Source of the DNA: Lachnospiraceae bacterium AC2012
GTDB taxonomy: Bacteria; Bacillota; Clostridia; Lachnospirales; Lachnospiraceae
Assembly (NCBI GenBank): GCA_000702525.1
Contig: JNIN01000001.1
Span: 434,001-498,000 of the forward strand
Direction: 5' to 3'
DNA length: 64,000 nt
The notes under the pieces were generated by a model. It was given only the letters and a program-made list of their open reading frames with translations. It made no database searches and had not been told where the DNA came from. How positions within the stretch are numbered: the stretch's first letter is position 1; every line of letters begins with the position of its first letter. Of this stretch, positions 1 to 64,000 are shown piece after piece. A program made the position numbers and the translations under genes.

Positions 1-2
1 TT

Positions 3-518
3 TTCGTAGGTACTAAGAAGCAGGCTCAGGATACTATCAAGGAAGAAGCAGAACGTTGCGGAATGTACTACGTTAACGAAAGATGGCTTGGTGGTATGCT
101 TACAAACTTCAAGACTATCCAGAGCAGAATTGCACGTTTAAAGGCAATCGAAAAGATGGCTGAAGATGGAACATTTGATCGTCTTCCAAAGAAGGAAGTT
201 GCTGGTCTTCAGAAGGAATTAGAAAAGTTACAGAAGAATATCGGTGGTATCGCTGATATGAAGAGAATTCCTGATGCAATCTTCATCGTTGATCCTAAGA
301 AGGAAAGAATCTGCGTACAGGAAGCTCATGCACTTGGAATCACATTAATTGGTATCGCTGATACAAACTGCGATCCTGAAGAACTTGATTTCATCATCCC
401 TGGTAACGATGATGCTATCCGTGCAGTTAAGCTTATCGTTTCTAAGATGGCTGACGCTGTAGTTGAAGCTAAGCAGGGTGAAGAAGTTCCTGCAGAAGTT
501 GAAGCTGTAGAGGAATAA
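3..518 (+). CDS. rpsB: 30S ribosomal protein S2 (5'-truncated by window edge)
   Basis: Small-subunit ribosomal protein S2, needed for assembly of the 30S head and platform region. The reading frame is open from base 3, so the gene enters from outside the window; 171 residues are visible of the usual roughly 245. Typical S2 blocks are present: FVGTKKQAQ, then [29 protein letters not shown] and [20 protein letters not shown]. It ends with an acidic tail rich in Glu, common in Clostridia. tsf follows 34 nt downstream, the almost universal rpsB-tsf pairing. Identification is secure; only the N-terminus is missing, and an internal Met at base 63 is not the start. Confidence 0.97.
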
Positions 519-552
519 TTTAAACAAAACGTATATATTGGAGGAAATCTAG

Positions 553-1485
553 ATGGCAATTTCAGCTAAAGATGTCAAGGCACTTCGTGATTTAACAGGT
601 GCTGGTATGATGGATTGTAAGAAAGCTCTTAACGAAACAGATGGCGATATGGACGCTGCTGTAGAGCTTTTAAGAAAGAAGGGTCAGGCTAAGGCTGAGA
701 AGAAGGCTGACCGTATCGCAGCTGAGGGTGTTTCTCTCGTTGCACAGAAGGATGACAAGACAGCGGCAATCGTTGAAGTTAACTCTGAAACAGATTTCGT
801 TGCTAAGAATGAAAAGTTCATCAACTTCGTAACTGCTGTTGCAGAACAGGCTCTTGATGCTGAGTCAGAAGATATGGATGCATTCCTTGCATCTGCTTGG
901 AAGGCAGATACTTCTAAGACAGTTAACGATGCTCTTGTAGAACAGGTTGCTGTTATCGGAGAAAAGCTTTCTATCCGTCGTATTAAGAAGGTTACAGCTG
1001 ACAATGGTGTTGTAGTTTCTTACGTACACGGTGGCGGTAGAATTGGTGTTCTTCTTTCTGCTGAAACAGAAACTGTTAACGATGCAGTTAAGGAAGCACT
1101 TTCAAACGTTGCAATGCAGATCGCTGCATTAAATCCTAAGTACATCTCTGATGCTGATGTAGATGAAGAATACATCAAGCATGAGACAGAAATTCTTAAG
1201 GCTCAGATCGAAAACGATCCTAAGGAATCTCAGAAGCCTGAAAAGGTTAAGGAAGGTATGATTCAGGGACGTATTAAGAAAGAACTTAAGGAAGTATGTC
1301 TTCTTGATCAGGCTTATGTTAAGGCTGCTGACGGAAAGCAGACAGTTGCTAAGTACTTAGAAGAAGTTTCTAAGGAAGTTGGCGCTACAGTTACTATTAA
1401 GGAATTTGTTCGTTTCGAAACTGGTGAAGGTATCGAAAAGAAGGAAGAAGATTTCGCTGAAGAAGTAGCTAAGCAGTTAATGTAA
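553..1485 (+). CDS. tsf: elongation factor Ts
   Basis: Guanine nucleotide exchange factor that regenerates EF-Tu-GTP during translation elongation. The 310-residue protein starts MAISAKDVKALRDLTGAGMM, followed by DCKKALNETDGDMDAA (UBA-like N-terminal domain) and the core motif TDFVAKN near residue 79. A GGAGGAAAT ribosome-binding site precedes the ATG. The length is normal for the long form of EF-Ts. It is co-transcribed with rpsB and is followed by a strong intrinsic terminator at 1504-1535, which separates this translation pair from the cell-envelope genes that follow. Confidence 0.98.
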   Translation: MAISAKDVKALRDLTGAGMMDCKKALNETDGDMDAAVELLRKKGQAKAEKKADRIAAEGVSLVAQKDDKTAAIVEVNSETDFVAKNEKFINFVTAVAEQALDAESEDMDAFLASAWKADTSKTVNDALVEQVAVIGEKLSIRRIKKVTADNGVVVSYVHGGGRIGVLLSAETETVNDAVKEALSNVAMQIAALNPKYISDADVDEEYIKHETEILKAQIENDPKESQKPEKVKEGMIQGRIKKELKEVCLLDQAYVKAADGKQTVAKYLEEVSKEVGATVTIKEFVRFETGEGIEKKEEDFAEEVAKQLM

Positions 1486-1503
1486 TTAATATACTGTTTA
1501 TGG

Positions 1504-1535
1504 AAAGGCACTATAGAAATATAGTGCCTTTCTTT
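1504..1535 (+). terminator. intrinsic terminator after tsf
   Basis: A perfect 12-bp stem, AAAGGCACTATA (1504-1515) and its complement (1520-1531), closed by a GAAA tetraloop and followed by a short T-rich tract. It ends the rpsB-tsf transcript. The T tract is shared with the stem's last bases, so some read-through is possible. Confidence 0.9.
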
Positions 1536-1563
1536 GAACAAAGGTTCATATTGGAGGTCTGTG

Positions 1564-2490
1564 ATGACAACAGGGGAGAGAGAAGAGCAGATTCAGAACA
1601 GAAGAAATAAACGTAAGAGAGTACAAAGAATGAAATCCATGATTGTATGGACGATTTCGCTCTGGATGATTATTTCGATGGTCCTGTTAGCATTTTTAAC
1701 AGTCAAGGTTATTTCCTTGCAACATCAGGTGAATGTTTTGTCGGCGTCGCTGACGGATTCTTCTGCAGATATAACAAGTACATCGGATATTTCCGATGCG
1801 CTTGTTACGACGCAGAATGGAACGGCAGAGAGCAATCTGGCAGATGCCGATGATACGTTAAAAGTGTATCTGACGTTTGATGATGGTCCGAGTGAAAACA
1901 CGGATGAGATTCTTGATATCTTAGATGATTATGGGGTAAAAGCTACTTTTTTTGTGGTTGGAAAATCGGATGAAGAATCAACGGCACGTTATCAAAGAAT
2001 TGTAAATGAGGGTCATACAATAGGAATGCATTCCTATTCACATCAGTACAGTGATATTTATTCATCACTGGACGCATTTCAGGCAGATTTGTCGAAAATT
2101 CAAAATACAATCTATGATGCAACCGGAGTAGAGACGAACTTATATCGTTTTCCGGGTGGAAGCAGCAATAAAGTGAGTAATACAGATATGACGGAATATA
2201 TCCAATATCTCAATTCTCAGGGAATTACTTATTATGATTGGAATGTATCTTGTGGAGACGCGACATCACAGGCATATACAGCCGATGAACTTGTTGAAAA
2301 CGTCATGGGTGATGTGGTAAAATATAAAACGTCGGTGGTCTTGCTGCATGATGCAGATTCTAAGACGCAGACAGTGCAGGCGTTGCCGAAATTGATTGAA
2401 TCTTTACAGTCTGTGGGAGCAATGATTTTGCCGATTAGTGACGATACAACGGTAATTCAACATGTTTCGTTACAGACTGATTTAAACTAA
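1564..2490 (+). CDS. membrane-anchored polysaccharide deacetylase (NodB/CE4)
   Basis: Predicted extracytoplasmic carbohydrate esterase of family 4, which removes acetyl groups from peptidoglycan or another cell-surface glycan. The ATG at 1564 is preferred because GGAGGT (1553-1558) sits 5 nt upstream; a longer in-frame start at 1534 (TTG) lacks a site. The 308-residue protein has a basic N-terminus, one membrane segment near residues 26-49, a Ser/Thr/Asp linker and a NodB domain with all five CE4 blocks: TFDDGP (near 104-109), HSYSHQ (156-161), RFPGG, DWNVSCGD and LLHD. The catalytic Asp and metal-binding His residues are therefore present. The next gene, a bactofilin, follows 17 nt later, suggesting joint expression. 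The exact substrate is not shown by the sequence. Confidence 0.9.
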   Translation: MTTGEREEQIQNRRNKRKRVQRMKSMIVWTISLWMIISMVLLAFLTVKVISLQHQVNVLSASLTDSSADITSTSDISDALVTTQNGTAESNLADADDTLKVYLTFDDGPSENTDEILDILDDYGVKATFFVVGKSDEESTARYQRIVNEGHTIGMHSYSHQYSDIYSSLDAFQADLSKIQNTIYDATGVETNLYRFPGGSSNKVSNTDMTEYIQYLNSQGITYYDWNVSCGDATSQAYTADELVENVMGDVVKYKTSVVLLHDADSKTQTVQALPKLIESLQSVGAMILPISDDTTVIQHVSLQTDLN

Positions 2491-2507
2491 AGGTTGGAGG
2501 AGAGAAA

Positions 2508-3302
2508 ATGGGATTTTTCAAAGATTTTAAAGAAGATTTCTCAGATGCCGTTAATGAGTTAACTCCTGGCGGTGAGGTTGAAGAAAAAGACGATGTAATG
2601 GTCAATACTTTAGAGGGTGATATTGACGTTGACTCTGAACTTTCCAAATTGGATGGACTTTTGGAAAAGGTGGCTCAGAAGGTTGACGAACCAGCCGTAC
2701 AGCAGGAAGTACAGACACCAACACCTGTTGTAAGCGCACCTGTAGAAAATAAAGTTGAAAAAGTTGTGGAAAAGAAGGAGACAAGAAGAATGGACGTAAA
2801 TACTACACCAGTTCAGAATACTAGAGCTATGGCACCAACTGCTGATGCATCAGAGGAAAAGGCAGTTATTACAAATGGAATGACAATCAATGGTGATCTT
2901 GAATCAACAGGATCTATTGATGTTGAAGGTTTAATTAAGGGTAATGTTACATGTAACGGAAAGCTTGTAGTAACAGGTACAATCCGTGGTAACAGTAGTG
3001 CATCTGAAATCTTTGCTGATTCAGCTAAGATCGAAGGTGAAATCGCTGCAACTGGCACAGTTAAGGTTGCTGCTGGTTCAGTAATTATCGGAAATATCGC
3101 AGCTAGCTCCGCAGTTATTGCTGGTGCGGTAAAGGGTGATATCGATGTACAGGGACCAGTAGTTGTAGATACATCTGCAGTTGTTATGGGTAATATCAAG
3201 TCTCGTTCTGTACAGATCAATAACGGTGCTGTTATTGAAGGTATGGTATCTCAGAGCTACGCTGATGTAGATATTGAAAGAGTATTTGAAGTAAACGAGT
3301 AG
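2508..3302 (+). CDS. bactofilin-type polymer-forming protein
   Basis: 264-residue protein with a C-terminal bactofilin (DUF583) domain from about residue 119 to 255: a run of short repeats such as NGDLESTGSIDVEG, KGNVTCNGKLVV and GNIAASSAVIAG, which fold as a right-handed beta-helix in this family. Bactofilins polymerise without nucleotide and scaffold cell-wall enzymes. The first about 20 residues (MGFFKDFKEDFSDAVNEL) could form an amphipathic helix, and residues 60-110 are a Val/Pro/Lys-rich disordered linker. A GGAGGAGAG ribosome-binding site precedes the ATG. Position directly after a membrane-anchored NodB deacetylase fits a role in localising that enzyme, but this partnership is inference. 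Confidence 0.88.
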   Translation: MGFFKDFKEDFSDAVNELTPGGEVEEKDDVMVNTLEGDIDVDSELSKLDGLLEKVAQKVDEPAVQQEVQTPTPVVSAPVENKVEKVVEKKETRRMDVNTTPVQNTRAMAPTADASEEKAVITNGMTINGDLESTGSIDVEGLIKGNVTCNGKLVVTGTIRGNSSASEIFADSAKIEGEIAATGTVKVAAGSVIIGNIAASSAVIAGAVKGDIDVQGPVVVDTSAVVMGNIKSRSVQINNGAVIEGMVSQSYADVDIERVFEVNE

Positions 3303-3315
3303 GAATTAGTTTAAA

Positions 3316-4011
3316 ATGAAGAGAGTTTTATTAAAGTTAAGTGGTGAGGCGCTGGCCGGTGAGAAACATACCGGTTTTGATGAAGCTACCTGTTTAGGGG
3401 TAGCAGCGCAGGTAAAGAAGATTGTTGATCAGGGTACAGAGGTTGGTGTCGTCATTGGCGGTGGTAATTTCTGGCGTGGTCGTACAAGCGAAACCATTGA
3501 TCGTACAAAGGCAGATCAGATTGGTATGCTTGCAACGATCATGAATTGTATTTATGTATCAGAGATTTTCCGTTCTGTAGGAATGCAGACAGAAGTGCTT
3601 ACACCATTTGCTTGTGGAGCGATGACAAAATTGTTCTCAAAGGATTTGGCAAATGCTGAATTCAAGGCTGGAAAGGTTGTTTTCTTTGCCGGTGGTATCG
3701 GTCATCCATATTTCTCAACAGATACAGCAACAGCACTTCGCGCGATTGAAATTGAAGCGGAAGGTATCTTACTTGCCAAGGCAGTAGATGGTATCTATGA
3801 TAGTGATCCAAAGGTTAATCCGGATGCTAAGCGTTATGATAAGATTTCTATTCAGGAAGTAGTTGATCAGCAGTTAGCAGTTATGGATCTTACCGCATCC
3901 ATCATGTGTATGGAGAACAAGATGCCAATGTATGTATTTGCTTTAAATGAGCAGGATAGTATTGTAAAGGCAATCAGTGGTTCTTTTAATGGAACGATAG
4001 TAACAGCATAG
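3316..4011 (+). CDS. pyrH: UMP kinase
   Basis: Cytoplasmic kinase converting UMP to UDP with ATP, the bacterial-type amino-acid-kinase-fold enzyme. The 231-residue protein opens RVLLKLSGEALAG and contains GGGNFWRGR, the activator-loop region ADQIGMLATIMN, and the nucleotide-binding block AVDGIYDSDP. The length is normal. It lies 13 nt after the bactofilin and 8 nt before frr, so the standard pyrH-frr pair is kept while the two envelope genes have been placed between tsf and pyrH. Confidence 0.97.
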   Translation: MKRVLLKLSGEALAGEKHTGFDEATCLGVAAQVKKIVDQGTEVGVVIGGGNFWRGRTSETIDRTKADQIGMLATIMNCIYVSEIFRSVGMQTEVLTPFACGAMTKLFSKDLANAEFKAGKVVFFAGGIGHPYFSTDTATALRAIEIEAEGILLAKAVDGIYDSDPKVNPDAKRYDKISIQEVVDQQLAVMDLTASIMCMENKMPMYVFALNEQDSIVKAISGSFNGTIVTA

Positions 4012-4019
4012 GAGGAAGT

Positions 4020-4574
4020 ATGGATAGTAGATTAGAACAGTATGATTCAAAGATGAATAAGTCTTTGGAAAATTTATACAATGAATACAACAATGTTCGT
4101 GCTGGTCGTGCGAACCCACACATTCTTGATCGTGTCATGGTTGATTATTATGGAGCTCCAACTCCTATTCAGCAGGTTGCGAATGTATCTGTTCCAGAGG
4201 CAAGAATGATTCAGATTGCACCATGGGAACCATCTTTATTAAAAGAGATCGAAAAGGCAATTATGATTGCGGATATTGGTATTAATCCTACAAATGATGG
4301 TAAGGTAGTTCGTCTTGTTTTCCCTGAACTTACAGAAGACAGACGTAAGGAACTTGCAAAGGATGTTAAGAAGCTTGGCGAGAATGCTAAGGTTGCAATC
4401 CGTAATATTCGTAGAGATGCCAATGATTCATTCAAGAAATTATCTAAGGAAGAAGATATTTCTGAAGATGAAATTAAAGGATTAGAAGCGGATATTCAGA
4501 AACTTACAGATAAGTATGTTGCTGAAGTTGATGCTGCAGTTGAGAAGAAGACAAACGAAATCTTAACGGTATAA
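4020..4574 (+). CDS. frr: ribosome recycling factor
   Basis: Splits post-termination ribosomes together with EF-G. The 184-residue protein matches the family length and carries YNNVRAGRANPHILDRVMVDYYG and the long three-helix-bundle region ELTEDRRKELAKDVKKLGE with NIRRDAND. A GGAGGAAGT site overlaps the end of pyrH. A terminator-like hairpin follows at 4593-4617. Confidence 0.98.
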   Translation: MDSRLEQYDSKMNKSLENLYNEYNNVRAGRANPHILDRVMVDYYGAPTPIQQVANVSVPEARMIQIAPWEPSLLKEIEKAIMIADIGINPTNDGKVVRLVFPELTEDRRKELAKDVKKLGENAKVAIRNIRRDANDSFKKLSKEEDISEDEIKGLEADIQKLTDKYVAEVDAAVEKKTNEILTV

Positions 4575-4592
4575 AGAATGAATTTGTAAACG

Positions 4593-4617
4593 ATGGGCAC
4601 AGTAAGTGCCCATTTTT
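4593..4617 (+). terminator. terminator between frr and uppS
   Basis: 8-bp perfect stem ATGGGCAC (4593-4600) with GTGCCCAT (4606-4613), 5-nt loop, then TTTTT. It ends or attenuates the pyrH-frr transcript upstream of uppS. The in-frame ATG at 4593 that could extend uppS is the 5' arm of this stem, which argues against its use as a start. Confidence 0.8.
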
Positions 4618-4643
4618 ACATTATGAAGATGTGGAGGCAAAAT

Positions 4644-5342
4644 ATGAGTGTACCAAAGCATGTAGCTATTATTTTGGATGGAAATGGTCGATGGGCCAAG
4701 AAGAAAGGTATGCCGCGTTCTTATGGCCATACGGTTGGCGCGAAGAATGTGGAAACTATTTGTGAGGCTGCCGATGATTTAGGTGTTAAATATCTTACTT
4801 TATATGCGTTTTCTACGGAAAACTGGAATCGTCCGGATGATGAAGTAAATGCGCTTATGAAGATTTTGGCGAATTATCTGAAGACATGTAAGGCGCTTTG
4901 TAAAAAACATGGTATGCGAATTCGTATACTTGGGGATATTACCAGATTAGAACCGGGAATGCAGAAGGTGATTCGAGAATTAGAAGAAGAGACGAAGGAA
5001 TATCCGGGATTAAATCTTCAGATTGCTTTGAATTACGGTAGTAGAGATGAAATTGTTCGTGCTGCCAGAGCGTGGGGCGAACGTGTGGCTACGGGAGAAT
5101 GTAAGGCAGAAGAATTAACAGAAGAAGTATTTAATTCTTATTTGGATTCTAAGGATATCCCAGATCCTGATCTTATGATTCGTACAGGCGGAGAAGAACG
5201 TTTGTCAAACTTCCTTTTGTGGCAGGTTGCTTATTCCGAATTTATTTTTGTAGACGTACCTTGGCCAGATTTTAAAAAGAGCGATTTAGCTGAGTGTATA
5301 GAAGAATTTGAAAATCGAAATCGTCGATTTGGAAAGGTTTAA
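4644..5342 (+). CDS. uppS: undecaprenyl-diphosphate synthase (cis-prenyltransferase)
   Basis: Condenses isopentenyl diphosphate onto farnesyl diphosphate to make the C55 lipid carrier for peptidoglycan and wall polymers. Start chosen at 4644, behind GGAGG (4633-4637); a 17-codon upstream extension begins inside a terminator stem. The 232-residue product shows the catalytic LDGNGRWAKKKG, the YAFSTENWNRP block, and the C-terminal RTGGEERLSNFLLWQVAY signature. It begins the lipid-precursor run uppS-cdsA-dxr-rseP-ispG with only 3 nt to cdsA. Confidence 0.96.
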   Translation: MSVPKHVAIILDGNGRWAKKKGMPRSYGHTVGAKNVETICEAADDLGVKYLTLYAFSTENWNRPDDEVNALMKILANYLKTCKALCKKHGMRIRILGDITRLEPGMQKVIRELEEETKEYPGLNLQIALNYGSRDEIVRAARAWGERVATGECKAEELTEEVFNSYLDSKDIPDPDLMIRTGGEERLSNFLLWQVAYSEFIFVDVPWPDFKKSDLAECIEEFENRNRRFGKV

Positions 5343-5345
5343 AAG

Positions 5346-6146
5346 ATGTTTCGTACAAGATTATTAAGCGGAATTGTATTGGTTGCGCTTGCGTTACTTC
5401 TGATTATTACGGGTGGAGATGTACTTTTGGTTTCCATGGGTATCATTTCTCTTGTAGGTTTATTTGAGTTATATAGAGTATTTGGTATTGAGAAGAACAT
5501 TTTAGGAATGGTCGGATATCTTGCCACTGTTTTATATTATGGCAATCTTCGTTTTTGTGTGGTATCAGATTATAGAATGATCGTGTTGGCATTTCTAATC
5601 GTGTTATTAGGTTGCTTCGTATTCGGATATCCTAGATTTCATGCGAAGGATGTTGTGGCTTCCTTCTTTGGAGTATTTTATGTTTCTATGATGCTTTCCT
5701 ATATTTATGAAACGCGTATGATGCATCTGGGAATGTATATCGTATGGTTGATTTTCCTCTGCTCATGGGGATGCGATACCTGCGCATACTGCGTTGGTGT
5801 GTTATTTGGTAAGCATAAGATGGCGCCAAAGCTCAGCCCGAAAAAATCTGTGGAAGGTGCTGTGGGTGGAATCCTTGGTTCCATGATTTTAACAGCGATT
5901 TATTGTAGAATATTTGCAAACCAGATGGATTTAGCGATGAATCAGCTGGTATTACTTTCTCTGATTAGTGGTGTTGGTGCTTTTATTTCTATGATCGGTG
6001 ATTTGGCTGCATCCGCTATTAAGAGAAATTATGAGATCAAAGACTACGGCACATTGATTCCTGGACATGGTGGAATTATGGATCGTTTTGATAGTGTAAT
6101 TATTACTGCACCGATTATTTATTATCTTGCAACAATTTTTATGTAA
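5346..6146 (+). CDS. cdsA: phosphatidate cytidylyltransferase (CDP-diglyceride synthase)
   Basis: Integral membrane enzyme making CDP-diacylglycerol from phosphatidate and CTP, the entry to phospholipid synthesis. The 266-residue protein has about eight hydrophobic segments and the C-terminal CTP-transf_1 signature, [14 protein letters not shown] followed by [18 protein letters not shown] and [12 protein letters not shown], with the conserved Asp residues. It is 3 nt after uppS, so translation is probably coupled. The order uppS-cdsA-dxr is standard in Firmicutes. Confidence 0.95.
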
Positions 6147-6161
6147 TAGAGGTGTCTATTT

Positions 6162-7307
6162 ATGAAGAAGATAGCAATCCTTGGTTCCACAGGTTCCATT
6201 GGAACACAGACTTTGGAAATCGTTAGAGAGCAGGGCGATTTGATTGTTACATCGATGTCTTGCGGACGAAATATTGATTTGTTTGAAAAACAGATTCGAG
6301 AATTCAAGCCGAAATTCGTATCTGTTGGGGATGCCGATTCTGCATCTGAACTGAAGAAACGTATTGCGGATTTGAAAATTGAAGTTTTATATGGCATGGA
6401 TGGCTTGATTGCGGTTGCTACAGATGCAGAATCTGAGATTTTAGTTACAGCCATCGTTGGTATGCTGGGTGTGCGCCCTACAATCGCGGCTATTGAAGCG
6501 GGCAAGGATATTGCGCTTGCAAACAAGGAGACACTCGTAACAGCTGGACATATTATTATGCCATTAGCGAAGCAAAAAGGTGTTTCCATCCTCCCTGTGG
6601 ATAGTGAACATTCCGCTATTTTCCAGTCCTTACAGGGAAATGAAGGAAATGATATCCATCGTATCTTACTCACTTGTTCCGGTGGACCATTCCGAGGAAG
6701 AAGTTATGAGTCATTGGAAGGCGTTACGGTAGAAGATGCATTAAATCATCCAAATTGGTCTATGGGTCGTAAGATTACGATTGATTCTGCAACGCTGATC
6801 AATAAAGGCCTTGAAGTGATGGAAGCCAAGTGGTTATTCCATGTGGACCCAGGCCGTATACAGGTCCTGGTACATCCACAGTCGATTCTTCATTCTGCTG
6901 TTGAATTTGAAGATGGCGGTGTGATGGGACAGATGGGGCTTCCAAATATGAAATTACCGATTCAGTATGCATTGTATTATCCAAAGCGAAGAGAGATGGA
7001 GAAGAATTATCTGGATCTTTTTGAAGTGGCAAATATGACATTTGAAAAGCCGGATATGGAAACTTTTTATGGTTTACAGCTGGCATATGATGCATTAGAA
7101 GCTGGTGGAAATGTTCCAACGGTATTTAATGCGGCGAATGAGCGAGCAGTGCAGATGTTCCTGGACCGAAAGATTTCATTCCTGGAAATTCCAGAGACGA
7201 TTCAAAAGGCAATGCTGGAAGTATCCTTTATCACAAATCCTTCGGTTGAGGATATCCTTGCCACGGAGAAGGAAACAAATCAGGTGATTGATAGCTTTTT
7301 TGCATAG
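6162..7307 (+). CDS. dxr: 1-deoxy-D-xylulose 5-phosphate reductoisomerase
   Basis: Second step of the MEP isoprenoid pathway: rearranges and reduces DXP to 2-C-methyl-D-erythritol 4-phosphate with NADPH. 381 residues. Visible are the nucleotide-binding GSTGSIGTQTLEI, the central ALANKETLVTAGH, the substrate/metal block PVDSEHSAIFQSL, the LTCSGGPFRGRS loop, and ATLINKGLEVMEAKWLF. The gene follows cdsA by 15 nt, and ispG, another MEP gene, lies two genes downstream, so this operon feeds isopentenyl diphosphate to uppS at its head. Confidence 0.97.
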   Translation: MKKIAILGSTGSIGTQTLEIVREQGDLIVTSMSCGRNIDLFEKQIREFKPKFVSVGDADSASELKKRIADLKIEVLYGMDGLIAVATDAESEILVTAIVGMLGVRPTIAAIEAGKDIALANKETLVTAGHIIMPLAKQKGVSILPVDSEHSAIFQSLQGNEGNDIHRILLTCSGGPFRGRSYESLEGVTVEDALNHPNWSMGRKITIDSATLINKGLEVMEAKWLFHVDPGRIQVLVHPQSILHSAVEFEDGGVMGQMGLPNMKLPIQYALYYPKRREMEKNYLDLFEVANMTFEKPDMETFYGLQLAYDALEAGGNVPTVFNAANERAVQMFLDRKISFLEIPETIQKAMLEVSFITNPSVEDILATEKETNQVIDSFFA

Positions 7308-7328
7308 TTCGTACCGGAGGACATTGAT

Positions 7329-8363
7329 TTGAAGATTTTACTTGGAATTATCATTTTTAGTTTTATTATTCTGTTTCATGAGCTTGGACATTTCCTTGTG
7401 GCAAAGAAATGCAACGTTCGAGTGAATGAATTTATGCTTGGATTAGGACCAAAACTCTTTGGTATCCAAAGGGGAGAAACACTTTATTCCCTCCATCTCC
7501 TGCCATTTGGCGGAGCTTGTGTCATGGAAGGCGAGGAGGAAGAGAGCGAGGATGATCGTTCCTTTGCCAAGAAGACGGTTTGGCAGAGAATCGCCATCGT
7601 ATTTGCCGGTCCGTTGTTTAATTTTATTCTTGCGTATATTCTTTCTGTCATTTTGATTGGTGCGGTCGGATATTATCCTGCGACGATTGGTGAGGTGTCC
7701 GAAGGATCTGCGGCAGAAGCGGCAGGGATTGAGGCCGGAGACCAGATTGTGGAATTGAATGGGTATCGTGTACATTTCTATCAGGAGATTAGTGTGTATA
7801 CGTTCTTCCATGCAGGAGAGAGTCTTCGTGTTACCTATGAGCGTGATGGCGAGACAAATACTGTGGATTTGACGCCGACTTATGATGAGGAGGCAGGACG
7901 CTATTTGCTTGGCGTTACTGCGGATGGAACGAAAGAGCATGGAAATGTTTTTCATGTGCTAAAATATGGTTTTTATGAAATTAAATATCAAATCTATGTT
8001 ACGGTACAGAGTTTGAAGATGCTGTTTACCGGTCAGGTGGGGATTCAGGATATGTCCGGCCCGGTTGGAATCGTAGAAGCGATTGGTGATACCTATGATG
8101 CGTCCGTTTCTTCGGGTGCATTTTATGTCGCTATGAATATGATCAGTTTTATGATTCTGATTTCTGCAAACTTGGGCGTGATGAATTTGCTTCCGATTCC
8201 AGCGTTAGATGGTGGTCGAATTCTCATTTACCTGGTAGAAGTGGTTCGTAGAAAGCCTATGAATCAGAATTTGGAAGCAAAGATTAATTTCCTTGGTTTT
8301 GCATTGTTAATGGCCTTGATGGTGGTTGTAATGTATCAGGATATTATGAAATTATTTCATTAA
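7329..8363 (+). CDS. rseP: RseP-type site-2 intramembrane zinc metalloprotease
   Basis: Membrane protease that cleaves anti-sigma factors or signal-peptide remnants within the membrane. The start is a TTG at 7329, 8 nt after GGAGG (7316-7320); no ATG is suitably placed. The 344-residue protein has the zinc motif HELGH at residues 17-21 in the first membrane segment, one PDZ domain at about 115-175, and the second metal-ligand motif NLLPIPALDGG near residue 288. Its place between dxr and ispG is the usual one. Substrates cannot be read from the sequence. Confidence 0.95.
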   Translation: MKILLGIIIFSFIILFHELGHFLVAKKCNVRVNEFMLGLGPKLFGIQRGETLYSLHLLPFGGACVMEGEEEESEDDRSFAKKTVWQRIAIVFAGPLFNFILAYILSVILIGAVGYYPATIGEVSEGSAAEAAGIEAGDQIVELNGYRVHFYQEISVYTFFHAGESLRVTYERDGETNTVDLTPTYDEEAGRYLLGVTADGTKEHGNVFHVLKYGFYEIKYQIYVTVQSLKMLFTGQVGIQDMSGPVGIVEAIGDTYDASVSSGAFYVAMNMISFMILISANLGVMNLLPIPALDGGRILIYLVEVVRRKPMNQNLEAKINFLGFALLMALMVVVMYQDIMKLFH

Positions 8364-8378
8364 AGTGGAGGTGTTCCT

Positions 8379-9437
8379 ATGGAACGTATGAAAACACAGG
8401 AAGTTAAGATTGGAAATGTTACGATTGGCGGCAATCATCCGATCGCTATTCAATCGATGTGTAATACAAAGACGGAAGATGTAGCGGCTACGGTTGCACA
8501 GATCCAGGACCTGACAGCAATGGGATGCGATATTATCCGTGTTGCGGTTCCAACCATGGAAGCGGCAGAGGCAATTCGTGAAATCAAGAAGCAAATTTCC
8601 ATTCCACTGGTTGCGGATATTCATTTTGATTATCGTCTTGCGATTGCAGCGATGGAGAATGGTGCAGATAAGATTCGTATCAATCCTGGTAATATCGGTT
8701 CAGAAGAGCGAATTAAAGCGGTTGTTGAGAAGGCGAAAGAGAAGAATATTCCGATTCGTGTTGGCGTGAATTCCGGCTCTTTAGAGAAAAATCTCGTAGA
8801 GAAATATGGTGGAGTTACGGCAGAAGGATTAGTAGAATCTGCACTCGACAAAGTGAAAATTATCGAAGATATGGGATATGATAATCTTGTTATTTCGATT
8901 AAGTCTTCGGATGTTATGATGTGCGTTCGTGCGCATGAATTGATAAAAGATAAGACAACACATCCGATTCATGTTGGTATTACAGAATCGGGAACCGTAA
9001 AAAGTGGAAATATTAAGTCTTCGATTGGTTTGGGATTGATTTTAAGTCAGGGAATTGGCGATACGATTCGTGTGTCCTTGACAGGAGATCCTAGAGAAGA
9101 GATTAAGACGGCAAAGCTTGTTTTAAAAACACTTGGCCTTCGTACAGGCGGAATTGAAATCGTATCCTGTCCAACTTGTGGACGTACACAGATTGATTTG
9201 ATTTCGCTTGCAAATAAAGTGGAGAATCTGGTTGCAGAATATCCAACGTTAGACATAAAAGTTGCTGTTATGGGATGCGTCGTAAATGGCCCTGGAGAAG
9301 CGAAAGAAGCAGATCTTGGAGTTGCTGGCGGCGTAGGCGTTGGCCTTTTAATTAAAAAAGGTGAGGTCATTAAGAAAGTCCCAGAAGAGCAGTTACTTGC
9401 TACATTAAAAGAAGAATTAGATCATTGGAGTGAATAA
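8379..9437 (+). CDS. ispG: 4-hydroxy-3-methylbut-2-enyl diphosphate synthase
   Basis: Penultimate MEP-pathway enzyme, reducing methylerythritol cyclodiphosphate to HMBPP with a [4Fe-4S] cluster. 352 residues, the short bacterial form (TIM barrel plus C-terminal Fe-S domain). Cluster ligands are seen in SCPTCGRTQID (two Cys) and AVMGCVVNGPGEA. GGAGGTG precedes the ATG. ispH, the last step, is in this window at 43428. The gene ends 3 nt before polC. Confidence 0.97.
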   Translation: MERMKTQEVKIGNVTIGGNHPIAIQSMCNTKTEDVAATVAQIQDLTAMGCDIIRVAVPTMEAAEAIREIKKQISIPLVADIHFDYRLAIAAMENGADKIRINPGNIGSEERIKAVVEKAKEKNIPIRVGVNSGSLEKNLVEKYGGVTAEGLVESALDKVKIIEDMGYDNLVISIKSSDVMMCVRAHELIKDKTTHPIHVGITESGTVKSGNIKSSIGLGLILSQGIGDTIRVSLTGDPREEIKTAKLVLKTLGLRTGGIEIVSCPTCGRTQIDLISLANKVENLVAEYPTLDIKVAVMGCVVNGPGEAKEADLGVAGGVGVGLLIKKGEVIKKVPEEQLLATLKEELDHWSE

Positions 9438-9440
9438 CAC

Positions 9441-12400
9441 ATGGATAGACCTTTCTTCGAGGTATTTTCTAATTTAAAAGTGGACAAGGATTTGGAATCA
9501 TTTCTTGAAAATGCTTCCATTTCCAAAGTTGCCACAAATATCAATCGAGATTCCATGAGAGTTTATATGGAATGTCAGGATTTGGTTCCAAAACGAAGAA
9601 TCTGGAGACTGGAAGAAGAGATAAAAAAGCAGTATTTCGGTCGTCAGAATTTGGAAGTGAATATCATTGAGAAATTTCGACTGTCAGAACAGTATAATGC
9701 CGAAAAGCTGTATGAGATCTACAAGGATAGTATTCTGGAAGAGATTTATCAGAACAGCTCTGTTTTGTTTGGTCTTTTAAAGAAGGCAGATTTTCAATTT
9801 GTGGATGGGCATACCCTCGAGATCACCCTTGAGGATATTTTTTTAGCGCATCAAAGCGAAGAGGAAATCTGTCTTATCTTATATAGAATTTTTCAGGACC
9901 GTTGTGGGCAGGAATTGTCGATTCGTTTTTCGTATAAGGAAACGGAGAAATCCAAATATCATGAGAAGAGTAGCAAGGTGATTGATAATCTTGTGAATTC
10001 TATTTCCAAGCGATATGAAGAAGCTAAGAATCAGGGCTCTGAATTTATGAATGACGAAGAATCATCGGATACTTCAGATAAAACGGTGAAGAGAAACACA
10101 GGAAAGAAGGCTGTCAAAGAACCTGGGAAGGCTTCTGCGGCGAAGAACCCTTATGAGAAACCGCAGAATTTTGGAAGGGAAGCTGCGAAGGATGGATTCC
10201 GCCAGCAGAGACGTTTCGATCGAAGTACTTCTCTGAAGAGATCGAGCAATCCGGACGTGTTTTATGGTCGTGACATCGAGGGTGATCTCATACCAATCGA
10301 GCAGATTCAAGATGAGATGGGCGATGTCATCATTCGTGGTAAGATTCTTGATTTTGAAGATAAAGAATTCCAAGAAGGCGCGAAATCGATTCTCATGTTT
10401 AATATTACGGATGAGACGGATACCATTCAGATTAAGATTTTTGTTCGAAGAGAACAAAAGGCAGAATTGGTTCCAAATCTTGCGCCGGGCAATTTCATCA
10501 AAGTGCATGGTATGGTTGCGATGGATAACTATAGTCATGAAATTGCGATTAGCTCTGTTCGTGGAATGATGAAGATTCCGGATTTTACAGAGAAACGTAT
10601 GGATCTGGCTGCCGAGAAACGTGTGGAATTGCATTGTCATACGAAAATGTCAGATATGGATGCGGTTAGTAATGCCTCTGACATTATCAAGCAGGCCATG
10701 GCCTGGGGACATAAAGCCATTGCTATTACGGATCATGGTGCGGTACAGGCGTTCCCGGAAGCATTTCATACCGTTGGCTCCGGTTCAGACTTCAAGGTCA
10801 TCTATGGAATTGAAGCCTATCTTGTAGATGATGAAAAGACGATTGTTAAGGATTCTCATAACCAGAGTATCGATGATACGTATGTTGTATTTGATATTGA
10901 AACCACTGGTTTTTCTGCGGATCGAAATAAGATTATTGAAATTGGAGCGGTAAAGGTAGAGCGTGGGGAGATTGTGGATCGTTTCTCAGAATTTATTAAT
11001 CCTGAGACGCCGATTCCATTTAGAATCACAGAACTTACAAGCATTCGTGATGATATGGTAATGTCAGCACCAACGGTGGATGTGATTCTTCCAAAATTTA
11101 TGGAATTTTCCAAGGGATGTATTATGGTTGCGCATAATGCGGACTTTGATATGAGTTTTATTAAGAAGAATTGTAAGGACTTAGGACTTCCATGTAATGA
11201 TACCTATCTGGATACCGTAGAACTTTCGAAGTTCTTAATTCCAAACTTAAATAATTACAAGCTACAGACCGTTGCCAAGGCATTGAATGTATCCTTGGAA
11301 CATCATCATAGAGCGGTCGATGATGCGGAATGTACGGCGCAATTCTTTGTAAAAGAGATTGAGATGCTTCGTGATCGAGGATTGACGACATTAGATCTGA
11401 TTAATGATGCAGATGAAAAAGATGTTGAGGCGATTCGTAAATTGCATCCAAATCATTGCATTATTCTTGCAAAGAATGATATTGGTCGTATTAATCTTTA
11501 TCGTTTGGTTTCGGAATCCCATTTGGTTTATTATAATCGTAGACCAAAGATGCCAAAGAGCTTGATTCGCAAGTATCGGGAAGGTTTGATTCTGGGATCT
11601 GCTTGTTCCGAGGGAGAACTTTATTCCGCCATTTTAAATGGTCGTCCGGAACAGGAGATTACGAAGATTGCGTCCTTCTATGATTTTCTTGAGATTCAGC
11701 CGGTGGGAAATAACCAGTATATGATTGAGTCCGAGGATATTGCGATTGAATCCGTAGAAGAATTGCAGGATATCAACCGTCGAATCGTAAAACTCGGAGA
11801 AACTTTAAATAAACTGGTTTGTGCAACTTGTGATGTCCATTTCTTAAATCCGAAAGACGAGATTTATCGTCGTATCATTCAGACGGGAAATGGTTTTAAG
11901 GATGCGGATCACCAGCCACCATTATATCTTCATACGACGGAAGAGATGTTAGAAGAGTTTTCCTATCTGGGCTCCGATAAGGCGGAAGAGGTGGTTATTA
12001 AGAATACCAATAAGATTGCAGATATGTGTGATTTTATTGAACCGGTGCGTCCGGACAAGTGTCCACCTCAGATTGAAAATGATGCACAGATGCTTCGAAC
12101 GATTTGTGAGACAAGAGCACATGAAATCTATGGTCCGGTACTTCCAGAACCGGTTGCCGCACGTTTGGAGCGAGAATTGAATTCCATCATTGGAAATGGT
12201 TACGCGGTTATGTATATCATTGCTCAGAAACTGGTGTGGAAATCTGTGGAAGATGGCTATCTGGTAGGTTCCCGTGGATCTGTTGGATCTTCCTTTGTCG
12301 CAACCATGGCAGGTATTACCGAGGTTAACCCGTTGAGTGCGCATTACGTGTGTCACCATTGTCATTATTCCGACTTTGATTCAGAGGAAGTAAAGCAGTA

Positions 12401-13982
12401 TAGTGGTCGCGCGGGTGCAGATATGCCGGATAAGAAGTGTCCAGTTTGTGGCGCGGATTTGGATAAGATGGGATTTGATATTCCATTCGAAACGTTCCTT
12501 GGATTTAAAGGAAATAAGGAGCCGGATATCGATCTGAACTTCTCGGGAGATTACCAGGCGAAGGCGCATCGTTATACGGAAGTTATCTTCGGCGCTGGGC
12601 AGACCTTTAAGGCGGGTACTATTGGTACACTGGCAGAGAAGACCGCCTATGGTTATATCATGAAGTATTTCGCGGAGCATGGACAGCGTAAACGTTCCGC
12701 TGAAATTAATCGAATTGTAGGTGGATGTACGGGGGTTCGTAGAACAACCGGGCAGCATCCGGGTGGTATTATCGTACTTCCGACGGGAGAGGAGATTAAT
12801 ACGTTTACGCCGGTTCAGCATCCGGCCAATGATATGACATCGGACGTGATTACCACGCACTTCGATTACCATTCCATTGATAGTAACCTGTTGAAGCTCG
12901 ATATTCTCGGGCACGACGATCCTACCATGATTCGTATGTTAGAGGATTTGACGGGGCTTGATGCAACGACAATTCCGCTGGATGATAAAGCGGTTATGTC
13001 TTTATTTAAAAATACGGATGCATTGGGGCTTCATGGAGAAAAATTGTGGAAGGGTACGACGATGGGTACGTTAGGTATCCCGGAATTCGGTACAGATTTC
13101 GCGATGGGACTTCTGAAAGATGCGAAGCCTACGGAGTTTTCGGATTTAATTCGAATTTCCGGATTATCGCATGGTACGGATGTATGGCAGGGAAATGCTG
13201 AAGTGCTGATCAAAGAAGGTATTGCAACAATTTCAACTGCCATCTGTTGTCGAGATGATATCATGGTATACTTGATTCATAAGGGTCTGGATTCCGAAGA
13301 ATCCTTCACGATTATGGAACGAGTTCGAAAGGGTATCGTCGCGAAGGGCAAATGTAAAGAATGGGATCAGTATAAGAAAGATATGGAAGATCACGGCGTG
13401 CCGGATTGGTATATCGAGTCTTGTAAGAAGATTAAGTACATGTTCCCGAAGGCACATGCGGCTGCATACGTTATGATGGCATGGCGCATTGCGTATTGTA
13501 AGGTGTATTATCCACTGGCTTATTATGCGGCTTACTTTAGTATTCGTGCGAAGGCCTTTGACTACGAACTGATGTGTCTTGGTCGTGAAAAGCTCGAATA
13601 CAATATGGCTGCCTTGGATAAGAAGCGCCAGACGGAAAAGCTTGCCAATAAAGAGGATGATACCTATGGAGATATGCGTCTTGTACAGGAGATGTATGCC
13701 AGAGGATATGAATTCCTGCCGATGGATGTTTATCAATCCGATGCTCGTTATTTCAAGGTTGTGGATGGGAAATTATTGCCACCACTGAAGACGCTTGCGG
13801 GTATGGGTGAGTCGGCTGCAGAATCTCTTAGCATCGCAGCTGCCCAGGCGAAGTTCCTTTCTAAGGATGATATGAGAGAACGTGGTAAAGTTAGTAAGAA
13901 TACAGCTGATAAGCTGGTGGAATTAAAGATTGTGGAAGATTTGCCAGAATCAAATCAGTTATCGCTGTTTGATTTTCAATAA
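9441..13982 (+). CDS. polC: DNA polymerase III, PolC-type (replicative polymerase with 3'-5' exonuclease)
   Basis: Main replicative DNA polymerase of low-GC Gram-positive bacteria. 1513 residues. In order: N-terminal domains (1-270) ending in a Lys/Ser-rich linker; OB fold near 290-370; PHP domain starting at ELHCHTKMSD (about 395); the proofreading exonuclease inserted in it, with DIETTG near 484 and HHRAVDDAE near 620; a zinc element CHHC...CPVC at about 969-1003, and the polymerase active site PDIDLNFSGDYQ near 1028. The order exonuclease-inside-PHP is diagnostic of PolC rather than DnaE. All key acidic motifs are present. It follows ispG by 3 nt, completing the uppS-to-polC run. Confidence 0.98.
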   Translation: MDRPFFEVFSNLKVDKDLESFLENASISKVATNINRDSMRVYMECQDLVPKRRIWRLEEEIKKQYFGRQNLEVNIIEKFRLSEQYNAEKLYEIYKDSILEEIYQNSSVLFGLLKKADFQFVDGHTLEITLEDIFLAHQSEEEICLILYRIFQDRCGQELSIRFSYKETEKSKYHEKSSKVIDNLVNSISKRYEEAKNQGSEFMNDEESSDTSDKTVKRNTGKKAVKEPGKASAAKNPYEKPQNFGREAAKDGFRQQRRFDRSTSLKRSSNPDVFYGRDIEGDLIPIEQIQDEMGDVIIRGKILDFEDKEFQEGAKSILMFNITDETDTIQIKIFVRREQKAELVPNLAPGNFIKVHGMVAMDNYSHEIAISSVRGMMKIPDFTEKRMDLAAEKRVELHCHTKMSDMDAVSNASDIIKQAMAWGHKAIAITDHGAVQAFPEAFHTVGSGSDFKVIYGIEAYLVDDEKTIVKDSHNQSIDDTYVVFDIETTGFSADRNKIIEIGAVKVERGEIVDRFSEFINPETPIPFRITELTSIRDDMVMSAPTVDVILPKFMEFSKGCIMVAHNADFDMSFIKKNCKDLGLPCNDTYLDTVELSKFLIPNLNNYKLQTVAKALNVSLEHHHRAVDDAECTAQFFVKEIEMLRDRGLTTLDLINDADEKDVEAIRKLHPNHCIILAKNDIGRINLYRLVSESHLVYYNRRPKMPKSLIRKYREGLILGSACSEGELYSAILNGRPEQEITKIASFYDFLEIQPVGNNQYMIESEDIAIESVEELQDINRRIVKLGETLNKLVCATCDVHFLNPKDEIYRRIIQTGNGFKDADHQPPLYLHTTEEMLEEFSYLGSDKAEEVVIKNTNKIADMCDFIEPVRPDKCPPQIENDAQMLRTICETRAHEIYGPVLPEPVAARLERELNSIIGNGYAVMYIIAQKLVWKSVEDGYLVGSRGSVGSSFVATMAGITEVNPLSAHYVCHHCHYSDFDSEEVKQYSGRAGADMPDKKCPVCGADLDKMGFDIPFETFLGFKGNKEPDIDLNFSGDYQAKAHRYTEVIFGAGQTFKAGTIGTLAEKTAYGYIMKYFAEHGQRKRSAEINRIVGGCTGVRRTTGQHPGGIIVLPTGEEINTFTPVQHPANDMTSDVITTHFDYHSIDSNLLKLDILGHDDPTMIRMLEDLTGLDATTIPLDDKAVMSLFKNTDALGLHGEKLWKGTTMGTLGIPEFGTDFAMGLLKDAKPTEFSDLIRISGLSHGTDVWQGNAEVLIKEGIATISTAICCRDDIMVYLIHKGLDSEESFTIMERVRKGIVAKGKCKEWDQYKKDMEDHGVPDWYIESCKKIKYMFPKAHAAAYVMMAWRIAYCKVYYPLAYYAAYFSIRAKAFDYELMCLGREKLEYNMAALDKKRQTEKLANKEDDTYGDMRLVQEMYARGYEFLPMDVYQSDARYFKVVDGKLLPPLKTLAGMGESAAESLSIAAAQAKFLSKDDMRERGKVSKNTADKLVELKIVEDLPESNQLSLFDFQ

Positions 13983-14014
13983 AAGGAAAAAGAAAAGAAA
14001 GAGGATATAGTAAC

Positions 14015-15148
14015 ATGAGAGATTTATCAGAGATTCGAGTGGATATTGATTCCATAGATCAGCAGATTTTAAAGCTTTATGAGGATCGATTAAAACTCGC
14101 TGATGAAGTGGCTGTTTATAAGATTGCGAATCATAAGAATGTTTATGATAAAAAGAGAGAACAGGAAAAGCTGGATGCTTTGGCCAGTCTTGCGTCCGAT
14201 GATTTCACTAAAAAGGGAATTCAGGAATTGTTCGAACAGATTATGTCTGGAAGTCGTAAGAAGCAATATCGTATGCTTGCAGAACAGGGCTTGATGGGTC
14301 CGATTAATTATACCTGTGTGGAAGATTTTGATTTTAAAGGTAAGACTGTGGTGTACCAGGGTGTTAAGGGCGCATATAGCCAGGCGGCTACGCTTGCATA
14401 TTTCGGGGAAGATATCGAGAACTTCCCGGTGGAAACCTGGAGAGAAGCGATTGAAGCACTTCGGACGGGACGCGCAGATGCTGCAGTCCTTCCGATTGAG
14501 AATTCTACGGCCGGGTCCGTATATGAGAATTATGATCTTTTGATGGAGAATGATGTAAATATTATCGGAGAACAGATTCTTACGATTAATCATTGCCTGT
14601 TGTCGGTTCCGGGCAGTGACATTTCCAAGATTCGCAGAGTGTATTCGCATCCGCAGGCATTGATGCAGTGTGAGGACTATCTGAAGAAGGTGCATCCGGA
14701 ATTTGATGTGATTTCGCTGAAAAATACGGCGATGGCAGCGAAGAAAGTTTGCGATGAAGGGGATTGTGAAGCGGCAGCGATTGCTGGTTCCATCAATGCC
14801 AAATTATATGGACTTCATATTTTGGAAGAAAATATTCAGGATCGTAAGGATAACGAAACGCGATTTATTATTGTGAGTGGTGAGAAAAAGTACCGGAAAG
14901 ATGCGAAGAAAGTGAGTCTTTGTATGGAACTTGCAAATGAAAAGGGTGCACTTTATCATGCACTGTCGCATTTTATTTTCAATGGGATTAATTTGAGCCG
15001 TATTGAGTCGCGTCCAATGAAGGATCGAGCATGGGAGTATCGTTTCTTCATCGATCTAGAGGGCAATCTGCAGGAAGAAGATGTGCTTCATGCCATTCGA
15101 GGATTGCAAGAGGAAACAAATAAATTGCGTATTTTAGGGAATTATTAA
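14015..15148 (+). CDS. pheA: bifunctional chorismate mutase / prephenate dehydratase (P-protein)
   Basis: Converts chorismate to prephenate and then phenylpyruvate, the committed branch to phenylalanine. 377 residues: an AroQ-type chorismate mutase at about 1-90 (IRVDIDSIDQQILKLYEDR), the dehydratase at about 112-285 (YQGVKGAYSQAA, ENSTAGSVYEN, NETRFIIVS), and a C-terminal ACT regulatory domain with the phenylalanine-binding GAL (in EKGALYHAL) and ESRP motifs. Feedback inhibition by phenylalanine is therefore expected from the family. No T-box or leader peptide is visible in the 32 nt upstream; it is probably transcribed with polC. Confidence 0.96.
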   Translation: MRDLSEIRVDIDSIDQQILKLYEDRLKLADEVAVYKIANHKNVYDKKREQEKLDALASLASDDFTKKGIQELFEQIMSGSRKKQYRMLAEQGLMGPINYTCVEDFDFKGKTVVYQGVKGAYSQAATLAYFGEDIENFPVETWREAIEALRTGRADAAVLPIENSTAGSVYENYDLLMENDVNIIGEQILTINHCLLSVPGSDISKIRRVYSHPQALMQCEDYLKKVHPEFDVISLKNTAMAAKKVCDEGDCEAAAIAGSINAKLYGLHILEENIQDRKDNETRFIIVSGEKKYRKDAKKVSLCMELANEKGALYHALSHFIFNGINLSRIESRPMKDRAWEYRFFIDLEGNLQEEDVLHAIRGLQEETNKLRILGNY

Positions 15149-15190
15149 AAACCATGAAATCGGAGTTTTAGGATTGGGGAGGCTTTACGT

Positions 15191-16711
15191 ATGAAATTGT
15201 TTGCATCGGTTTATATCGGTTCTTATGAGATTGTATTGAAGATATTTGAGATTTCCAGGGACCGCCCTTTGAAAGAGGTAGATTGTCTGCGCGCATCCAC
15301 GGATGTACTGCGAGACGTTTATAATACAGGGCGTGTTAGTTTGGAGACGACAGAGCAGTTGTGTAAAGTGATTTCCGACATGCGACGTACCATGAAGGGC
15401 TATAAGGTGGATTCCTATCGTGTTTATGGTGGTTATTTCTTTGGAAAAGCGGAGAATATCTTATTTGTACTGGACCAGATTCGTATTAAGACGAAAATGG
15501 ATGTTATGATGCTGACAAATTCGGAACATCGTTTTCTGGGATATGAGGCGGTTGCGTCAACGGATGGATTTGAAAAACTGATTCAGGAATCTGCTGTTAT
15601 GGTAGATGTTGGTGGAGCGAGCCTTCAGATTACCTATTTTAAAGAGGGCTCTTTAGTAACAACGCAACAGGTGATGCTGGGCGCGTATTCCATGCATCAG
15701 TCTATTGAGAAATTAAAAAATCTTCCGGATATGGAGAAGCAGATCATTTCCTTGATTGATAAGGAATTGGATAATTTCAAGACGATGTTTTTGAAGGGAC
15801 AGAGTATCAAATATCTGATTATTCTTGGCGACAGTGTGATGCGTGTGGTTAAGAAGAAGGTTTCGGAATCGGATAATGATATTATCGAGAGGGACAAGCT
15901 TTCGAATTATATGAAGAAAGTGCAGAAACGATTATTTCATGCGGTTTGGGATGATGATGTTACGGAAGTTTCCGGAAATCCGCAGGATGAGGCGATGTTG
16001 ATTCTTCATCGTGAGATTCTGCACAAGATTTTAACGGAATATGTAGTGATTCCTGGGGTTAGTGTCTGCGAAGGCATTGCCTATGATTATGCTTATAAAT
16101 CCGGATGGATGAAGGCGAGACATAAATTCGAGGAGGATGTTATGTCGGCTTCCTGGTATATCGCGGATCGATTTGGCAGTTACAAGCCACATCTTATAGC
16201 CTTGGAACAGTTTTCCATGGATATTTTCGATGCGATGAAGAAATATCATGGTCTGACGGAGAGAGAACGTCTCTTGATGCGAGTGGTATGTGTTTTGCAT
16301 GATTGCGGTAAATACATTTCGTTATCGGAAGCGGCGGATTGTTCGGGTATGATTATCCGTTCAGCGGAGATCTTGGGATTGACGCATAAAGAGCGTGAGA
16401 TGGTTGCAATGGTGGTGACGTATAACCGGAAGGAATTAGATCCGTATGAAGCGGTTGCGTCGGCTTTTACGAAGAAGGAATACATAATCATTGTGAAATT
16501 ACTCGCGATTCTTAAGGTGGCAAATGCAATGGATCGAAGTCATAAGCAGCGTCTGAAACGTGTGAAGATGAGTGTTAGAAATGATCAGTTGTTTATTTCT
16601 ATCGAAGCGGATGACTCCATTTCCTTAGAAAAGGGACTGTTTCGTGAGAAAGCGGACTTTTTCCAGAGAGTGTTTGCTATACGACCGGTAATTAAAGAGA
16701 AACGCATGTAA
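15191..16711 (+). CDS. divergent Ppx/GppA-family protein with C-terminal HD domain
   Basis: 506-residue protein of the actin-like ASKHA fold related to exopolyphosphatase and guanosine pentaphosphatase, followed by an HD phosphohydrolase-like domain. The second phosphate loop is kept (VDVGGASLQI near 138), and an HD motif LHDCGKY lies near 368. The first phosphate loop is altered: it reads YIGSYE at residues 8-13 where family members usually have D-x-G-S-N-S, so the normal Asp is missing. It is 11 nt upstream of ppk1, which suggests a role in polyphosphate turnover. Whether it hydrolyses polyphosphate or pppGpp, or is regulatory, cannot be decided here. Confidence 0.8.
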   Translation: MKLFASVYIGSYEIVLKIFEISRDRPLKEVDCLRASTDVLRDVYNTGRVSLETTEQLCKVISDMRRTMKGYKVDSYRVYGGYFFGKAENILFVLDQIRIKTKMDVMMLTNSEHRFLGYEAVASTDGFEKLIQESAVMVDVGGASLQITYFKEGSLVTTQQVMLGAYSMHQSIEKLKNLPDMEKQIISLIDKELDNFKTMFLKGQSIKYLIILGDSVMRVVKKKVSESDNDIIERDKLSNYMKKVQKRLFHAVWDDDVTEVSGNPQDEAMLILHREILHKILTEYVVIPGVSVCEGIAYDYAYKSGWMKARHKFEEDVMSASWYIADRFGSYKPHLIALEQFSMDIFDAMKKYHGLTERERLLMRVVCVLHDCGKYISLSEAADCSGMIIRSAEILGLTHKEREMVAMVVTYNRKELDPYEAVASAFTKKEYIIIVKLLAILKVANAMDRSHKQRLKRVKMSVRNDQLFISIEADDSISLEKGLFREKADFFQRVFAIRPVIKEKRM

Positions 16712-16722
16712 GGGGTGGGGTA

Positions 16723-18909
16723 ATGAAAACAGAATTTGATGACGTGAGATATTATGATAATCGAGAATTGAGTTGGCTGAAATTTAACAAGCGAATTTTA
16801 AATGAAGCGAGAGATACCACGATTCCTTTGCTGGAACGTTTGAAATTCCTAGGAATTACGGCTTCGAATTTGGATGAGTTTTTTATGGTTCGTGTAGCTT
16901 CACTGAAGGATATGGTGCACGCAGATTATAAGAAATGTGACATCGCAGGAATGACAGCATCGGAGCAATTAGCTGCGATTAATTACGAAGCAAAGGAATT
17001 TGTAGCATCGCAATATTCGACCTATAATCGTTCGCTGAAGCCGGCTTTGAAGAAGCAGGGAATACAATTTATTGATGCCCATGAGGATTTGTCGGAAGAA
17101 CAGGCGGTTTTCGTGGATCATTATTTCCAGGAGAATGTGTATCCGGTTTTGACGCCGATGGCGGTGGATGCATCTCGACCATTTCCGTTGATTCAAAATA
17201 AGACGTTAAATATCGTTTCGCTTCTTCAGACGAGAAAGGGTGGAGCTGGATTGCATCGGGGCAAGACAAAGAAGCAGGAGCTGGAATTTGCTACGATTCA
17301 GGTTCCATCGGTGTTGCCGCGTCTGGTTCCGATTCCACCAACGGATGGATATGAAGTTGCGTTTATTTTGCTTGAGCAGATCATGGAACGAAATATCGAT
17401 GTCATGTATCTGAATTATGAAGTGTTATGTTCCTATCCTTATCGAGTTATGAGAAATGCCGACCTTTCCTTTGATGAGGATGATGCAGCGGATCTTTTGA
17501 AAGAGATTGAGAAGCAGTTGAAGAAACGTCAATGGGGCGAGGTGATCCGTCTGGAAGTAGAAGAGAATATAGATAAACGCTTGCTTCGTTTGTTAAAGGA
17601 TAATTTGCATGTAAAGGCAGAAGATGTATTTCCAATCAATGGTCCGATTGATTTGACGGTTTTGTCAAAGATGTTTGGAATGCCGGGATATGATAGTCTT
17701 CGTTATCCGAAATACGAGCCAAAGATGAATCGAAGATTGGAAGCAAAGCGAGATTTGTTTGCGGAGATTCGTAAACGTGATATTTTTCTGCATCATCCCT
17801 ATGAGAGCTTTGAACCAGTGGTTGATTTGATTCGTCAGGCGGCAGAAGATGAGGATGTACTTGCGATTAAGCAGACGCTCTATCGAGTCAGCGGTAATTC
17901 TCCGATTATTGCAGCGCTCGCCAGAGCAGCAGAAAATGGCAAGCAGGTGACGGTTCTCGTGGAATTAAAGGCCAGATTTGATGAAGAAAATAATATCGTC
18001 TGGGCAAAGAAGCTTGAAAAAGCAGGGTGTCATGTTATTTATGGAATTGTAGGTTTAAAGACACATTGTAAAATTGCTTTGATTGTACGTAGAGAGGAAG
18101 ATGGTATCAAGCGCTATGTGCACCTTGGCACCGGTAATTATAATGATACTACGGCAAAGCTTTATACGGATTGCGGAATATTGACTTGTTCGGAAGCCAT
18201 TGGCGAAGATGCGACAGCGGTATTTAATATGCTTTCTGGTTATTCAGAACCAAAGCAATGGCATAAATTGATTGTTGCGCCGATCTGGATGCGAAAGAAA
18301 TTTTATGCGCTGATTGATCGGGAGATGAAGCATGCTAGAAATGGTGAGGAGGCTAGAATTGTTGCAAAGATGAATAGTCTTTGTGACCAGGGTATCATTT
18401 CAAAACTATATGAGGCATCCACGGCTGGTGTACAGATTCAACTGATTATTCGAGGAATCTGTTGCCTGAAAGTGGGAATCCCTGGTGTGAGTGAGAATAT
18501 CCAGGTGTCTTCTATTGTAGGTAATTTCCTAGAGCATAGTCGGATGTTTTATTTCTATAATGGTGGTGCAGAGGAAGTATATATGGGCTCTGCAGATTGG
18601 ATGCCACGAAATCTTGATAAGAGAGTGGAGATCATCTTTCCGGTGGAAGATGAGCGATGTATCGAGAAAGCAAAGCATATATTAGATGTGCAACTACAGG
18701 ATAACAAGAAGGCATATTACCTGAAAAAGGATGGCACGTATGTGCGATTGGATAAGCGCGGGAAGAAACCTTGTAGTGCACAGGAGATCTTTATGAAGGA
18801 ATCCGATAAGGATGAGAAGTCGACGCTGGAAGGCTTGGCACAGAGGATTTTCAAGCCGATTTTTGCAGCAGATATCGAAGATTCTTATGAAATTGAAGAA
18901 GAGGAATAA
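16723..18909 (+). CDS. ppk1: polyphosphate kinase 1
   Basis: Reversibly polymerises the terminal phosphate of ATP into inorganic polyphosphate, acting through a phosphohistidine. 728 residues with the four PPK1 domains: N domain (NRELSWLKFNKRILNEA), head domain, and C1/C2 phospholipase-D-like domains carrying LKTHCKIALI, HLGTGNYNDTTA (candidate autophosphorylated His) and LEHSRMFYFYNGG (second catalytic His). Conserved catalytic residues are all visible. An unusually acidic C-terminal tail ends the protein. It is directly downstream of the Ppx/GppA-like gene, a plausible synthesis/breakdown pair. Confidence 0.96.
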   Translation: MKTEFDDVRYYDNRELSWLKFNKRILNEARDTTIPLLERLKFLGITASNLDEFFMVRVASLKDMVHADYKKCDIAGMTASEQLAAINYEAKEFVASQYSTYNRSLKPALKKQGIQFIDAHEDLSEEQAVFVDHYFQENVYPVLTPMAVDASRPFPLIQNKTLNIVSLLQTRKGGAGLHRGKTKKQELEFATIQVPSVLPRLVPIPPTDGYEVAFILLEQIMERNIDVMYLNYEVLCSYPYRVMRNADLSFDEDDAADLLKEIEKQLKKRQWGEVIRLEVEENIDKRLLRLLKDNLHVKAEDVFPINGPIDLTVLSKMFGMPGYDSLRYPKYEPKMNRRLEAKRDLFAEIRKRDIFLHHPYESFEPVVDLIRQAAEDEDVLAIKQTLYRVSGNSPIIAALARAAENGKQVTVLVELKARFDEENNIVWAKKLEKAGCHVIYGIVGLKTHCKIALIVRREEDGIKRYVHLGTGNYNDTTAKLYTDCGILTCSEAIGEDATAVFNMLSGYSEPKQWHKLIVAPIWMRKKFYALIDREMKHARNGEEARIVAKMNSLCDQGIISKLYEASTAGVQIQLIIRGICCLKVGIPGVSENIQVSSIVGNFLEHSRMFYFYNGGAEEVYMGSADWMPRNLDKRVEIIFPVEDERCIEKAKHILDVQLQDNKKAYYLKKDGTYVRLDKRGKKPCSAQEIFMKESDKDEKSTLEGLAQRIFKPIFAADIEDSYEIEEEE

Positions 18910-18926
18910 AAAATGTAAAAATAGTG

Positions 18927-18955
18927 TTGACGCTGGTGGGAAGGTGTGATATTCT
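18927..18955 (+). promoter_or_regulatory. promoter of infC-rpmI-rplT
   Basis: TTGACG (18927-18932), 17-bp spacer, TATTCT (18950-18955), a good sigma-A type match. The expected start near 18962 places the whole attenuator leader in the transcript. The -35 lies inside the left arm of a long inverted repeat that ends at 19030. Confidence 0.75.
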
Positions 18956-18961
18956 ATCAGA

Positions 18962-19077
18962 GTTGTAACAAGTAGAGTATCCACTCTCACCTAAGCGTAA
19001 CCAAGCGACTTAGCGTCAACATTTTTACATGAATTGTGAATTTGTAATGTGGATAGTCTGCCTATCCACATTTTTTA
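18962..19077 (+). promoter_or_regulatory. infC operon attenuator leader (L20-leader type)
   Basis: A 5' leader ending in a strong intrinsic terminator: ATGTGGATAG (19047-19056), loop TCTGC, CTATCCACAT (19062-19071), then a T run. Upstream, GTATCCAC (from 18978) is complementary to the 5' arm GTGGATA and can act as anti-terminator, and a GAGTATCCACTC mini-hairpin competes with it. In Firmicutes the infC-rpmI-rplT operon is known to be controlled by L20 binding to such a leader with premature termination. Layout and complementarity are seen; L20 binding is inferred from the family. Confidence 0.8.
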
Positions 19078-19097
19078 ATTTTCGGAGGTGAAAGACC

Positions 19098-19604
19098 ATT
19101 AGCGATTTAATGATCAACGAACAGATTCGTGACCGCGAGGTGCGCGTAATTAGTTCAGATGGGGAACAATTAGGAATTATGTCTGCAAGAGACGCTTACA
19201 AGTTGGCACAGGAACAGGACTTAGATTTGGTAAAAGTATCACCAAATGCAAAACCACCTGTATGCAAGATTATTGATTACGGTAAGTATCGTTATGAGAT
19301 GGCTCGTAAGGAAAAAGAGGCTAAAAAGAAGCAGAAGACGATTGAAATGAAAGAAATTCGTCTTTCTCCAAACATTGATAGCAATGATCTTAATACCAAG
19401 ATGAATAACGCAAGAAAATTCCTTGCAAAAGGAAACAAAGTCAAGGTTACACTTCGTTTCCGTGGACGTGAGATGGCTCACATTCAGAGCAGTAAGCACA
19501 TTTTAGATGATATTGCTAAGAGCATGGAAGATGTTGCAACAGTGGAGAAGGCACCAAAACAGGAAGGTCGTTCCATTAGTATGGTGCTGGCAGAAAAACG
19601 TTAA
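19098..19604 (+). CDS. infC: translation initiation factor IF-3 (ATT start)
   Basis: Binds the 30S subunit and enforces correct start-codon and initiator-tRNA choice. The start is placed at ATT 19098, because GGAGGTG (19084-19090) lies exactly 7 nt upstream; the first ATG (19110) is 19 nt away from that site. This gives 168 residues beginning (M)SDLMINEQIRDREVRVI. AUU is the classical autoregulatory start of infC in Escherichia coli and Bacillus. Both IF-3 domains are present, with the basic linker KEKEAKKKQK between them and KVTLRFRGREMAH in the C-terminal domain. First gene of infC-rpmI-rplT. Confidence 0.93.
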   Translation: MSDLMINEQIRDREVRVISSDGEQLGIMSARDAYKLAQEQDLDLVKVSPNAKPPVCKIIDYGKYRYEMARKEKEAKKKQKTIEMKEIRLSPNIDSNDLNTKMNNARKFLAKGNKVKVTLRFRGREMAHIQSSKHILDDIAKSMEDVATVEKAPKQEGRSISMVLAEKR

Positions 19605-19622
19605 TTTAGGAGGATATGTATT

Positions 19623-19820
19623 ATGCCAAAGATGAAGACAAAAAGAGCAGCTGCAAAGCGTTTTGCTGTTACTGGAACAGGTAAAGTAAAGAGAAGTAAG
19701 GCTTTCAAGAGCCACATCCTTGCTAAGAAGACAACTAAGAGAAAGAGAAATCTTAGAAAAGCAACTATGGCAGATGCTACAAACATGAAGGCATTAAAGA
19801 AGGTTATGCCTTACGCATAA
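19623..19820 (+). CDS. rpmI: 50S ribosomal protein L35
   Basis: 65-residue, highly basic large-subunit protein. The sequence opens [20 protein letters not shown] and contains the typical [18 protein letters not shown]. Preceded by AGGAGGATATGT. The length is exactly that of the family. It is the middle gene of the conserved infC-rpmI-rplT operon. Confidence 0.98.
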
Positions 19821-19876
19821 TTCGTTTGATGCTTAAAGATTAGGATTTATTCGTATTCGATTAGGAGGATTTAATT

Positions 19877-20233
19877 ATGGCAAGAATTAAAGGCGGAATG
19901 AACGCTAAGAAGAAACACAATAGAGTATTAAAGATGGCTAAGGGTTACAGAGGTGCTCGTTCTAAGCAGTATCGTGTAGCTAGACAGTCAGTTATGAGAG
20001 CTTTAACAACAGCTTATGCTGGACGTAAGGAACGTAAGAGACAGTTCCGTCAGTTATGGATCGCTCGTATCAATGCAGCAGCTAGATTAAACGGATTATC
20101 ATACAGCAAGTTCATGTATGGTCTTAAGGTTGCTGGTGTTGAAATGAACCGTAAGATGTTAGCTGAATTAGCAGTTAACGATGCTGAAGGATTTGCTCAG
20201 CTTGTTGAAGTTGCTAAGAAGCAGGTAGCTTAA
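19877..20233 (+). CDS. rplT: 50S ribosomal protein L20
   Basis: 118-residue large-subunit assembly protein, and in Firmicutes the autogenous repressor of this operon. Typical blocks are [40 protein letters not shown] and [26 protein letters not shown] precedes the ATG. Tandem hairpins at 20245-20299 end the operon. Its predicted target is the leader at 18962-19077. Confidence 0.98.
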
Positions 20234-20244
20234 TTTATTTATTC

Positions 20245-20299
20245 AGTAGGAGATGCGTTGCATCTCCTGCTTTTTTTATAGGCAGAAAGTGCCTATTTT
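20245..20299 (+). terminator. tandem terminators after rplT
   Basis: Two adjacent hairpins. The first has a 12-bp stem (20245-20256 with 20260-20271, one G-T pair) followed by seven T. The second has ATAGGCA (20278-20284) with TGCCTAT (20290-20296) and TTTT. Together they isolate galE from the ribosomal operon. Confidence 0.9.
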
Positions 20300-20333
20300 C
20301 GGTTAAATATAATCATGTTTTTATTGTCAGTTT

Positions 20334-20360
20334 TACTTTTTGGATGCGTTTTGTTAGAAT
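20334..20360 (+). promoter_or_regulatory. galE promoter (extended -10)
   Basis: TTGTCA (20334-20339), 15-bp spacer, TAGAAT (20355-20360) preceded by TGT, giving an extended -10 element that can compensate for the short spacer. Confidence 0.55.
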
Positions 20361-20399
20361 AGTTGCTGATGTAGTTAATAGAAGGGAGTTTTACTAATT

Positions 20400-21416
20400 A
20401 TGGCAATTTTAGTAACAGGTGGTGCTGGATATATCGGTAGCCACACATGCGTAGAGCTTCAGAATGCTGGATATGATGTCGTTGTATTGGACAATCTCGT
20501 AAATTCCAGTGAGAAGTCATTGGATAGAGTGGAAGCAATCACTGGTAAGAAGGTGAAATTCTATAAGGGTGATATTTGCGATCGCCAGATTTTGAATGAA
20601 GTTTTTGCGAAAGAATCGATTGATAGTGTAATTCACTTTGCTGGTCTCAAGGCAGTTGGTGAATCTGTTCAGAAGCCATGGGAATATTATGAAAATAATA
20701 TCGCTGGTACATTAACACTTGTTGATGTGATGAGACAGAATGGATGCAAGAATATTATTTTTTCTTCTTCCGCAACGGTTTATGGAAATCCTGCACAGAT
20801 TCCAATTACAGAAGAATGTCCAAAGGGACAGTGTACAAATCCATATGGCTGGACAAAGTCTATGTTAGAGCAGATTTTATCTGATATCTATAAGGCGGAT
20901 AACGAATGGAATGTAGTCCTTCTTCGTTATTTCAATCCAATTGGTGCACATAAGAGCGGTACTATGGGTGAAAATCCAAATGGTATCCCAAATAATCTTA
21001 TGCCTTATATCACACAGGTAGCAGTAGGCAAGCTTCCGGAGCTTGGAGTGTTTGGCGATGATTATGATACTCCAGATGGAACGGGCGTAAGAGATTATAT
21101 CCATGTAGTAGATCTTGCAGATGGTCATGTAAAGGCTTTAAAGAAGATCGAAGAAAAGGCAGGCCTTAAGATTTATAACCTTGGTACAGGTGTTGGATAT
21201 AGTGTTCTTGATATTGTGAAGAATTTTGAAGCTGCAACAGGTGTGAAGATTCCATACCAGATCAAGCCACGTCGTGCCGGCGATATTGCAACATGTTATT
21301 CTGATGCTACTAAGGCAAAAGAAGAACTTGGATGGACGGCAAAATATGGCATCAAAGAGATGTGTGAAGACTCTTGGAGATGGCAGAAGAACAATCCAAA
21401 TGGATACGAAGACTAG
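20400..21416 (+). CDS. galE: UDP-glucose 4-epimerase
   Basis: Interconverts UDP-glucose and UDP-galactose with tightly bound NAD, supplying galactose for catabolism or cell-surface glycans. 338 residues, extended SDR family: the dinucleotide motif GGAGYIGSH near residue 6, the catalytic SSSATVYG Ser region and NPYGWTK with the Tyr-x-x-x-Lys pair, and RYFNPIGAH. The gene stands alone between terminators and the tRNA unit, with its own promoter. No Leloir-pathway partner is nearby. Confidence 0.95.
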
Positions 21417-21486
21417 GCGAGAATAAGCAACGTTCTTTTCGAATTGTCGGAATTTGATAAAAAATACAAAAATTTGAAAAAAGTGC

Positions 21487-21515
21487 TTGCATTTCATTTT
21501 CGGATAGTGTAATAT
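21487..21515 (+). promoter_or_regulatory. tRNA-Glu promoter
   Basis: TTGCAT (21487-21492), 17-bp spacer, TAATAT (21510-21515), about 50 bp upstream of the mature tRNA. Between promoter and tRNA, CTCATTGTC (21517-21525) and GACAATGAG (21552-21560) form a perfect 9-bp inverted repeat, partly transcribed. Confidence 0.7.
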
Positions 21516-21565
21516 ACTCATTGTCGACGCGGGAAACAAAGAAACAAGCGAGACAATGAGAATAT

Positions 21566-21637
21566 GGTTCCTTGGTCAAGCGGTTAAGACGTCGCCCTCT
21601 CACGGCGAAAACAGGGGTTCGATTCCCCTAGGAACTA
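21566..21637 (+). tRNA. tRNA-Glu (anticodon CTC)
   Basis: 72-nt cloverleaf: acceptor GGTTCCT (21566-21572) pairing AGGAACT (21630-21636, G-T at the first pair), anticodon stem TCGCC/GGCGA with loop CTCTCAC so anticodon CTC reading GAG, T-arm with GGTTCGATTCC. The discriminator is A at 21637; CCA is not encoded and must be added. It is a single-tRNA transcription unit with a promoter 50 bp upstream and terminator at 21668. Confidence 0.95.
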
Positions 21638-21667
21638 CTGACTGTGTAAACAGCCCAACCCGAGAAG

Positions 21668-21694
21668 CATTCCTAATATTTAGGAATGTTTTTT
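21668..21694 (+). terminator. terminator after tRNA-Glu
   Basis: CATTCCTAA (21668-21676), 3-nt loop, TTAGGAATG (21680-21688), then six T. Perfect 9-bp stem. Confidence 0.9.
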
Positions 21695-21705
21695 ATTTGG
21701 AAAGT

Positions 21706-21734
21706 TTGCAATTTTAGCATCAGTGTGCTAATAT
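21706..21734 (+). promoter_or_regulatory. rimP-nusA-infB operon promoter
   Basis: TTGCAA (21706-21711), 17-bp spacer, TAATAT (21729-21734) with an extended TGC just before it. It faces the rimP operon and leaves a leader of about 95 nt. Confidence 0.75.
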
Positions 21735-21760
21735 ATCTTAAGGTAATAGTTGTGTAGTTG

Positions 21761-21797
21761 ATTGAGAGCAGACAGTTGTCCGCTCTCAATTCTTTTT
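21761..21797 (+). terminator. leader attenuator hairpin before rimP
   Basis: ATTGAGAGC (21761-21769) pairs GCTCTCAAT (21782-21790), with an inner GAC/GTC pair and AGTT loop, followed by TCTTTTTG. Because it lies between the operon promoter and the first gene, it should act as an attenuator rather than as the end of a gene. Control by NusA, encoded in the operon, is a plausible inference. Confidence 0.75.
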
Positions 21798-21834
21798 GTA
21801 GAGACTTATTACAAATAAAAATTAGGAGGTTACA

Positions 21835-22299
21835 ATGTCTTTAAGAGAAACATATGTAAAGCGTACAGAAGAGCTTGTACAGCCGCTTTTAGACGAACGC
21901 AATTTTGAATTGTGGGATGTGGAGTACGTAAAAGAAGGGCAGGATTATTTCCTTCGTATCTTTATCGACAAGCCAGGCGGAATCACAATCGATGATTGCG
22001 TTGATATCAGCAGAGCCATGAATGAAATTTTGGATAGGGAAGATTATATTTCTGATCCATATACATTTGAGGTGAGCTCTCCGGGTTTGGGACGTCAGAT
22101 TAAAAATGACAGACAGATGGAGAAATCAATCGGGGAAGATGTTGAGGTTCGTACTTACAAGGCAATTGATAAGCAGAAGCAGTTTGAAGGTGTCCTTGTG
22201 AAGTTTGATAAAGACACTGTAACCATCCGTATTGATGAAGAAGAGAGAAGTTTTTCTAGAAAAGACATATCTACCATACGATATGCGCTAGATTTTTAA
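21835..22299 (+). CDS. rimP: ribosome maturation factor RimP
   Basis: Assists 30S maturation. 154 residues: N-terminal domain with ELWDVEYVKEGQDYFLRIFID and GITIDDCVDISRAMNEILD, the family signature YTFEVSSPGLGRQIK, then a C-terminal SH3-like domain. AGGAGG precedes the ATG. It opens the classical rimP-nusA-ylxR-ylxQ-infB-rbfA operon. Confidence 0.96.
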   Translation: MSLRETYVKRTEELVQPLLDERNFELWDVEYVKEGQDYFLRIFIDKPGGITIDDCVDISRAMNEILDREDYISDPYTFEVSSPGLGRQIKNDRQMEKSIGEDVEVRTYKAIDKQKQFEGVLVKFDKDTVTIRIDEEERSFSRKDISTIRYALDF

Positions 22300-22328
22300 T
22301 TACTATTTCCATATGAGGAGGAAACATA

Positions 22329-23456
22329 ATGGATAACACAGAATTTTTAGGAGCAATCAATGAACTTGCTGCTGAGAAAAACATTGCAAAAGAAGTGATC
22401 TTCAATGCGATTGAAGAAGCGCTTATGACAGCTTGCAAACAGAGTTACAGACATACAGATAATGTCAAGGTTCTCGTTGACCATGAGACAGGCGAATATC
22501 ATGTATATGTAACAAAAGAAGTTGTAGAAGATGATGCGGTATTTGATCCTGAAATCGAAGTATCAATTTTAGATGCAAAAGAGATTGATGACAGCTTCGA
22601 ACTTGGAGATATGATTAATATCGAAATTAAGTCTAAGGAATTCGGACGTATCGCAGCAAGTTCTGCTAAGAATGTACTTCTTCAGTCATTCCGCGAAGAA
22701 GAACGTCGTGTTGTATACGATGAATATGTATCTATGGAGAAGACAGTAGTTACAGGTATCGTTCAGCGTGTAGAAGATAAGAGAGCGATTGTAAACTTAG
22801 GTAGCTCTGATGCAACACTTACAGAAAGAGAACAGATTAAGGGCGAAACACTTAAGACAGGTGATCGTATCAAGGTTTATATCCTTGAAGTTAAGGATAG
22901 CCGTCGTGGACCTAAGATCTATGTTTCTAGAACACATCCAGATCTTGTAAAGAGACTTTTTGAAGAAGAAGTTACAGAAGTACGTGATGGTATTGTTGAA
23001 ATCAAGAATATCTCTCGTGAAGCAGGTAGCAGAACAAAGATCGCTGTTTGGTCTAACAACGAAGATGTAGATGCAGTTGGTGCTTGTGTAGGTATGAACG
23101 GATCTCGTGTAAATTCTATCGTGGAAGAACTTAGAAACGAAAAGATTGATATTATTAACTGGGATGAAAATCCAGCGAAGTTGATTGAAAACTCACTTAG
23201 CCCAGCAAAGGTTATCTCTGTTATCGCTGATTCTGAAGAAAAGACAGCAAAGGTAGTAGTTCCTGATTATCAGCTTTCCCTTGCAATTGGTAAGGAAGGA
23301 CAGAATGCACGTCTTGCTGCAAGATTAACAGGTTATAAGATCGATATTAAGAGTGAGACACAGGCTAAGGAATCTGGAGAATTTGACTTCTTAAATTACG
23401 AGTCTGAATATGATGATGACGAGTATTATGAAGATGACGAATATATCGAAGAATAA
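22329..23456 (+). CDS. nusA: transcription termination/antitermination factor NusA
   Basis: RNA polymerase-associated factor controlling pausing, termination and antitermination. 375 residues: N-terminal RNAP-binding domain (1-125), S1 domain (about 133-200), KH1 with GACVGMNGSRVNSIVEEL and KH2 with LAIGKEGQNARLAARLTGY. It lacks the C-terminal acidic repeats of enterobacterial NusA, as usual in Firmicutes, but ends with a short Asp/Glu/Tyr-rich tail. It is 29 nt after rimP. Confidence 0.97.
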   Translation: MDNTEFLGAINELAAEKNIAKEVIFNAIEEALMTACKQSYRHTDNVKVLVDHETGEYHVYVTKEVVEDDAVFDPEIEVSILDAKEIDDSFELGDMINIEIKSKEFGRIAASSAKNVLLQSFREEERRVVYDEYVSMEKTVVTGIVQRVEDKRAIVNLGSSDATLTEREQIKGETLKTGDRIKVYILEVKDSRRGPKIYVSRTHPDLVKRLFEEEVTEVRDGIVEIKNISREAGSRTKIAVWSNNEDVDAVGACVGMNGSRVNSIVEELRNEKIDIINWDENPAKLIENSLSPAKVISVIADSEEKTAKVVVPDYQLSLAIGKEGQNARLAARLTGYKIDIKSETQAKESGEFDFLNYESEYDDDEYYEDDEYIEE

Positions 23457-23460
23457 ATCC

Positions 23461-23730
23461 ATGAATGAAAAAAAGATACCAATGAGAATCTGTATTGGAT
23501 GCAATGAACCAAAGAGTAAGAAGGATCTTTATCGCGTAGTAAAGCTTCCGGATAATACTTTGGTGGTAGACAAGACAGGAAAGATGAATGGTAGAGGCGC
23601 ATATATCTGCAAGAATGCAGAGTGCCTGGACAAGGCATTTCATAATGGTGGTTTCATGAGATCTTTTAAGATGAGAATTTCTGCGGATCAATTGGAAACG
23701 ATTAAGAAGGAGTTGGAAAATGACAGATAA
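23461..23730 (+). CDS. ylxR: YlxR family RNA-binding protein
   Basis: 89-residue basic protein of the YlxR (DUF448) family, encoded between nusA and infB in most Firmicutes. It begins NEKKIPMRICIGCNEPKSKKD and carries the signature MNGRGAYICKNAEC. The start at 23461, 4 nt after the nusA stop, is chosen because upstream in-frame Met codons lie inside the nusA tail. The family has been linked to nucleic-acid binding; the precise role is unsettled. It overlaps the next gene by 11 nt. Confidence 0.9.
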   Translation: MNEKKIPMRICIGCNEPKSKKDLYRVVKLPDNTLVVDKTGKMNGRGAYICKNAECLDKAFHNGGFMRSFKMRISADQLETIKKELENDR

Positions 23731-24031
23731 GGTTTTATCTATGATTGGAATGGCTATGAGAGCCGGTAAGCTGGTGAGCGGTGAGTTTGCGGTTGAAAAA
23801 TCAGTAAAGTCGCACAAGGCATATCTGGTGATTGTGGCAACGGATTCTTCCGACAACTCCAAGAAGAATTATGATAATATGTGTAACTTCTATCGTACAG
23901 AGCTTCATTATTACGGAACAAAGGAAACTCTTGGCGCAGCCATTGGCAAGGAATACCGTGCCAGCATTGCGGTTCAGGATGAAAACTTTGCAAAAGCGAT
24001 ATTGGCGAAGCTTGAAGCAGCAGAAAATTGA
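23720..24031 (+). CDS. ylxQ: L7Ae-family ribosomal protein-like (YlxQ)
   Basis: 103-residue protein of the L7Ae/L30e/S12e/Gadd45 fold: SMIGMAMRAGKLVSGEFAVEK and VIVATDSSDNSKKNYDNMC are typical. Homologues bind kink-turn RNA. It starts inside ylxR (11-nt overlap), implying translational coupling, and sits 16 nt before infB, its standard place. Confidence 0.9.
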   Translation: MTDKVLSMIGMAMRAGKLVSGEFAVEKSVKSHKAYLVIVATDSSDNSKKNYDNMCNFYRTELHYYGTKETLGAAIGKEYRASIAVQDENFAKAILAKLEAAEN

Positions 24032-24047
24032 ATAATGGAGGATATTA

Positions 24048-26693
24048 ATGTCGAAAATCAGAGTACATGAATTAGCAAAGGAACTTGGACTTCAGTCTAA
24101 GGATATTATGAATTTTTTAAATACAAATGGAAGAGAAGTAAAGTCAGCACAGTCTGGATTAGAGGATGCTGACGTTGCTGCAGTGAAGAAACATTTCCAG
24201 AAGACAGAGGCGCCTAAGGCTGCACCAAAGTCTGACGATAAGAAGGCGGAAGCTCCTAAGAAAGAAGGAGAAGCAAAGCCTAAGAAGAAGTCAACAATCA
24301 CTGCTGTATTCAATGCACAGTACAGCAAGGATGGTCATGGGAATAAGAAGAATAACGGAAATCGTAATAATGAGAACCGTAAGCGTGATGGACAGAGAGA
24401 TGATCGTCGTAAGAAAACAGCATCTACAAACTCTGTTAGACCTGCAGGTGGTTTGATTAAGCCAAGAGCTGGTGTGGATCATATTCGTCGTCAGGATCAT
24501 GCAGTAGAAGAGCCATATCAGTCACCTAAGAAGGCTCAGGAAAACGAAAATCGTAGAGATAATCGTAACAATGAGCGTAAAGAAGGGGCTAAGAACACGG
24601 AAAAGAGAAATGATAACCGTGCGGCTCGTCAGAACAATGACAACAGAAATAATGAACGTAACAACGATCGTAGAAAGTCAGATCGTCCACAGAATCAGGG
24701 TGGCGATCGCAACAATTACAGAAATAACGATCGTAACAATGCACGTTCTAACAATGTGGCTGCTGCAGCTCCAGTAGCGGAACATTCTGGCAAGAAGAAT
24801 TCACATGGTGGAAATAATCGAAACAATAATCGTAGAGATTATGATCGTCTTGGCAAGAAGCAGGAACACTATGTAAATCTTGAAAAGAATGGTGGAAAGA
24901 AGAAGAACAACAAGAAGCCACAGGAGAAGAAGGAAGAAGTGATTAAGTCCATTAAGCTTCCTGATCATCTTACGATTCGTGAGTTGGCAGAACGTATGAA
25001 GATTCAGCCATCCGATATTATCAAGAAGTTGTTCTTAAAGGGCCAGATTATCACATTAAATACTGATGTTGATTATGAGCAGGCAGAAGAAATCGCATTA
25101 GAATATGAAATTCTTTGTGAACATGAAGAGAAGGTCGATGTAATCGCAGAACTTCTTAAGGAAGAGGAAGAAAACCAGGATAACCTTACAGCAAGACCTC
25201 CTGTTGTCTGCGTAATGGGTCATGTCGATCATGGTAAGACATCCCTTCTGGATGCAATCCGTGATACAAAGATTACAGACCGAGAAGCTGGTGGTATCAC
25301 ACAGGCAATCGGTGCTTATGTTGTAAATATTGATGGTCAGAAGATCACATTCCTTGATACACCTGGTCATGAAGCGTTTACAGCTATGCGTATGCGTGGT
25401 GCGAACTCTACAGATATCGCAATCTTAGTGGTTGCTGCGGATGATGGTGTTATGCCACAGACAGTAGAAGCGATTAACCATGCGAAGGCTGCTGGCGTTG
25501 AAATCATCGTAGCTGTAAATAAGATGGATAAGCCAAGTGCAAATATCGAGCGAGTAAAGCAGGAACTTTCTGAATATGAATTAATTCCAGAAGACTGGGG
25601 TGGAAGCACTATTTTCTGTCCAGTATCTGCGAAGACACACGATGGTATCGAAAACTTACTGGAAATGATTCTTCTTACAGCAGATGTTCTTGAGTTAAAG
25701 GCAGATCCAAAGCGTAATGCTAGAGGTCTTGTAATCGAATCTAAGCTGGAAAAGGGTCGTGGTACGGTTGCTACAGTTCTTGTACAGAAGGGTACACTTC
25801 ATATTGGTGATCCAATTGCGGCAGGAAGCTCTTATGGTAAGGTTCGTGCGATGATCGATGACAATGGTAAGAGAGTTAAGACAGCGGGACCATCTACTCC
25901 GGTTGAGATTTTAGGTCTTTCAGAAGTACCAAATGCCGGTGAAATCTTCGTTGCAATGGATAGTGAAAAGGATGCAAGATCCTTTGCTGAAACATTCATT
26001 ACAGAAGGTAAGAAGTCATTAGTAGAAGATACGAAGATGCGTATGTCCTTAGATGATCTTTATTCTCAGATTCAGTCTGGAAATGTGAAGGAACTGAACA
26101 TTATCGTTAAGGCTGATGTACAGGGTTCTGTAGAAGCGATTAAGCAGAGCTTACTGAAGCTTTCTAACGATGAAGTAGTAGTTAAGATTATCCACGGTGG
26201 TGTTGGTGCGATTACAGAATCTGATGTTGTTCTTGCATCTGCAAGTAATGCCATCATCATCGGTTTCAATGTTCGCCCAGATGCTGTTGCGAAGTCTACT
26301 GCAGAAACAGAAGGCGTTGATGTTAGACTTTACTCTGTTATCTATAACGCAATCGATGATGTTGAAGCTGCTCTTAAGGGTATGCTTGATCCAATCTATG
26401 AAGAAAAGGTAATTGGACATGCAGAAGTTCGTCAGATTTTCAAGGCTTCTGATGTTGGTAATATTGCTGGTTCTTATGTAGAAGACGGATACTTCCAGAG
26501 AGGATGTAAGGTTCGTGTAACTCGTGATGATAAGCAGATCTTCGAAGGTGATCTTGCATCTCTTAAGCGTTACAAGGATGACGTTAAGGAAGTTAAGGCT
26601 GGATACGAATGTGGTCTTGTATTAGCTGACTTTAATGACATCGCTGTTGAGGATAAGATCGAAGCTTATATCATGGTTGAAGTTGCCAGATAA
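24048..26693 (+). CDS. infB: translation initiation factor IF-2
   Basis: GTPase that brings initiator tRNA to the 30S and promotes subunit joining. 881 residues: IF2_N helix domain (1-50), a long low-complexity linker at about 60-290 very rich in Asn, Arg, Lys and Asp, a second IF2_N domain (about 305-355, [18 protein letters not shown]), and the G domain with [12 protein letters not shown] near 391, [12 protein letters not shown] and NKMDKP, then domains II-IV. All GTPase motifs are intact. The asparagine/arginine-rich linker is longer and more biased than in most relatives. Confidence 0.97.
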
Positions 26694-26704
26694 GGTGGTT
26701 ATCT

Positions 26705-27064
26705 ATGAGAAAAAATAGTGTAAAAAACAATAGAATAAATGGAGAGGTTCTTCGTGAACTCTCCAATATTATTCGAAACAAGGTTAAGGATCCACGTGTA
26801 GACGAATTTGTATCTATTATGGATGTGGAAGTTGCACCGGATTTAAAGACTTGTAAAGCATATATCAGTGTTCTTGGTGATGAAGAGAAGCTTCAGAAGA
26901 CGTTAGAAGGCTTAAAGCGCTCGGAAGGTTTTATTCGTCACGAATTGGCACGTACCGTTAATCTTAGAAATACGCCAGAAATCACATTTATTGCAGATCG
27001 TTCTGTAGAATATGGTGTGCGTATGTCGCATTTAATTGATGAGGTAAATAAATCAAATGTTTAA
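26705..27064 (+). CDS. rbfA: 30S ribosome-binding factor A
   Basis: Cold-shock and late 30S assembly factor binding 16S rRNA precursor. 119 residues, typical: RINGEVLRELSNIIRNKVKDPR, APDLKTCKAYISVLGDEE and HELARTVNLRNTPEITFIAD. It follows infB by 11 nt and overlaps the next gene by 8 nt. Confidence 0.96.
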   Translation: MRKNSVKNNRINGEVLRELSNIIRNKVKDPRVDEFVSIMDVEVAPDLKTCKAYISVLGDEEKLQKTLEGLKRSEGFIRHELARTVNLRNTPEITFIADRSVEYGVRMSHLIDEVNKSNV

Positions 27065-28001
27065 TATGGATGAAATTTTGCAAAACGTTCATAGTGTAGG
27101 CATTGGTGGTCATGTACGCCCAGATGGGGACTGTGTAGGTTCCTGTCTGGGTGTATATAACTATTTCAGGACTTATTATCCGAATATGGACGTTCATGTG
27201 TATTTAGAACAAATTCCAGATACGTTTACATTTCTGGAGAATGCAGACAAGATTGAACAGTCAAAGGGTGATGAGCAGCACGATCTTTTTATTGCATTGG
27301 ATTGTGGTGATTTAAAGCGCCTTGGTGAAACGGCGAAGATTTTTACGAACGCGAAGAAGACGGCTTGCGTGGATCATCATATCAGTAATGAATCGTTTGC
27401 TGATTTGAATCATGTTATTCCGGACGCTAGTAGTACATGCGAGCTGGTATATCATCTCCTGCCAAAGGTTAAGATTACGAAGGCGATTGCAGAATGTCTC
27501 TACACCGGAATGGTGACGGATACGGGATGTTTCCAGTATTCCTGTACAAGTTCAGAGACGATGAATGCTGCGGGTGTCCTCATGGATAAGGGGATTGATT
27601 ATACATCGATTATTCATCGAGTATTCTATTCTGTGACATATGTCCAGAATCAGGTACTTGGTTATGCGCTTTTGCATTCGAAACTTTGGGAAGACGGAAA
27701 GATTATTACGACCATTCTTACACAGGAGGATTTGAAGCGGTTTGGCGCCGGTCCTCATGATATGGAGAGTGTCGTTTCCAGTCTTAGAAATACAGCCGGT
27801 GTGGAAGTTGCAATATTCCTGCATGAGAATGAGGATGGAAGCTACAAGGGAAGCTCTAGAGCGACAGGGGATGTGAATCTCTCTGAAGTCGCTGCAAAAT
27901 TCCATGGTGGCGGCCATGCCAAGGCTGCAGGATTTACGGTTTACGGGGATCCGGAAGAGGCATTACAGGAAGTAATTACGGAGATTAAGAAGAGATTATA
28001 G
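27057..28001 (+). CDS. nrnA: DHH/DHHA1 family phosphoesterase, nanoRNase/pAp phosphatase type
   Basis: Bifunctional enzyme family degrading 2-5 nt RNA oligomers and dephosphorylating pAp. 314 residues: metal motifs HVRPDGDCVGS, ALDCGD, CVDHHISN and MVTDTGCFQYS in the DHH domain, then DHHA1 with FHGGGHAKAAGF near the C-terminus. It starts inside rbfA (8-nt overlap; another Met lies at 27066) and its stop codon is directly followed by the truB ATG. The order rbfA-nrnA-truB-ribF is common in Firmicutes. Confidence 0.92.
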   Translation: MFNMDEILQNVHSVGIGGHVRPDGDCVGSCLGVYNYFRTYYPNMDVHVYLEQIPDTFTFLENADKIEQSKGDEQHDLFIALDCGDLKRLGETAKIFTNAKKTACVDHHISNESFADLNHVIPDASSTCELVYHLLPKVKITKAIAECLYTGMVTDTGCFQYSCTSSETMNAAGVLMDKGIDYTSIIHRVFYSVTYVQNQVLGYALLHSKLWEDGKIITTILTQEDLKRFGAGPHDMESVVSSLRNTAGVEVAIFLHENEDGSYKGSSRATGDVNLSEVAAKFHGGGHAKAAGFTVYGDPEEALQEVITEIKKRL

Positions 28002-28931
28002 ATGAAGAATAGTGGCATTGTAAATGTATATAAAGAAAAAGGCTATACCAGTTTTGATGTCGTTGCGATTCTTCGAAAGACATTTCATATCAAAAAAGTA
28101 GGGCATACAGGCACGCTGGATCCGGATGCAGAGGGCGTTTTACCGGTCTGTTTTGGCAAGGCAACGAAGGTTTGCGATTTGCTGACAGACAAGGACAAGG
28201 TATATCGTGCGACCATGCATCTTGGTATCACGACCGATACGGAAGATATGACTGGAAATGTTACGTCTCAGCGTGAGGTTACATGTACAGAAGATGAGAT
28301 TCGTCGTGTGATGATGGAATTTGTTGGAGATATTATGCAGGTTCCGCCGATGTATTCAGCATTAAAGGTGAATGGTAAGAAACTTTATGAATTGGCAAGA
28401 GAGGGAATAGAGGTTGAACGTAAAGCACGACCAATCCATATTTTCTCCATAGAGATCGAAGAGATTGCATTACCATTGGTGACATTTTCTGTGCATTGCT
28501 CGAAGGGAACTTATATTAGAACACTTTGCAAGGATATCGGTGAAAAACTGGGCTGCGGTGCATGTATGGAGCGTCTGCTTCGAACCAGGGTTTCCTGCTT
28601 TGATTTGGAACATGCACTGAAACTGGAGGAAATCAAAGAACGATTTGAGAAATGTGATATGGATGATTTCATTTATGATGTCGATTCCATTTTTAGCCAT
28701 ACGAAGAAGGCGGTCGTAAAGGAAGATTCGTACCGTTATGCGTTGAACGGTGCGGCGCTTTTGGAGCATAACTTTGTTTCGGTGTTTGATGCCTTCGAGC
28801 AGGAAGTCACATTTCTTGATCTGGAAGGAGAATCATCGATTCGGGTTTATTTAGAGGATGGCTCCTTCGTTGGAATTTATGATTGTAAAGACGGTATATG
28901 TAAACTCAGAAAGATGTTTTATGAATCATGA
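28002..28931 (+). CDS. truB: tRNA pseudouridine(55) synthase
   Basis: Forms pseudouridine 55 in the T-loop of tRNAs. 309 residues; the catalytic Asp is in GHTGTLDPDAEGVLP, and VPPMYSALKVNGKKLYELAREG plus SKGTYIRTLCKDIGEKLG are diagnostic. The ATG immediately follows the nrnA stop, and its own stop overlaps the ribF start (ATGA), so the three are translationally coupled. Confidence 0.96.
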   Translation: MKNSGIVNVYKEKGYTSFDVVAILRKTFHIKKVGHTGTLDPDAEGVLPVCFGKATKVCDLLTDKDKVYRATMHLGITTDTEDMTGNVTSQREVTCTEDEIRRVMMEFVGDIMQVPPMYSALKVNGKKLYELAREGIEVERKARPIHIFSIEIEEIALPLVTFSVHCSKGTYIRTLCKDIGEKLGCGACMERLLRTRVSCFDLEHALKLEEIKERFEKCDMDDFIYDVDSIFSHTKKAVVKEDSYRYALNGAALLEHNFVSVFDAFEQEVTFLDLEGESSIRVYLEDGSFVGIYDCKDGICKLRKMFYES

Positions 28932-29851
28932 TACGTTTAGAATATAGCCAGGAACTTAAAATAGAAGAGGAAACAGCGGTTACTATCGGAAAATTTGATG
29001 GCATTCATCGCGGTCATGAGCTGCTTTCTAGTATGATCAGAGATCATGCGGTCCATGGGATGAAGAGCCTGATTATTACTTTTACGATTTCTCCAAGGAA
29101 TGTGTTTTCTAAGGAGGATCAGGTAAAGACGCTGATTACGTCCGATGAACGAGCACATATTCTGGAGCAGGAAGGCACGGATTATCTTTTGGAATTACCG
29201 CTTTCCGAAGAAGTGATGCATATGTCGGCAGAGGATTTTGTGAAGATGTTATCGGAACGATTTCATATGAAATATCTCTGTGTCGGCTCTGATTTTCATT
29301 TTGGATATCAGGGGAAAGGTGATGCGTCTTTGCTGCAGGAATTAAAGAAGGAGTATCATTTTGATCTCGATGTAGTGCCGAAGATTAAGAAGGATAAGCG
29401 AGATATCAGCAGTACCTTTATTCGAGAGGAAATTCGCGCAGGACATATTCTGTGTGCGAATGAGCTTTTGGGCTATCCTTATTTTATCTGGGGCGAAATT
29501 GTACATGGCAATCACATTGGTACCGGTATGGGAATCCCGACGATTAATATGATTCCGCCGGAGGATAAATTATTACCTCCGAATGGCGTTTATATTACGG
29601 AAGTGGAGATTGATCATCGTAAATTCCATGGAATCACTAATGTAGGTAAGAAACCGACAATTAAGTCGGATGATCGGATCAATGTGGAAACACATATCTT
29701 GGACTTCCAGGGAAATCTGTATGAGAAGATTGCAAAAGTATCATTTCTTGATTTTGTCCGCGAAGAGAGAAAATTCGAATCTTTAGAAGCTTTGACAAAT
29801 CAGATTCGAAAAGACACGCAGGCGGCATTTGCATTCTTCAATCAAATGTAA
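28928..29851 (+). CDS. ribF: bifunctional riboflavin kinase / FAD synthetase
   Basis: Makes FMN from riboflavin and then FAD. 307 residues: N-terminal adenylyltransferase domain with GKFDGIHRGHE and DISSTFIREEIRAG, C-terminal kinase domain with GNHIGTGMGIPTINM and GVYITEVEI. It overlaps truB by 4 nt and ends the operon. FMN from this enzyme is the cofactor for the Rnf complex encoded later in the window. No FMN riboswitch is seen. Confidence 0.95.
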   Translation: MIRLEYSQELKIEEETAVTIGKFDGIHRGHELLSSMIRDHAVHGMKSLIITFTISPRNVFSKEDQVKTLITSDERAHILEQEGTDYLLELPLSEEVMHMSAEDFVKMLSERFHMKYLCVGSDFHFGYQGKGDASLLQELKKEYHFDLDVVPKIKKDKRDISSTFIREEIRAGHILCANELLGYPYFIWGEIVHGNHIGTGMGIPTINMIPPEDKLLPPNGVYITEVEIDHRKFHGITNVGKKPTIKSDDRINVETHILDFQGNLYEKIAKVSFLDFVREERKFESLEALTNQIRKDTQAAFAFFNQM

Positions 29852-29862
29852 ACATAGAATAA

Positions 29863-29915
29863 TGTTACGAAAATGTTACAAATATGTTGACATGAAAAAT
29901 ACTAGATGATATATT
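29863..29915 (+). promoter_or_regulatory. promoter with WalR-box-like triple repeat
   Basis: Consensus promoter TTGACA (29887-29892), 17-bp spacer, TATATT (29910-29915). Just upstream are three hexamers spaced one helical turn (11 nt) apart: TGTTAC (29863-29868), TGTTAC (29874-29879) and TGTTGA (29885-29890), the last overlapping the -35. The first two match the known WalR (YycF) consensus TGTWAH-N5-TGTWAH exactly. The gene served is a NlpC/P60 wall hydrolase, a typical WalR target in Bacillus. Binding here is inference. Confidence 0.7.
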
Positions 29916-29957
29916 AATGCAGTGTAAATATACAGATTTCTAATAATGGAGGAAATA

Positions 29958-31007
29958 ATGAAAAAGAGACTTGTACGCGCATTATCAATTGTTTGTTGCG
30001 GTACATTACTTGCAGGGGAAGCAGGTTATGTAGGATATGCAGGAAATACAACGGCTTCACAGTCGTCATCTTCAGCATTAGCTGGTATTTCAGCTGCTAC
30101 AGTAATGAATTTAAATGATTATGATCAGCCGATTACAGCTGTGGATACAGCGACTACGGGTGCTTCTGGTTATGGATATACAAATCTCGGCATTTGCCAG
30201 GTAGAAGGTAATCTTAATATTAGAGAATCTGCATCGGAAGAGGCTTCTTTAGTTGGAAAACTTCCAAATGAAGCTGGATGTGAGATCGTCGCAACAGAGG
30301 GAGAATGGTATCAGATTACTTCTGGAGAAGTCTCTGGATATGTTAAGGCTTCTTACATTCTTACAGGACAGGATGCATTAAACCTTGCGGCAACATTAGC
30401 ATCTACGAAGGCTGTTGTAAATACGAATAATCTTAGAGTACGTTCTGAGATGAGCACAGATGCAAGTGTTATGACAACGGTTTCCTCAGGGGAAGAACTG
30501 GAAGTTTTAGAACAGCTTGACGGCTGGGTAAAAGTATCTGTTGATTCAGATGAAGGATATGTATCTTCAGAATATGTCACGGTTGTAGAAGGATTAAATG
30601 ATGCTATGACTTTGACAGAAGCACGTTATGGCGAAGGTGTGTCAGATGTGCGTGTGGATCTTATTAATAATGCAACGCAGTATGTTGGAAATCCATATGT
30701 CTGGGGTGGCACAAGCTTAACACATGGTGCGGATTGTTCTGGTTTTGTCATGGCAATCTATGCACAGTATGGTATTTCTTTGCCACATTCTTCCAGAGCA
30801 CAGGCAAACTATGGTACGAAGATTTCGGCATCAGAAGCGCAGCCGGGTGATCTGTTCTTCTATGGTAGTGGTAAGAGCATTAGTCATGTGGCTATTTACA
30901 TTGGAAATGGTCAGATTGTACATGCTTCTTCAAAGAAGACAGGTATTAAGATTTCGAATGCATTTTATCGAAATCCAATTTGTGTTACTCGTTTGATTAG
31001 CGAATAA
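29958..31007 (+). CDS. secreted SH3-NlpC/P60 peptidoglycan endopeptidase
   Basis: Predicted wall-remodelling cysteine peptidase that cuts stem peptides of peptidoglycan. Start at 29958, 5 nt after GGAGG (29948-29952). 349 residues: Sec signal peptide (MKKRLVRALSIVCCG...), two bacterial SH3 domains at about 70-135 and 145-210 (LNIRESASEEASLVGKL; LRVRSEMSTDASVMTTV), and a C-terminal NlpC/P60 domain with GADCSGFV (catalytic Cys near 260) and SHVAIYIGNG (His near 310). It stands alone behind a strong promoter with WalR-like boxes. No clear terminator is seen before the rpsO promoter. Confidence 0.93.
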   Translation: MKKRLVRALSIVCCGTLLAGEAGYVGYAGNTTASQSSSSALAGISAATVMNLNDYDQPITAVDTATTGASGYGYTNLGICQVEGNLNIRESASEEASLVGKLPNEAGCEIVATEGEWYQITSGEVSGYVKASYILTGQDALNLAATLASTKAVVNTNNLRVRSEMSTDASVMTTVSSGEELEVLEQLDGWVKVSVDSDEGYVSSEYVTVVEGLNDAMTLTEARYGEGVSDVRVDLINNATQYVGNPYVWGGTSLTHGADCSGFVMAIYAQYGISLPHSSRAQANYGTKISASEAQPGDLFFYGSGKSISHVAIYIGNGQIVHASSKKTGIKISNAFYRNPICVTRLISE

Positions 31008-31023
31008 TACGATTAAAATTAAG

Positions 31024-31052
31024 TTTACAATAACGCGTGGATATGGTATTAT
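31024..31052 (+). promoter_or_regulatory. rpsO promoter
   Basis: TTTACA (31024-31029), 17-bp spacer, TATTAT (31047-31052), giving a leader of roughly 85 nt before rpsO. Confidence 0.75.
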
Positions 31053-31130
31053 TTAGGTGTTGTGTGACCTAGATTCGGTATATGGACACTCCGACCTTGT
31101 ACTGAGTTTAGGCAGGTAATAAAAACTTTT
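31053..31130 (+). promoter_or_regulatory. structured rpsO leader, candidate S15 autoregulatory element
   Basis: The leader contains AGGT...ACCT (about 31055-31070) and TCGG...CCGA hairpin arms before AGGAGGATT of rpsO. In several phyla S15 binds its own leader to block translation. The pairing arms are visible; S15 binding is inference. Confidence 0.4.
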
Positions 31131-31145
31131 AGGAGGATTATAGTA

Positions 31146-31412
31146 ATGATCACAAAAGAAAAGAAACAGGCAATCATCAACGAATATGCAAGAACAGCTG
31201 GCGATACAGGTTCACCAGAAGTACAGGTTGCTGTACTTACAGCTAGAATCGCTGAGTTAACTGAGCATTTAAAGGAAAATCCAAAGGATCATCATTCAAG
31301 AAGAGGTCTTCTTAAGATGGTAGGTAAGAGAAGAAATCTCTTAGGATACTTAAAGAAAGTTGATATTGAAAGATATCGTTCTCTCATTGAGCGTCTTGGC
31401 TTAAGAAAATAA
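31146..31412 (+). CDS. rpsO: 30S ribosomal protein S15
   Basis: 88-residue S15, which organises the 16S central domain. Contains [33 protein letters not shown] and [21 protein letters not shown] lies upstream. It has its own promoter and a terminator at 31427, and precedes pnp as in many bacteria. Confidence 0.98.
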
Positions 31413-31426
31413 GAGGATGATGGAAT

Positions 31427-31465
31427 ATGGGCGGAGTAGTATTGTTCTATTTCGCCCATTTTTTT
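31427..31465 (+). terminator. terminator after rpsO
   Basis: 13-bp stem (31427-31439 with 31447-31459, two G-T pairs), 7-nt loop, then seven T. Perfect ATGGGCG/CGCCCAT base. Confidence 0.9.
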
Positions 31466-31483
31466 AACATGAAAAGAAACTTT

Positions 31484-31555
31484 GACAGTAGAAATTCGAG
31501 ACCACTGAAAAAATTAGAGGGGTCTCTGACGTTTTCAGTAGTTTCGAATACTGTC
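31484..31555 (+). promoter_or_regulatory. long hairpin in pnp leader
   Basis: Nested complementary blocks form a long imperfect stem just before pnp: GACAGT (31484-31489) with ACTGTC (31550-31555), ATTCGA (31494-31499) with TCGAAT (31544-31549), ACTGAAAA (31504-31511) with TTTTCAGT (31532-31539), and an AGAG/CTCT tip. In E. coli the rpsO-pnp interval has a comparable stem cut by RNase III, through which PNPase represses itself. A double-stranded processing site is therefore likely here, by analogy. Confidence 0.7.
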
Positions 31556-31584
31556 TAAGGAATAAAAAACAAGGAGACGAAAAG

Positions 31585-33675
31585 ATGGTAAAGACATTTA
31601 CAATGGACCTTGCTGGTAGACCACTTAAGGTGGAAGTAGGCAAAGTTGCAAAGCAGGCTAATGGCGCGGTTTTTATTCAGTACGGAGAAACAACAGTTCT
31701 TTGTACAGCGACAGCATCTGACAAGCCAAGAGAAGGAATCGATTTCTTCCCACTGTCAGTTGAATTCGAAGAAAAATTTTATTCTGTAGGAAAAATCCCA
31801 GGTGGATTTAATAAGAGAGAGGGTAAGGCTTCTGAAAACTCTGTACTTACATCACGAGTTATCGATCGTCCTATGAGACCTCTTTTCCCTAAGGATTATC
31901 GTAACGATGTAACATTGAATAACCTTGTTATGTCTGTAGATCCAGAGTGCCGTCCAGAAATCGTAGCTATGATCGGTACAGCTATGGCTACATGTATTTC
32001 TGATATTCCTTTTGATGGCCCATGTGCAATGACACAGATGGGTATGATTGACGGTGAATTGATTGTGAACCCTTCTCAGGAACAGTGGGATAAGGGTGAC
32101 TTAAAGCTTACTGTTGCATCTACAAAAGAAAAAGTTATCATGATCGAAGCTGGTGCGAATGAAATCTCTGACGAAAAGATGTTAGAGGCAATTTATAAGG
32201 CACATGATGTGAACCAGACAGTTATCGCATTGATTGATCAGATGGTTGCAGAAGTTGGTAAGCCAAAGCATGCTTATGAAAGCTGTGCGATTCCTGAAGA
32301 AATGTTCGCGAAGATGAAGGAGATTGTAACTCCTGAAGAAATGGAAGAAGCTGTTTTCACAGATGAAAAGCAGGTTCGTGAAGAGAACATCAAGGCTGTA
32401 ACAGCAAAGTTAGAAGAAGCATTTGCTGATAACGAAGAATGGTTAGCCGTTCTTGGAGAAGCAGTATATCAGTATCAGAAGAAGACAGTACGTAAGATGA
32501 TCTTAAAGGATCATAAGCGCCCAGATGGTCGTGCAATCGATCAGATTCGTCCTCTTTCTGCAGAAGTTGATTTAATTCCTCGTGTACATGGTTCTGCGAT
32601 GTTTACACGTGGACAGACACAGATTTGTGACGTTGTAACACTTGCTCCTTTATCAGAAGCACAGAAGGTAGATGGATTAGATGATAATATCCATGAAAAG
32701 AGATATATGCATCATTATAACTTCCCATCTTATTCTGTAGGTGAGACAAAACCATCTAGAGGCCCAGGACGTCGTGAAATCGGACATGGTGCTTTGGCTG
32801 AGAGAGCATTGCTTCCAGTGCTTCCATCCGTAGAAGAATTCCCATATGCAATCCGTGCCGTTTCTGAAACATTTGAATCCAATGGATCTACATCTATGGC
32901 TTCTACTTGTGCATCTTGTATGTCACTTATGGCTGCTGGTGTACCAATTAAGAGAATGGTTGCTGGTATTTCTTGTGGTCTTGTAACAGGAGATACAGAT
33001 GATGATTATATTGTACTTACAGATATCCAGGGTCTGGAAGATTTCTTCGGCGATATGGATTTCAAGGTAACAGGTACAACAGAAGGTATTACAGCAATTC
33101 AGATGGATATTAAGATTCATGGTCTGACTCGTCCTATCGTAGAAGAGGCAATCAGAAGAACACATGAAGCTCGTTTATTCATCATGGATACATGTATGAA
33201 ACCTGCGATTTCTGAACCACGTGCAACGGTTGGAGAATATGCTCCTAAGATTGTTCAGATTCAGATTGATCCACAGAAGATTGGTGATGTTGTTGGCCAG
33301 AGAGGTAAGACAATTAACGAAATCATCGATAGAACAGGTGTTAAGATTGATATTACAGATGAAGGTGCTGTAAGTGTTTGCGGTACAGATAAGGCTGCAA
33401 TGGATGAAGCGATCAATATGATTCAGACCATTACAACTGATTTTGAAAAGGGTCAGATCTTCACTGGTAAGGTTGTAAGCATCAAGGAATTCGGTGCATT
33501 CGTTGAATTCGCTCCTGGAAAAGAAGGAATGGTTCACATTTCTAAGGTTTCCAATGAGAGAATTGACCATGTAGAAGATGTGTTGACACTTGGAGACACA
33601 GTAAAGGTTATCTGCCTTGGTAAGGATAAGATGGGTAGAATCTCATTCTCTATCAAGGATGTTCCAGAGGCATAA
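31585..33675 (+). CDS. pnp: polyribonucleotide nucleotidyltransferase (PNPase)
   Basis: Phosphorolytic 3'-5' exoribonuclease and degradosome component. 696 residues: two RNase PH domains (FSVEF/KREGKASENSVLTSR; second with DKRPDGR-like DHKRPDGRAIDQIRPL, FTRGQTQ, GPGRREIGHGALAERAL), helical linker, then KH (IGDVVGQRGKTINEII) and S1 (FTGKVVSIKEFGAFVEF) domains. Complete and typical. Confidence 0.97.
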   Translation: MVKTFTMDLAGRPLKVEVGKVAKQANGAVFIQYGETTVLCTATASDKPREGIDFFPLSVEFEEKFYSVGKIPGGFNKREGKASENSVLTSRVIDRPMRPLFPKDYRNDVTLNNLVMSVDPECRPEIVAMIGTAMATCISDIPFDGPCAMTQMGMIDGELIVNPSQEQWDKGDLKLTVASTKEKVIMIEAGANEISDEKMLEAIYKAHDVNQTVIALIDQMVAEVGKPKHAYESCAIPEEMFAKMKEIVTPEEMEEAVFTDEKQVREENIKAVTAKLEEAFADNEEWLAVLGEAVYQYQKKTVRKMILKDHKRPDGRAIDQIRPLSAEVDLIPRVHGSAMFTRGQTQICDVVTLAPLSEAQKVDGLDDNIHEKRYMHHYNFPSYSVGETKPSRGPGRREIGHGALAERALLPVLPSVEEFPYAIRAVSETFESNGSTSMASTCASCMSLMAAGVPIKRMVAGISCGLVTGDTDDDYIVLTDIQGLEDFFGDMDFKVTGTTEGITAIQMDIKIHGLTRPIVEEAIRRTHEARLFIMDTCMKPAISEPRATVGEYAPKIVQIQIDPQKIGDVVGQRGKTINEIIDRTGVKIDITDEGAVSVCGTDKAAMDEAINMIQTITTDFEKGQIFTGKVVSIKEFGAFVEFAPGKEGMVHISKVSNERIDHVEDVLTLGDTVKVICLGKDKMGRISFSIKDVPEA

Positions 33676-33702
33676 ATCGTTCGATAGAAATGGATGGTAT
33701 TT

Positions 33703-33731
33703 AGAGAGATCGCAATGAGCGGTCTCTCTTT
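33703..33731 (+). terminator. hairpin after pnp
   Basis: 11-bp stem (33703-33713 with 33719-33729, one T-G pair) and 5-nt loop, but only three T follow, so termination is probably partial and scpA may be read through. Confidence 0.6.
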
Positions 33732-33751
33732 AACCTTATGAGGGATAGGAC

Positions 33752-34504
33752 ATGGAATTAAATGTAAAATTACAGGCTTTTGAAGGCCCGCTTGATTTGC
33801 TGTTACACTTAATTGATAAGAATAAAGTTAATATTTACGATATTCCAATTGTCGAAATCACGAATCAGTATATGGAATATATTGAGGAAATGAAACGTCA
33901 GGATTTGAATGTTATGAGCGAATTCCTAGTCATGGCTGCAACGCTTTTGTCAATCAAGTCGAAGATGCTTCTTCCGAAAGTCGAAACAGAAGAAGACGGC
34001 GAAGAGGTGGATCCACGTGCAGAGCTTGTAGAACAGCTTTTGGAATATAAGATGTATAAGTGTATGTCCTATGAACTTCGCGATCGTCAGATTGGCGCAG
34101 AACAGGTTTTCTATAAGGAGAAAACGCTTCCGAACGAGGTTTTGCAATATGAACAACCGGTAGATCTGGAAGAACTGATGTCGGATGTCACCTTGAATAA
34201 ACTCAGTTCTATTTTTCAGTCTGTCATGCGAAGACAGGAGAATCGTGTCGATCCGATTCGTTCACAATTCGGTACGATTAAGAAGGAAGAGGTTTCTATG
34301 GAGGATAAGATGATTTTTGTGCGTGATTACGCGAAGAATCATCAGACATTCAGCTTCCGAAAGTTGCTTGAGAGCCAGGCTACGAAGACGGAGATAATCG
34401 TGACATTTTTATCTATCTTAGAATTGATGAAGGATGGTACCATTTCCATTGTGCAGGAAAATATCTTTGATGATATTTTGATTCATTCTAAGGTGGCAGC
34501 ATAG
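33752..34504 (+). CDS. scpA: segregation and condensation protein A
   Basis: Kleisin subunit of the SMC-ScpAB condensin that compacts and segregates the chromosome. 250 residues with the kleisin N-terminal block VKLQAFEGPLDLLLHLIDKNKVNIYDIPI and the winged-helix C-terminus (TEIIVTFLSILELMKDG). It is 15 nt upstream of scpB. Confidence 0.95.
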   Translation: MELNVKLQAFEGPLDLLLHLIDKNKVNIYDIPIVEITNQYMEYIEEMKRQDLNVMSEFLVMAATLLSIKSKMLLPKVETEEDGEEVDPRAELVEQLLEYKMYKCMSYELRDRQIGAEQVFYKEKTLPNEVLQYEQPVDLEELMSDVTLNKLSSIFQSVMRRQENRVDPIRSQFGTIKKEEVSMEDKMIFVRDYAKNHQTFSFRKLLESQATKTEIIVTFLSILELMKDGTISIVQENIFDDILIHSKVAA

Positions 34505-34519
34505 GAGTTAAATAGATAT

Positions 34520-35101
34520 ATGAACAGAAAAGAGATGGCTTCCGTTATAGAAGGAATTCTATTTGCAATGGGAGATTCTGTAGAAATTTCAAAAATTGCG
34601 AAGGCGTTAGAAGCAGATCAGGGTGTCGTAGAATCCATTTGCGATGAGCTTGCTGAGAAATACAAGAAGGAAAAACGTGGTGTGCGTATCGTCAAGCTGG
34701 ATAGTAGTTATCAAATGTGTACGAGCGTAGATGTATATGAGTATTTGATTAAGCTGGCGAAACAGCCGAAAAAATATGCATTGACAGATGTTTTGATGGA
34801 AACGTTGTCGATTATTGCCTATAAGCAGCCGATTACGAAAGCGGAGATTGAGAAGATTCGTGGCGTGTCTTCGGATCATGCAGTAAGTAAGCTTGTAGAA
34901 TTTGGCTTGGCACAGGAACTTGGACGTTTGGATGCACCGGGACGTCCGATGTTGTTTGGTACAACGGAAGATTTCCTGCGTTCTTTTGGAATTGCGTCCA
35001 TTACGGATTTGCCTTCCTTAAATCCAATGCAGGTAGAAGAATTTAAGATGCAGGCAGAAGCTGAGGCCGAAAATGTTTTAGCGGAAAATATTGAAATATA
35101 G
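34520..35101 (+). CDS. scpB: segregation and condensation protein B
   Basis: Tandem winged-helix partner of ScpA in the SMC complex. 193 residues: VIEGILFAMGDSVEISKIAKAL, ALTDVLMETLSIIAYKQPITKAEIEKIRGV and APGRPMLFGTTEDFLRSFGI are the family core. Ends with a short acidic tail. A strong terminator follows. Confidence 0.95.
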   Translation: MNRKEMASVIEGILFAMGDSVEISKIAKALEADQGVVESICDELAEKYKKEKRGVRIVKLDSSYQMCTSVDVYEYLIKLAKQPKKYALTDVLMETLSIIAYKQPITKAEIEKIRGVSSDHAVSKLVEFGLAQELGRLDAPGRPMLFGTTEDFLRSFGIASITDLPSLNPMQVEEFKMQAEAEAENVLAENIEI

Positions 35102-35107
35102 TGATGG

Positions 35108-35145
35108 AATAGTCCTCCTTGTTAATATACAAGGAGGACTATTTT
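35108..35145 (+). terminator. terminator after scpB
   Basis: A 15-bp perfect stem: 35108-35122 with 35129-35143 (core AGTCCTCCTTGT), 6-nt loop, followed by TTTTA. It separates scpB from the decarboxylase operon. Confidence 0.9.
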
Positions 35146-35193
35146 ATTGCATAAAACCTTTGTTAAAAATATGTCAAAATTGCTCTAAATCGC

Positions 35194-35222
35194 TTGAAAA
35201 AAAGGGTTGGGAAGGTTATTAT
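35194..35222 (+). promoter_or_regulatory. decarboxylase operon promoter
   Basis: TTGAAA (35194-35199), 17-bp spacer, TATTAT (35217-35222), 40 nt upstream of the carboxyltransferase start. Confidence 0.7.
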
Positions 35223-35261
35223 TTTTATAGCGCAAATTTATATTTATTGGAGGATAAAAGC

Positions 35262-36662
35262 ATGAGTGATATGAAAAACAGCCCCGCTGTAACACATATC
35301 GAGAGTTTGCTTGACGAAAATAGTTTCGTTGAACTGGGTGCTCTTGTTACGGCGAGAAGTACTGATTTTGGTCTAGATGATTGTGAGACACCTTCTGACG
35401 GTGTGGTAACTGGTCATGGACTGATTGATGGACGACTTGTTTTTGTGTTCAGCCAGGATGCTTCTGTTTTAAATGGAACCATTGGTGAAATGCATGCAAA
35501 GAAGATTTTATCGGTTTACGATATGGCGATGAAGATGGGCGCGCCTGTAATCGGTATGTTGGATTGTGCAGGTGTTAGACTTCAGGAGTCCGTAGATGCA
35601 TTAGAAAGTATGGGTGAGATCTATGCAAAGGCGGTAAAAGCTTCTGGAATTATTCCACAGATTTTAACAATTTATCGTTGCGGAGGTGGACTATCTGTTT
35701 TACCAGCCGTTAGCGATTTTAATTTTATGGTTAAGGATGGTTCCCTTTTTGTTAATTCGCCAGATACGATTTCTGGTAATAACAAGGATAAAGAGGATAC
35801 ATCATCCGCAGACTTCCAGTTTGAAGCTGGAAATGTTGACTTTGTCGGAACTGAAGATGAGGTCTTTGAAGAAATTCGAAATCTCGTTATGATGCTGCCA
35901 GGATCAAATATTGAAGGCGGTGCCATCGATGAGTGTGAAGATGATTTGAATCGCGCATCTGAGAACTTGCTGGTAAAGAGATTGGATCCTGCGGAATTTG
36001 CAAAAGAAATTTCGGATGGACACTGCTTCTTTGAAGCTAGGGCCGGATACGCAAAAGAGATGGTTACAGGATTTATTAAATTAAATGGTGTAACGACAGG
36101 TGTTGTAGGAAATAGAGAAAAATGTGGCGAGGAAGAATTCGAGACGGTTCTTTCTGCGAGAGGCTGCGAAAAGGCAACGACTTTCGTAGAATTCTGTGAT
36201 GCATTTGATATTCCTGTTTTGACACTTACCAATGTAGATGGCTATAAGTCATGCGTTTGTGCGGAAAAGAAATTGGCTAGACAGATGGGACGCATGGTAT
36301 TTGCCTTTGAAGAGGCATCTGTGCCAAAGATTAACTTTATTACAGGTAAGGCATATGGAACGGCCTATATTCTTATGAATTCCAAGGCGATTGGTGCTGA
36401 TCTTGTATATGCATTTGCCGATGCAGAAATGGGTATTATGCCTGCAAATTTAGCTGCTAAAATTCTTACGGATGATGCTTCAAAATTTGGAGAAGTGGCT
36501 GCTTCTTTTGAGGAAGTTCAGTCCGGTATCCAGAATGCTGCAAGAAGAGGTTATATCGATCGAGTTGTCAATCCAGAAGATGCTCGTAAGTATCTGATTG
36601 CCGGTTTTGAGATGCTTTTCACAAAGAATGTGGATTATTATAAAAAGCATGGAACGAAGTAA
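35262..36662 (+). CDS. acyl-CoA carboxyltransferase-family subunit (MmdA/12S-like), divergent
   Basis: Carboxyl-transferase subunit of the family that includes methylmalonyl-CoA and glutaconyl-CoA decarboxylase alpha subunits and transcarboxylase 12S. Start at 35262 behind GGAGG (35249-35253); an upstream in-frame extension overlaps scpB and a terminator and is rejected. 466 residues with two crotonase-like halves: PSDGVVTGHG, SQDASVLNGTIGEMHAKKI, and in the C-half GKAYGTAYILMNSKAIGAD. The usual oxyanion-loop motifs are changed: DCAGVRLQE (101-109) and CGGGLS (140-145) replace the common SGGARIQE and CAGGA. Genes for a membrane gamma subunit, biotin carrier, OadB and OadA follow. The acyl-CoA substrate cannot be told. 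Confidence 0.82.
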   Translation: MSDMKNSPAVTHIESLLDENSFVELGALVTARSTDFGLDDCETPSDGVVTGHGLIDGRLVFVFSQDASVLNGTIGEMHAKKILSVYDMAMKMGAPVIGMLDCAGVRLQESVDALESMGEIYAKAVKASGIIPQILTIYRCGGGLSVLPAVSDFNFMVKDGSLFVNSPDTISGNNKDKEDTSSADFQFEAGNVDFVGTEDEVFEEIRNLVMMLPGSNIEGGAIDECEDDLNRASENLLVKRLDPAEFAKEISDGHCFFEARAGYAKEMVTGFIKLNGVTTGVVGNREKCGEEEFETVLSARGCEKATTFVEFCDAFDIPVLTLTNVDGYKSCVCAEKKLARQMGRMVFAFEEASVPKINFITGKAYGTAYILMNSKAIGADLVYAFADAEMGIMPANLAAKILTDDASKFGEVAASFEEVQSGIQNAARRGYIDRVVNPEDARKYLIAGFEMLFTKNVDYYKKHGTK

Positions 36663-36677
36663 TAGGAAGGTGTGCGT

Positions 36678-37415
36678 ATGAAAAAGAGATGCTTATTACT
36701 ATTAAGTGCTCTGGTATGCTTGCTTTCTTTTGTAGCATGTGGAACAACCACGGAAGAGAAATACGGAGATTATACTAGTGCACAAATCGAGTCCGCTATG
36801 GAGTCCCAGGTAACTTCATTAGAAGGTTTGTCGTCTGAAGAATTAGCGCAGTATGTTGCGGTTTATGAGGCACAGGCAGAACAGTCTGATGAAGAAGGCA
36901 TTTCACTCTATGTTGATGTCTATAAAACATGGTCAGAATGTAGACCAGAAGCGGGCGATTTTGTAGCATTTTCTGATTTTGATATTTCAAAATCTGGAAA
37001 GACAGTTACGGCCACATTGGATATCGATTATTCTAAGCGTGATATGCAGTTGGTTTATGTATTTAATGCCAATAGTATGGAACTTACAGCTGTAAATACA
37101 CAGTTAGTTTATAGTCTGGGTGAGACCATGGCGAAGGCTGGTTTGAATACGATTACAGGAATTGCAATTGTATTTGCGATTTTAATACTCTTGAGTTTAC
37201 TCATTTATTGCTTCCGATTTGTATCACTTTTTGAAAATAAAGTGAAGAAAACGAAAGTAGAGAATGTAAAAACTCCAGTGGCTCAGGTTTCGGAAACGGT
37301 TGTGGAAGAGACAGACGAAACAGAGTTAATTGCGGTGATTGCTGCGGCAATTGCTGCGTCAACAGGGACATCTACAGACGATTTTGTAGTTCGTTCTATT
37401 AAGAGAAGATATTAA
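36678..37415 (+). CDS. lipoprotein fused to OadG-like decarboxylase gamma subunit
   Basis: Membrane subunit expected to tether the soluble carboxyltransferase and biotin protein to the OadB pump. The ATG at 36678 lies 7 nt after AGGAAGG; a GTG 6 nt earlier is too close to that site. The 245-residue protein has a lipoprotein signal ending in FVAC, an extracellular domain of about 130 residues with no recognised fold, one membrane helix at about 158-181, a charged linker, and the OadG-like C-terminus AVIAAAIAASTG. Ordinary OadG proteins are about 80-120 residues, so the outer domain is an addition. Confidence 0.78.
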   Translation: MKKRCLLLLSALVCLLSFVACGTTTEEKYGDYTSAQIESAMESQVTSLEGLSSEELAQYVAVYEAQAEQSDEEGISLYVDVYKTWSECRPEAGDFVAFSDFDISKSGKTVTATLDIDYSKRDMQLVYVFNANSMELTAVNTQLVYSLGETMAKAGLNTITGIAIVFAILILLSLLIYCFRFVSLFENKVKKTKVENVKTPVAQVSETVVEETDETELIAVIAAAIAASTGTSTDDFVVRSIKRRY

Positions 37416-37430
37416 TCAGGAGGTTTTTTG

Positions 37431-37778
37431 ATGAAGAATTATACAATTACCGTTAATGGAACGGCTTATGACGTAACAGTAGAAGAAAAGGGAGGTACTG
37501 CGACACAGTCCACACCGGCTCCAGCCCCTAAGAAGGCAGCGCCGGTAGCATCTGCAGCTGCTGGATCCGTTAAGATCGAAGCAGGAGCAGCTGGAAAAGT
37601 ATTTAAGATTGAAGCTCCTGTAGGTACAAAGGTTACAAAGGGTCAGGCAGTAGTAACACTGGAAGTTATGAAGATGGAAACACCGGTTGTTGCTCCTCAG
37701 GATGGAACAGTAGCTTCTATTGATGTTACAGAAGGACAGCAGATTGAAGCTGGAACATTGCTTGCAACATTAAACTAA
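37431..37778 (+). CDS. biotin carboxyl carrier subunit
   Basis: 115-residue carrier that moves CO2 as carboxybiotin between the carboxyltransferase(s) and OadB. N-terminal about 25 residues, then an Ala/Pro linker (PAPAPKKAAPVAS), then a biotinyl domain with the attachment motif EVMKMETPV; the usual motif is AMKM, here VMKM, with the biotinylated Lys kept. Start at ATG 37431 behind CAGGAGG. Middle gene of the five-gene decarboxylase operon. Confidence 0.93.
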   Translation: MKNYTITVNGTAYDVTVEEKGGTATQSTPAPAPKKAAPVASAAAGSVKIEAGAAGKVFKIEAPVGTKVTKGQAVVTLEVMKMETPVVAPQDGTVASIDVTEGQQIEAGTLLATLN

Positions 37779-37803
37779 TAGCAAACTGTAGGAGGATAGA
37801 TTC

Positions 37804-38952
37804 ATGAGTTATATCGGTGAAACATTATCGAACCTTCTGCACCAAACAGCGTTCTTCAATCTTACTATTGGTAACTACCTTATGATTGCGGTAGCTTGCT
37901 TTTTCCTCTATCTTGCGATTAAGAAGGGGTTTGAGCCATTGCTTCTTGTTCCAATCGCTTTTGGTATGTTGCTGGTAAATATCTATCCAGATATTATGGC
38001 GAGTCCAGAAGAGACGAGTAATGGTGTTGGCGGTTTGCTTTATTATTTCTATTCCTTGGATGAATGGTCTATTTTACCATCATTGATTTTCCTTGGAGTA
38101 GGTGCGATGACGGATTTCGGACCTTTGATTGCGAATCCAATTTGCTTTTTACTTGGTGCAGCGGCACAGATTGGTATTTTTAGTGCCTATCTGCTTGCTA
38201 TTTTGCTTGGATTCAATGATGAAGCGGCAGCAGCTGTTTCCATCATTGGTGGAGCTGATGGTCCAACATCCATTTTCCTTGCAGGTAAGTTGGGACAGAG
38301 CGCACTGATGGGACCAATTGCGGTGGCGGCATATTCTTATATGTCTTTGGTACCTATTATTCAGCCACCAATTATGAAGCTCTTTACAACAAAAGAGGAA
38401 AGAGCGATTCATATGGAGAACCTGCGTCCTGTTTCTAAGTTAGAGAAGATTTTATTCCCAATCGTTATTACGATTGTAGTATGTTTATTGCTTCCTACAA
38501 CAGCACCACTTGTTGGTATGCTGATGCTTGGAAATCTATTTAGAGAATCGGGCGTGGTTCGTCAGTTACAGGAAACGGCCAGCAACGCTCTGATGTACAT
38601 CGTAGTTATCCTTCTTGGTACTTCTGTAGGTGCATCTACATCAGCAGAAGCATTCTTGAATGTTACAACGATTAAGATTGTTATCCTTGGTCTTATTGCC
38701 TTTATGTTCGGTACAGCGGCCGGAGTACTCTTCGGAAAGCTTTTATGTCATCTGACACATGGCAAGATCAACCCATTGATTGGTTCTGCTGGTGTATCTG
38801 CAGTTCCTATGGCAGCGCGTGTATCCCAGAAGGTTGGTGCAGAAGAGGATCCTACAAACTTCCTTCTTATGCATGCAATGGGACCAAATGTTGCCGGCGT
38901 AATCGGAACAGCTGTAGCTGCCGGTGTGTTTATGGCAATCTTTGGGGTTTAA
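37804..38952 (+). CDS. oadB: sodium-translocating decarboxylase beta subunit
   Basis: Multi-pass membrane protein that decarboxylates carboxybiotin and exports sodium ions (OadB/MmdB/GcdB family). 382 residues, about nine to eleven hydrophobic segments; family blocks include FLGVGAMTDFGPLIANP, SIIGGADGPTSIFLAGKL and GVSAVPMAARVSQKVG with the Asp and Ser/Tyr residues implicated in sodium transport. The neighbours supply the carboxyl-transferase and carrier parts. It could energise the membrane with sodium in parallel with the Rnf complex at 55-60 kb. Confidence 0.94.
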   Translation: MSYIGETLSNLLHQTAFFNLTIGNYLMIAVACFFLYLAIKKGFEPLLLVPIAFGMLLVNIYPDIMASPEETSNGVGGLLYYFYSLDEWSILPSLIFLGVGAMTDFGPLIANPICFLLGAAAQIGIFSAYLLAILLGFNDEAAAAVSIIGGADGPTSIFLAGKLGQSALMGPIAVAAYSYMSLVPIIQPPIMKLFTTKEERAIHMENLRPVSKLEKILFPIVITIVVCLLLPTTAPLVGMLMLGNLFRESGVVRQLQETASNALMYIVVILLGTSVGASTSAEAFLNVTTIKIVILGLIAFMFGTAAGVLFGKLLCHLTHGKINPLIGSAGVSAVPMAARVSQKVGAEEDPTNFLLMHAMGPNVAGVIGTAVAAGVFMAIFGV

Positions 38953-38970
38953 TGTTTGAAGGAGGAAATC

Positions 38971-40386
38971 ATGGTGGAAGAAAAGAAACCATTGAAAATA
39001 ACGGAGACGGTGCTTCGTGATGCACATCAGTCTCTGATTGCAACTAGAATGAAAACGGAAGAAATGCTTCCGATTGTGCCAACCATGGATAAGGTTGGTT
39101 ATAATGCGGTAGAATGCTGGGGTGGAGCTACTTTTGATGCCTGCCTTAGATTCCTGCATGAAGATCCATGGGATCGACTTCGTAAATTAAGAGATGGATT
39201 TAAGAATACAAAACTGCAGATGCTTTTCCGAGGACAGAATATTCTTGGATACAAGCCATATGCAGATGATGTAGTAGAATATTTTGTACAGAAGTCCATT
39301 GCGAATGGTATTGATATTATTCGTATTTTTGACTGCTTAAATGATCTTAGAAATCTTGAAACAGCTGTAAAGGCGACAAAGAAAGAAAATGGACATGCAC
39401 AGATTGCACTTTCTTATACGATTGGTGATGCCTATACCATGGATTACTGGATGAAGAAGGCAAAGGCAATTGAGGAAATGGGTGCAGACTCCATCTGTAT
39501 CAAAGATATGTCTGGTCTTCTTGTTCCAACAGCAGCGGATGAACTGGTACGTTCTCTTAAGAGCGCAACAGATCTTCCAATTGAATTGCATACACATTAT
39601 ACTTCTGGTGTTGCTTCTATGACATGTATGAAAGCAATTGAAGCTGGAGTCGATATTATCGATACGGCAATTTCACCATTTGCGCTTGGTACAAGCCAGC
39701 CAGCGACAGAAGTTATGGTAGAGGCGTTCAAGAATACACCTTATGATACAGGATTAGATCAGAAGCTTCTTGCAGAGATTTCGGATTATTTCACACCAAT
39801 TCGTCAGAAATATATTGATGAAGGTACGATGAGTACGAAGGTTCTTGGTGTCAATATTAAGACATTGATGTATCAGGTTCCGGGCGGTATGCTTTCGAAC
39901 TTGATTGGACAGTTAAAAGAGCAGGGAAAAGAGGATAAGCTGAAAGAGGTATTAGAGGAAGTGCCTAGGGTTCGTAAGGATTTGGGTGAACCACCACTTG
40001 TTACGCCTTCTTCTCAGATCGTTGGTACACAGGCTGTATTTAATGTCCTTATGGGAGAAAGATACAAGGTTTGTACGGATCAGACGAAGGACTTGCTGTT
40101 AGGAAAGTATGGTAAGACAGAGAAGCCATTCAATCCGGAAGTCGTAGAAAAGGCATTGGGAGATCGTAAATCGGAAGCAATTACTTGCAGACCTGCAGAT
40201 CTTTTAGAGCCACAGCTTGAAGGTATTGAAAATGAAATGAAGCAGTGGAAACAGCAGGATGAAGATGTTTTGTCCTATGCGTTGTTCCCTCAGGTTGCTA
40301 CGGATTATTTCAAATATAGAGAAGCGCAGCAGACGAAAGTTGATCCTGCGGTTGCGGATAAAGAAAACAAAGCATATCCGGTTTAA
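38971..40386 (+). CDS. oadA: oxaloacetate decarboxylase alpha / pyruvate carboxylase subunit B (5S-type carboxyltransferase)
   Basis: TIM-barrel carboxyltransferase handling oxaloacetate/pyruvate. Start at ATG 38971 behind GGAGG (38961-38965). 471 residues: TETVLRDAHQSLIATRM, CWGGATFDACLRFLHEDPW, the lysine motif CIKDMSGLL, and metal ligands in ELHTHYTSG, followed by the PYC_OADA conserved domain. It lacks the C-terminal biotinyl domain found in longer OadA proteins, which agrees with the separate carrier gene upstream. Presence of both this and an MmdA-like carboxyltransferase in one operon recalls transcarboxylase. Confidence 0.92.
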   Translation: MVEEKKPLKITETVLRDAHQSLIATRMKTEEMLPIVPTMDKVGYNAVECWGGATFDACLRFLHEDPWDRLRKLRDGFKNTKLQMLFRGQNILGYKPYADDVVEYFVQKSIANGIDIIRIFDCLNDLRNLETAVKATKKENGHAQIALSYTIGDAYTMDYWMKKAKAIEEMGADSICIKDMSGLLVPTAADELVRSLKSATDLPIELHTHYTSGVASMTCMKAIEAGVDIIDTAISPFALGTSQPATEVMVEAFKNTPYDTGLDQKLLAEISDYFTPIRQKYIDEGTMSTKVLGVNIKTLMYQVPGGMLSNLIGQLKEQGKEDKLKEVLEEVPRVRKDLGEPPLVTPSSQIVGTQAVFNVLMGERYKVCTDQTKDLLLGKYGKTEKPFNPEVVEKALGDRKSEAITCRPADLLEPQLEGIENEMKQWKQQDEDVLSYALFPQVATDYFKYREAQQTKVDPAVADKENKAYPV

Positions 40387-40420
40387 AACAAAAGAAGAAT
40401 GCGATTTTTATCGTATTTTA

Positions 40421-40454
40421 GGAAAGAGAAGTGTAGAAATGCACTTCTCTTTTT
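40421..40454 (+). terminator. terminator after the decarboxylase operon
   Basis: Stem AAAGAGAAGTGTA (from 40423) pairing back to TGCACTTCTCTTT, closed by a GAAA tetraloop (40436-40439), then T run. It isolates the rpiR-type regulator. Confidence 0.9.
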
Positions 40455-40509
40455 GCGTGGAAAACTTGCATTTTCCGATTAGCAGTGAATCATTTCATGC
40501 AAAACAGCC

Positions 40510-40537
40510 TTGTAGATTTTGCTCGTTTTGGTATAAT
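40510..40537 (+). promoter_or_regulatory. promoter of the RpiR-type regulator gene
   Basis: Perfect TATAAT (40532-40537) with an extended TGG just before it, and a weak TTGTAG (40510-40515) at 16-bp spacing. Confidence 0.6.
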
Positions 40538-40573
40538 AGAAGACGTTTGTAAATAATATATTGAGGTGGACAT

Positions 40574-41494
40574 ATGAGCAATACAAATGATTTGACATCA
40601 AGAATAAATTCGAATTATAGTTCGATGAGTAAAGGACAGAGACGACTTGCAAACTATATTACAGATTATTATGACAAGGCGGTTTTTTTGACGGCTGCAA
40701 AGCTTGGAAAAGTTGTCGGTGTTAGTGAGTCCACCGTGGTTCGATTTGCAACGAATCTTGGATATAAAGGGTACCCGGATTTCCAAAAAGCATTAGAAGA
40801 GATGGTGCGTACAAAATTAAATTCTCTTCAGCGTATGGAAGTTGCCTATGGTAGAATAAGTCAGTCTGAAGTTTTAGAATCTGTTTTAAGATCGGATGCG
40901 GAGAAAATCAAAGGGACATTAGAACATATCGATGATGATGCGTTTGAATTGGCTGTCGATATGTTGAATGACGCGAGAAGAATTTATGTCATTGGAATTC
41001 GTTCCTGTGCGCCTCTGGCGTCTTTTTTATCTTTTTATTTACATTTGATCTTTGATGATGTGGTATTATTGAATACTAATAATTCTTCGGAATTATTTGA
41101 ACAGATGATTCGAATTAATGAGCAAGATGCGATTATTGGTATCAGCTTCCCACGATATTCTATGCGTACACTAAAGGCAATGGAGTTCGCGAATAATCGT
41201 AATGCAAAGGTAATTACTATTACAGATTCTGTGCATTCACCGATGAATTTATATTCTTCCTGCAATTTGATTGCTTTATCAGATATGGCATCGATTGTAG
41301 ATTCGTTGGTTGCGCCATTGTCAGTGATCAATGCTTTACTGGTTGCGTTATGCATGCGTAGACAGGATAAGGTGGCGACGACGTTGGAAGAATTAGAGCA
41401 TATCTGGGATGAATATCAGGTTTATGAAAATGATGAGATAGAGCCCATACAGGATCATCTAAAAATGAAATATAATGATCCGGAAGGAATGTAA
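40574..41494 (+). CDS. RpiR-family transcriptional regulator (HTH + SIS)
   Basis: 306 residues: N-terminal RpiR helix-turn-helix (GQRRLANYITDYYDKAVFL, VGVSESTVVRFATNLGYKG) and a C-terminal SIS sugar-phosphate-binding domain (RIYVIGIRSCAPLASFL, GISFPRYS, VITITDS). Such regulators sense phosphosugars and control carbohydrate genes. No sugar gene is adjacent; the upstream neighbour is the decarboxylase operon, separated by a terminator, and the downstream gene is a flavoprotein beginning 1 nt after its stop. Target and ligand are unknown. Confidence 0.9.
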   Translation: MSNTNDLTSRINSNYSSMSKGQRRLANYITDYYDKAVFLTAAKLGKVVGVSESTVVRFATNLGYKGYPDFQKALEEMVRTKLNSLQRMEVAYGRISQSEVLESVLRSDAEKIKGTLEHIDDDAFELAVDMLNDARRIYVIGIRSCAPLASFLSFYLHLIFDDVVLLNTNNSSELFEQMIRINEQDAIIGISFPRYSMRTLKAMEFANNRNAKVITITDSVHSPMNLYSSCNLIALSDMASIVDSLVAPLSVINALLVALCMRRQDKVATTLEELEHIWDEYQVYENDEIEPIQDHLKMKYNDPEGM

Positions 41495-41495
41495 T

Positions 41496-42722
41496 ATGAA
41501 AGTGATTGTTGTAGGTGGCGGTGCTGCTGGCATGATGGCCGCTTATGCGGCTGCATCGTATGGTTGCGATGTAACGCTTCTTGAGAAAAATGAGAAGCTT
41601 GGTAAGAAAATATATATCACAGGAAAGGGTAGATGTAATTTTACAAATGCCTGTGATGTGGAAGATTTATTTCAAAATGTAGTTTCGAATCCGAAATTTA
41701 TGTATAGCGCATTTTATTCGTTTACGAATCAGCAGGTTATGGATTTTGTCGCGGATCATGGAACTCCTTATAAGGTAGAGCGAGGAGAACGAGTTTTTCC
41801 GGTCTCAGATCATGCATCAGATGTTACGGGCGCGTTTCAGAGAGCTTTGAAATCCGTTGGTGTAAAGATTATGCTGAATACCGAGGTCAAGGGACTTCGC
41901 GTTCAGGATGGCGTAATCTGCGGCGTAGATACGGTGGATGGACCGATGGAAGCGGAACGCGTGATTGTGTGTACGGGAGGACTTTCCTATCCAACCACCG
42001 GTTCTACGGGGGATGGTGTGAGATTCGCCGAGAAGCTTGGACATTCCATTGCGACACTTCGTCCTGCGCTGGTTCCAATGAATACAAAGGAAGATTATAT
42101 TCCGGCAATGCAGGGACTTTCGTTGAAGAATGTGGAACTTACCATCTATCATGGTAAGAAAAAGCTCTATGATGAATTTGGAGAGATGCTGTTTACGCAT
42201 TTTGGTGTGAGCGGACCGCTTTGTCTCTCTGCGAGCAGTCGTGTTGGAAAGTATTTGGATGATGCTTCGTTACAAGCAGAGATTGATTTAAAACCAAAAT
42301 TGGATAAAGATACATTGGATCAGCGTTTGTTGCGTGAATTCAAAGGAAATGAGAATAAAAATATTTCGAATGTGCTGGGTTCCCTTCTTCCAAAGAAGAT
42401 GATTCCTGTATTTATGGAAATATTAGAATTCGCAGAGGATAAGAAAATCAATTCTGTGACGGTGGAAGAGAGAAATGAGATCATTCGCCTGCTGAAACAT
42501 TTCCCATTCACGATTGTTTCCCTTCGAAGCTTCAAGGAGGCAATCGTGACGCAGGGTGGTGTATCGGTGAAAGAAATCAATCCGTCGACGATGGAATCGA
42601 AACTGGTAGAAGGCCTTTATTTTGCTGGTGAAGTTTTGGATATTGACTGTTATACAGGTGGATTTAATTTGCAGGTTGCCTGGTCTACGGGATATCTTGC
42701 TGGTATGTGCGCAGCGTCTTAA
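41496..42722 (+). CDS. BaiN/YhiN-type FAD-dependent oxidoreductase (HI0933 family)
   Basis: Flavoprotein with FAD-binding Rossmann motif VVGGGAAGMMAAYAA near the start and a second glycine-rich region, CTGGLSYPTTGSTGDG near 155, typical of the HI0933/YhiN family, ending GGFNLQVAWSTGYLAG. Start at 41496, one base after the upstream stop codon, with GGAAGG ahead. 408 residues, full length. A family member in Clostridium scindens (BaiN) has been linked to bile-acid reduction, but most members are uncharacterised and no such role can be claimed here. Confidence 0.87.
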   Translation: MKVIVVGGGAAGMMAAYAAASYGCDVTLLEKNEKLGKKIYITGKGRCNFTNACDVEDLFQNVVSNPKFMYSAFYSFTNQQVMDFVADHGTPYKVERGERVFPVSDHASDVTGAFQRALKSVGVKIMLNTEVKGLRVQDGVICGVDTVDGPMEAERVIVCTGGLSYPTTGSTGDGVRFAEKLGHSIATLRPALVPMNTKEDYIPAMQGLSLKNVELTIYHGKKKLYDEFGEMLFTHFGVSGPLCLSASSRVGKYLDDASLQAEIDLKPKLDKDTLDQRLLREFKGNENKNISNVLGSLLPKKMIPVFMEILEFAEDKKINSVTVEERNEIIRLLKHFPFTIVSLRSFKEAIVTQGGVSVKEINPSTMESKLVEGLYFAGEVLDIDCYTGGFNLQVAWSTGYLAGMCAAS

Positions 42723-42761
42723 ACTGCTGCTTTATTTATAAAAAGAGTTTTGGAGGAATAT

Positions 42762-43418
42762 ATGAATATCGCTATTGATGGGCCTGCTGGAGCGGGCAAA
42801 AGTACTATTGCAAAGAGAGTTTCTAAGAAGTTGGGATATGTCTATGTAGATACCGGGGCTATGTATCGTACCATGGCTTTGTACTTCCTTAGAAATCAGA
42901 TTGATGGCTCAGATGAGAAAGCCGTTTCCGATTCTTTGGATGCGGTTTCTGTAGAAATCCGTTACGTGGATGGAGAACAGAAAGTACTTTTAAACGGTGA
43001 AGATGTTACATCTTTGATTCGTACAGAAGAAGTTGGAAATATGGCGTCTGCGACATCGAAATACCCGGCAGTTCGAGCAAAGTTATTGGAATTACAGAGA
43101 GATCTTGCGCGAAAGATGGACGTGGTTATGGATGGACGTGATATCGGTACAACAATCCTTCCGGATGCAGAAGTAAAGATTTATCTTACAGCATCTGTTG
43201 AGGCAAGAGGAAAACGTAGATTTGAAGAATTACAGGCGAAGGGTGTTGCTTGTGATTTCGAACAGATTAAGAAGGACATTGAAGACCGCGATTATAGAGA
43301 TATGCATCGTGAAGTCTCTCCTTTGAAACAGGCGGAAGATGCGTATTATCTCGATTCATCAGACATGAATATTGAAGAAGTGACAGAAGCTATTATTAAC
43401 CGCATTAACGAAAGATAA
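42762..43418 (+). CDS. cmk: cytidylate kinase
   Basis: Phosphorylates CMP and dCMP. 218 residues from ATG 42762 (GGAGG 5 nt upstream). P-loop DGPAGAGKSTIAK, YVDTGAMYRTMAL, DGRDIGTTILPDAEVK and the Arg-rich lid region DRDYRDMHREVSPL are all present. The cmk-ispH-rpsA order is common in Clostridia. Confidence 0.96.
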   Translation: MNIAIDGPAGAGKSTIAKRVSKKLGYVYVDTGAMYRTMALYFLRNQIDGSDEKAVSDSLDAVSVEIRYVDGEQKVLLNGEDVTSLIRTEEVGNMASATSKYPAVRAKLLELQRDLARKMDVVMDGRDIGTTILPDAEVKIYLTASVEARGKRRFEELQAKGVACDFEQIKKDIEDRDYRDMHREVSPLKQAEDAYYLDSSDMNIEEVTEAIINRINER

Positions 43419-43427
43419 GAGGTTCTT

Positions 43428-44306
43428 ATGGGAAATATCTTTTTAGCAAAATCTGCAGGTTTTTGCTTTGGCGTAGAACGTGCAGTGAAAATGGTTTCGG
43501 ATCAGATTGAAAATCGCACATCTATGGATGAAAGGATTTATACCTACGGTCCAATCATTCACAATGATACGGTGGTTTCTGATTTTGAAAAACGTGGCGC
43601 TCATGTGATTTCTGAAGAAGATATGGCGACGGTTGAGAATGGGACGGTTGTGATTCGTTCACATGGCGTTACAAAACAGACGATAGATGATTTAGAGGCA
43701 TGCGGCCATAAAATCGTGGATGCGACATGTCCGTTTGTTAAGAAAATTCATAAAATTGTTGCAAAGTATTCCGAGGATGGATACAAGATTTTAATCATTG
43801 GAAATGAAAAGCATCCAGAGGTTCAGGGTATCATCGGATGGATAAAACCGGGTACGGAATATATTGTGATAGGAAACGAGGAAGATGCCGAATCATTACA
43901 TTTTTCGAAGGGTGAAAAAGTTTGCCTGGTATCACAAACAACCTTTAATCACAACAAATTTCAAGAATTGGTTGAAATTATAAATGAAAAAGGGTATGAT
44001 ATGTTTGCTATGAGTACAATCTGCAATGCTACGGAACTTCGTCAGAAGGAAGCAGCTGAGATTGCCGCTCAAGTGGATGTGATGCTTGTCATTGGTGATA
44101 AGAATAGTTCCAATTCTAGGAAATTATTCGAAATCTGTAGTAACAAATGTGACAATACTTTCTTCATACAGACAGCAGATGACCTAGACCTGTCTGTACT
44201 ACAATCCATTCACAACATAGGTATAACGGCGGGGGCGTCTACCCCACAGAAAATTATTGAGGAGGTTCAAAAGAAATGCCAACAGAAAATTTTGAACAAA
44301 TGTTAG
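43428..44306 (+). CDS. ispH: 4-hydroxy-3-methylbut-2-enyl diphosphate reductase
   Basis: Last MEP-pathway step, reducing HMBPP to IPP and DMAPP with a [4Fe-4S] cluster held by three Cys: SAGFCFGVERAV, VDATCPFVKK and MSTICNAT. The proton-relay block GITAGASTPQKIIEEV is at the C-terminus. 292 residues. The gene overlaps the following S1 gene by 31 nt in another frame. In many Clostridia the two are one fused protein; here they are separate but abut at the point where the fusion normally occurs. Confidence 0.96.
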   Translation: MGNIFLAKSAGFCFGVERAVKMVSDQIENRTSMDERIYTYGPIIHNDTVVSDFEKRGAHVISEEDMATVENGTVVIRSHGVTKQTIDDLEACGHKIVDATCPFVKKIHKIVAKYSEDGYKILIIGNEKHPEVQGIIGWIKPGTEYIVIGNEEDAESLHFSKGEKVCLVSQTTFNHNKFQELVEIINEKGYDMFAMSTICNATELRQKEAAEIAAQVDVMLVIGDKNSSNSRKLFEICSNKCDNTFFIQTADDLDLSVLQSIHNIGITAGASTPQKIIEEVQKKCQQKILNKC

Positions 44307-45364
44307 AGGATTACGACAAGACTATAAGAAATGGAGAAGTGGTCGAAGGTACTGTTATCAATGTTAAGCCAGACGAAATCGATCTGAACATCGGTTACAA
44401 GTCAGACGGTATCATCACTAGAAATGAATACAGCAACGATTCCAATTTAGACTTAACTACAGTAGTATCTGTAGGCGATTCCATGGAAGCTATCGTTGTT
44501 AAGGTAAATGATGGAGAAGGACAGGTTCTTCTTTCATACAAGCGTCTTGCTCAGGAAAAGGGCAACGAAAAGTTAAAGGAAGCTTTCGAAAATCAGACAG
44601 TATTAAAGGCTACTGTTTCAAAGGTATTAAACGGTGGTTTATCTGTAGAAGTGGAAGGATCTAGAGTATTTATCCCAGCTTCTCTTATTTCTGATTCTTA
44701 TGAGAAAGATTTAAATAAATACAATGGACAGGAAATCGAATTCGTTATCACAGAATTCAATCCTAGAAAGAGAAGAATCATCGGTGATCGTAAGACTCTT
44801 CTTGTTGCTGAAAGAGAAGCAGTTCAGGAAAAATTCTTCGAAAATATTCACGTTGGTGATGTTATCGAAGGAACAATCAAGAACGTTACAGACTTCGGTG
44901 CATTCGTTGATCTTGGCGGCGTAGATGGATTACTTCATATCTCTGAAATGTCTTGGGGACGTGTTGAAAATCCTAAGAAGATCTACAAGGTAGATGACAA
45001 GGTTAAGGTATTCATCAAAGAAATCAACGGTAAGAAGATTGCACTTTCTAAGAAGTTTGATGATGAAAATCCATGGAACAACGCTACAAGCAAGTTCGCT
45101 GTAGGTACAGTTGTGACTGGTAAGGTTGCACGTATGAAGGAATTCGGTGCATTCGTTGAACTTGCACCAGGAGTAGATGCATTACTTCATGTTTCTCAGA
45201 TTTCTCGTGATCATGTTGAAAAGCCAGCTGATGTTCTTACAGTAGGACAGGAAATCGAAGCTAAGGTTGTAGAATTCCGTGAAGATGAGCACAAGATTAG
45301 CTTAAGCATGAAGGCTTTAACAGAAGGCGAAGACGAAGCTGAAGAAGTTAGCACAGAAGAATAA
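44276..45364 (+). CDS. rpsA: S1 RNA-binding domain protein (ribosomal protein S1-like)
   Basis: 362 residues with four S1 motifs at about 17-85, 100-165, 188-255 and 273-342 (for example GTIKNVTDFGAFVDLGGVDG and GKVARMKEFGAFVELAPGVD). Ribosomal protein S1 helps the 30S bind mRNA; Firmicute forms have four repeats and may not be bound permanently to the ribosome. A strong site GAGGAGGT (44261-44268) lies inside ispH, 7 nt from the ATG, so translation is coupled to ispH. The tail is acidic. Confidence 0.92.
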   Translation: MPTENFEQMLEDYDKTIRNGEVVEGTVINVKPDEIDLNIGYKSDGIITRNEYSNDSNLDLTTVVSVGDSMEAIVVKVNDGEGQVLLSYKRLAQEKGNEKLKEAFENQTVLKATVSKVLNGGLSVEVEGSRVFIPASLISDSYEKDLNKYNGQEIEFVITEFNPRKRRIIGDRKTLLVAEREAVQEKFFENIHVGDVIEGTIKNVTDFGAFVDLGGVDGLLHISEMSWGRVENPKKIYKVDDKVKVFIKEINGKKIALSKKFDDENPWNNATSKFAVGTVVTGKVARMKEFGAFVELAPGVDALLHVSQISRDHVEKPADVLTVGQEIEAKVVEFREDEHKISLSMKALTEGEDEAEEVSTEE

Positions 45365-45384
45365 AATATATTCGAAAAGGGGTT

Positions 45385-46188
45385 ATGAGTTTGGATAATT
45401 ACGAAGCATTTAAGGAACAGGTCTTTAAGCTCACTAAGATTGATCTTAGTGCATATAAAGAGAAGCAGATGCGTAGACGTATTGATTCTCTTGTGGCAAA
45501 GCGTAATTGTAAGAGTTATGCAGATTATGTAAAACTTTTGACAACAGATAAGTCTGTGTTTGAAGAGTTTGTAAATTTTTTAACTATCAATGTTTCGGAG
45601 TTTTATCGAAACCCAGAGCAGTGGAAACTTTTGGATCAGGAATTCTTCCCGGAATTGATTAAGAAATTTGGAAAGAATCTTAGAATCTGGAGTGCAGCTT
45701 GCTCGACTGGAGATGAGCCATATTCTTTAGTTATGGCTCTGTCCAGACACCTTGATCTTAGTCAGATTAAGATTATCGCGACAGATTTGGATAAGCAGGT
45801 CATTGCACAGGCAAAGACTGGTTTATATTCTGCGAAGAGTATTGCCAATGTTCCGGATGATCTTAAGAAAAAGTATTTTACTCAGGTGGGAAGTTCATAC
45901 CAGATTTCTGATGAAATCAAATCCAGAGTACAGTTCAAAGAACATAATTTATTGAAGGATCCTTATATTAAGGATTGCGATATGATTGTATGTCGTAATG
46001 TTTTGATTTACTTTACCGAGGAAGCAAAGCATGAAGTGTACAAAAAGTTCGAGGAATCTTTGAAGGAGAATGGTATCCTCTTTATTGGTAGCACAGAACA
46101 GGTTATCGATTATAAAAAGATTGGATATAAGCGTAGATATTCTTTCTTCTATGAGAAAGATGCTGAGACAAAAAGAGCGAATAATTAA
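45385..46188 (+). CDS. cheR: CheR-type chemoreceptor methyltransferase
   Basis: SAM-dependent methyltransferase that methylates Glu side chains of chemoreceptors. 267 residues: N-terminal helical CheR domain (LSAYKEKQMRRRIDSLV), catalytic domain with WSAACSTGDEPYSLVMAL near 97, IIATDLDKQVIAQA, and CRNVLIYF near 201. Complete. No receptor, cheB or flagellar gene is present in the window, so this is an isolated copy after the S1 gene. A terminator follows at 46198. Confidence 0.92.
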   Translation: MSLDNYEAFKEQVFKLTKIDLSAYKEKQMRRRIDSLVAKRNCKSYADYVKLLTTDKSVFEEFVNFLTINVSEFYRNPEQWKLLDQEFFPELIKKFGKNLRIWSAACSTGDEPYSLVMALSRHLDLSQIKIIATDLDKQVIAQAKTGLYSAKSIANVPDDLKKKYFTQVGSSYQISDEIKSRVQFKEHNLLKDPYIKDCDMIVCRNVLIYFTEEAKHEVYKKFEESLKENGILFIGSTEQVIDYKKIGYKRRYSFFYEKDAETKRANN

Positions 46189-46194
46189 AAAAAA

Positions 46195-46232
46195 GAGAAG
46201 GCATTTCGAGTGATTCGAGATGCCTTTCTTTT
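46195..46232 (+). terminator. terminator after cheR
   Basis: AAGGCATTTCGA (46198-46209) folds back on TCGAGATGCCTT (46215-46226, one T-G pair) with a 5-nt loop, then TCTTTT. A group II intron 5' end begins 8 nt beyond the stem. Confidence 0.9.
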
Positions 46233-46234
46233 GT

Positions 46235-46318
46235 GTTTGCGCGCCATGGGCGCGCTCTAACGGGTGAAAGTCCCGAACACGCCCAGATAGTGGGAAGTGT
46301 ATAGCTGAACAGCAAGAC
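46235..46318 (+). mobile_element. group II intron 5' fragment (84 nt)
   Basis: Identical, base for base, to 51850-51933, the first 84 nt of the longer intron downstream. It contains the domain I start GCGCGCCATGGGCGCGC stem and CGGGTGAAAGTCCCG. Identity begins precisely at GTTTGCGCG and stops after AGCAAGAC, beyond which the sequences are unrelated, so only the 5' tip of an intron remains. No matching domain V or VI is found between here and 51.8 kb. Confidence 0.85.
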
Positions 46319-46374
46319 CTGCTAAGAGTTGTCAAGTGATAAATATGAAATTTAGTATATTTGATTTTAGAGCA

Positions 46375-46749
46375 CTACTTCTGGTATGAACGTTCAAGTG
46401 ACTTAATTGTTTTTGTGGTTATACAGTCTTTGTGCCAATAATCTTTGATAAAGTCAATCCATTTTTGGTGACCATCTTTGCGTGGTGTTTTGCCAAACAA
46501 TCCATCAATACCAGGAAATGTTTGATCTGATAAAGCTATGAGATTATTTGTCAAAGCTACTTTAAGTTTGGTGTACTGCGTGAACTGACGGTTGTAGATT
46601 TTAAGAGCCTGACGTAATTCTTCTTCTGGTATATATTCAGGTAAATCAAGCGAATTGTTAAATTCCATTTTATCCGGTGCAGATAGCACATACACGAAAA
46701 GTTCGGTATCATCTGATGCATGTGGTGGATCTTCAGCAAATTTAAACAC
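46375..46749 (-). pseudogene. IS110-family transposase fragment
   Basis: A 124-codon minus-strand open frame resembling the N-terminal half of IS110-type (DEDD) transposases: EYIPEEELRQALKIYNRQF, YTKLKVALTNNLIALSDQTF and PGIDGLFGKTPRKDGHQKW match the region between the RuvC-like catalytic part and the Transposase_20 domain. Full-length proteins have about 400 residues, so both ends are missing. The frame stays open upstream to 46785 but loses similarity near 46.70 kb, where it meets a hydrolase remnant on the other strand. Assigned from remembered family patterns. Confidence 0.65.
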
Positions 46750-46762
46750 TAGTTCCCTTGCT

Positions 46763-47239
46763 TCAACCGCCGTTAGCTTTGCTTATTTGACGAAAGATGA
46801 AGCCGTTGGAAACAATGGAACAGATGCATATATCGCAGCACATGATGCCTGTTTTCCTGGCGATACTTATTATCAGTCTTGTGATCGATGCGTGGCAACT
46901 GCTATTGTATCAAGTGGCGTCGATACAACATATATAAAAGGCTCTACATCTGGGCAATACAAATATCTGACAAAATCTGATCAATGGGAAGAAGTTTCAT
47001 GGTCAGGAACAGTAGATGATTTGCAACCAGGCGATGTTTTAATCATCCAAGGGTCAGAACGAGAAAATTCAGAGCATGGACACACAGTTTTGTATGTCGG
47101 AAACGAAACTGTAAAATCAGTATATTCTGATGCAGATGACAGTAAATGTTTCGTTGAAGCATCTTACGGTGATTATTCTCCATACTGTTCATCATGGCGA
47201 GCTGAATTTACAAATTATCACGTATTTCGTCATAAATAA
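46763..47239 (+). pseudogene. C-terminal remnant of a conjugative-element cell-wall hydrolase
   Basis: About 158 codons ending in a normal stop, resembling the C-terminal peptidase-like domain of hydrolases carried by Gram-positive integrative conjugative elements: STAVSFAYLTKDEAVGNNGT, YYQSCDRCVATAI (candidate Cys), QWEEVSWSGTVDDLQPGDV and HGHTVLYVGNE (candidate His). The frame can be extended upstream to 46655 only by reading antisense through the IS110 fragment, so the N-terminal membrane and lysozyme-like parts are gone. Such enzymes open the wall for conjugation. No signal peptide remains. Confidence 0.65.
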
Positions 47240-47257
47240 AAAAAATACATATAATTT

Positions 47258-47297
47258 TATAGCACCGCTTTACAATATGATAAAGTGGTGCTATACT
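47258..47297 (+). promoter_or_regulatory. promoter embedded in a 38-bp palindrome
   Basis: Promoter TTTACA (47269-47274), 17-bp spacer, TATACT (47292-47297). It is overlaid by an inverted repeat with a 15-bp stem, 47258-47272 with 47281-47295 (outer arms TATAGCACC/GGTGCTATA, one G-T pair) and 8-nt loop. The stem covers half of the -35 and most of the -10. No T run follows, so an operator is more likely than a terminator for the + strand. Confidence 0.7.
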
Positions 47298-47330
47298 ATA
47301 TGTAGTTTATAAGAAAGGAGCCGTGTTAGT

Positions 47331-47519
47331 ATGAAGCAAGAATGGATATCGTTAAATCTACGATTGACGAAAGATCTAAATTCTGCTTGTAAGGAACAGC
47401 AGATGAAACTGCAAAAGTCTACAGGTGAACATATCAGCAAAAACGAATTTATTCGCGAAGCCATTCGTGTTGCATTATGTCATCCTAATGAATTTTTCAA
47501 GGGAGGATCGAACACATGA
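47331..47519 (+). CDS. small ribbon-helix-helix DNA-binding protein
   Basis: 62 residues. The pattern WISLNLRLTKDLNSAC (beta strand then helix) followed by ISKNEFIREAIRVAL fits the Arc/MetJ/CopG ribbon-helix-helix fold, used by small repressors of plasmids, conjugative elements and antitoxins. A GAAAGGAG site lies about 12 nt before the ATG. Its stop overlaps the next ATG by 4 nt, so it leads a small operon. It is the natural candidate to bind the palindrome over its own promoter. Fold and role are inferred from pattern only. Confidence 0.65.
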   Translation: MKQEWISLNLRLTKDLNSACKEQQMKLQKSTGEHISKNEFIREAIRVALCHPNEFFKGGSNT

Positions 47520-48121
47520 AGATCGACACAAAGCCAGAACTAGAGCCGAAGATTGTAAAAATTCCGGTGATTACAGTAGCTCTTATTATTTTGTGTCTCA
47601 TCATATGTATTTTATTCACACAGAATAATTTAGCAGCGAAAGCAAGTTCACAATCGAAGTTGGCAAAATTGCAAGAAAGAAATGAAGAACTGTCTAACAA
47701 ATTGGATGAACTACAAAGTGGCTCAGAGACAGATACATCATCTGAAACAACAGATGTTGATAGTGTGAGCAGTACATCTGACACTATGAATACCTATCTT
47801 GACAATTTATTCAACACAATCATTGCAGAAGAAAATGATAATGCATCTGTAGACGATGTGCAGGCAGCCTATGCAAATCCAAACCAGAACTATTCTTTAT
47901 GGGAGCTATATGCAGGCAACGCGATTACAGAATTCAAGGTATTATCTACAACACGTTCGTATGATTCCGAGATTCCCGTGATGTTATGTGGCTATAATAG
48001 TAATGGTGAAGCTTTGATTTACATTTTTGCAACCTACAATGTAACTGGTAATTACTTACAAGACGCATCATTTGAAGTAACTACTGCAGGTAATGAAGCA
48101 TCAAATCAGCTACATGATTAG
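47516..48121 (+). CDS. membrane-anchored protein of unknown function A
   Basis: 201 residues. Short cytoplasmic N-terminus, a single membrane helix at about 17-37 (VITVALIILCLIICILF), a predicted coiled coil (SKLAKLQERNEELSNKLDEL), a Ser/Thr/Asp linker, then an outer alpha/beta domain of about 120 residues ending in SEIPVMLCGYNSNGEALIYI-type strands. The layout resembles VirB8/TcpC-like conjugation proteins, but no family is recognised. Starts on the overlapping ATGA of the ribbon-helix-helix gene. Probably part of the former mobile element. Confidence 0.6.
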   Translation: MKIDTKPELEPKIVKIPVITVALIILCLIICILFTQNNLAAKASSQSKLAKLQERNEELSNKLDELQSGSETDTSSETTDVDSVSSTSDTMNTYLDNLFNTIIAEENDNASVDDVQAAYANPNQNYSLWELYAGNAITEFKVLSTTRSYDSEIPVMLCGYNSNGEALIYIFATYNVTGNYLQDASFEVTTAGNEASNQLHD

Positions 48122-48140
48122 GCAGAAAGGAGACAGACAC

Positions 48141-48824
48141 ATGATTACAATTAAAGATCAGCCGTACAAAATTCGTCCAAGTGTCGGTGCAAATGTAAAG
48201 GCAATCGCTGGCGTATTTGGCGTGTTCGTGCTTGCAATGGGTATGTCCTTTTTGCTTACACGATTTGATGCAGCTGCAGACATTACGAAATTAACTGCGG
48301 ACAATAAGAACTTAGAGGAACAGATAGACGGTATCGTATCTGACACAAGCTCTACAGCAACTTCTGAGAGCACAACGAGTACGCTGGGTTATGATTTAAA
48401 TCGAGTCAATACGGATACAACAAATTTTCAATCATTTGTTTCTACCTATTTCGATTTCGACGATGCAGAATCAAATGAGAGCGCAACAGAAAGTGCGCGT
48501 AGTTATTTTGCAGATGAAAACGATGCTGTGTTTGAAGACGGTGGTTTGATTGGTAGTTTAGCAAGCAATACCGGGTCTGATGGCACAGTATATGATGAAT
48601 TATCAGCATATGATTTATCTATATCTAGTAGCGCATGTGATGTGTATTTCATCCAGGCTTTAGATAACGGAAATTATCAATATGCAGCTCATGTGACAGT
48701 TGATGTTACCTTGAGTGGTTCATCTACCGCAGAAATCCCAGTCATGTTTTTCTACGAGATGACTGCTGATAATAAGATCACAAACCTAACAGCAGATGTA
48801 GCCACTGGATCTATGGCCGATTAG
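48141..48824 (+). CDS. membrane-anchored protein of unknown function B
   Basis: 227 residues from ATG 48141, behind AAAGGAGA. Same plan as the preceding gene product: basic N-terminus, membrane helix at about 19-40, short coiled coil (ADITKLTADNKNLEEQIDGI), Ser/Thr linker and an outer domain whose last strands read AHVTVDVTLSGSSTAEIPVM and FFYEMTADNK, close in pattern to EIPVM of protein A. The two are likely distant paralogues forming one complex; this is inference. It is 19 nt downstream of gene A. Confidence 0.6.
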   Translation: MITIKDQPYKIRPSVGANVKAIAGVFGVFVLAMGMSFLLTRFDAAADITKLTADNKNLEEQIDGIVSDTSSTATSESTTSTLGYDLNRVNTDTTNFQSFVSTYFDFDDAESNESATESARSYFADENDAVFEDGGLIGSLASNTGSDGTVYDELSAYDLSISSSACDVYFIQALDNGNYQYAAHVTVDVTLSGSSTAEIPVMFFYEMTADNKITNLTADVATGSMAD

Positions 48825-49047
48825 GTGAGATAGAAAGGATAGTAGAATGTTTAAGAAGAAAAACTGACTATCCGCATAGGCAATACAATAAAGAAAATAT
48901 GCAATGCAAAGGGCATTGAAACATAATCTCGGAAGTTAATCGCACAATTCAGGAGTTGTCGAAAAGAAAACTCAAGAGTTGTCCGAATCACAATCGTGTT
49001 ACTTCATCATTTTCGTAAGAAGACACAAAAGACTCCGAAAGGAGAAT
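48825..49047 (+). other. decayed interval with a six-codon gene stub
   Basis: After gene B an AAAGGATAG site precedes ATG 48847, but the frame stops after MFKKKN (TGA at 48865), looking like the start of a third operon gene cut short. The rest contains a repeated GAGTTGTC motif and no supported gene. A new ribosome-binding site AAAGGAG appears at 49038. Confidence 0.4.
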
Positions 49048-49296
49048 ATGGGTAGTGCTAATGAATCAGGTATGACACATGACGAGACCATTGCGGTAAT
49101 TCAAGAAGAGTTGCGCTGCTTTTACGTAGCAATTACAAGAGCTAGGAATCGTCTAGTGTTATTTGAACCAAAGGACGTTTTCACATTCGGATCATTCAAG
49201 AGAGCCGGTCGTACTCTATATATGGACGATAGTACAGTTATGGACTGTGTATCATTAAAACAACTCACTGCATCTGGTGAAGAGAAAGCTATATAA
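49048..49296 (+). pseudogene. UvrD/PcrA-type helicase C-terminal fragment
   Basis: 82-codon frame containing EELRCFYVAITRARNRLVLF, the highly recognisable motif VI of superfamily I helicases of the UvrD/PcrA/Rep or RecB-like group. No Walker A, Walker B or other helicase motif lies upstream, so the ATPase core is gone. An AAAGGAG site and ATG at 49048 precede it, so a short peptide could still be made. The frame is also open from 48979. Confidence 0.7.
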
Positions 49297-49668
49297 GGAT
49301 AGTCTGTATCTTCTGACAAAAAGCAGTGATTAATGTATAGTTGCGGATATACTATACATGTGAGGAGACGGTTTTTATAAATACAATTGACGATTGTATA
49401 AATTTTTAGTAGATGCTAAAATTTATGCAGAGCAAGGTTATCATATTTCCGAAAAGTATAAGAAACGATTATATAGCGCATTTACGTATAAATTGAGATC
49501 TGGCGTAACTATGGAACAACTTATACAGAGGATTCAGTTAGGCATTACTTTTTAGGAATTAAGCCCGCTTCTCATAGCGGGCTATTTCTATGCGATCGCA
49601 TAGGTTTGCTATCGCAAACAAGGTATATTTCAGATTTTTAATTTTGAAAAAAGAAAGGAAACGCGATT
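49297..49668 (+). other. gene-poor interval rich in inverted repeats
   Basis: Contains ATGTATAGT/ACTATACAT (49333-49341 with 49351-49359), ATACAAT/ATTGTAT (49381-49387 with 49393-49399), an open frame of 53 codons with no ATG start (49394-49555, containing EQGYHISEKYKKRLYSAFTY, not recognised, probably a gene tail), then three back-to-back stem-loops at 49562-49619: AGCCCGCT/AGCGGGCT, the 16-bp perfect palindrome CTATGCGATCGCATAG (49588-49603), and GTTTGC/GCAAAC (49604-49619). The first hairpin may terminate the upstream remnant. The remainder shows no gene. Confidence 0.5.
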
Positions 49669-50781
49669 ATGGAATTTTTAAAACAATTGAAGCATGGTGT
49701 AGCAAATATTACTACTATGCTTATTGAAAAATTTGGAAAGAAAAGATTGATGGTTGCTGGTACTGTGATTGCCGTATTATTAGTTGGTTCCGTAAGTTTT
49801 GCAGCTGTTGTAACTTCAGGGGAGCATAGTGCTTCTGACGCTGAAAAGGTGCAGAAAACAAGTACAGGTACAAGTGACGAATCCAATAAAGATTCTACAG
49901 AGGATACAGTCACTGTAGAAACTACAGAAGAAACAGAACCGGAAGTTGTAGTAGACGAAGACGGCTATACGTACACTGACGAAGAAAAGACAATGTACGC
50001 AACAACAACTGTGAATGTACGTCAGAAAGCAAATGGTGAAAGTGAAAAGCTTGGAAGCCTTTCTGCTGGCGACGAAGTTGCTGTAACTGGATATTGCAAT
50101 GAAACTGGATGGATTCGTATCACTTATAATGATGGCGCTGGTTATGTGTCACCAGATTATTTATCGGATGAAAAGCCGGAAGTAACTACTACTGCTACTT
50201 CTACTGGAAGTGGCTCTAGTTCAAAGTCATCTGGTTCTTCAAGTGGATCATCAGCGTCTACTACTGGTACTACATCTACATCAAGTGGCGCGTATTTTGA
50301 TTCATCAAAGGCTCGTGCCTTATTTGATAAAGTCAATGCTGATAGAACAAGTGGTGGAGCATCCTCTTTAAATTGGTCTGATAGTTTATATAATTTTGCT
50401 ATGCAGCGTTGCCAGGCAATTGTATCCGATTATAGTCATAACGGTGCAACATACGGTGAAAATATTTATAAATCCTATAGTAGTGATCCGAACGAATGGT
50501 ATACTGCATTTCGTAATTCATCTGGACATTATAATAACTATATGAGCACATCTTATAATGAAGGTGCTGTTGGCGCATATTATTGCAACGGTTGTTGGTA
50601 TATCTGTGAAGTATTCCATTTTGATCACAGCAGCCCAGACCTTGTAATTCATCGAATAACCACAACTAGTGGTATTGTTGTATGCGCTACTCAGGGTGGT
50701 GAATACTACTGTGAAGATGGCGGCACAGATGAAGCACATATGGCAGCTATCGAGGAAGCTAGACAACTCTATGGATATTAA
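49669..50781 (+). CDS. SH3-CAP domain surface protein
   Basis: 370 residues: cytoplasmic N-terminus, membrane helix or uncleaved signal at about 27-49, an acidic Thr/Glu stretch, one bacterial SH3 domain (about 110-166; TTVNVRQKANGESEKLGSL), a Ser/Gly/Thr linker, and a C-terminal CAP (SCP/PR-1) domain at about 212-330. CAP hallmark residues are present in SDYSHNGATYGENIYKSY and SGHYNNYM. The protein would sit on the outer surface, wall-associated through SH3. CAP proteins have varied functions, so none is assigned. It is the only intact large gene between 49 and 52 kb. Confidence 0.85.
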   Translation: MEFLKQLKHGVANITTMLIEKFGKKRLMVAGTVIAVLLVGSVSFAAVVTSGEHSASDAEKVQKTSTGTSDESNKDSTEDTVTVETTEETEPEVVVDEDGYTYTDEEKTMYATTTVNVRQKANGESEKLGSLSAGDEVAVTGYCNETGWIRITYNDGAGYVSPDYLSDEKPEVTTTATSTGSGSSSKSSGSSSGSSASTTGTTSTSSGAYFDSSKARALFDKVNADRTSGGASSLNWSDSLYNFAMQRCQAIVSDYSHNGATYGENIYKSYSSDPNEWYTAFRNSSGHYNNYMSTSYNEGAVGAYYCNGCWYICEVFHFDHSSPDLVIHRITTTSGIVVCATQGGEYYCEDGGTDEAHMAAIEEARQLYGY

Positions 50782-50783
50782 GA

Positions 50784-50978
50784 CAGATTATTCTTACAGG
50801 AGGAATTCCTTTTAGAGTTTCATTACCTCAGGCACCGGAGGCTATTAATGCGGATCTTATGACGACTGCAGAGATTCATACAAAATTACAGGAAGGCTTT
50901 GAGGATATTGAGGCTGGACGAGTACAGGATGCAAAGACCGCATTTGCAATCACCGGAAAATGCTATGGGGCAGTATAA
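50784..50978 (+). pseudogene. RelB/DinJ-type antitoxin C-terminal remnant
   Basis: Frame reading ILTGGIPFRVSLPQAP, ADLMTTAEIHTKLQEG and FEDIEAGRVQDAKTAF, the typical C-terminal half of RelB/DinJ antitoxins. There is no start codon; the fragment begins right at the stop of the CAP gene, so the DNA-binding ribbon-helix-helix half is missing. After TAF the frame enters toxin DNA out of frame and stops at 50976. The antitoxin end and toxin beginning have thus been deleted together. Confidence 0.75.
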
Positions 50979-51147
50979 CAGAATAGCTGATCGTGTACTT
51001 GAACTTGGCTTCTTCCCAGAGAAATTCAGACTGGTAGACTTTGAACCGGAACGCTCACAAGGGCTTAGACGAATGCTAGTAAATAATTACTCGGTATTTT
51101 ATGTATTCAAGGACGAGACTGTCACGGTAACTAAAGAAAAAATTTTG
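50941..51147 (+). pseudogene. RelE/ParE-family toxin remnant
   Basis: Open frame with LQSPENAMGQYNRIADRVLE, GFFPEKFRLVDFEPE and NYSVFYVFKDETVTV, the middle and end of a RelE/ParE superfamily toxin. The first about 25 residues are absent: the deletion joins antitoxin codons directly to LQSPENA. The normal C-terminal strand after VTVT is also lost, and the frame runs on into the next gene. Toxin activity is unlikely but cannot be excluded. Confidence 0.72.
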
Positions 51148-51460
51148 ATGGATAATTTTAATTTAGCTAAAATCGAAAAACATATCAAAAGGTATCAAGA
51201 ATTTTGTAAAAGATAAAGAAAAAGCAGACATGCTTTTTGACAGACTGGAAAGCAGTATTTCTAGAATCTTGAAATATTCATCAGTTAAGGTGGAATCTAA
51301 CGGAATAGATTTGCTAAAGGGTATGTACGATGATGAAACTTATCATCAGAAAATGGAAAAGGCCGTTGGTGAAAGAGAAAAAACGTTAGAAATTTGCAAA
51401 GAAATGGAAGATGAAGTTGCAATTATTATAAGGGAACTTTATCAAAATAGACATATTTAA
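51148..51460 (+). pseudogene. small hypothetical gene with probable frameshift
   Basis: Two adjoining frames read as one helical protein of about 103 residues if a single T is removed from the TTTT run at 51202-51205: MDNFNLAKIEKHIKRYQEF joins VKDKEKADMLFDRLESSISR and continues to the stop at 51460. As it stands, the first frame stops at 51214-51216. The product would be soluble, charged and mostly alpha-helical. No family is recognised. An internal ATG at 51230 could express only the second part. Confidence 0.45.
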
Positions 51461-51478
51461 ACTTTTATAAAAAAGTAG

Positions 51479-51516
51479 TTGACATATCTGGTGAATGGGA
51501 GTATTCTGACATACTC
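51479..51516 (+). promoter_or_regulatory. xre promoter with overlapping operator
   Basis: Consensus TTGACA (51479-51484), 17-bp spacer, TATTCT (51502-51507). GAGTAT (51499-51504) and ATACTC (51511-51516) form an inverted repeat across the -10, the usual operator layout for an autoregulated repressor. Confidence 0.7.
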
Positions 51517-51591
51517 ACTTGAGGTCAGAGCCCTCGAGGGAGATCCCGGGAAGGTGTAATTATTGTATGTTGTACTATTGGAGGTGTAAAT

Positions 51592-51849
51592 ATGGAATAC
51601 CCTATCATTGATATCCAAGCGGCAGGCCGACGGATTCGACAGCTTCGCATATCTAATCATTACAGTGTCGAAGATGTTTCGGGTTATATGGGCTTTGAAT
51701 CCGTACAGGCTGTTTACAAATGGTAGCGTGGGGAGAGTCTTCCTACTGTAGACAATCTGTATGCGCTTAGCAAATTATTTGGAACGACAATTGAATATAT
51801 CCTAGAAGGTGAAGAAGAGGGCGACGAACAGTCGTCCTCTTCTCATTTA
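51592..51849 (+). pseudogene. Xre-family repressor interrupted by an amber codon
   Basis: Behind GGAGGTG and ATG 51592 the frame encodes an HTH_3 (Cro/CI) domain: AAGRRIRQLRISNHYSVEDV, then YMGFESVQAVYKW, a TAG at 51724-51726, and in the same frame RGESLPTVDNLYALSKLFGT and TIEYILEGEEE. The family has Gln at the stop position (KWQRG), so a single CAG to TAG change explains it. The truncated 44-residue product lacks the end of the HTH fold. The frame runs without a stop into the intron at 51850, so the original 3' end was probably lost too. Confidence 0.85.
51813..51843 (+). terminator. stem-loop 5' of the group II intron
   Basis: 13-bp stem AGAAGAGGGCGAC (51813-51825) with GTCGTCCTCTTCT (51831-51843, one G-T pair), 5-nt loop. 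It lies 6 nt before the intron 5' end and would be the recognition hairpin for insertion. It overlaps xre codons, so it may be a terminator of the original gene. Confidence 0.65.
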
Positions 51850-53600
51850 GTTTGCGCGCCATGGGCGCGCTCTAACGGGTGAAAGTCCCGAACACGCCCA
51901 GATAGTGGGAAGTGTATAGCTGAACAGCAAGACAAGTCCATCGTGAGGTGGAATCTGAAGGAAGCTGTAAGCAAATCTCTGGTCCGACGGACAGAAATCA
52001 CATATAAGGCTAGGCTACGAGAGATAAGTTGGCTAATAACAACAAAGTCTAATAACTATCACATTTGTAGTAGCAGAGTAAATGTGGCGGATATATGGAG
52101 AGAAAGAGCGTGCACCTTAAGCGTGGAGGTCTCGCAGAGGCTTCATTAGCCTAGTAACAACGAACTGTGAGAAGTCATCCGAGCCCATAGTAGTGAAGAA
52201 GTTTCTGTAATGGAAATGGAGCGAAGGGGTGAACAATCAATAAGTTTGAGTATGTCTCGTGTTGCAGAAATGACAACATCTGCCGTAACCAATCGGGGCA
52301 AGGGTGGTCAAATCAAGCGAGGCGGAAAGGAAAGAACGCTAGTCTAATGGAGCAGATATTATCTAGCGATAATCTCAACAGAGCATATCTGCAAGTCGTA
52401 CGAAACAAAGGTGCAGAGGGAGTGGACGGAATGAAGTACACAGAACTGAAAGAACATCTTGAAAAGAACGGCGATATTATCAAGGAACAGTTGAGGACAA
52501 GAAAGTATAAACCTCAGCCAGTACGAAGAGTGGAGATACCAAAGCCTGATGGCGGTGTCAGAAACCTAGACCTAATAGATGTGCACAGCAAGCAATCCTA
52601 ACAGCACTCGATATGATGAATGATGGCAATGATTGGATTGTAGATATTGACTTGGAAAAGTTCTTTGACACAGTAAATCACGATAAACTTATGACCATCA
52701 TAGCTAGAACTATTAAAGATGGAGATGTTATTTCTATCGTTAGGAAATACCTAGTCAGTGGAATTATGATTGATGATGAGTACGAGGACTCTATTGTGGG
52801 AACACCACAAGGAGGAAATCTCTCGCCATTATTGGCGAATATCATGTTGAATGAACTTGACAAGGAGATGGAAAAGCGAGGACTTAACTTTGTAAGATAC
52901 GCAGATGATTGTATCATCATGGTTGGTAGTGAAATGTCTGCTAATAGAGTCATGAGAAATATCTCTCGATTCATTGAGGAGAAACTGGGTCTCAAGGTCA
53001 ACATGACCAAGAGTAAAGTGGACAAGCCGCAAGGACTTAAATACCTTGGATTTGGATTCTACTTTGACTCAAGAGCACATCAGTTTAAGGCAAAACCACA
53101 TGCGAAATCAGTAGCGAAATTTAAGAAGAGAATGAAAGAACTTACATGTCGTAGTTGGGGCGTCAGCAACAGCTATAAAGTGGAGAAACTTAATCAGCTC
53201 ATCAGAGGATGGATTAACTACTTCAAGATAGGAAGTATGAAAACTTTATGTAGGAAGATGGATAAATACATCCGATATAGACTCCGCATGTGCATTTGGA
53301 AACACTGGAAAACTCCACAGAATCGTGAAAAGAACCTTGTAAAACTTGGAATTGACAGAGACACTGCAAGACGAGTTGCATACACAGGTCATAGAATAGC
53401 CTATGTCTGCAACAAGGGAACGGTGAATGTGGCAATAAACAACAAGAGACTGGCCTCATTTGGATTAGTCTCAATGTTAGATTACTACACCAAAAGGTGT
53501 GTTACTTGTTAAGTTGATTGAACCGCCGTGTACCGAACGGTACGCACGGTGGTGTGAGAGGTCGGAATTTCTCGCTCATGAGAAATTCCTCCTACTCGAT
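51850..53600 (+). mobile_element. group II intron, reverse-transcriptase type
   Basis: A 1751-nt intron. The 5' end is set by the start of identity with the copy at 46235, giving GTTTG in place of the usual GTGYG. Domain I structure fills 51850-52346. Domain IV encodes the reverse transcriptase. Domain V is ACCGCCGTGTACC/GGTACGCACGGTGGT at about 53522-53553, and domain VI the GGAATTTCTC/GAGAAATTCC hairpin (53564-53590), ending CTACTCGAT at 53600. The maturase has no HNH endonuclease domain. Insertion 6 nt after a stem-loop fits introns that target terminator hairpins. The RT gene is damaged, so autonomous mobility is unlikely. Confidence 0.88.
52347..53512 (+). pseudogene. group II intron reverse transcriptase/maturase with internal deletion
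   Basis: LtrA-type protein in two frames. Frame one (52347-52601) has SSDNLNRAYLQVVRNKGAEG and PKPDGGVRNL, then stops. Frame two resumes at RPNRCAQQAILTALDMMNDG (from 52568) and runs to 53512 with DIDLEKFFDTVNHDKL, GTPQGGNLSPLLANI, the catalytic RYADDC, maturase motifs YLGFGFYF and RGWINYFKIG, and the usual C-terminus. By comparison with remembered family sequences about 33 residues between RNL and RPNR (RT1-RT2 region, normally containing IP...DR..QQA and YGF) are missing, with a frame change at the join. Functional protein is unlikely. Confidence 0.85.
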
Positions 53601-54686
53601 TTATATGCTCTTTATGATTTGCTTGATATAGGCGGCTATAAAATCTTCGTTTAAACTATTGAAATCTATAAGAAAATACTGTTCCTTATCTTTGAAAGTT
53701 CGCTTAAAAAGCCGTATATTTTGATAGAGTTCCGATTCTTTGGTCGTGTTGATGGCTGGAAGGAAATGTCCATGCTGCAAAGCAAAACATTCATCCTTTT
53801 TGGCTTTTCTTTTTAATTCTTTTGGGATGGATTGCGATAACAGTTTTGGTAAGATCATATTTTCGTTGATGATAAAATCGTAATCCTTGCTATTTTTATA
53901 AAAATATTTCAAATCATCTTCGGTTCCTTTTAAAGTTCCGATGATCTTATTTCCACTGATTTTTAAAAAGCAATAATCTAGAGGAATGGAGATGGCAACG
54001 GGTAGATCACAATTGATTTTTGCTTCAAAAAAGAGTTCGTTTAAGGCGTTGTTTGGCTCCGTAATCGTTAGATTTTGAATGTTGGCTTCCTTAAGTTTTT
54101 GGTATTCTAATAGGTTTAAGAGTGGAAGCATATACTGTACGTCTTCTGCATTGTGAAGAAGTAAAAGTTCTTCTTTTTTGGGGTCTCGATCTTTTTCGTA
54201 TGCTTTGTAAACAGAGATTAATTGTCCTCCGTCATAGAGATCTTTACGATTGATTTGCAAGAAAAGCTCGATGGTCTTTTGCTTGTAGTTCGGAAGATGC
54301 AGGTAGTTTTTGCATTTCTTTGCGACTTTGAATAAATCAATGGAATGAAAAAGCTCATTATGAAAAATCATATTGTGTTTTTCAAATCTTTTTTTAAGAA
54401 ATGGTAAATCAAAGGTGTCACCATTGAAAGTAATCATAGTTTTGCATGTGATAATATCGTCCAAAAAGCAGGAGAGCATTTCCTGCTCGTCGTCTTCCGT
54501 TTCGGCAAAATATTGTACAAGCTCATAGTGGTCATTTCTGTGAAACATGCAGCCAATCAGATAGCAACTTTGATAGTTTGCCTGAAAGCCTGTTGTTTCA
54601 ATATCTAAAAAGACAGTGTCTTCTTTGAAATATTCGCTATATAGTTCCTGCTCGATAATCGGGCATTGCTTTGTTATTTTTTTCAT
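53601..54686 (-). CDS. RNase H-like exonuclease domain protein (YprB-type)
   Basis: 361 residues from ATG at 54686 (GGAGG a few bases upstream on the minus strand). N-terminal RNase_H_2 (PF13482-type) fold with the DEDD-like residues DIETTGFQANYQ, FNGDTFDLPFLKKRF and HNAEDVQYMLPLL. Bacillus YprB is the closest remembered relative; the C-terminal part has no clear TPR repeats. Predicted 3'-5' exonuclease on DNA or RNA, role unknown. Its stop codon (53601-53603) begins at the first base after the group II intron, so the intron landed exactly at the gene's end without disrupting it. Confidence 0.82.
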   Translation of the reverse strand: MKKITKQCPIIEQELYSEYFKEDTVFLDIETTGFQANYQSCYLIGCMFHRNDHYELVQYFAETEDDEQEMLSCFLDDIITCKTMITFNGDTFDLPFLKKRFEKHNMIFHNELFHSIDLFKVAKKCKNYLHLPNYKQKTIELFLQINRKDLYDGGQLISVYKAYEKDRDPKKEELLLLHNAEDVQYMLPLLNLLEYQKLKEANIQNLTITEPNNALNELFFEAKINCDLPVAISIPLDYCFLKISGNKIIGTLKGTEDDLKYFYKNSKDYDFIINENMILPKLLSQSIPKELKRKAKKDECFALQHGHFLPAINTTKESELYQNIRLFKRTFKDKEQYFLIDFNSLNEDFIAAYIKQIIKSI

Positions 54687-54836
54687 GGTTATCCTCCAAT
54701 TGTACAGTTTAGCATTTTTATATATTTTTTCCAACGAATGGAAATGTTTGTGGATGTGTTTTATAGGAAATACACATAAAGTATTCAATTATGAACAATT
54801 TTCATAGGCAAGTTGCACTAGTAAAAAATTGAAAAG

Positions 54837-54845
54837 TGTTATAAT
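54837..54845 (+). promoter_or_regulatory. extended -10 promoter of the rnf operon
   Basis: TGTTATAAT (54837-54845): perfect TATAAT with the TG extension. No -35 at standard spacing is seen; TTGCAC lies 21 bp upstream. The strong ribosome-binding site AAAGGAGGGG precedes rnfC. Confidence 0.6.
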
Positions 54846-54893
54846 AAAAATTGAAATAATTTTAGAAAGTGATCTAAAGGAGGGGTACAATTC

Positions 54894-56216
54894 ATGGGCC
54901 TTAGGACATTTAGAGGTGGCGTCCATCCGGATGATGGAAAGGACCTGTCAAAGGCAAAACCAACGAAAGAATTGTTGCCGGTTGGAGATTTGTTTTTCCC
55001 ACTTTCTCAGCACATTGGAGCTCCGGCTACACCAATAGTATCAGTTGGTGATACGGTATTAGCAGGTCAGAAAATTGCAGAAGCTGGCGGTTTCGTTTCA
55101 GCACCGATTTTCTCATCTGTTTCTGGTACGGTAAAAGCGATTGAGCCAAGAAGAGTAGCGGTTGGAGATATGGTGAATTCCATTGTTATTGAGAATGACG
55201 GCAATTATTTGGAATGTGGTTTTGAAGAGACAGACGATGTTACAAAACTAACAAATGAAGAGATCATTGAAAAAATCAAGGAGGCCGGTGTTGTCGGCAT
55301 GGGAGGCGCAGGCTTCCCAACACATGTGAAGTTATCACCGAAAGAACCGGATAAGATTGATTACATTATTGCGAACTGCGCAGAATGTGAGCCTTTCTTA
55401 ACTTCTGATTATCGTCGTATGGTGGAAGAACCGGAAAAACTTGTAGAGGGTATGCGAATTATCCTTCAGTTATTTAAGCATGCGACAGGTTGCTTTGGTA
55501 TAGAAGATAATAAGCCAGAGGCTATTCAGAAGCTGATGGAACTTACCAAAGATGAACCGAGAATGCAGGTAGTTCCGCTGATGACAAAGTATCCACAGGG
55601 TGGAGAACGTCAGCTGATCAAAGCAGTAACCGATCGAGAGATTAATTCGAAGATGCTCCCAGCAGATGCGGGATGTATCGTCGATAATGTGGAAACGATT
55701 GTTGCAGTATACAATGCAGTAAAATTCGGCAGACCGCTTACTGACCGTATTTTTACTGTTACTGGAGATGCGGTAATGGAACCACGTAATTTCAAGATCA
55801 AAATAGGTACGAATTTTTCAGAGCTTTTGGAAGCTGCTGGCGGCCTTAAAAATCCAGCAAAGAAGATGATTGCTGGTGGTCCAATGATGGGCTTTGCTTT
55901 ATTCGGAACAGATATTCCAACAACAAAGACGACTTCAGCACTTCTTTGTATGACAGTTGATCAGGTTAGTCAGTATGAAGAAACCGCATGTATTAACTGT
56001 GGTCGATGCGTGGATGCATGTCCGGAAGGACTGATTCCTTCTAGACTTGCGGATTATGCAAAGCATGGACAGAAGGAAAACTTTGAGAAATGGTACGGCT
56101 TGGAATGTATCGAATGTGGTAGCTGTTCCTTTGGTTGTCCGGCTAGAAGACCTCTGGCGCAGGCAATTAAGACGATGAAGAAGCAAGTGCTTCAGGACAA
56201 GAAGAATAAGAAGTAG
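54894..56216 (+). CDS. rnfC: Rnf complex subunit RnfC
   Basis: Peripheral, NADH-binding subunit of the ion-pumping ferredoxin:NAD+ oxidoreductase. 440 residues: RFRGGVHP-like TFRGGVHPDDGK start, flavin/NADH-binding region with GAGVVGMGGAGFPTHVKL-type glycine loop, SLBB domain, and two [4Fe-4S] motifs, CINCGRCVDACP near 365 and CIECGSCSFGCPARRPL near 403. Normal length for Clostridia. First gene of rnfCDGEAB, the canonical clostridial order. Confidence 0.97.
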   Translation: MGLRTFRGGVHPDDGKDLSKAKPTKELLPVGDLFFPLSQHIGAPATPIVSVGDTVLAGQKIAEAGGFVSAPIFSSVSGTVKAIEPRRVAVGDMVNSIVIENDGNYLECGFEETDDVTKLTNEEIIEKIKEAGVVGMGGAGFPTHVKLSPKEPDKIDYIIANCAECEPFLTSDYRRMVEEPEKLVEGMRIILQLFKHATGCFGIEDNKPEAIQKLMELTKDEPRMQVVPLMTKYPQGGERQLIKAVTDREINSKMLPADAGCIVDNVETIVAVYNAVKFGRPLTDRIFTVTGDAVMEPRNFKIKIGTNFSELLEAAGGLKNPAKKMIAGGPMMGFALFGTDIPTTKTTSALLCMTVDQVSQYEETACINCGRCVDACPEGLIPSRLADYAKHGQKENFEKWYGLECIECGSCSFGCPARRPLAQAIKTMKKQVLQDKKNKK

Positions 56217-56230
56217 GAGAGGTGACAAAC

Positions 56231-57172
56231 GTGAGTGATTTATTTTCTGTAACATCTGCCCCACATGTTAGGGACAAGATGGATACGCAGCATATTATGC
56301 TCTTGGTAATCGTTTCCTTGTTACCAGCTTCTATTTTTGGAATCTGTAACTTTGGAATTAGAGCACTCTTCGTGATTTTGGTTACGATTGTTAGCTGTGT
56401 TCTTTCAGAGTATATCTATGAAAAGATCGTACATAAGAAGAGTACGATTCGTGATTTGAGTGCTGTTGTAACAGGACTCTTATTAGGACTGAACTTGACG
56501 CATACCATTCCTCTTTGGATGGCAGCGTTAGGTGGTGTATTTGCAATTGTTGTAGTAAAGATGCTGTTTGGTGGTTTGGGACAGAATTTCATGAACCCTG
56601 CATTGGGGGCAAGATGTTTCCTGGTCATTTCCTTTACAGCGCAGATGACAAGCTTTACTTACGATGGCGTAACGGGCGCTACGCTTTTAACAAAGTTAAA
56701 AGCAGGAGAGTCCGTAAATATTATGCGAATGTTGATTGGTAATGAAGGTGGTACGATTGGTGAAACATCTGTCATTGCGTTATTACTGGGTGCTATTATT
56801 CTGATTTTATTTGGAATTATTGATTTACGTATTCCGGGAACGTATATTTTGACATTTGCAATATTTGTCCTCTTATTTGGTGGACATGGGTTAGATATCA
56901 GCTATCTCGTAGCACAGATTTGTGGTGGTGGATTAATCATTGGTGCGTTCTTTATGGCAACAGATTATGTTACGTCACCAATTACACCTGCAGGCAAGAT
57001 TGTGTTTGGTATCTGTCTTGGACTACTTACCGGAATTTTCAGAATTTTCGGTGCCTCTGCAGAAGGTGTTAGTTATGCAATTATTATCAGCAATTTATTG
57101 GTGCCATTGATTGAGCGTGTTACGATTCCACGTGCTTTTGGTATCAAGAGAGAAAAGGAGGAGAAGGCATGA
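56231..57172 (+). CDS. rnfD: Rnf complex subunit RnfD
   Basis: Membrane subunit with covalently bound FMN. Start GTG 56231, 6-7 nt behind AGGAGAGGTG; an earlier GTG at 56222 overlaps that site. 313 residues with about eight to ten membrane helices. The FMN-attachment Thr is expected in DGVTGATLLTKLK near residue 150. Overlaps rnfG by 4 nt. Confidence 0.95.
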   Translation: MSDLFSVTSAPHVRDKMDTQHIMLLVIVSLLPASIFGICNFGIRALFVILVTIVSCVLSEYIYEKIVHKKSTIRDLSAVVTGLLLGLNLTHTIPLWMAALGGVFAIVVVKMLFGGLGQNFMNPALGARCFLVISFTAQMTSFTYDGVTGATLLTKLKAGESVNIMRMLIGNEGGTIGETSVIALLLGAIILILFGIIDLRIPGTYILTFAIFVLLFGGHGLDISYLVAQICGGGLIIGAFFMATDYVTSPITPAGKIVFGICLGLLTGIFRIFGASAEGVSYAIIISNLLVPLIERVTIPRAFGIKREKEEKA

Positions 57173-57780
57173 AGAAATTAGTGAAAGATGCGTTGATCCT
57201 TACTTTAATTACGTTAATTGCCGGTACCGCACTTGGCTTTGTATATGAAATTACAAAGGCGCCGATTGCAGCAGCAGAAGAGGAGGCTACCCAGGAGGCT
57301 TATAAGGCTGTATTTTCCGATGCGGCTTCCTTTGCTGACCATGAAGGCTTTGATGCAGATGCAGCTTCTAAACTTGTGCAGGATGCCGGTTATACAGATG
57401 ATGATATTGATAACTGTGTAGATGCATTGGATGCTTCTGGTAATTTACTGGGATATGTGATTACGGTGACGACACATGCCGGATATGGCGGAGATATTAC
57501 ATTTTCTATGGGAGTTACGGTAGATGGAACAATGAATGGCTATTCGATCACAACGATTGGTGAAACTGCTGGACTTGGTATGAAAGCGAAAGAAAGCGGA
57601 TTTGCGGATCAGTTTAAGAATATCGTTTCTAACGTTTATACGGTTGTAAAGACTGCTCCTAGTAGTGATACAGAAATTCAGGCTATTTCTGGTGCTACCA
57701 TTACATCAAAAGCGATGACAGGTGCTGTGAATGCCGGATTTGAATACTATAACAGTTTAGTAGGAGGTGGGGCAGAATGA
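57169..57780 (+). CDS. rnfG: Rnf complex subunit RnfG
   Basis: Extracytoplasmic FMN-binding subunit. 203 residues: N-terminal membrane anchor (ILTLITLIAGTALGFVY) and FMN_bind domain with ISGATITSKAMTGAVN, whose second Thr is the flavinylation site used by ApbE. The family motif GLGMKAKE is seen. Overlaps both neighbours by 4 nt, so synthesis is coupled. Confidence 0.96.
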   Translation: MKKLVKDALILTLITLIAGTALGFVYEITKAPIAAAEEEATQEAYKAVFSDAASFADHEGFDADAASKLVQDAGYTDDDIDNCVDALDASGNLLGYVITVTTHAGYGGDITFSMGVTVDGTMNGYSITTIGETAGLGMKAKESGFADQFKNIVSNVYTVVKTAPSSDTEIQAISGATITSKAMTGAVNAGFEYYNSLVGGGAE

Positions 57781-58529
57781 ATAAATTCGTAGAGCGTTTA
57801 TATAATGGTATTCTGAAAGAGAATCCTTCTTTTGTATTGATGCTTGGTATGTGTCCTACGCTTGCAGTTACAACTTCAGCAATCAATGGACTTGGCATGG
57901 GACTTTCGACAACCGTTGTACTTACCATGTCGAATTTACTGATTTCCTGTCTACGACATGTGATTCCGGATCGTGTTCGTATGCCTGCTTATATCGTTGT
58001 AGTTGCATCCTTGGTAACGATGGTGCAGTTCTTGATGCAGGGATTTGTTCCATCCTTATATGAGTCATTGGGAATCTATATTCCATTGATCGTTGTTAAC
58101 TGTATTATTCTTGGCCGTGCAGAGAGCTATGCGTCAAAGAATACACCAGCATTATCCTTCTTTGATGGACTGGGTATGGGATTTGGTTTCTCTATCAGTT
58201 TGACAATCATCGGTTTGGTACGTGAACTTCTTGGTGCAGGTACAGCATTTGGAACACAGTTATTACCACTTGCTGATGCTGCAAATGGAACAGCCGGATT
58301 TACACCAATTTCCATCTTTGTTATGCCACCGGGAGCGTTTATGGTACTGGCGGTTCTCGTTGCTGTTATGAATGTTGTTCGTAAGAAGATGGACGAGAAG
58401 GGCAAGCCACTTGCAGCACCACAGGGCTGCTTGACGGGTGACTGTATGGGTTGTAGTTTTAGCGCTGGTTGTACAGGAAAATCTGTAGACAAGATAGCGT
58501 CTGCAAATAAGGAAGAAAAGGAGGATTAG
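57777..58529 (+). CDS. rnfE: Rnf complex subunit RnfE
   Basis: Integral membrane subunit, homologous to RnfA and NqrD. 250 residues, six membrane helices (GMCPTLAVTTSAINGLGMGL; VNCIILGRAESYASKN). It ends with a soluble tail of about 34 residues containing four Cys at 218, 223, 226 and 232 (GCLTGDCMGCSFSAGC), beyond the usual end of the core fold. Conserved membrane Cys at residue 26 lies in the first helix. Confidence 0.95.
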   Translation: MNKFVERLYNGILKENPSFVLMLGMCPTLAVTTSAINGLGMGLSTTVVLTMSNLLISCLRHVIPDRVRMPAYIVVVASLVTMVQFLMQGFVPSLYESLGIYIPLIVVNCIILGRAESYASKNTPALSFFDGLGMGFGFSISLTIIGLVRELLGAGTAFGTQLLPLADAANGTAGFTPISIFVMPPGAFMVLAVLVAVMNVVRKKMDEKGKPLAAPQGCLTGDCMGCSFSAGCTGKSVDKIASANKEEKED

Positions 58530-58533
58530 TACA

Positions 58534-59109
58534 GTGAAAGAGTTATTGTTAATTATTATTGCTTCATCGATTGTAAATAACGTTGTACTGAGTCAGTTCC
58601 TTGGAATCTGTCCTTTCCTTGGCGTTTCAAAGAAGATTGATACAGCTGCCGGTATGGGCGGTGCGGTTATATTTGTAATTGCAATATCTTCCTTTGTTAC
58701 GGGATTGATTTATAAATTCATTCTTGTGCCAACGGGATTTGTTTATTTACAGACGATTGTATTTATTCTTGTAATTGCGGCACTTGTGCAGTTTGTAGAG
58801 ATGTTCTTAAAGAAGAATGTCCCGTCCCTTTATAAGGCTCTGGGCGTTTATTTGCCGTTGATTACAACAAACTGTGCAGTCCTTGGCGTTGCACTGAATA
58901 ATGTTACGAATGGTTATAATATTCTTCAGGGTGTTGTCTATGGTGTTGGTACAGCCATCGGTTTTACCATTGCCATTGTAATTATGGCCGGAATTCGTGA
59001 AAAAATAGAATATAATGACATTCCTGAACCATTTAAAGGTACAGCGATTGTGCTTGTTACGGCAAGTCTTATGGCAATTGCTTTTACCGGTTTTTCAGGT
59101 GTGATCTAA
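58534..59109 (+). CDS. rnfA: Rnf complex subunit RnfA
   Basis: Integral membrane subunit, inverted-topology partner of RnfE; together they hold a membrane [2Fe-2S] centre in characterised complexes. Start is GTG 58534 with GGAGG 9 nt upstream. 191 residues, six helices; NNVVLSQFLGICPFLGVSKK and LITTNCAVLGVALNNV carry the conserved Cys residues. Confidence 0.96.
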   Translation: MKELLLIIIASSIVNNVVLSQFLGICPFLGVSKKIDTAAGMGGAVIFVIAISSFVTGLIYKFILVPTGFVYLQTIVFILVIAALVQFVEMFLKKNVPSLYKALGVYLPLITTNCAVLGVALNNVTNGYNILQGVVYGVGTAIGFTIAIVIMAGIREKIEYNDIPEPFKGTAIVLVTASLMAIAFTGFSGVI

Positions 59110-59122
59110 GGAGGGGTGACAG

Positions 59123-59926
59123 ATGATAACAGGAATCGTTATTTCCGCTTTGATTGTCAGTGTTACCGGTTGCATTATTGGATTCTTTCTTTGCTTTTCA
59201 TCTGAGAAGTTTAAAGTGGAAGTAGATCCGAAGGAAGAAGCTGTATTAGGTGAACTTCCTGGAAATAATTGTGGTGGTTGTGGTTATGCAGGCTGTTCTG
59301 GTTTGGCAGCGGCCATCGCAAAAGGAGAGGCACCGGTAAATCAGTGCCCTGTTGGTGGTGCACCGGTTGCTGCAAAGATTGCAGAAATCATGGGCGTTGA
59401 AGCAGGTAGCTCGGTTCGTCAAGTCGCTTTTGTAAGATGTGCAGGCGATTGCGAAAAGGCAAAAGACAATTATGAATATACAGGTGTCAATAAATGTAGT
59501 GCGATGCGCTTTGTCCCAGGAGGGGGACCAAAGGCTTGTGCTTATGGCTGTCTTGGTTTTGGCGAATGTGTAGAAGCGTGTCCTTTTGATGCAATTCATA
59601 TTGTAAATGGTATTGCAAAAGTAGATAAGGAAGTTTGTAAGGCATGTGGTAAGTGTATCGAGGCATGTCCTCGTAATATGATTGAACTTGTGCCATATGA
59701 TGCAAATTATGCGGTTGCATGTAGTTCAAAGAATAAAGGCAAAGATGTCATGCAGGTTTGTTCTGCAGGATGTATTGGATGTCATTTATGCGAGAAACAA
59801 TGTGAATCAGATGCGATTCATGTAGAGGATAATATAGCACATATTGATCAGACAAAATGTACAGGTTGTGGTAAGTGTGCGGAGAAATGTCCAAAGAAAG
59901 TGATTTTACATTTAAAGGCTATGTAG
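59123..59926 (+). CDS. rnfB: Rnf complex subunit RnfB
   Basis: Ferredoxin-oxidising subunit. 267 residues: N-terminal membrane helix, an Fe-S domain NNCGGCGYAGCSGLA with NQCPVGG, then ferredoxin-type motifs including CVEACPFDAI, CKACGKCIEACPRNMI, CSAGCIGCHLCEKQC and CTGCGKCAEKCPKKVI. Last gene of the rnf operon, before a bidirectional terminator. The complex couples reduced-ferredoxin oxidation by NAD+ to sodium or proton export. Confidence 0.96.
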   Translation: MITGIVISALIVSVTGCIIGFFLCFSSEKFKVEVDPKEEAVLGELPGNNCGGCGYAGCSGLAAAIAKGEAPVNQCPVGGAPVAAKIAEIMGVEAGSSVRQVAFVRCAGDCEKAKDNYEYTGVNKCSAMRFVPGGGPKACAYGCLGFGECVEACPFDAIHIVNGIAKVDKEVCKACGKCIEACPRNMIELVPYDANYAVACSSKNKGKDVMQVCSAGCIGCHLCEKQCESDAIHVEDNIAHIDQTKCTGCGKCAEKCPKKVILHLKAM

Positions 59927-59949
59927 TGGCAGTTTCTGTATAAAATATG

Positions 59950-59988
59950 AAAAGGTCTTGGAAATGTTACATTTCCAAGACCTTTTTT
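59950..59988. terminator. bidirectional terminator between rnfB and apbE
   Basis: Perfect 17-bp stem, 59950-59966 with 59970-59986, loop TTA. A tail of A on one side and T on the other lets it serve both converging transcripts. Confidence 0.93.
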
Positions 59989-60994
59989 ATTCTGCCATTT
60001 CAAATGGAATCGAGGTTCCGATTCCGGAGGTATAAGACACTTTATTATCATCTGTAATAAAGATAGCTTCGACCTGATCAAGAGATTCGACAAATTGTTT
60101 GCCGGCGTCTTCTCCCATGGTAAAAACAGTGGTAGAGAGAGCATCCGCATCAACAGAAGAATCCGTGATGATGGTGACGGAGGACAGATGATTATCGATC
60201 GGATAGCCAGTGGTTAAGTCCAAAATGTGATGGTAGATCTCTCCGTCTTTTTCAAAATATCGCTGGTACGTTCCAGAGGTGACGACAGATTGATCGCTCA
60301 CCTTTACGGAGGCAATGACAGAACCGTCATCGGAAAAAGGTTTTTGTAAGCCGATGGTGTAATAACCGTCGTCGCTATCTTTCGGGCCAACACATAGGAC
60401 GTTGCCGCCAAGATTGATCAGACCCTCGTAGATGCCTTCACGATTTAGATATTTCTTCATTTTGTCCGCGATGTAACCTTTCGCGATTCCGCCCAAATCG
60501 AGGATTCCATTTCCGGTATAGGTAACGGTATTTCCGTCGATTTGTATTTTTTTATAATCAACGGTATTTAGCGCGGCTTGGATGTCGGAATCCTTGGGAA
60601 TGTTGCCGGTGTTATTGTCAAAATCCCATAAATTGCTTAGTGCGCCAACGGTGATGTCGAAAGAACCACCGGATAGTTCGCTGTAATAGATGCCGGAATT
60701 TAGTAGTTCTATGGTTTCATCATGAACTTCGACGGGGTTACCGTTTGATTCGTTGATTTTCGATATATCACTATCGGAAATGGTATTGGAGAAATAGTTT
60801 TCGTATTTCTCTGCCAGATCGAAGCACGAATGGATTTGTTCTTCTGCATCATTAGAATACAAGGTAATGGATATTACTGTGTCTAAATAAAATCCCTGTT
60901 CTGTGACACCGTTTTGGTTTTTGCATCCCGAAAATAGCAGCGTGGGGATGCATAGACTAACGGCTGTTAGAAGGGAAAGCCATCTTTTTTTCAT
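59987..60994 (-). CDS. apbE: FAD:protein FMN transferase, lipoprotein
   Basis: Attaches FMN covalently to Thr in S-G-A-T motifs of proteins such as RnfG and RnfD. Start chosen at 60994, 7 nt after AAAGGA on the minus strand (an ATG at 61000 is too near). 335 residues: lipoprotein signal with LFSGC, ApbE core with DLGGIAKGYIADKM, GGNVLCVG and HHILDLTTGYPID. It sits convergent to rnfCDGEAB, whose two flavoproteins are its likely substrates. Confidence 0.94.
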   Translation of the reverse strand: MKKRWLSLLTAVSLCIPTLLFSGCKNQNGVTEQGFYLDTVISITLYSNDAEEQIHSCFDLAEKYENYFSNTISDSDISKINESNGNPVEVHDETIELLNSGIYYSELSGGSFDITVGALSNLWDFDNNTGNIPKDSDIQAALNTVDYKKIQIDGNTVTYTGNGILDLGGIAKGYIADKMKKYLNREGIYEGLINLGGNVLCVGPKDSDDGYYTIGLQKPFSDDGSVIASVKVSDQSVVTSGTYQRYFEKDGEIYHHILDLTTGYPIDNHLSSVTIITDSSVDADALSTTVFTMGEDAGKQFVESLDQVEAIFITDDNKVSYTSGIGTSIPFEMAE

Positions 60995-61130
60995 ATGCAT
61001 GTCCTTTAAATTTGATAATTCCACTCTAGCATATGCTTAAAATCAGTACAAGTGGGGGATTTTAGATGAAATTTATGCAAAAGTATGGTACATTATTTAA
61101 GTTAAGTAAAATTGGGAAAGGTAGATAGAG

Positions 61131-61964
61131 ATGGACTTTTCAGAGAAAAAAAGAGTAGTTGTAAAAATTGGTTCTAATTCTCTAACACATCCAGTAACCG
61201 GACATGTAGATTATATAAAGATCGAACGTCTGGTTCGAGAATTATGTGATTTGAAGAATCGCGGAATGGATGTTTGTTTGGTTACTTCGGGTGCGATTGC
61301 AGTTGGTAGACAATCCATAGGTTACAAGGAACGCCCCAAGACAAAGGCTGAGAAGCAGGCGTTAGCGTCCGTTGGGCAGGCTCGTCTCATGTCTATTTAT
61401 CAGAGATATTTCTCAGAATATACCCAGAGTGCTGGACAGATTCTTATGACAAAGAATACGATGCTTGATGGCGAAGCAAGAAAGAATGCAGAGCGTACGT
61501 TTGAACAGTTGTTTTCCATGGGCGTTATCCCGGTGGTAAATGAAAATGATACGCTTTCCACTTACGAGATGCAGTTCGGTGATAATGACACCTTATCTGC
61601 AATTGTATGTACCTTGATCAAAGCGGATTTGTTGATTCTCTTATCCGATATCGATGGCCTGTTTACCGCAGATCCGAAAGTGGATCCAGAGGCTAAGCTG
61701 GTGGATTATGTGGAAGAAATCGACGAAGAATTGGAATCCATGGCTGGTAATGAGCCAGGAAGCGATGTAGGTACCGGCGGAATGGCTACGAAAATTCGTG
61801 CTGCGAAGATTGCATCTAAGGCGGGTGCAGAGATGATTATTGCAAATGGCCGTGATGTTAGTGTTCTTCATAAGATTTTTGAAGGCGATTTTACAGGAAC
61901 TGTGTTCCAGGCGAATTACGATGATGATTTTTATGTAGTAGATTTTTTAAAGGAGTTGTATTAG
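61131..61964 (+). CDS. proB: glutamate 5-kinase (no PUA domain)
   Basis: First step of proline synthesis, phosphorylating glutamate. 277 residues of amino-acid-kinase fold: VVVKIGSNSLTHPVTGHV, LVTSGAIAVGR, PVVNENDTLSTYEMQFGDND and GTGGMATKIRAAKIA. The C-terminal PUA domain found in enterobacterial ProB is absent, as in many Firmicutes. proA is three genes downstream in the same run. Confidence 0.95.
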   Translation: MDFSEKKRVVVKIGSNSLTHPVTGHVDYIKIERLVRELCDLKNRGMDVCLVTSGAIAVGRQSIGYKERPKTKAEKQALASVGQARLMSIYQRYFSEYTQSAGQILMTKNTMLDGEARKNAERTFEQLFSMGVIPVVNENDTLSTYEMQFGDNDTLSAIVCTLIKADLLILLSDIDGLFTADPKVDPEAKLVDYVEEIDEELESMAGNEPGSDVGTGGMATKIRAAKIASKAGAEMIIANGRDVSVLHKIFEGDFTGTVFQANYDDDFYVVDFLKELY

Positions 61965-62177
61965 ATGACGAATGAACAGATTGCTCGTATTAATGAGCTC
62001 TATCATAAATCAAAGGCTGAAGGATTGACACCGGAAGAGGCAAAAGAACAGAAGATGCTTAGACAGGCATATATTGCAGATATTAAGAGAAATGTTCAGT
62101 CTCAGATTGATAATATCAGTTTTGTTAACCCGGATGGTTCTATTACTCCGGCGAATGCTATGAAAAAGAAGAAATAA
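61965..62177 (+). CDS. DUF896 (YnzC-like) small protein
   Basis: 70 residues starting at the base after the proB stop. MTNEQIARINELYHKSKAEG, LTPEEAKEQKMLRQAYIADI and NVQSQIDNI match the DUF896 family, a helical hairpin protein; Bacillus YnzC is in the same family. Function not established. Ends with a Lys-rich tail. Located between proB and fthC, 1 nt before the latter. Confidence 0.88.
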   Translation: MTNEQIARINELYHKSKAEGLTPEEAKEQKMLRQAYIADIKRNVQSQIDNISFVNPDGSITPANAMKKKK

Positions 62178-62178
62178 G

Positions 62179-62742
62179 ATGGAACTTCGAGAGAAGATAA
62201 AGGAAAGAAGAAACAACCTGAAGCCGGAATATATCGAGAAATATTCTGTGCAAGCGTCGAGAGCACTCTATAAATATTTAAGGCATGAATTGCTTTGGAA
62301 AAAGGATATCCCGGTTCTTTGCTATTATCCTCTACATAATGAGGTGGATTTACGCCCGTTATATTTGGAACTATTGGAGGAAGATGTGAAGTTATATTTC
62401 CCGGTAACAGAAGGGGAAAATATGACTTTTTATCAGGTGAAGTTGCTGGATGATTTTGTGGAGGGGACATTTCATGTAATGGAACCGAAAAACAGAGAAT
62501 ATCCACTTACGGATCTTGCGCAATCGATGATTGCTTTAGTCCCGGGTGTTATGTTTGATGTTTCAGGCAATCGGGTTGGATATGGAAAAGGTTACTATGA
62601 CCGGTATTTGAAAGGGTGTGCAGACTGCCATAAAATTGGTATTGCTTATCCGATGCAGATATTGGGACAATGGGAGGCAAAACCATGGGATGTGCCAATG
62701 GATTGTTTGCTTCCGGACATGATGGAGGAAACTCATGACTGA
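62179..62742 (+). CDS. 5-formyltetrahydrofolate cyclo-ligase
   Basis: Converts 5-formyl-THF to 5,10-methenyl-THF with ATP, rescuing a storage/inhibitory folate. 187 residues: [35 protein letters not shown] with YDRYL, and the C-terminal WDVPMDCLL block define the family. Overlaps proA by 8 nt. Confidence 0.93.
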
Positions 62743-63982
62743 TTTGATTAGAATATGCCAGGCTGCTTCCGCTGCGAAGTATGAACTTGCGAAATTAAAT
62801 GTTACGAAGAAGAATGAAGTTCTTTTGGATACGGCGAATCGATTGATGCAACATGCGGACGAGATTATCGAGGCGAATGGTTTGGATATGGAGCGCGCGA
62901 AGGCGAAGAATATGCCGGAAGGACTCCAGGATCGACTTCGATTAGATCGGGATCGGATTGCAGGAATTGCAGAAGGCCTTCGTCAGCTGGCGATGTTGGA
63001 AGATCCGATTGGCGATGTTGTGGAGATGAAAAAGAGACCGAATGGTCTTTTGATTGGAAAACGCATTGTACCGGTGGGCGTGATAGGTGTTATCTATGAG
63101 GCGAGACCAAATGTTACAGCCGATGTCTTTGCGCTTTGTTTTAAAACAGGGAATGCGGTCGTATGTAAAGGCGGTTCTGATGCGATGAATTCTAATCAGG
63201 CAATCGTCTCTGTGATCAAGGAAAGTCTTAGAGAAAACCATATTACAGAAGATGCCATTGGATTGATTGCGGATGGAAGTCGTGAGACGACCCGTGAATT
63301 TATGAAGATGAATCAGTACTTGGATCTCTTAATCCCAAGAGGTGGCGCTGGTTTGATTCGTTCCGTTGTTGAAAATGCTACGGTTCCTGTGATTGAAACA
63401 GGTACGGGAAATTGTCATATCTATGTGGATGAAGATGCGGATTTCGAAATGGCATTAGATATCGTTGAAAATGCGAAGACACAGCGTATCGGTGTATGTA
63501 ATGCGGCAGAATCGCTGCTAGTACATAGAGCGGTAGCAGAAACATTTCTACCAATGTTAGAAGAACGCTTGAAGAAACATCAGGTGGAACTTCGCGGAGA
63601 CCAGGATGCGGTTTCTATTTTTAAGGGAGCGGTTTTAGCTACGGAAGAAGACTGGGGCAAGGAATATCTGGATTATAAGATGTCTGTAAAGATTGTGGAT
63701 TCCTTGGAAGAGGCAATTTCGCATATTAATAAATATAATACCGGGCATTCGGAAGCCATTATAACGAATAATTATCAGCATGCAGAAGTTTTCTTAAATG
63801 ATGTGGACGCAGCTTGTGTTTATGTAAATGCAAGTACGCGTTTTACAGATGGTTTTGAGTTTGGATTTGGAGCGGAAATTGGTATCAGCACACAAAAACT
63901 CCATGCCAGAGGTCCGATGGGACTGATGGCGTTGACCAGTTATAAATATGTAATATATGGAAATGGACAAATTAGAAAGTAG
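62735..63982 (+). CDS. proA: gamma-glutamyl phosphate reductase
   Basis: Second step of proline synthesis, NADPH reduction of glutamyl-5-phosphate. 415 residues, aldehyde-dehydrogenase-like: [51 protein letters not shown], catalytic Cys in [12 protein letters not shown], and [20 protein letters not shown]. Starts within the cyclo-ligase gene. Works with proB at 61131. Confidence 0.96.
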
Positions 63983-63988
63983 ATTTAT

Positions 63989-64000
63989 ATGAGTAATACA
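63989..64000 (+). CDS. start of a gene running off the window
   Basis: ATG 63989 followed by codons for S-N-T, 6 nt after the proA stop. Only four codons are visible and no clear ribosome-binding site precedes it, so the identity is not known. Confidence 0.3.

Follow-up and report, generated by a model that had tools for sequence, protein, structure and literature searches.

The DNA analyzed here, a stretch of 64,000 nucleotides from Lachnospiraceae bacterium AC2012 (hereafter the window), carries a long palindrome in front of a gene for a 62-residue protein (ORF1), which is followed by two further genes (ORF2 and ORF3). An original prediction, made from the window alone, read this arrangement as a compact switch in which a putative ribbon-helix-helix (RHH) protein acts on a palindrome overlapping its own promoter and so regulates two membrane proteins. 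Does the palindrome serve as the operator of an autoregulated operon, or does it have another role? By our analysis, the locus is probably a switch of a familiar, self-limiting type that has been left behind in a mobile element now decayed. The features on which the argument is built are collected in Table 1.

Table 1. Features of the locus, with positions in the window
Feature	Position	Strand	Basis
Island between cheR terminator and exonuclease gene	46235..53600	.	Comparison with same-genus genomes
Group II intron 5' fragment, identical to 51850-51933	46235..46318	+	Sequence identity
Hydrolase C-terminal part, lysozyme domain missing	46754..47239	+	Similarity to pGKT2 "phage tail tip lysozyme"
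A8 tract	47238..47245	.	Sequence
Extended hairpin including outer 8-nt arms (47246-47253 / 47298-47305)	47246..47305	.	Folding
Inverted repeat, candidate operator	47258..47295	.	15-nt arms, 14/15 pairs, 8-nt loop
-35 element TTTACA, within palindrome	47269..47274	+	Consensus match
-10 element TATACT, TGC before, overlapping the palindrome's right end	47292..47297	+	Consensus match
ORF1, 62 aa, RHH-like small protein, candidate autorepressor	47331..47519	+	ORF list, sub-cut-off RHH_1 match
ORF2, 201 aa, one hydrophobic (TM-like) segment, first of conjugation-associated pair	47516..48121	+	Homology, hydropathy
ORF3, 227 aa, one hydrophobic (TM-like) segment, NTF2-type outer domain (model), likely VirB8-like	48141..48824	+	Homology, model
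Group II intron with reverse transcriptase gene not in one open frame	51850..53565	+	3' limit from blastn matches

The palindrome and its promoter

The arms of the palindrome (47258-47272 and 47281-47295) form the predicted 15-nt stem with 14 of 15 Watson-Crick pairs; the odd pair is a G opposite a T, so that all 15 pairs can form in plus-strand RNA. A scan of the window for arms with at least 14 of 15 pairs and loops of 3 to 12 nt returned eight overlapping matches at three places (35107-35144, 47258-47295, and 59949-59987), compared with a mean of 0.17 matches in 30 first-order Markov resamples of the window, which puts the palindrome far beyond the chance level. The place at 35107-35144 lies directly after an ORF that ends at 35101, pairs at 15 of 15 positions in its inner form (35108-35143), has AGGAGG in one arm, and by eye is probably a terminator. 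Together with the outer arms, the palindrome ahead of ORF1 makes a 60-nt hairpin that folds with -26.0 kcal/mol on the plus strand (z of -7.6) and -24.9 kcal/mol on the minus strand; 11 separate 60-nt plus-strand stretches of the window fold better. The adjoining A8 tract is either, on the minus strand, a terminator-like U8 that directly follows the hairpin or an AT-rich upstream part of the promoter.

The palindrome overlaps both promoter elements, as had been predicted, and covers the whole -35 element and four of the six bases of the -10 element. The two hexamers, 17 nt apart, match 10 of 12 consensus bases, and a TG upstream of the -10 makes this an extended promoter motif. Promoter-like sites as a class numbered 12 in the surrounding 3 kb, with 11.7 expected, and sites with at least 10 of 12 matches and the TG numbered four on both strands of the window, versus a mean of 1.6 in 20 resamples. 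On these counts the candidate promoter, identified by its consensus match, is plausible, not proven: its description as near-consensus is accurate for the motif, but the promoter taken alone exceeds chance only modestly. Since both the -10 element and the palindrome arm contain TATA, the two features are not independent. From the spacing, transcription is predicted to start at about 47304, beyond the inner palindrome, and the expected leader from there would be ~27 nt long, with AAAGGAG ahead of ORF1.

Among the genome matches listed, no other copy of the palindrome arm with 0 or 1 mismatch was present. Twelve other places in the genome match it with two mismatches, and the forward and reverse matches number 14 in all, versus 25 for the backward control; the lack of a closer listed copy, with two-mismatch places no more numerous than in the control, fits a local regulator. 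The palindrome pattern gave no exact match in genome contigs and viral contigs, a collection from which the window's own genome is possibly excluded. An Rfam RNA element at this place was considered and rejected, all 11 matches being below the gathering score.

ORF1 as a candidate RHH protein

ORF1 was matched by the Pfam RHH_1 model at residues 33 to 46 only (E of 0.041; 14.3 bits, with a cut-off of 20.5). When the model was searched against the whole genome, it gave two matches, both below the cut-off, of which ORF1 was the better (13.5 bits). ORF1 had no NCBIfam match, no PDB sequence match at an E value of 10 or below, and, for its AF2 single-sequence monomer model, no Foldseek match at an E value of 0.001 or below. 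The model has helices at residues 2 to 31, 37 to 50, and 52 to 55 and no strand. The ribbon strand of RHH proteins pairs only between two monomers, in the dimer; a monomer model is therefore a poor test of the fold, and the all-helical model counts only weakly against it. The prediction of a putative RHH protein thus keeps its profile match, but one below the cut-off and with no strand in the model, and the match weakly suggests that ORF1 is RHH-like.

As a yardstick we used Aux1 of plasmid pLS20, which is described as a predicted RHH protein with demonstrated binding to its oriT (PMC5675868). Aux1 was taken as L051:7894-8133, which together with the next gene spans the 865 bp published for aux1 and aux2. 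It scored 14.9 bits on RHH_1, versus 14.3 bits for ORF1, and also matched a NikA-like model (E of 7.5e-5). ORF1 and Aux1 themselves share no meaningful similarity (BLASTP E of 1.2).

Relatives of ORF1 were sought in 98 related genomes and in 397 genomes of the family, two samples that overlap; a single match was obtained in each, both to the window's own genome. ORF1 matched nothing in plasmids or phages, and searches of genome and viral contigs yielded no relative that could be confirmed. The combination of a palindrome, an RHH gene, and a membrane pair was thus found elsewhere only in part: relatives of the ORF2/ORF3 pair occur in one further genome of the family (G399) and on three plasmids, but neither the RHH-like gene nor this palindrome turned up anywhere else in the collections searched for each.

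A conjugation-associated pair downstream

ORF1, ORF2, and ORF3 are each preceded by a Shine-Dalgarno sequence (AAAGGAG for the 62 codons of ORF1), and the ORF2 start codon overlaps the ORF1 stop codon (ATGA). We set the ORF3 start after its Shine-Dalgarno sequence; the ORF list has it at 48093. Both downstream products have the membrane character predicted for them, with one hydrophobic segment near the start: 19-residue hydropathy exceeds 1.6 only for segments starting at residues 9 to 25 in ORF2 and 14 to 25 in ORF3.

Among the 397 family genomes, G399 alone has two abutting genes related to ORF2 and ORF3 (BLASTP E values of 6e-9 and 1e-15, respectively). The ORF2 search returned nine non-self matches, of which only that in G399 (L026), near full length at residues 12 to 196, was accepted; one match (L029) falls over a 413-aa ORF that has no such pair alongside, and the other seven, which are partial alignments, were dropped. 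A search with a two-row ORF3 alignment found 2 of the 397 genomes, AC2012 itself and G399. A profile search matched 7 of 392 genomes, and its five further matches, covering only the first 75 model positions, were discarded, as were five weak matches of one further search.

Used as queries, ORF2 and ORF3 themselves matched nothing among the plasmids or the viral contigs. With the ORF3-like protein of G399 as the query, 3 of 72,556 plasmid records were found, namely, a plasmid of Streptomyces sp. NBC_01454, Gordonia plasmid pGKT2, and Rhodococcus plasmid pGS01; the same protein matched two weak phage places only (E of 0.6) and nothing in viral contigs, and the ORF2-like protein of G399 had no match in plasmids. 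All three plasmids have the same gene order: a gene annotated as "phage tail tip lysozyme," an ORF2-like gene, an ORF3-like gene, and, two to five genes downstream of the pair, the gene for relaxase MobL. The pGKT2 relaxase matches the Pfam MobL model (E of 1.7e-55), and within the same 45 kb this plasmid has one gene for type IV conjugative DNA transfer and one for a topoisomerase. By hhalign, ORF3 and ORF2 match the profiles of their relatives with E values of 3e-11 and 1.3e-6, part of each score being driven by the G399 member present in both profiles; ORF3 alone matches the Streptomyces protein with an E value of 2e-7. In the plasmid records (L041, L042, and L043), the pair between the lysozyme gene and mobL is annotated merely as hypothetical proteins.

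The C-terminal half of the ORF3 structure model, a model of low confidence (pLDDT of 50.6), can be aligned with NTF2-like domains. The best three structural rows are TraM, the NTF2-like conjugation protein 3ub1 (which we take to be TcpC), and TraM of pIP501, and 7 of the first 24 rows are VirB8-like proteins of conjugation or type IV secretion systems (T4SS), with OrfG, TraH, and VirB8 among them. These VirB8-like rows have Z scores of 6.7 to 7.4, tied with unrelated NTF2 folds on this low-confidence model. A VirB8-like role of ORF3 is, by this model, likely. In the PDB, neither the ORF2 and ORF3 sequences nor their profiles had a significant match. A toxin-antitoxin operon was also considered and discarded, as no toxin model matched ORF2 or ORF3.

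Hydrolase gene and origin of the gene block

The gene fragment upstream of the palindrome is related to the lysozyme gene of the plasmids. Its alignment with the C-terminal region of the lysozyme from pGKT2 spans 153 columns at 39% identity (E of 3e-29), and it is similar to the pGS01 lysozyme as well (E of 5e-27); its match to the Streptomyces lysozyme is not significant. The Phage_lysozyme2 domain that precedes the matching part in pGKT2 is absent from the window hydrolase. G399 has a broken hydrolase remnant before its pair, recognizable in two pieces (E of 1e-4 and 0.03) with stops and shifts. No match to the window hydrolase was found in viral contigs or phages, and the search of 61 relatives yielded, besides the genome of the window itself, a single weak place, in G027 (E of 2.7e-4). 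Seven plasmid records contain a match, and in the two with mobL it covers at least 80% of the query. Two of the other five were read, Macrococcus armenti p19Msa0966 and Glutamicibacter pGnB68; the Macrococcus plasmid has a Trs/Tra region with the hydrolase, one unnamed gene, and TrsH. Profile comparison of ORF3 with a Macrococcus TrsH/TraH gave nothing, and kinship of the two was rejected, as was that of ORF2 with the gene before this TrsH/TraH.

The gaps between the hydrolase gene and the pair measure 194, 211, and 143 bp in the three plasmids, with no gene annotated there in a gene table that is incomplete. Only the Streptomyces gap has frames open for at least 45 codons (64 on the plus and 46 on the minus strand, starts unchecked), and G399 has no room for an ORF1-like gene between the hydrolase remnant and the pair. 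Inverted repeats lie 16 to 25 nt past the hydrolase stop codon in two of the three gaps: that of Streptomyces has 14-nt arms, 93% paired, and an 8-nt loop, and that of Gordonia has 9-nt arms followed by TTTT. No inverted repeat follows the hydrolase in the L043 gap or in the G399 stretch. A hairpin at this place, being present in two plasmids, need not be the operator of ORF1. Given the kinship of the hydrolase and the pair, their order in the plasmids, and the broken hydrolase of G399, the hydrolase-ORF2-ORF3 segment looks like an inherited block. The RHH-like gene and the palindrome look like an addition, as no gene is annotated in the plasmid gaps and G399 leaves no room for one; the inverted repeats in two of the plasmid gaps speak against this.

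A decayed mobile island

The locus lies in an island of 7.4 kb of decayed mobile pieces that is absent at this site in all three same-genus genomes. In G003 and G002 the exonuclease gene comes directly after cheR (tblastn; L030 2346-3473 and L032 2306-3490), and in G001 the matches to cheR and rnfC stand only about 100 bp apart. The 84-nt intron fragment forms the start of the island, just past the cheR terminator hairpin and 5.6 kb upstream of the intron itself. Fragment and intron bracket the conjugation relic. The island is a patchwork, with the truncated hydrolase, a C-terminal scrap of UvrD, a frame-broken intron reverse transcriptase, and a cut helix-turn-helix-like gene with a weak HTH_3 match (E of 0.084).

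Several other pieces were noticed in the island. A 124-aa ORF on the minus strand (46375-46749), with no Pfam match, is apparently a gene fragment and abuts the truncated hydrolase. An open CAP-domain gene with an SH3 domain occupies 49669-50781 and by eye encodes an N-terminal membrane segment. At 50820-51216 lies a weak ParE-like piece (E of 0.019, below the cut-off), split by frame breaks, which by eye comes after an apparent antitoxin gene end. A copy elsewhere in the genome was considered and rejected, the single match being one of 45 nt that falls in the intron part.

The operon, with all three of its ORFs still open, thus belongs to a mobile element in decay. This setting was missed by the original prediction, whose reading of the context is incomplete in that the membrane proteins are of a conjugation-associated kind.

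Proposed autoregulation and alternative explanations

ORF1 has a conjugation-associated setting, with the hydrolase part upstream and the ORF2/ORF3 pair downstream. In the mechanism we propose, the three ORFs would form a short operon that remains from the cell-wall portion of a conjugation machine of the Gram-positive type. Its second and third genes would encode single-pass VirB8-like proteins of the sort whose genes, in transfer regions related to this one, come after that of a peptidoglycan hydrolase, and ORF1 would be a small, RHH-like, dimeric DNA-binding protein. Its dimers would bind the 38- to 60-bp palindrome over the -35 and -10 elements of their own promoter and block RNA polymerase, so that, if the operon is still active, the pair would be held at a low, self-limited level. 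An autoregulated switch best fits the anatomy because the palindrome spans the promoter, the predicted start lies outside the inner palindrome, no other arm copy is listed, and RHH precedents exist. Against it stand the sub-cut-off RHH assignment, the all-helical model, and the rival reading of the hairpin as a terminator. One RHH dimer needs less DNA than this palindrome offers, and the length counts against a simple RHH-dimer operator. All considered, we give an autorepressor operon of the MobC (RA3) or ArtA (pSK41) type, controlling a stranded VirB8-like pair, a close to even chance of being right.

In the main rival explanation, which we regard as somewhat unlikely, the palindrome is an intercistronic hairpin that would terminate or insulate transcription downstream of the hydrolase gene, or serve minus-strand transcripts in this way; the promoter would simply overlap it, and ORF1 would not bind. 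The minus-strand hairpin runs directly into U8, although its stem has a 3-nt bulge, and the terminator scan listed the hairpin on neither strand. Nor is a gene apparent that a minus-strand terminator would serve, since the three minus-strand ORFs tested to the right have no Pfam match. For plus-strand transcripts, the imperfect pair would be tolerated as a G-U, and the distance from the hydrolase stop codon to the inner palindrome, 18 nt, is in line with that of the repeats in the two plasmid gaps; however, no U run follows on the plus strand, the sequence past the inner stem being CTATATGTAGTTTATAAG, and the inner palindrome lies outside the leader that the overlapping promoter would make. 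The state of the island raises a different doubt: with the whole setting decayed, the operon may be dead, its promoter, palindrome, and ORF1 nonworking and their appearance inherited or due to chance. The patchwork of truncated and frame-broken gene pieces around it is consistent with such a relic, as is the coding score of ORF1, which is 0.06 versus 0.44 for 17 housekeeping genes and is exceeded by a minus-strand frame (0.10). But all three ORFs are open and have ribosome sites, ORF1 and ORF2 are coupled, and the highest scores for ORF2 and ORF3 are those of their own frames (0.13 and 0.21, versus at most 0.01 in the others), and we consider a dead relic unlikely.

The kinship with MobL plasmids brings a further role into consideration, in which the palindrome would be an origin-of-transfer or relaxosome site and ORF1 an RHH-type auxiliary relaxosome protein like Aux1 and Aux2 of pLS20. 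The nearest annotated relatives of the pair sit on plasmids with MobL relaxase genes (the MobL model having been matched for pGKT2), genes for RHH-type Aux1 and/or Aux2 homologues are described upstream of almost 400 MOBL relaxase genes (PMC5675868), and the nick in pLS20 is reported where an inverted repeat begins (PMC5313138). However, no relaxase model was matched among the island proteins searched and none is apparent in the ORF list, mobL is downstream of the pair in the relatives with nothing RHH-like annotated beside the pair, and ORF1 does not resemble Aux1, the one of the two that was compared. We hold this role very unlikely as the main explanation; to judge by MobC, operator and relaxosome roles can coexist. 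Quite improbable, too, is a further reading, in which a promoter-operator-RHH cassette peculiar to this lineage entered a MobL-type conjugation cluster between the hydrolase gene and the VirB8-like pair, gave the pair a private, self-limited promoter, outlived the other parts of the element, and now drives two surface proteins for a host purpose, such as blocking incoming conjugation or phage.

Comparison with known systems

RHH autorepressors at the head of transfer operons are already known. MobC of the IncU plasmid RA3 is described as an RHH autorepressor of the mobC-nic operon, with an imperfect palindrome between the -35 and -10 elements (PMC4175270). Like MobC, which belongs to the RHH superfamily and represses its own promoter, ORF1 is the first gene of a transfer operon, its own part being that of a candidate. 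MobC, however, has 176 aa, lies by oriT, and heads a relaxase gene, whereas ORF1 has 62 aa and heads VirB8-like genes, and the operator arms are 8 nt for MobC and 15 nt for the ORF1 palindrome. ArtA of staphylococcal plasmid pSK41 is reported to be an RHH protein that binds pseudopalindromic DNA and has a target in each of the three tra promoters, its own among them (PMC6540685). The likeness is that of an RHH regulator of a Gram-positive conjugation region with its own promoter as a target, for which ORF1 is again a candidate. The differences are that ArtA is divergently transcribed and has six plasmid sites, while ORF1 has one palindrome and one operon, and that ArtA has a PDB entry (3GXQ; PMC6540685), while ORF1 matches no PDB chain. 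Aux1 and Aux2 resemble ORF1 in being small, predicted RHH proteins of a MobL-type system, and Aux1 is described as binding an inverted-repeat region (PMC5675868); unlike ORF1, which is not similar to Aux1, they are encoded between oriT and the relaxase gene, under a distant main promoter (PMC5675868).

For the pair, the VirB8-like proteins of Gram-positive T4SS, such as TraM and TraH of pIP501, TcpC, and OrfG, are described as a TM segment with an NTF2-like domain, and systems with two VirB8-like proteins plus a cell-wall hydrolase are on record (PMC11753425, PMC4840375). ORF2 and ORF3 each have one TM-like segment, and ORF3 may have the NTF2-like domain, but no sequence similarity to these proteins was seen, and the fold match comes from a low-confidence model, for ORF3 only. 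pGKT2, pGS01, and the Streptomyces sp. NBC_01454 plasmid have the hydrolase-ORF2-ORF3 order, with the pair homologous by profile and the hydrolase in two of the three; they differ in that no gene is annotated in the gap between hydrolase and pair. Literature searches in an open-licence library led to MobC, the Aux proteins of pLS20, reviews covering ArtA, and papers on VirB8, with no account among them of this gene pair or of the promoter-palindrome-RHH unit. If our reading is true, the locus draws attention to an unannotated, hydrolase-linked pair of conjugation proteins, found in plasmids of Actinomycetota and in two genomes of a single other family, and offers one testable promoter-palindrome-repressor unit. 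What is known of RHH autoregulation would be unchanged by it; compared with the systems above, it would add a case in which the regulated genes likely encode cell-wall channel proteins and not a relaxase.
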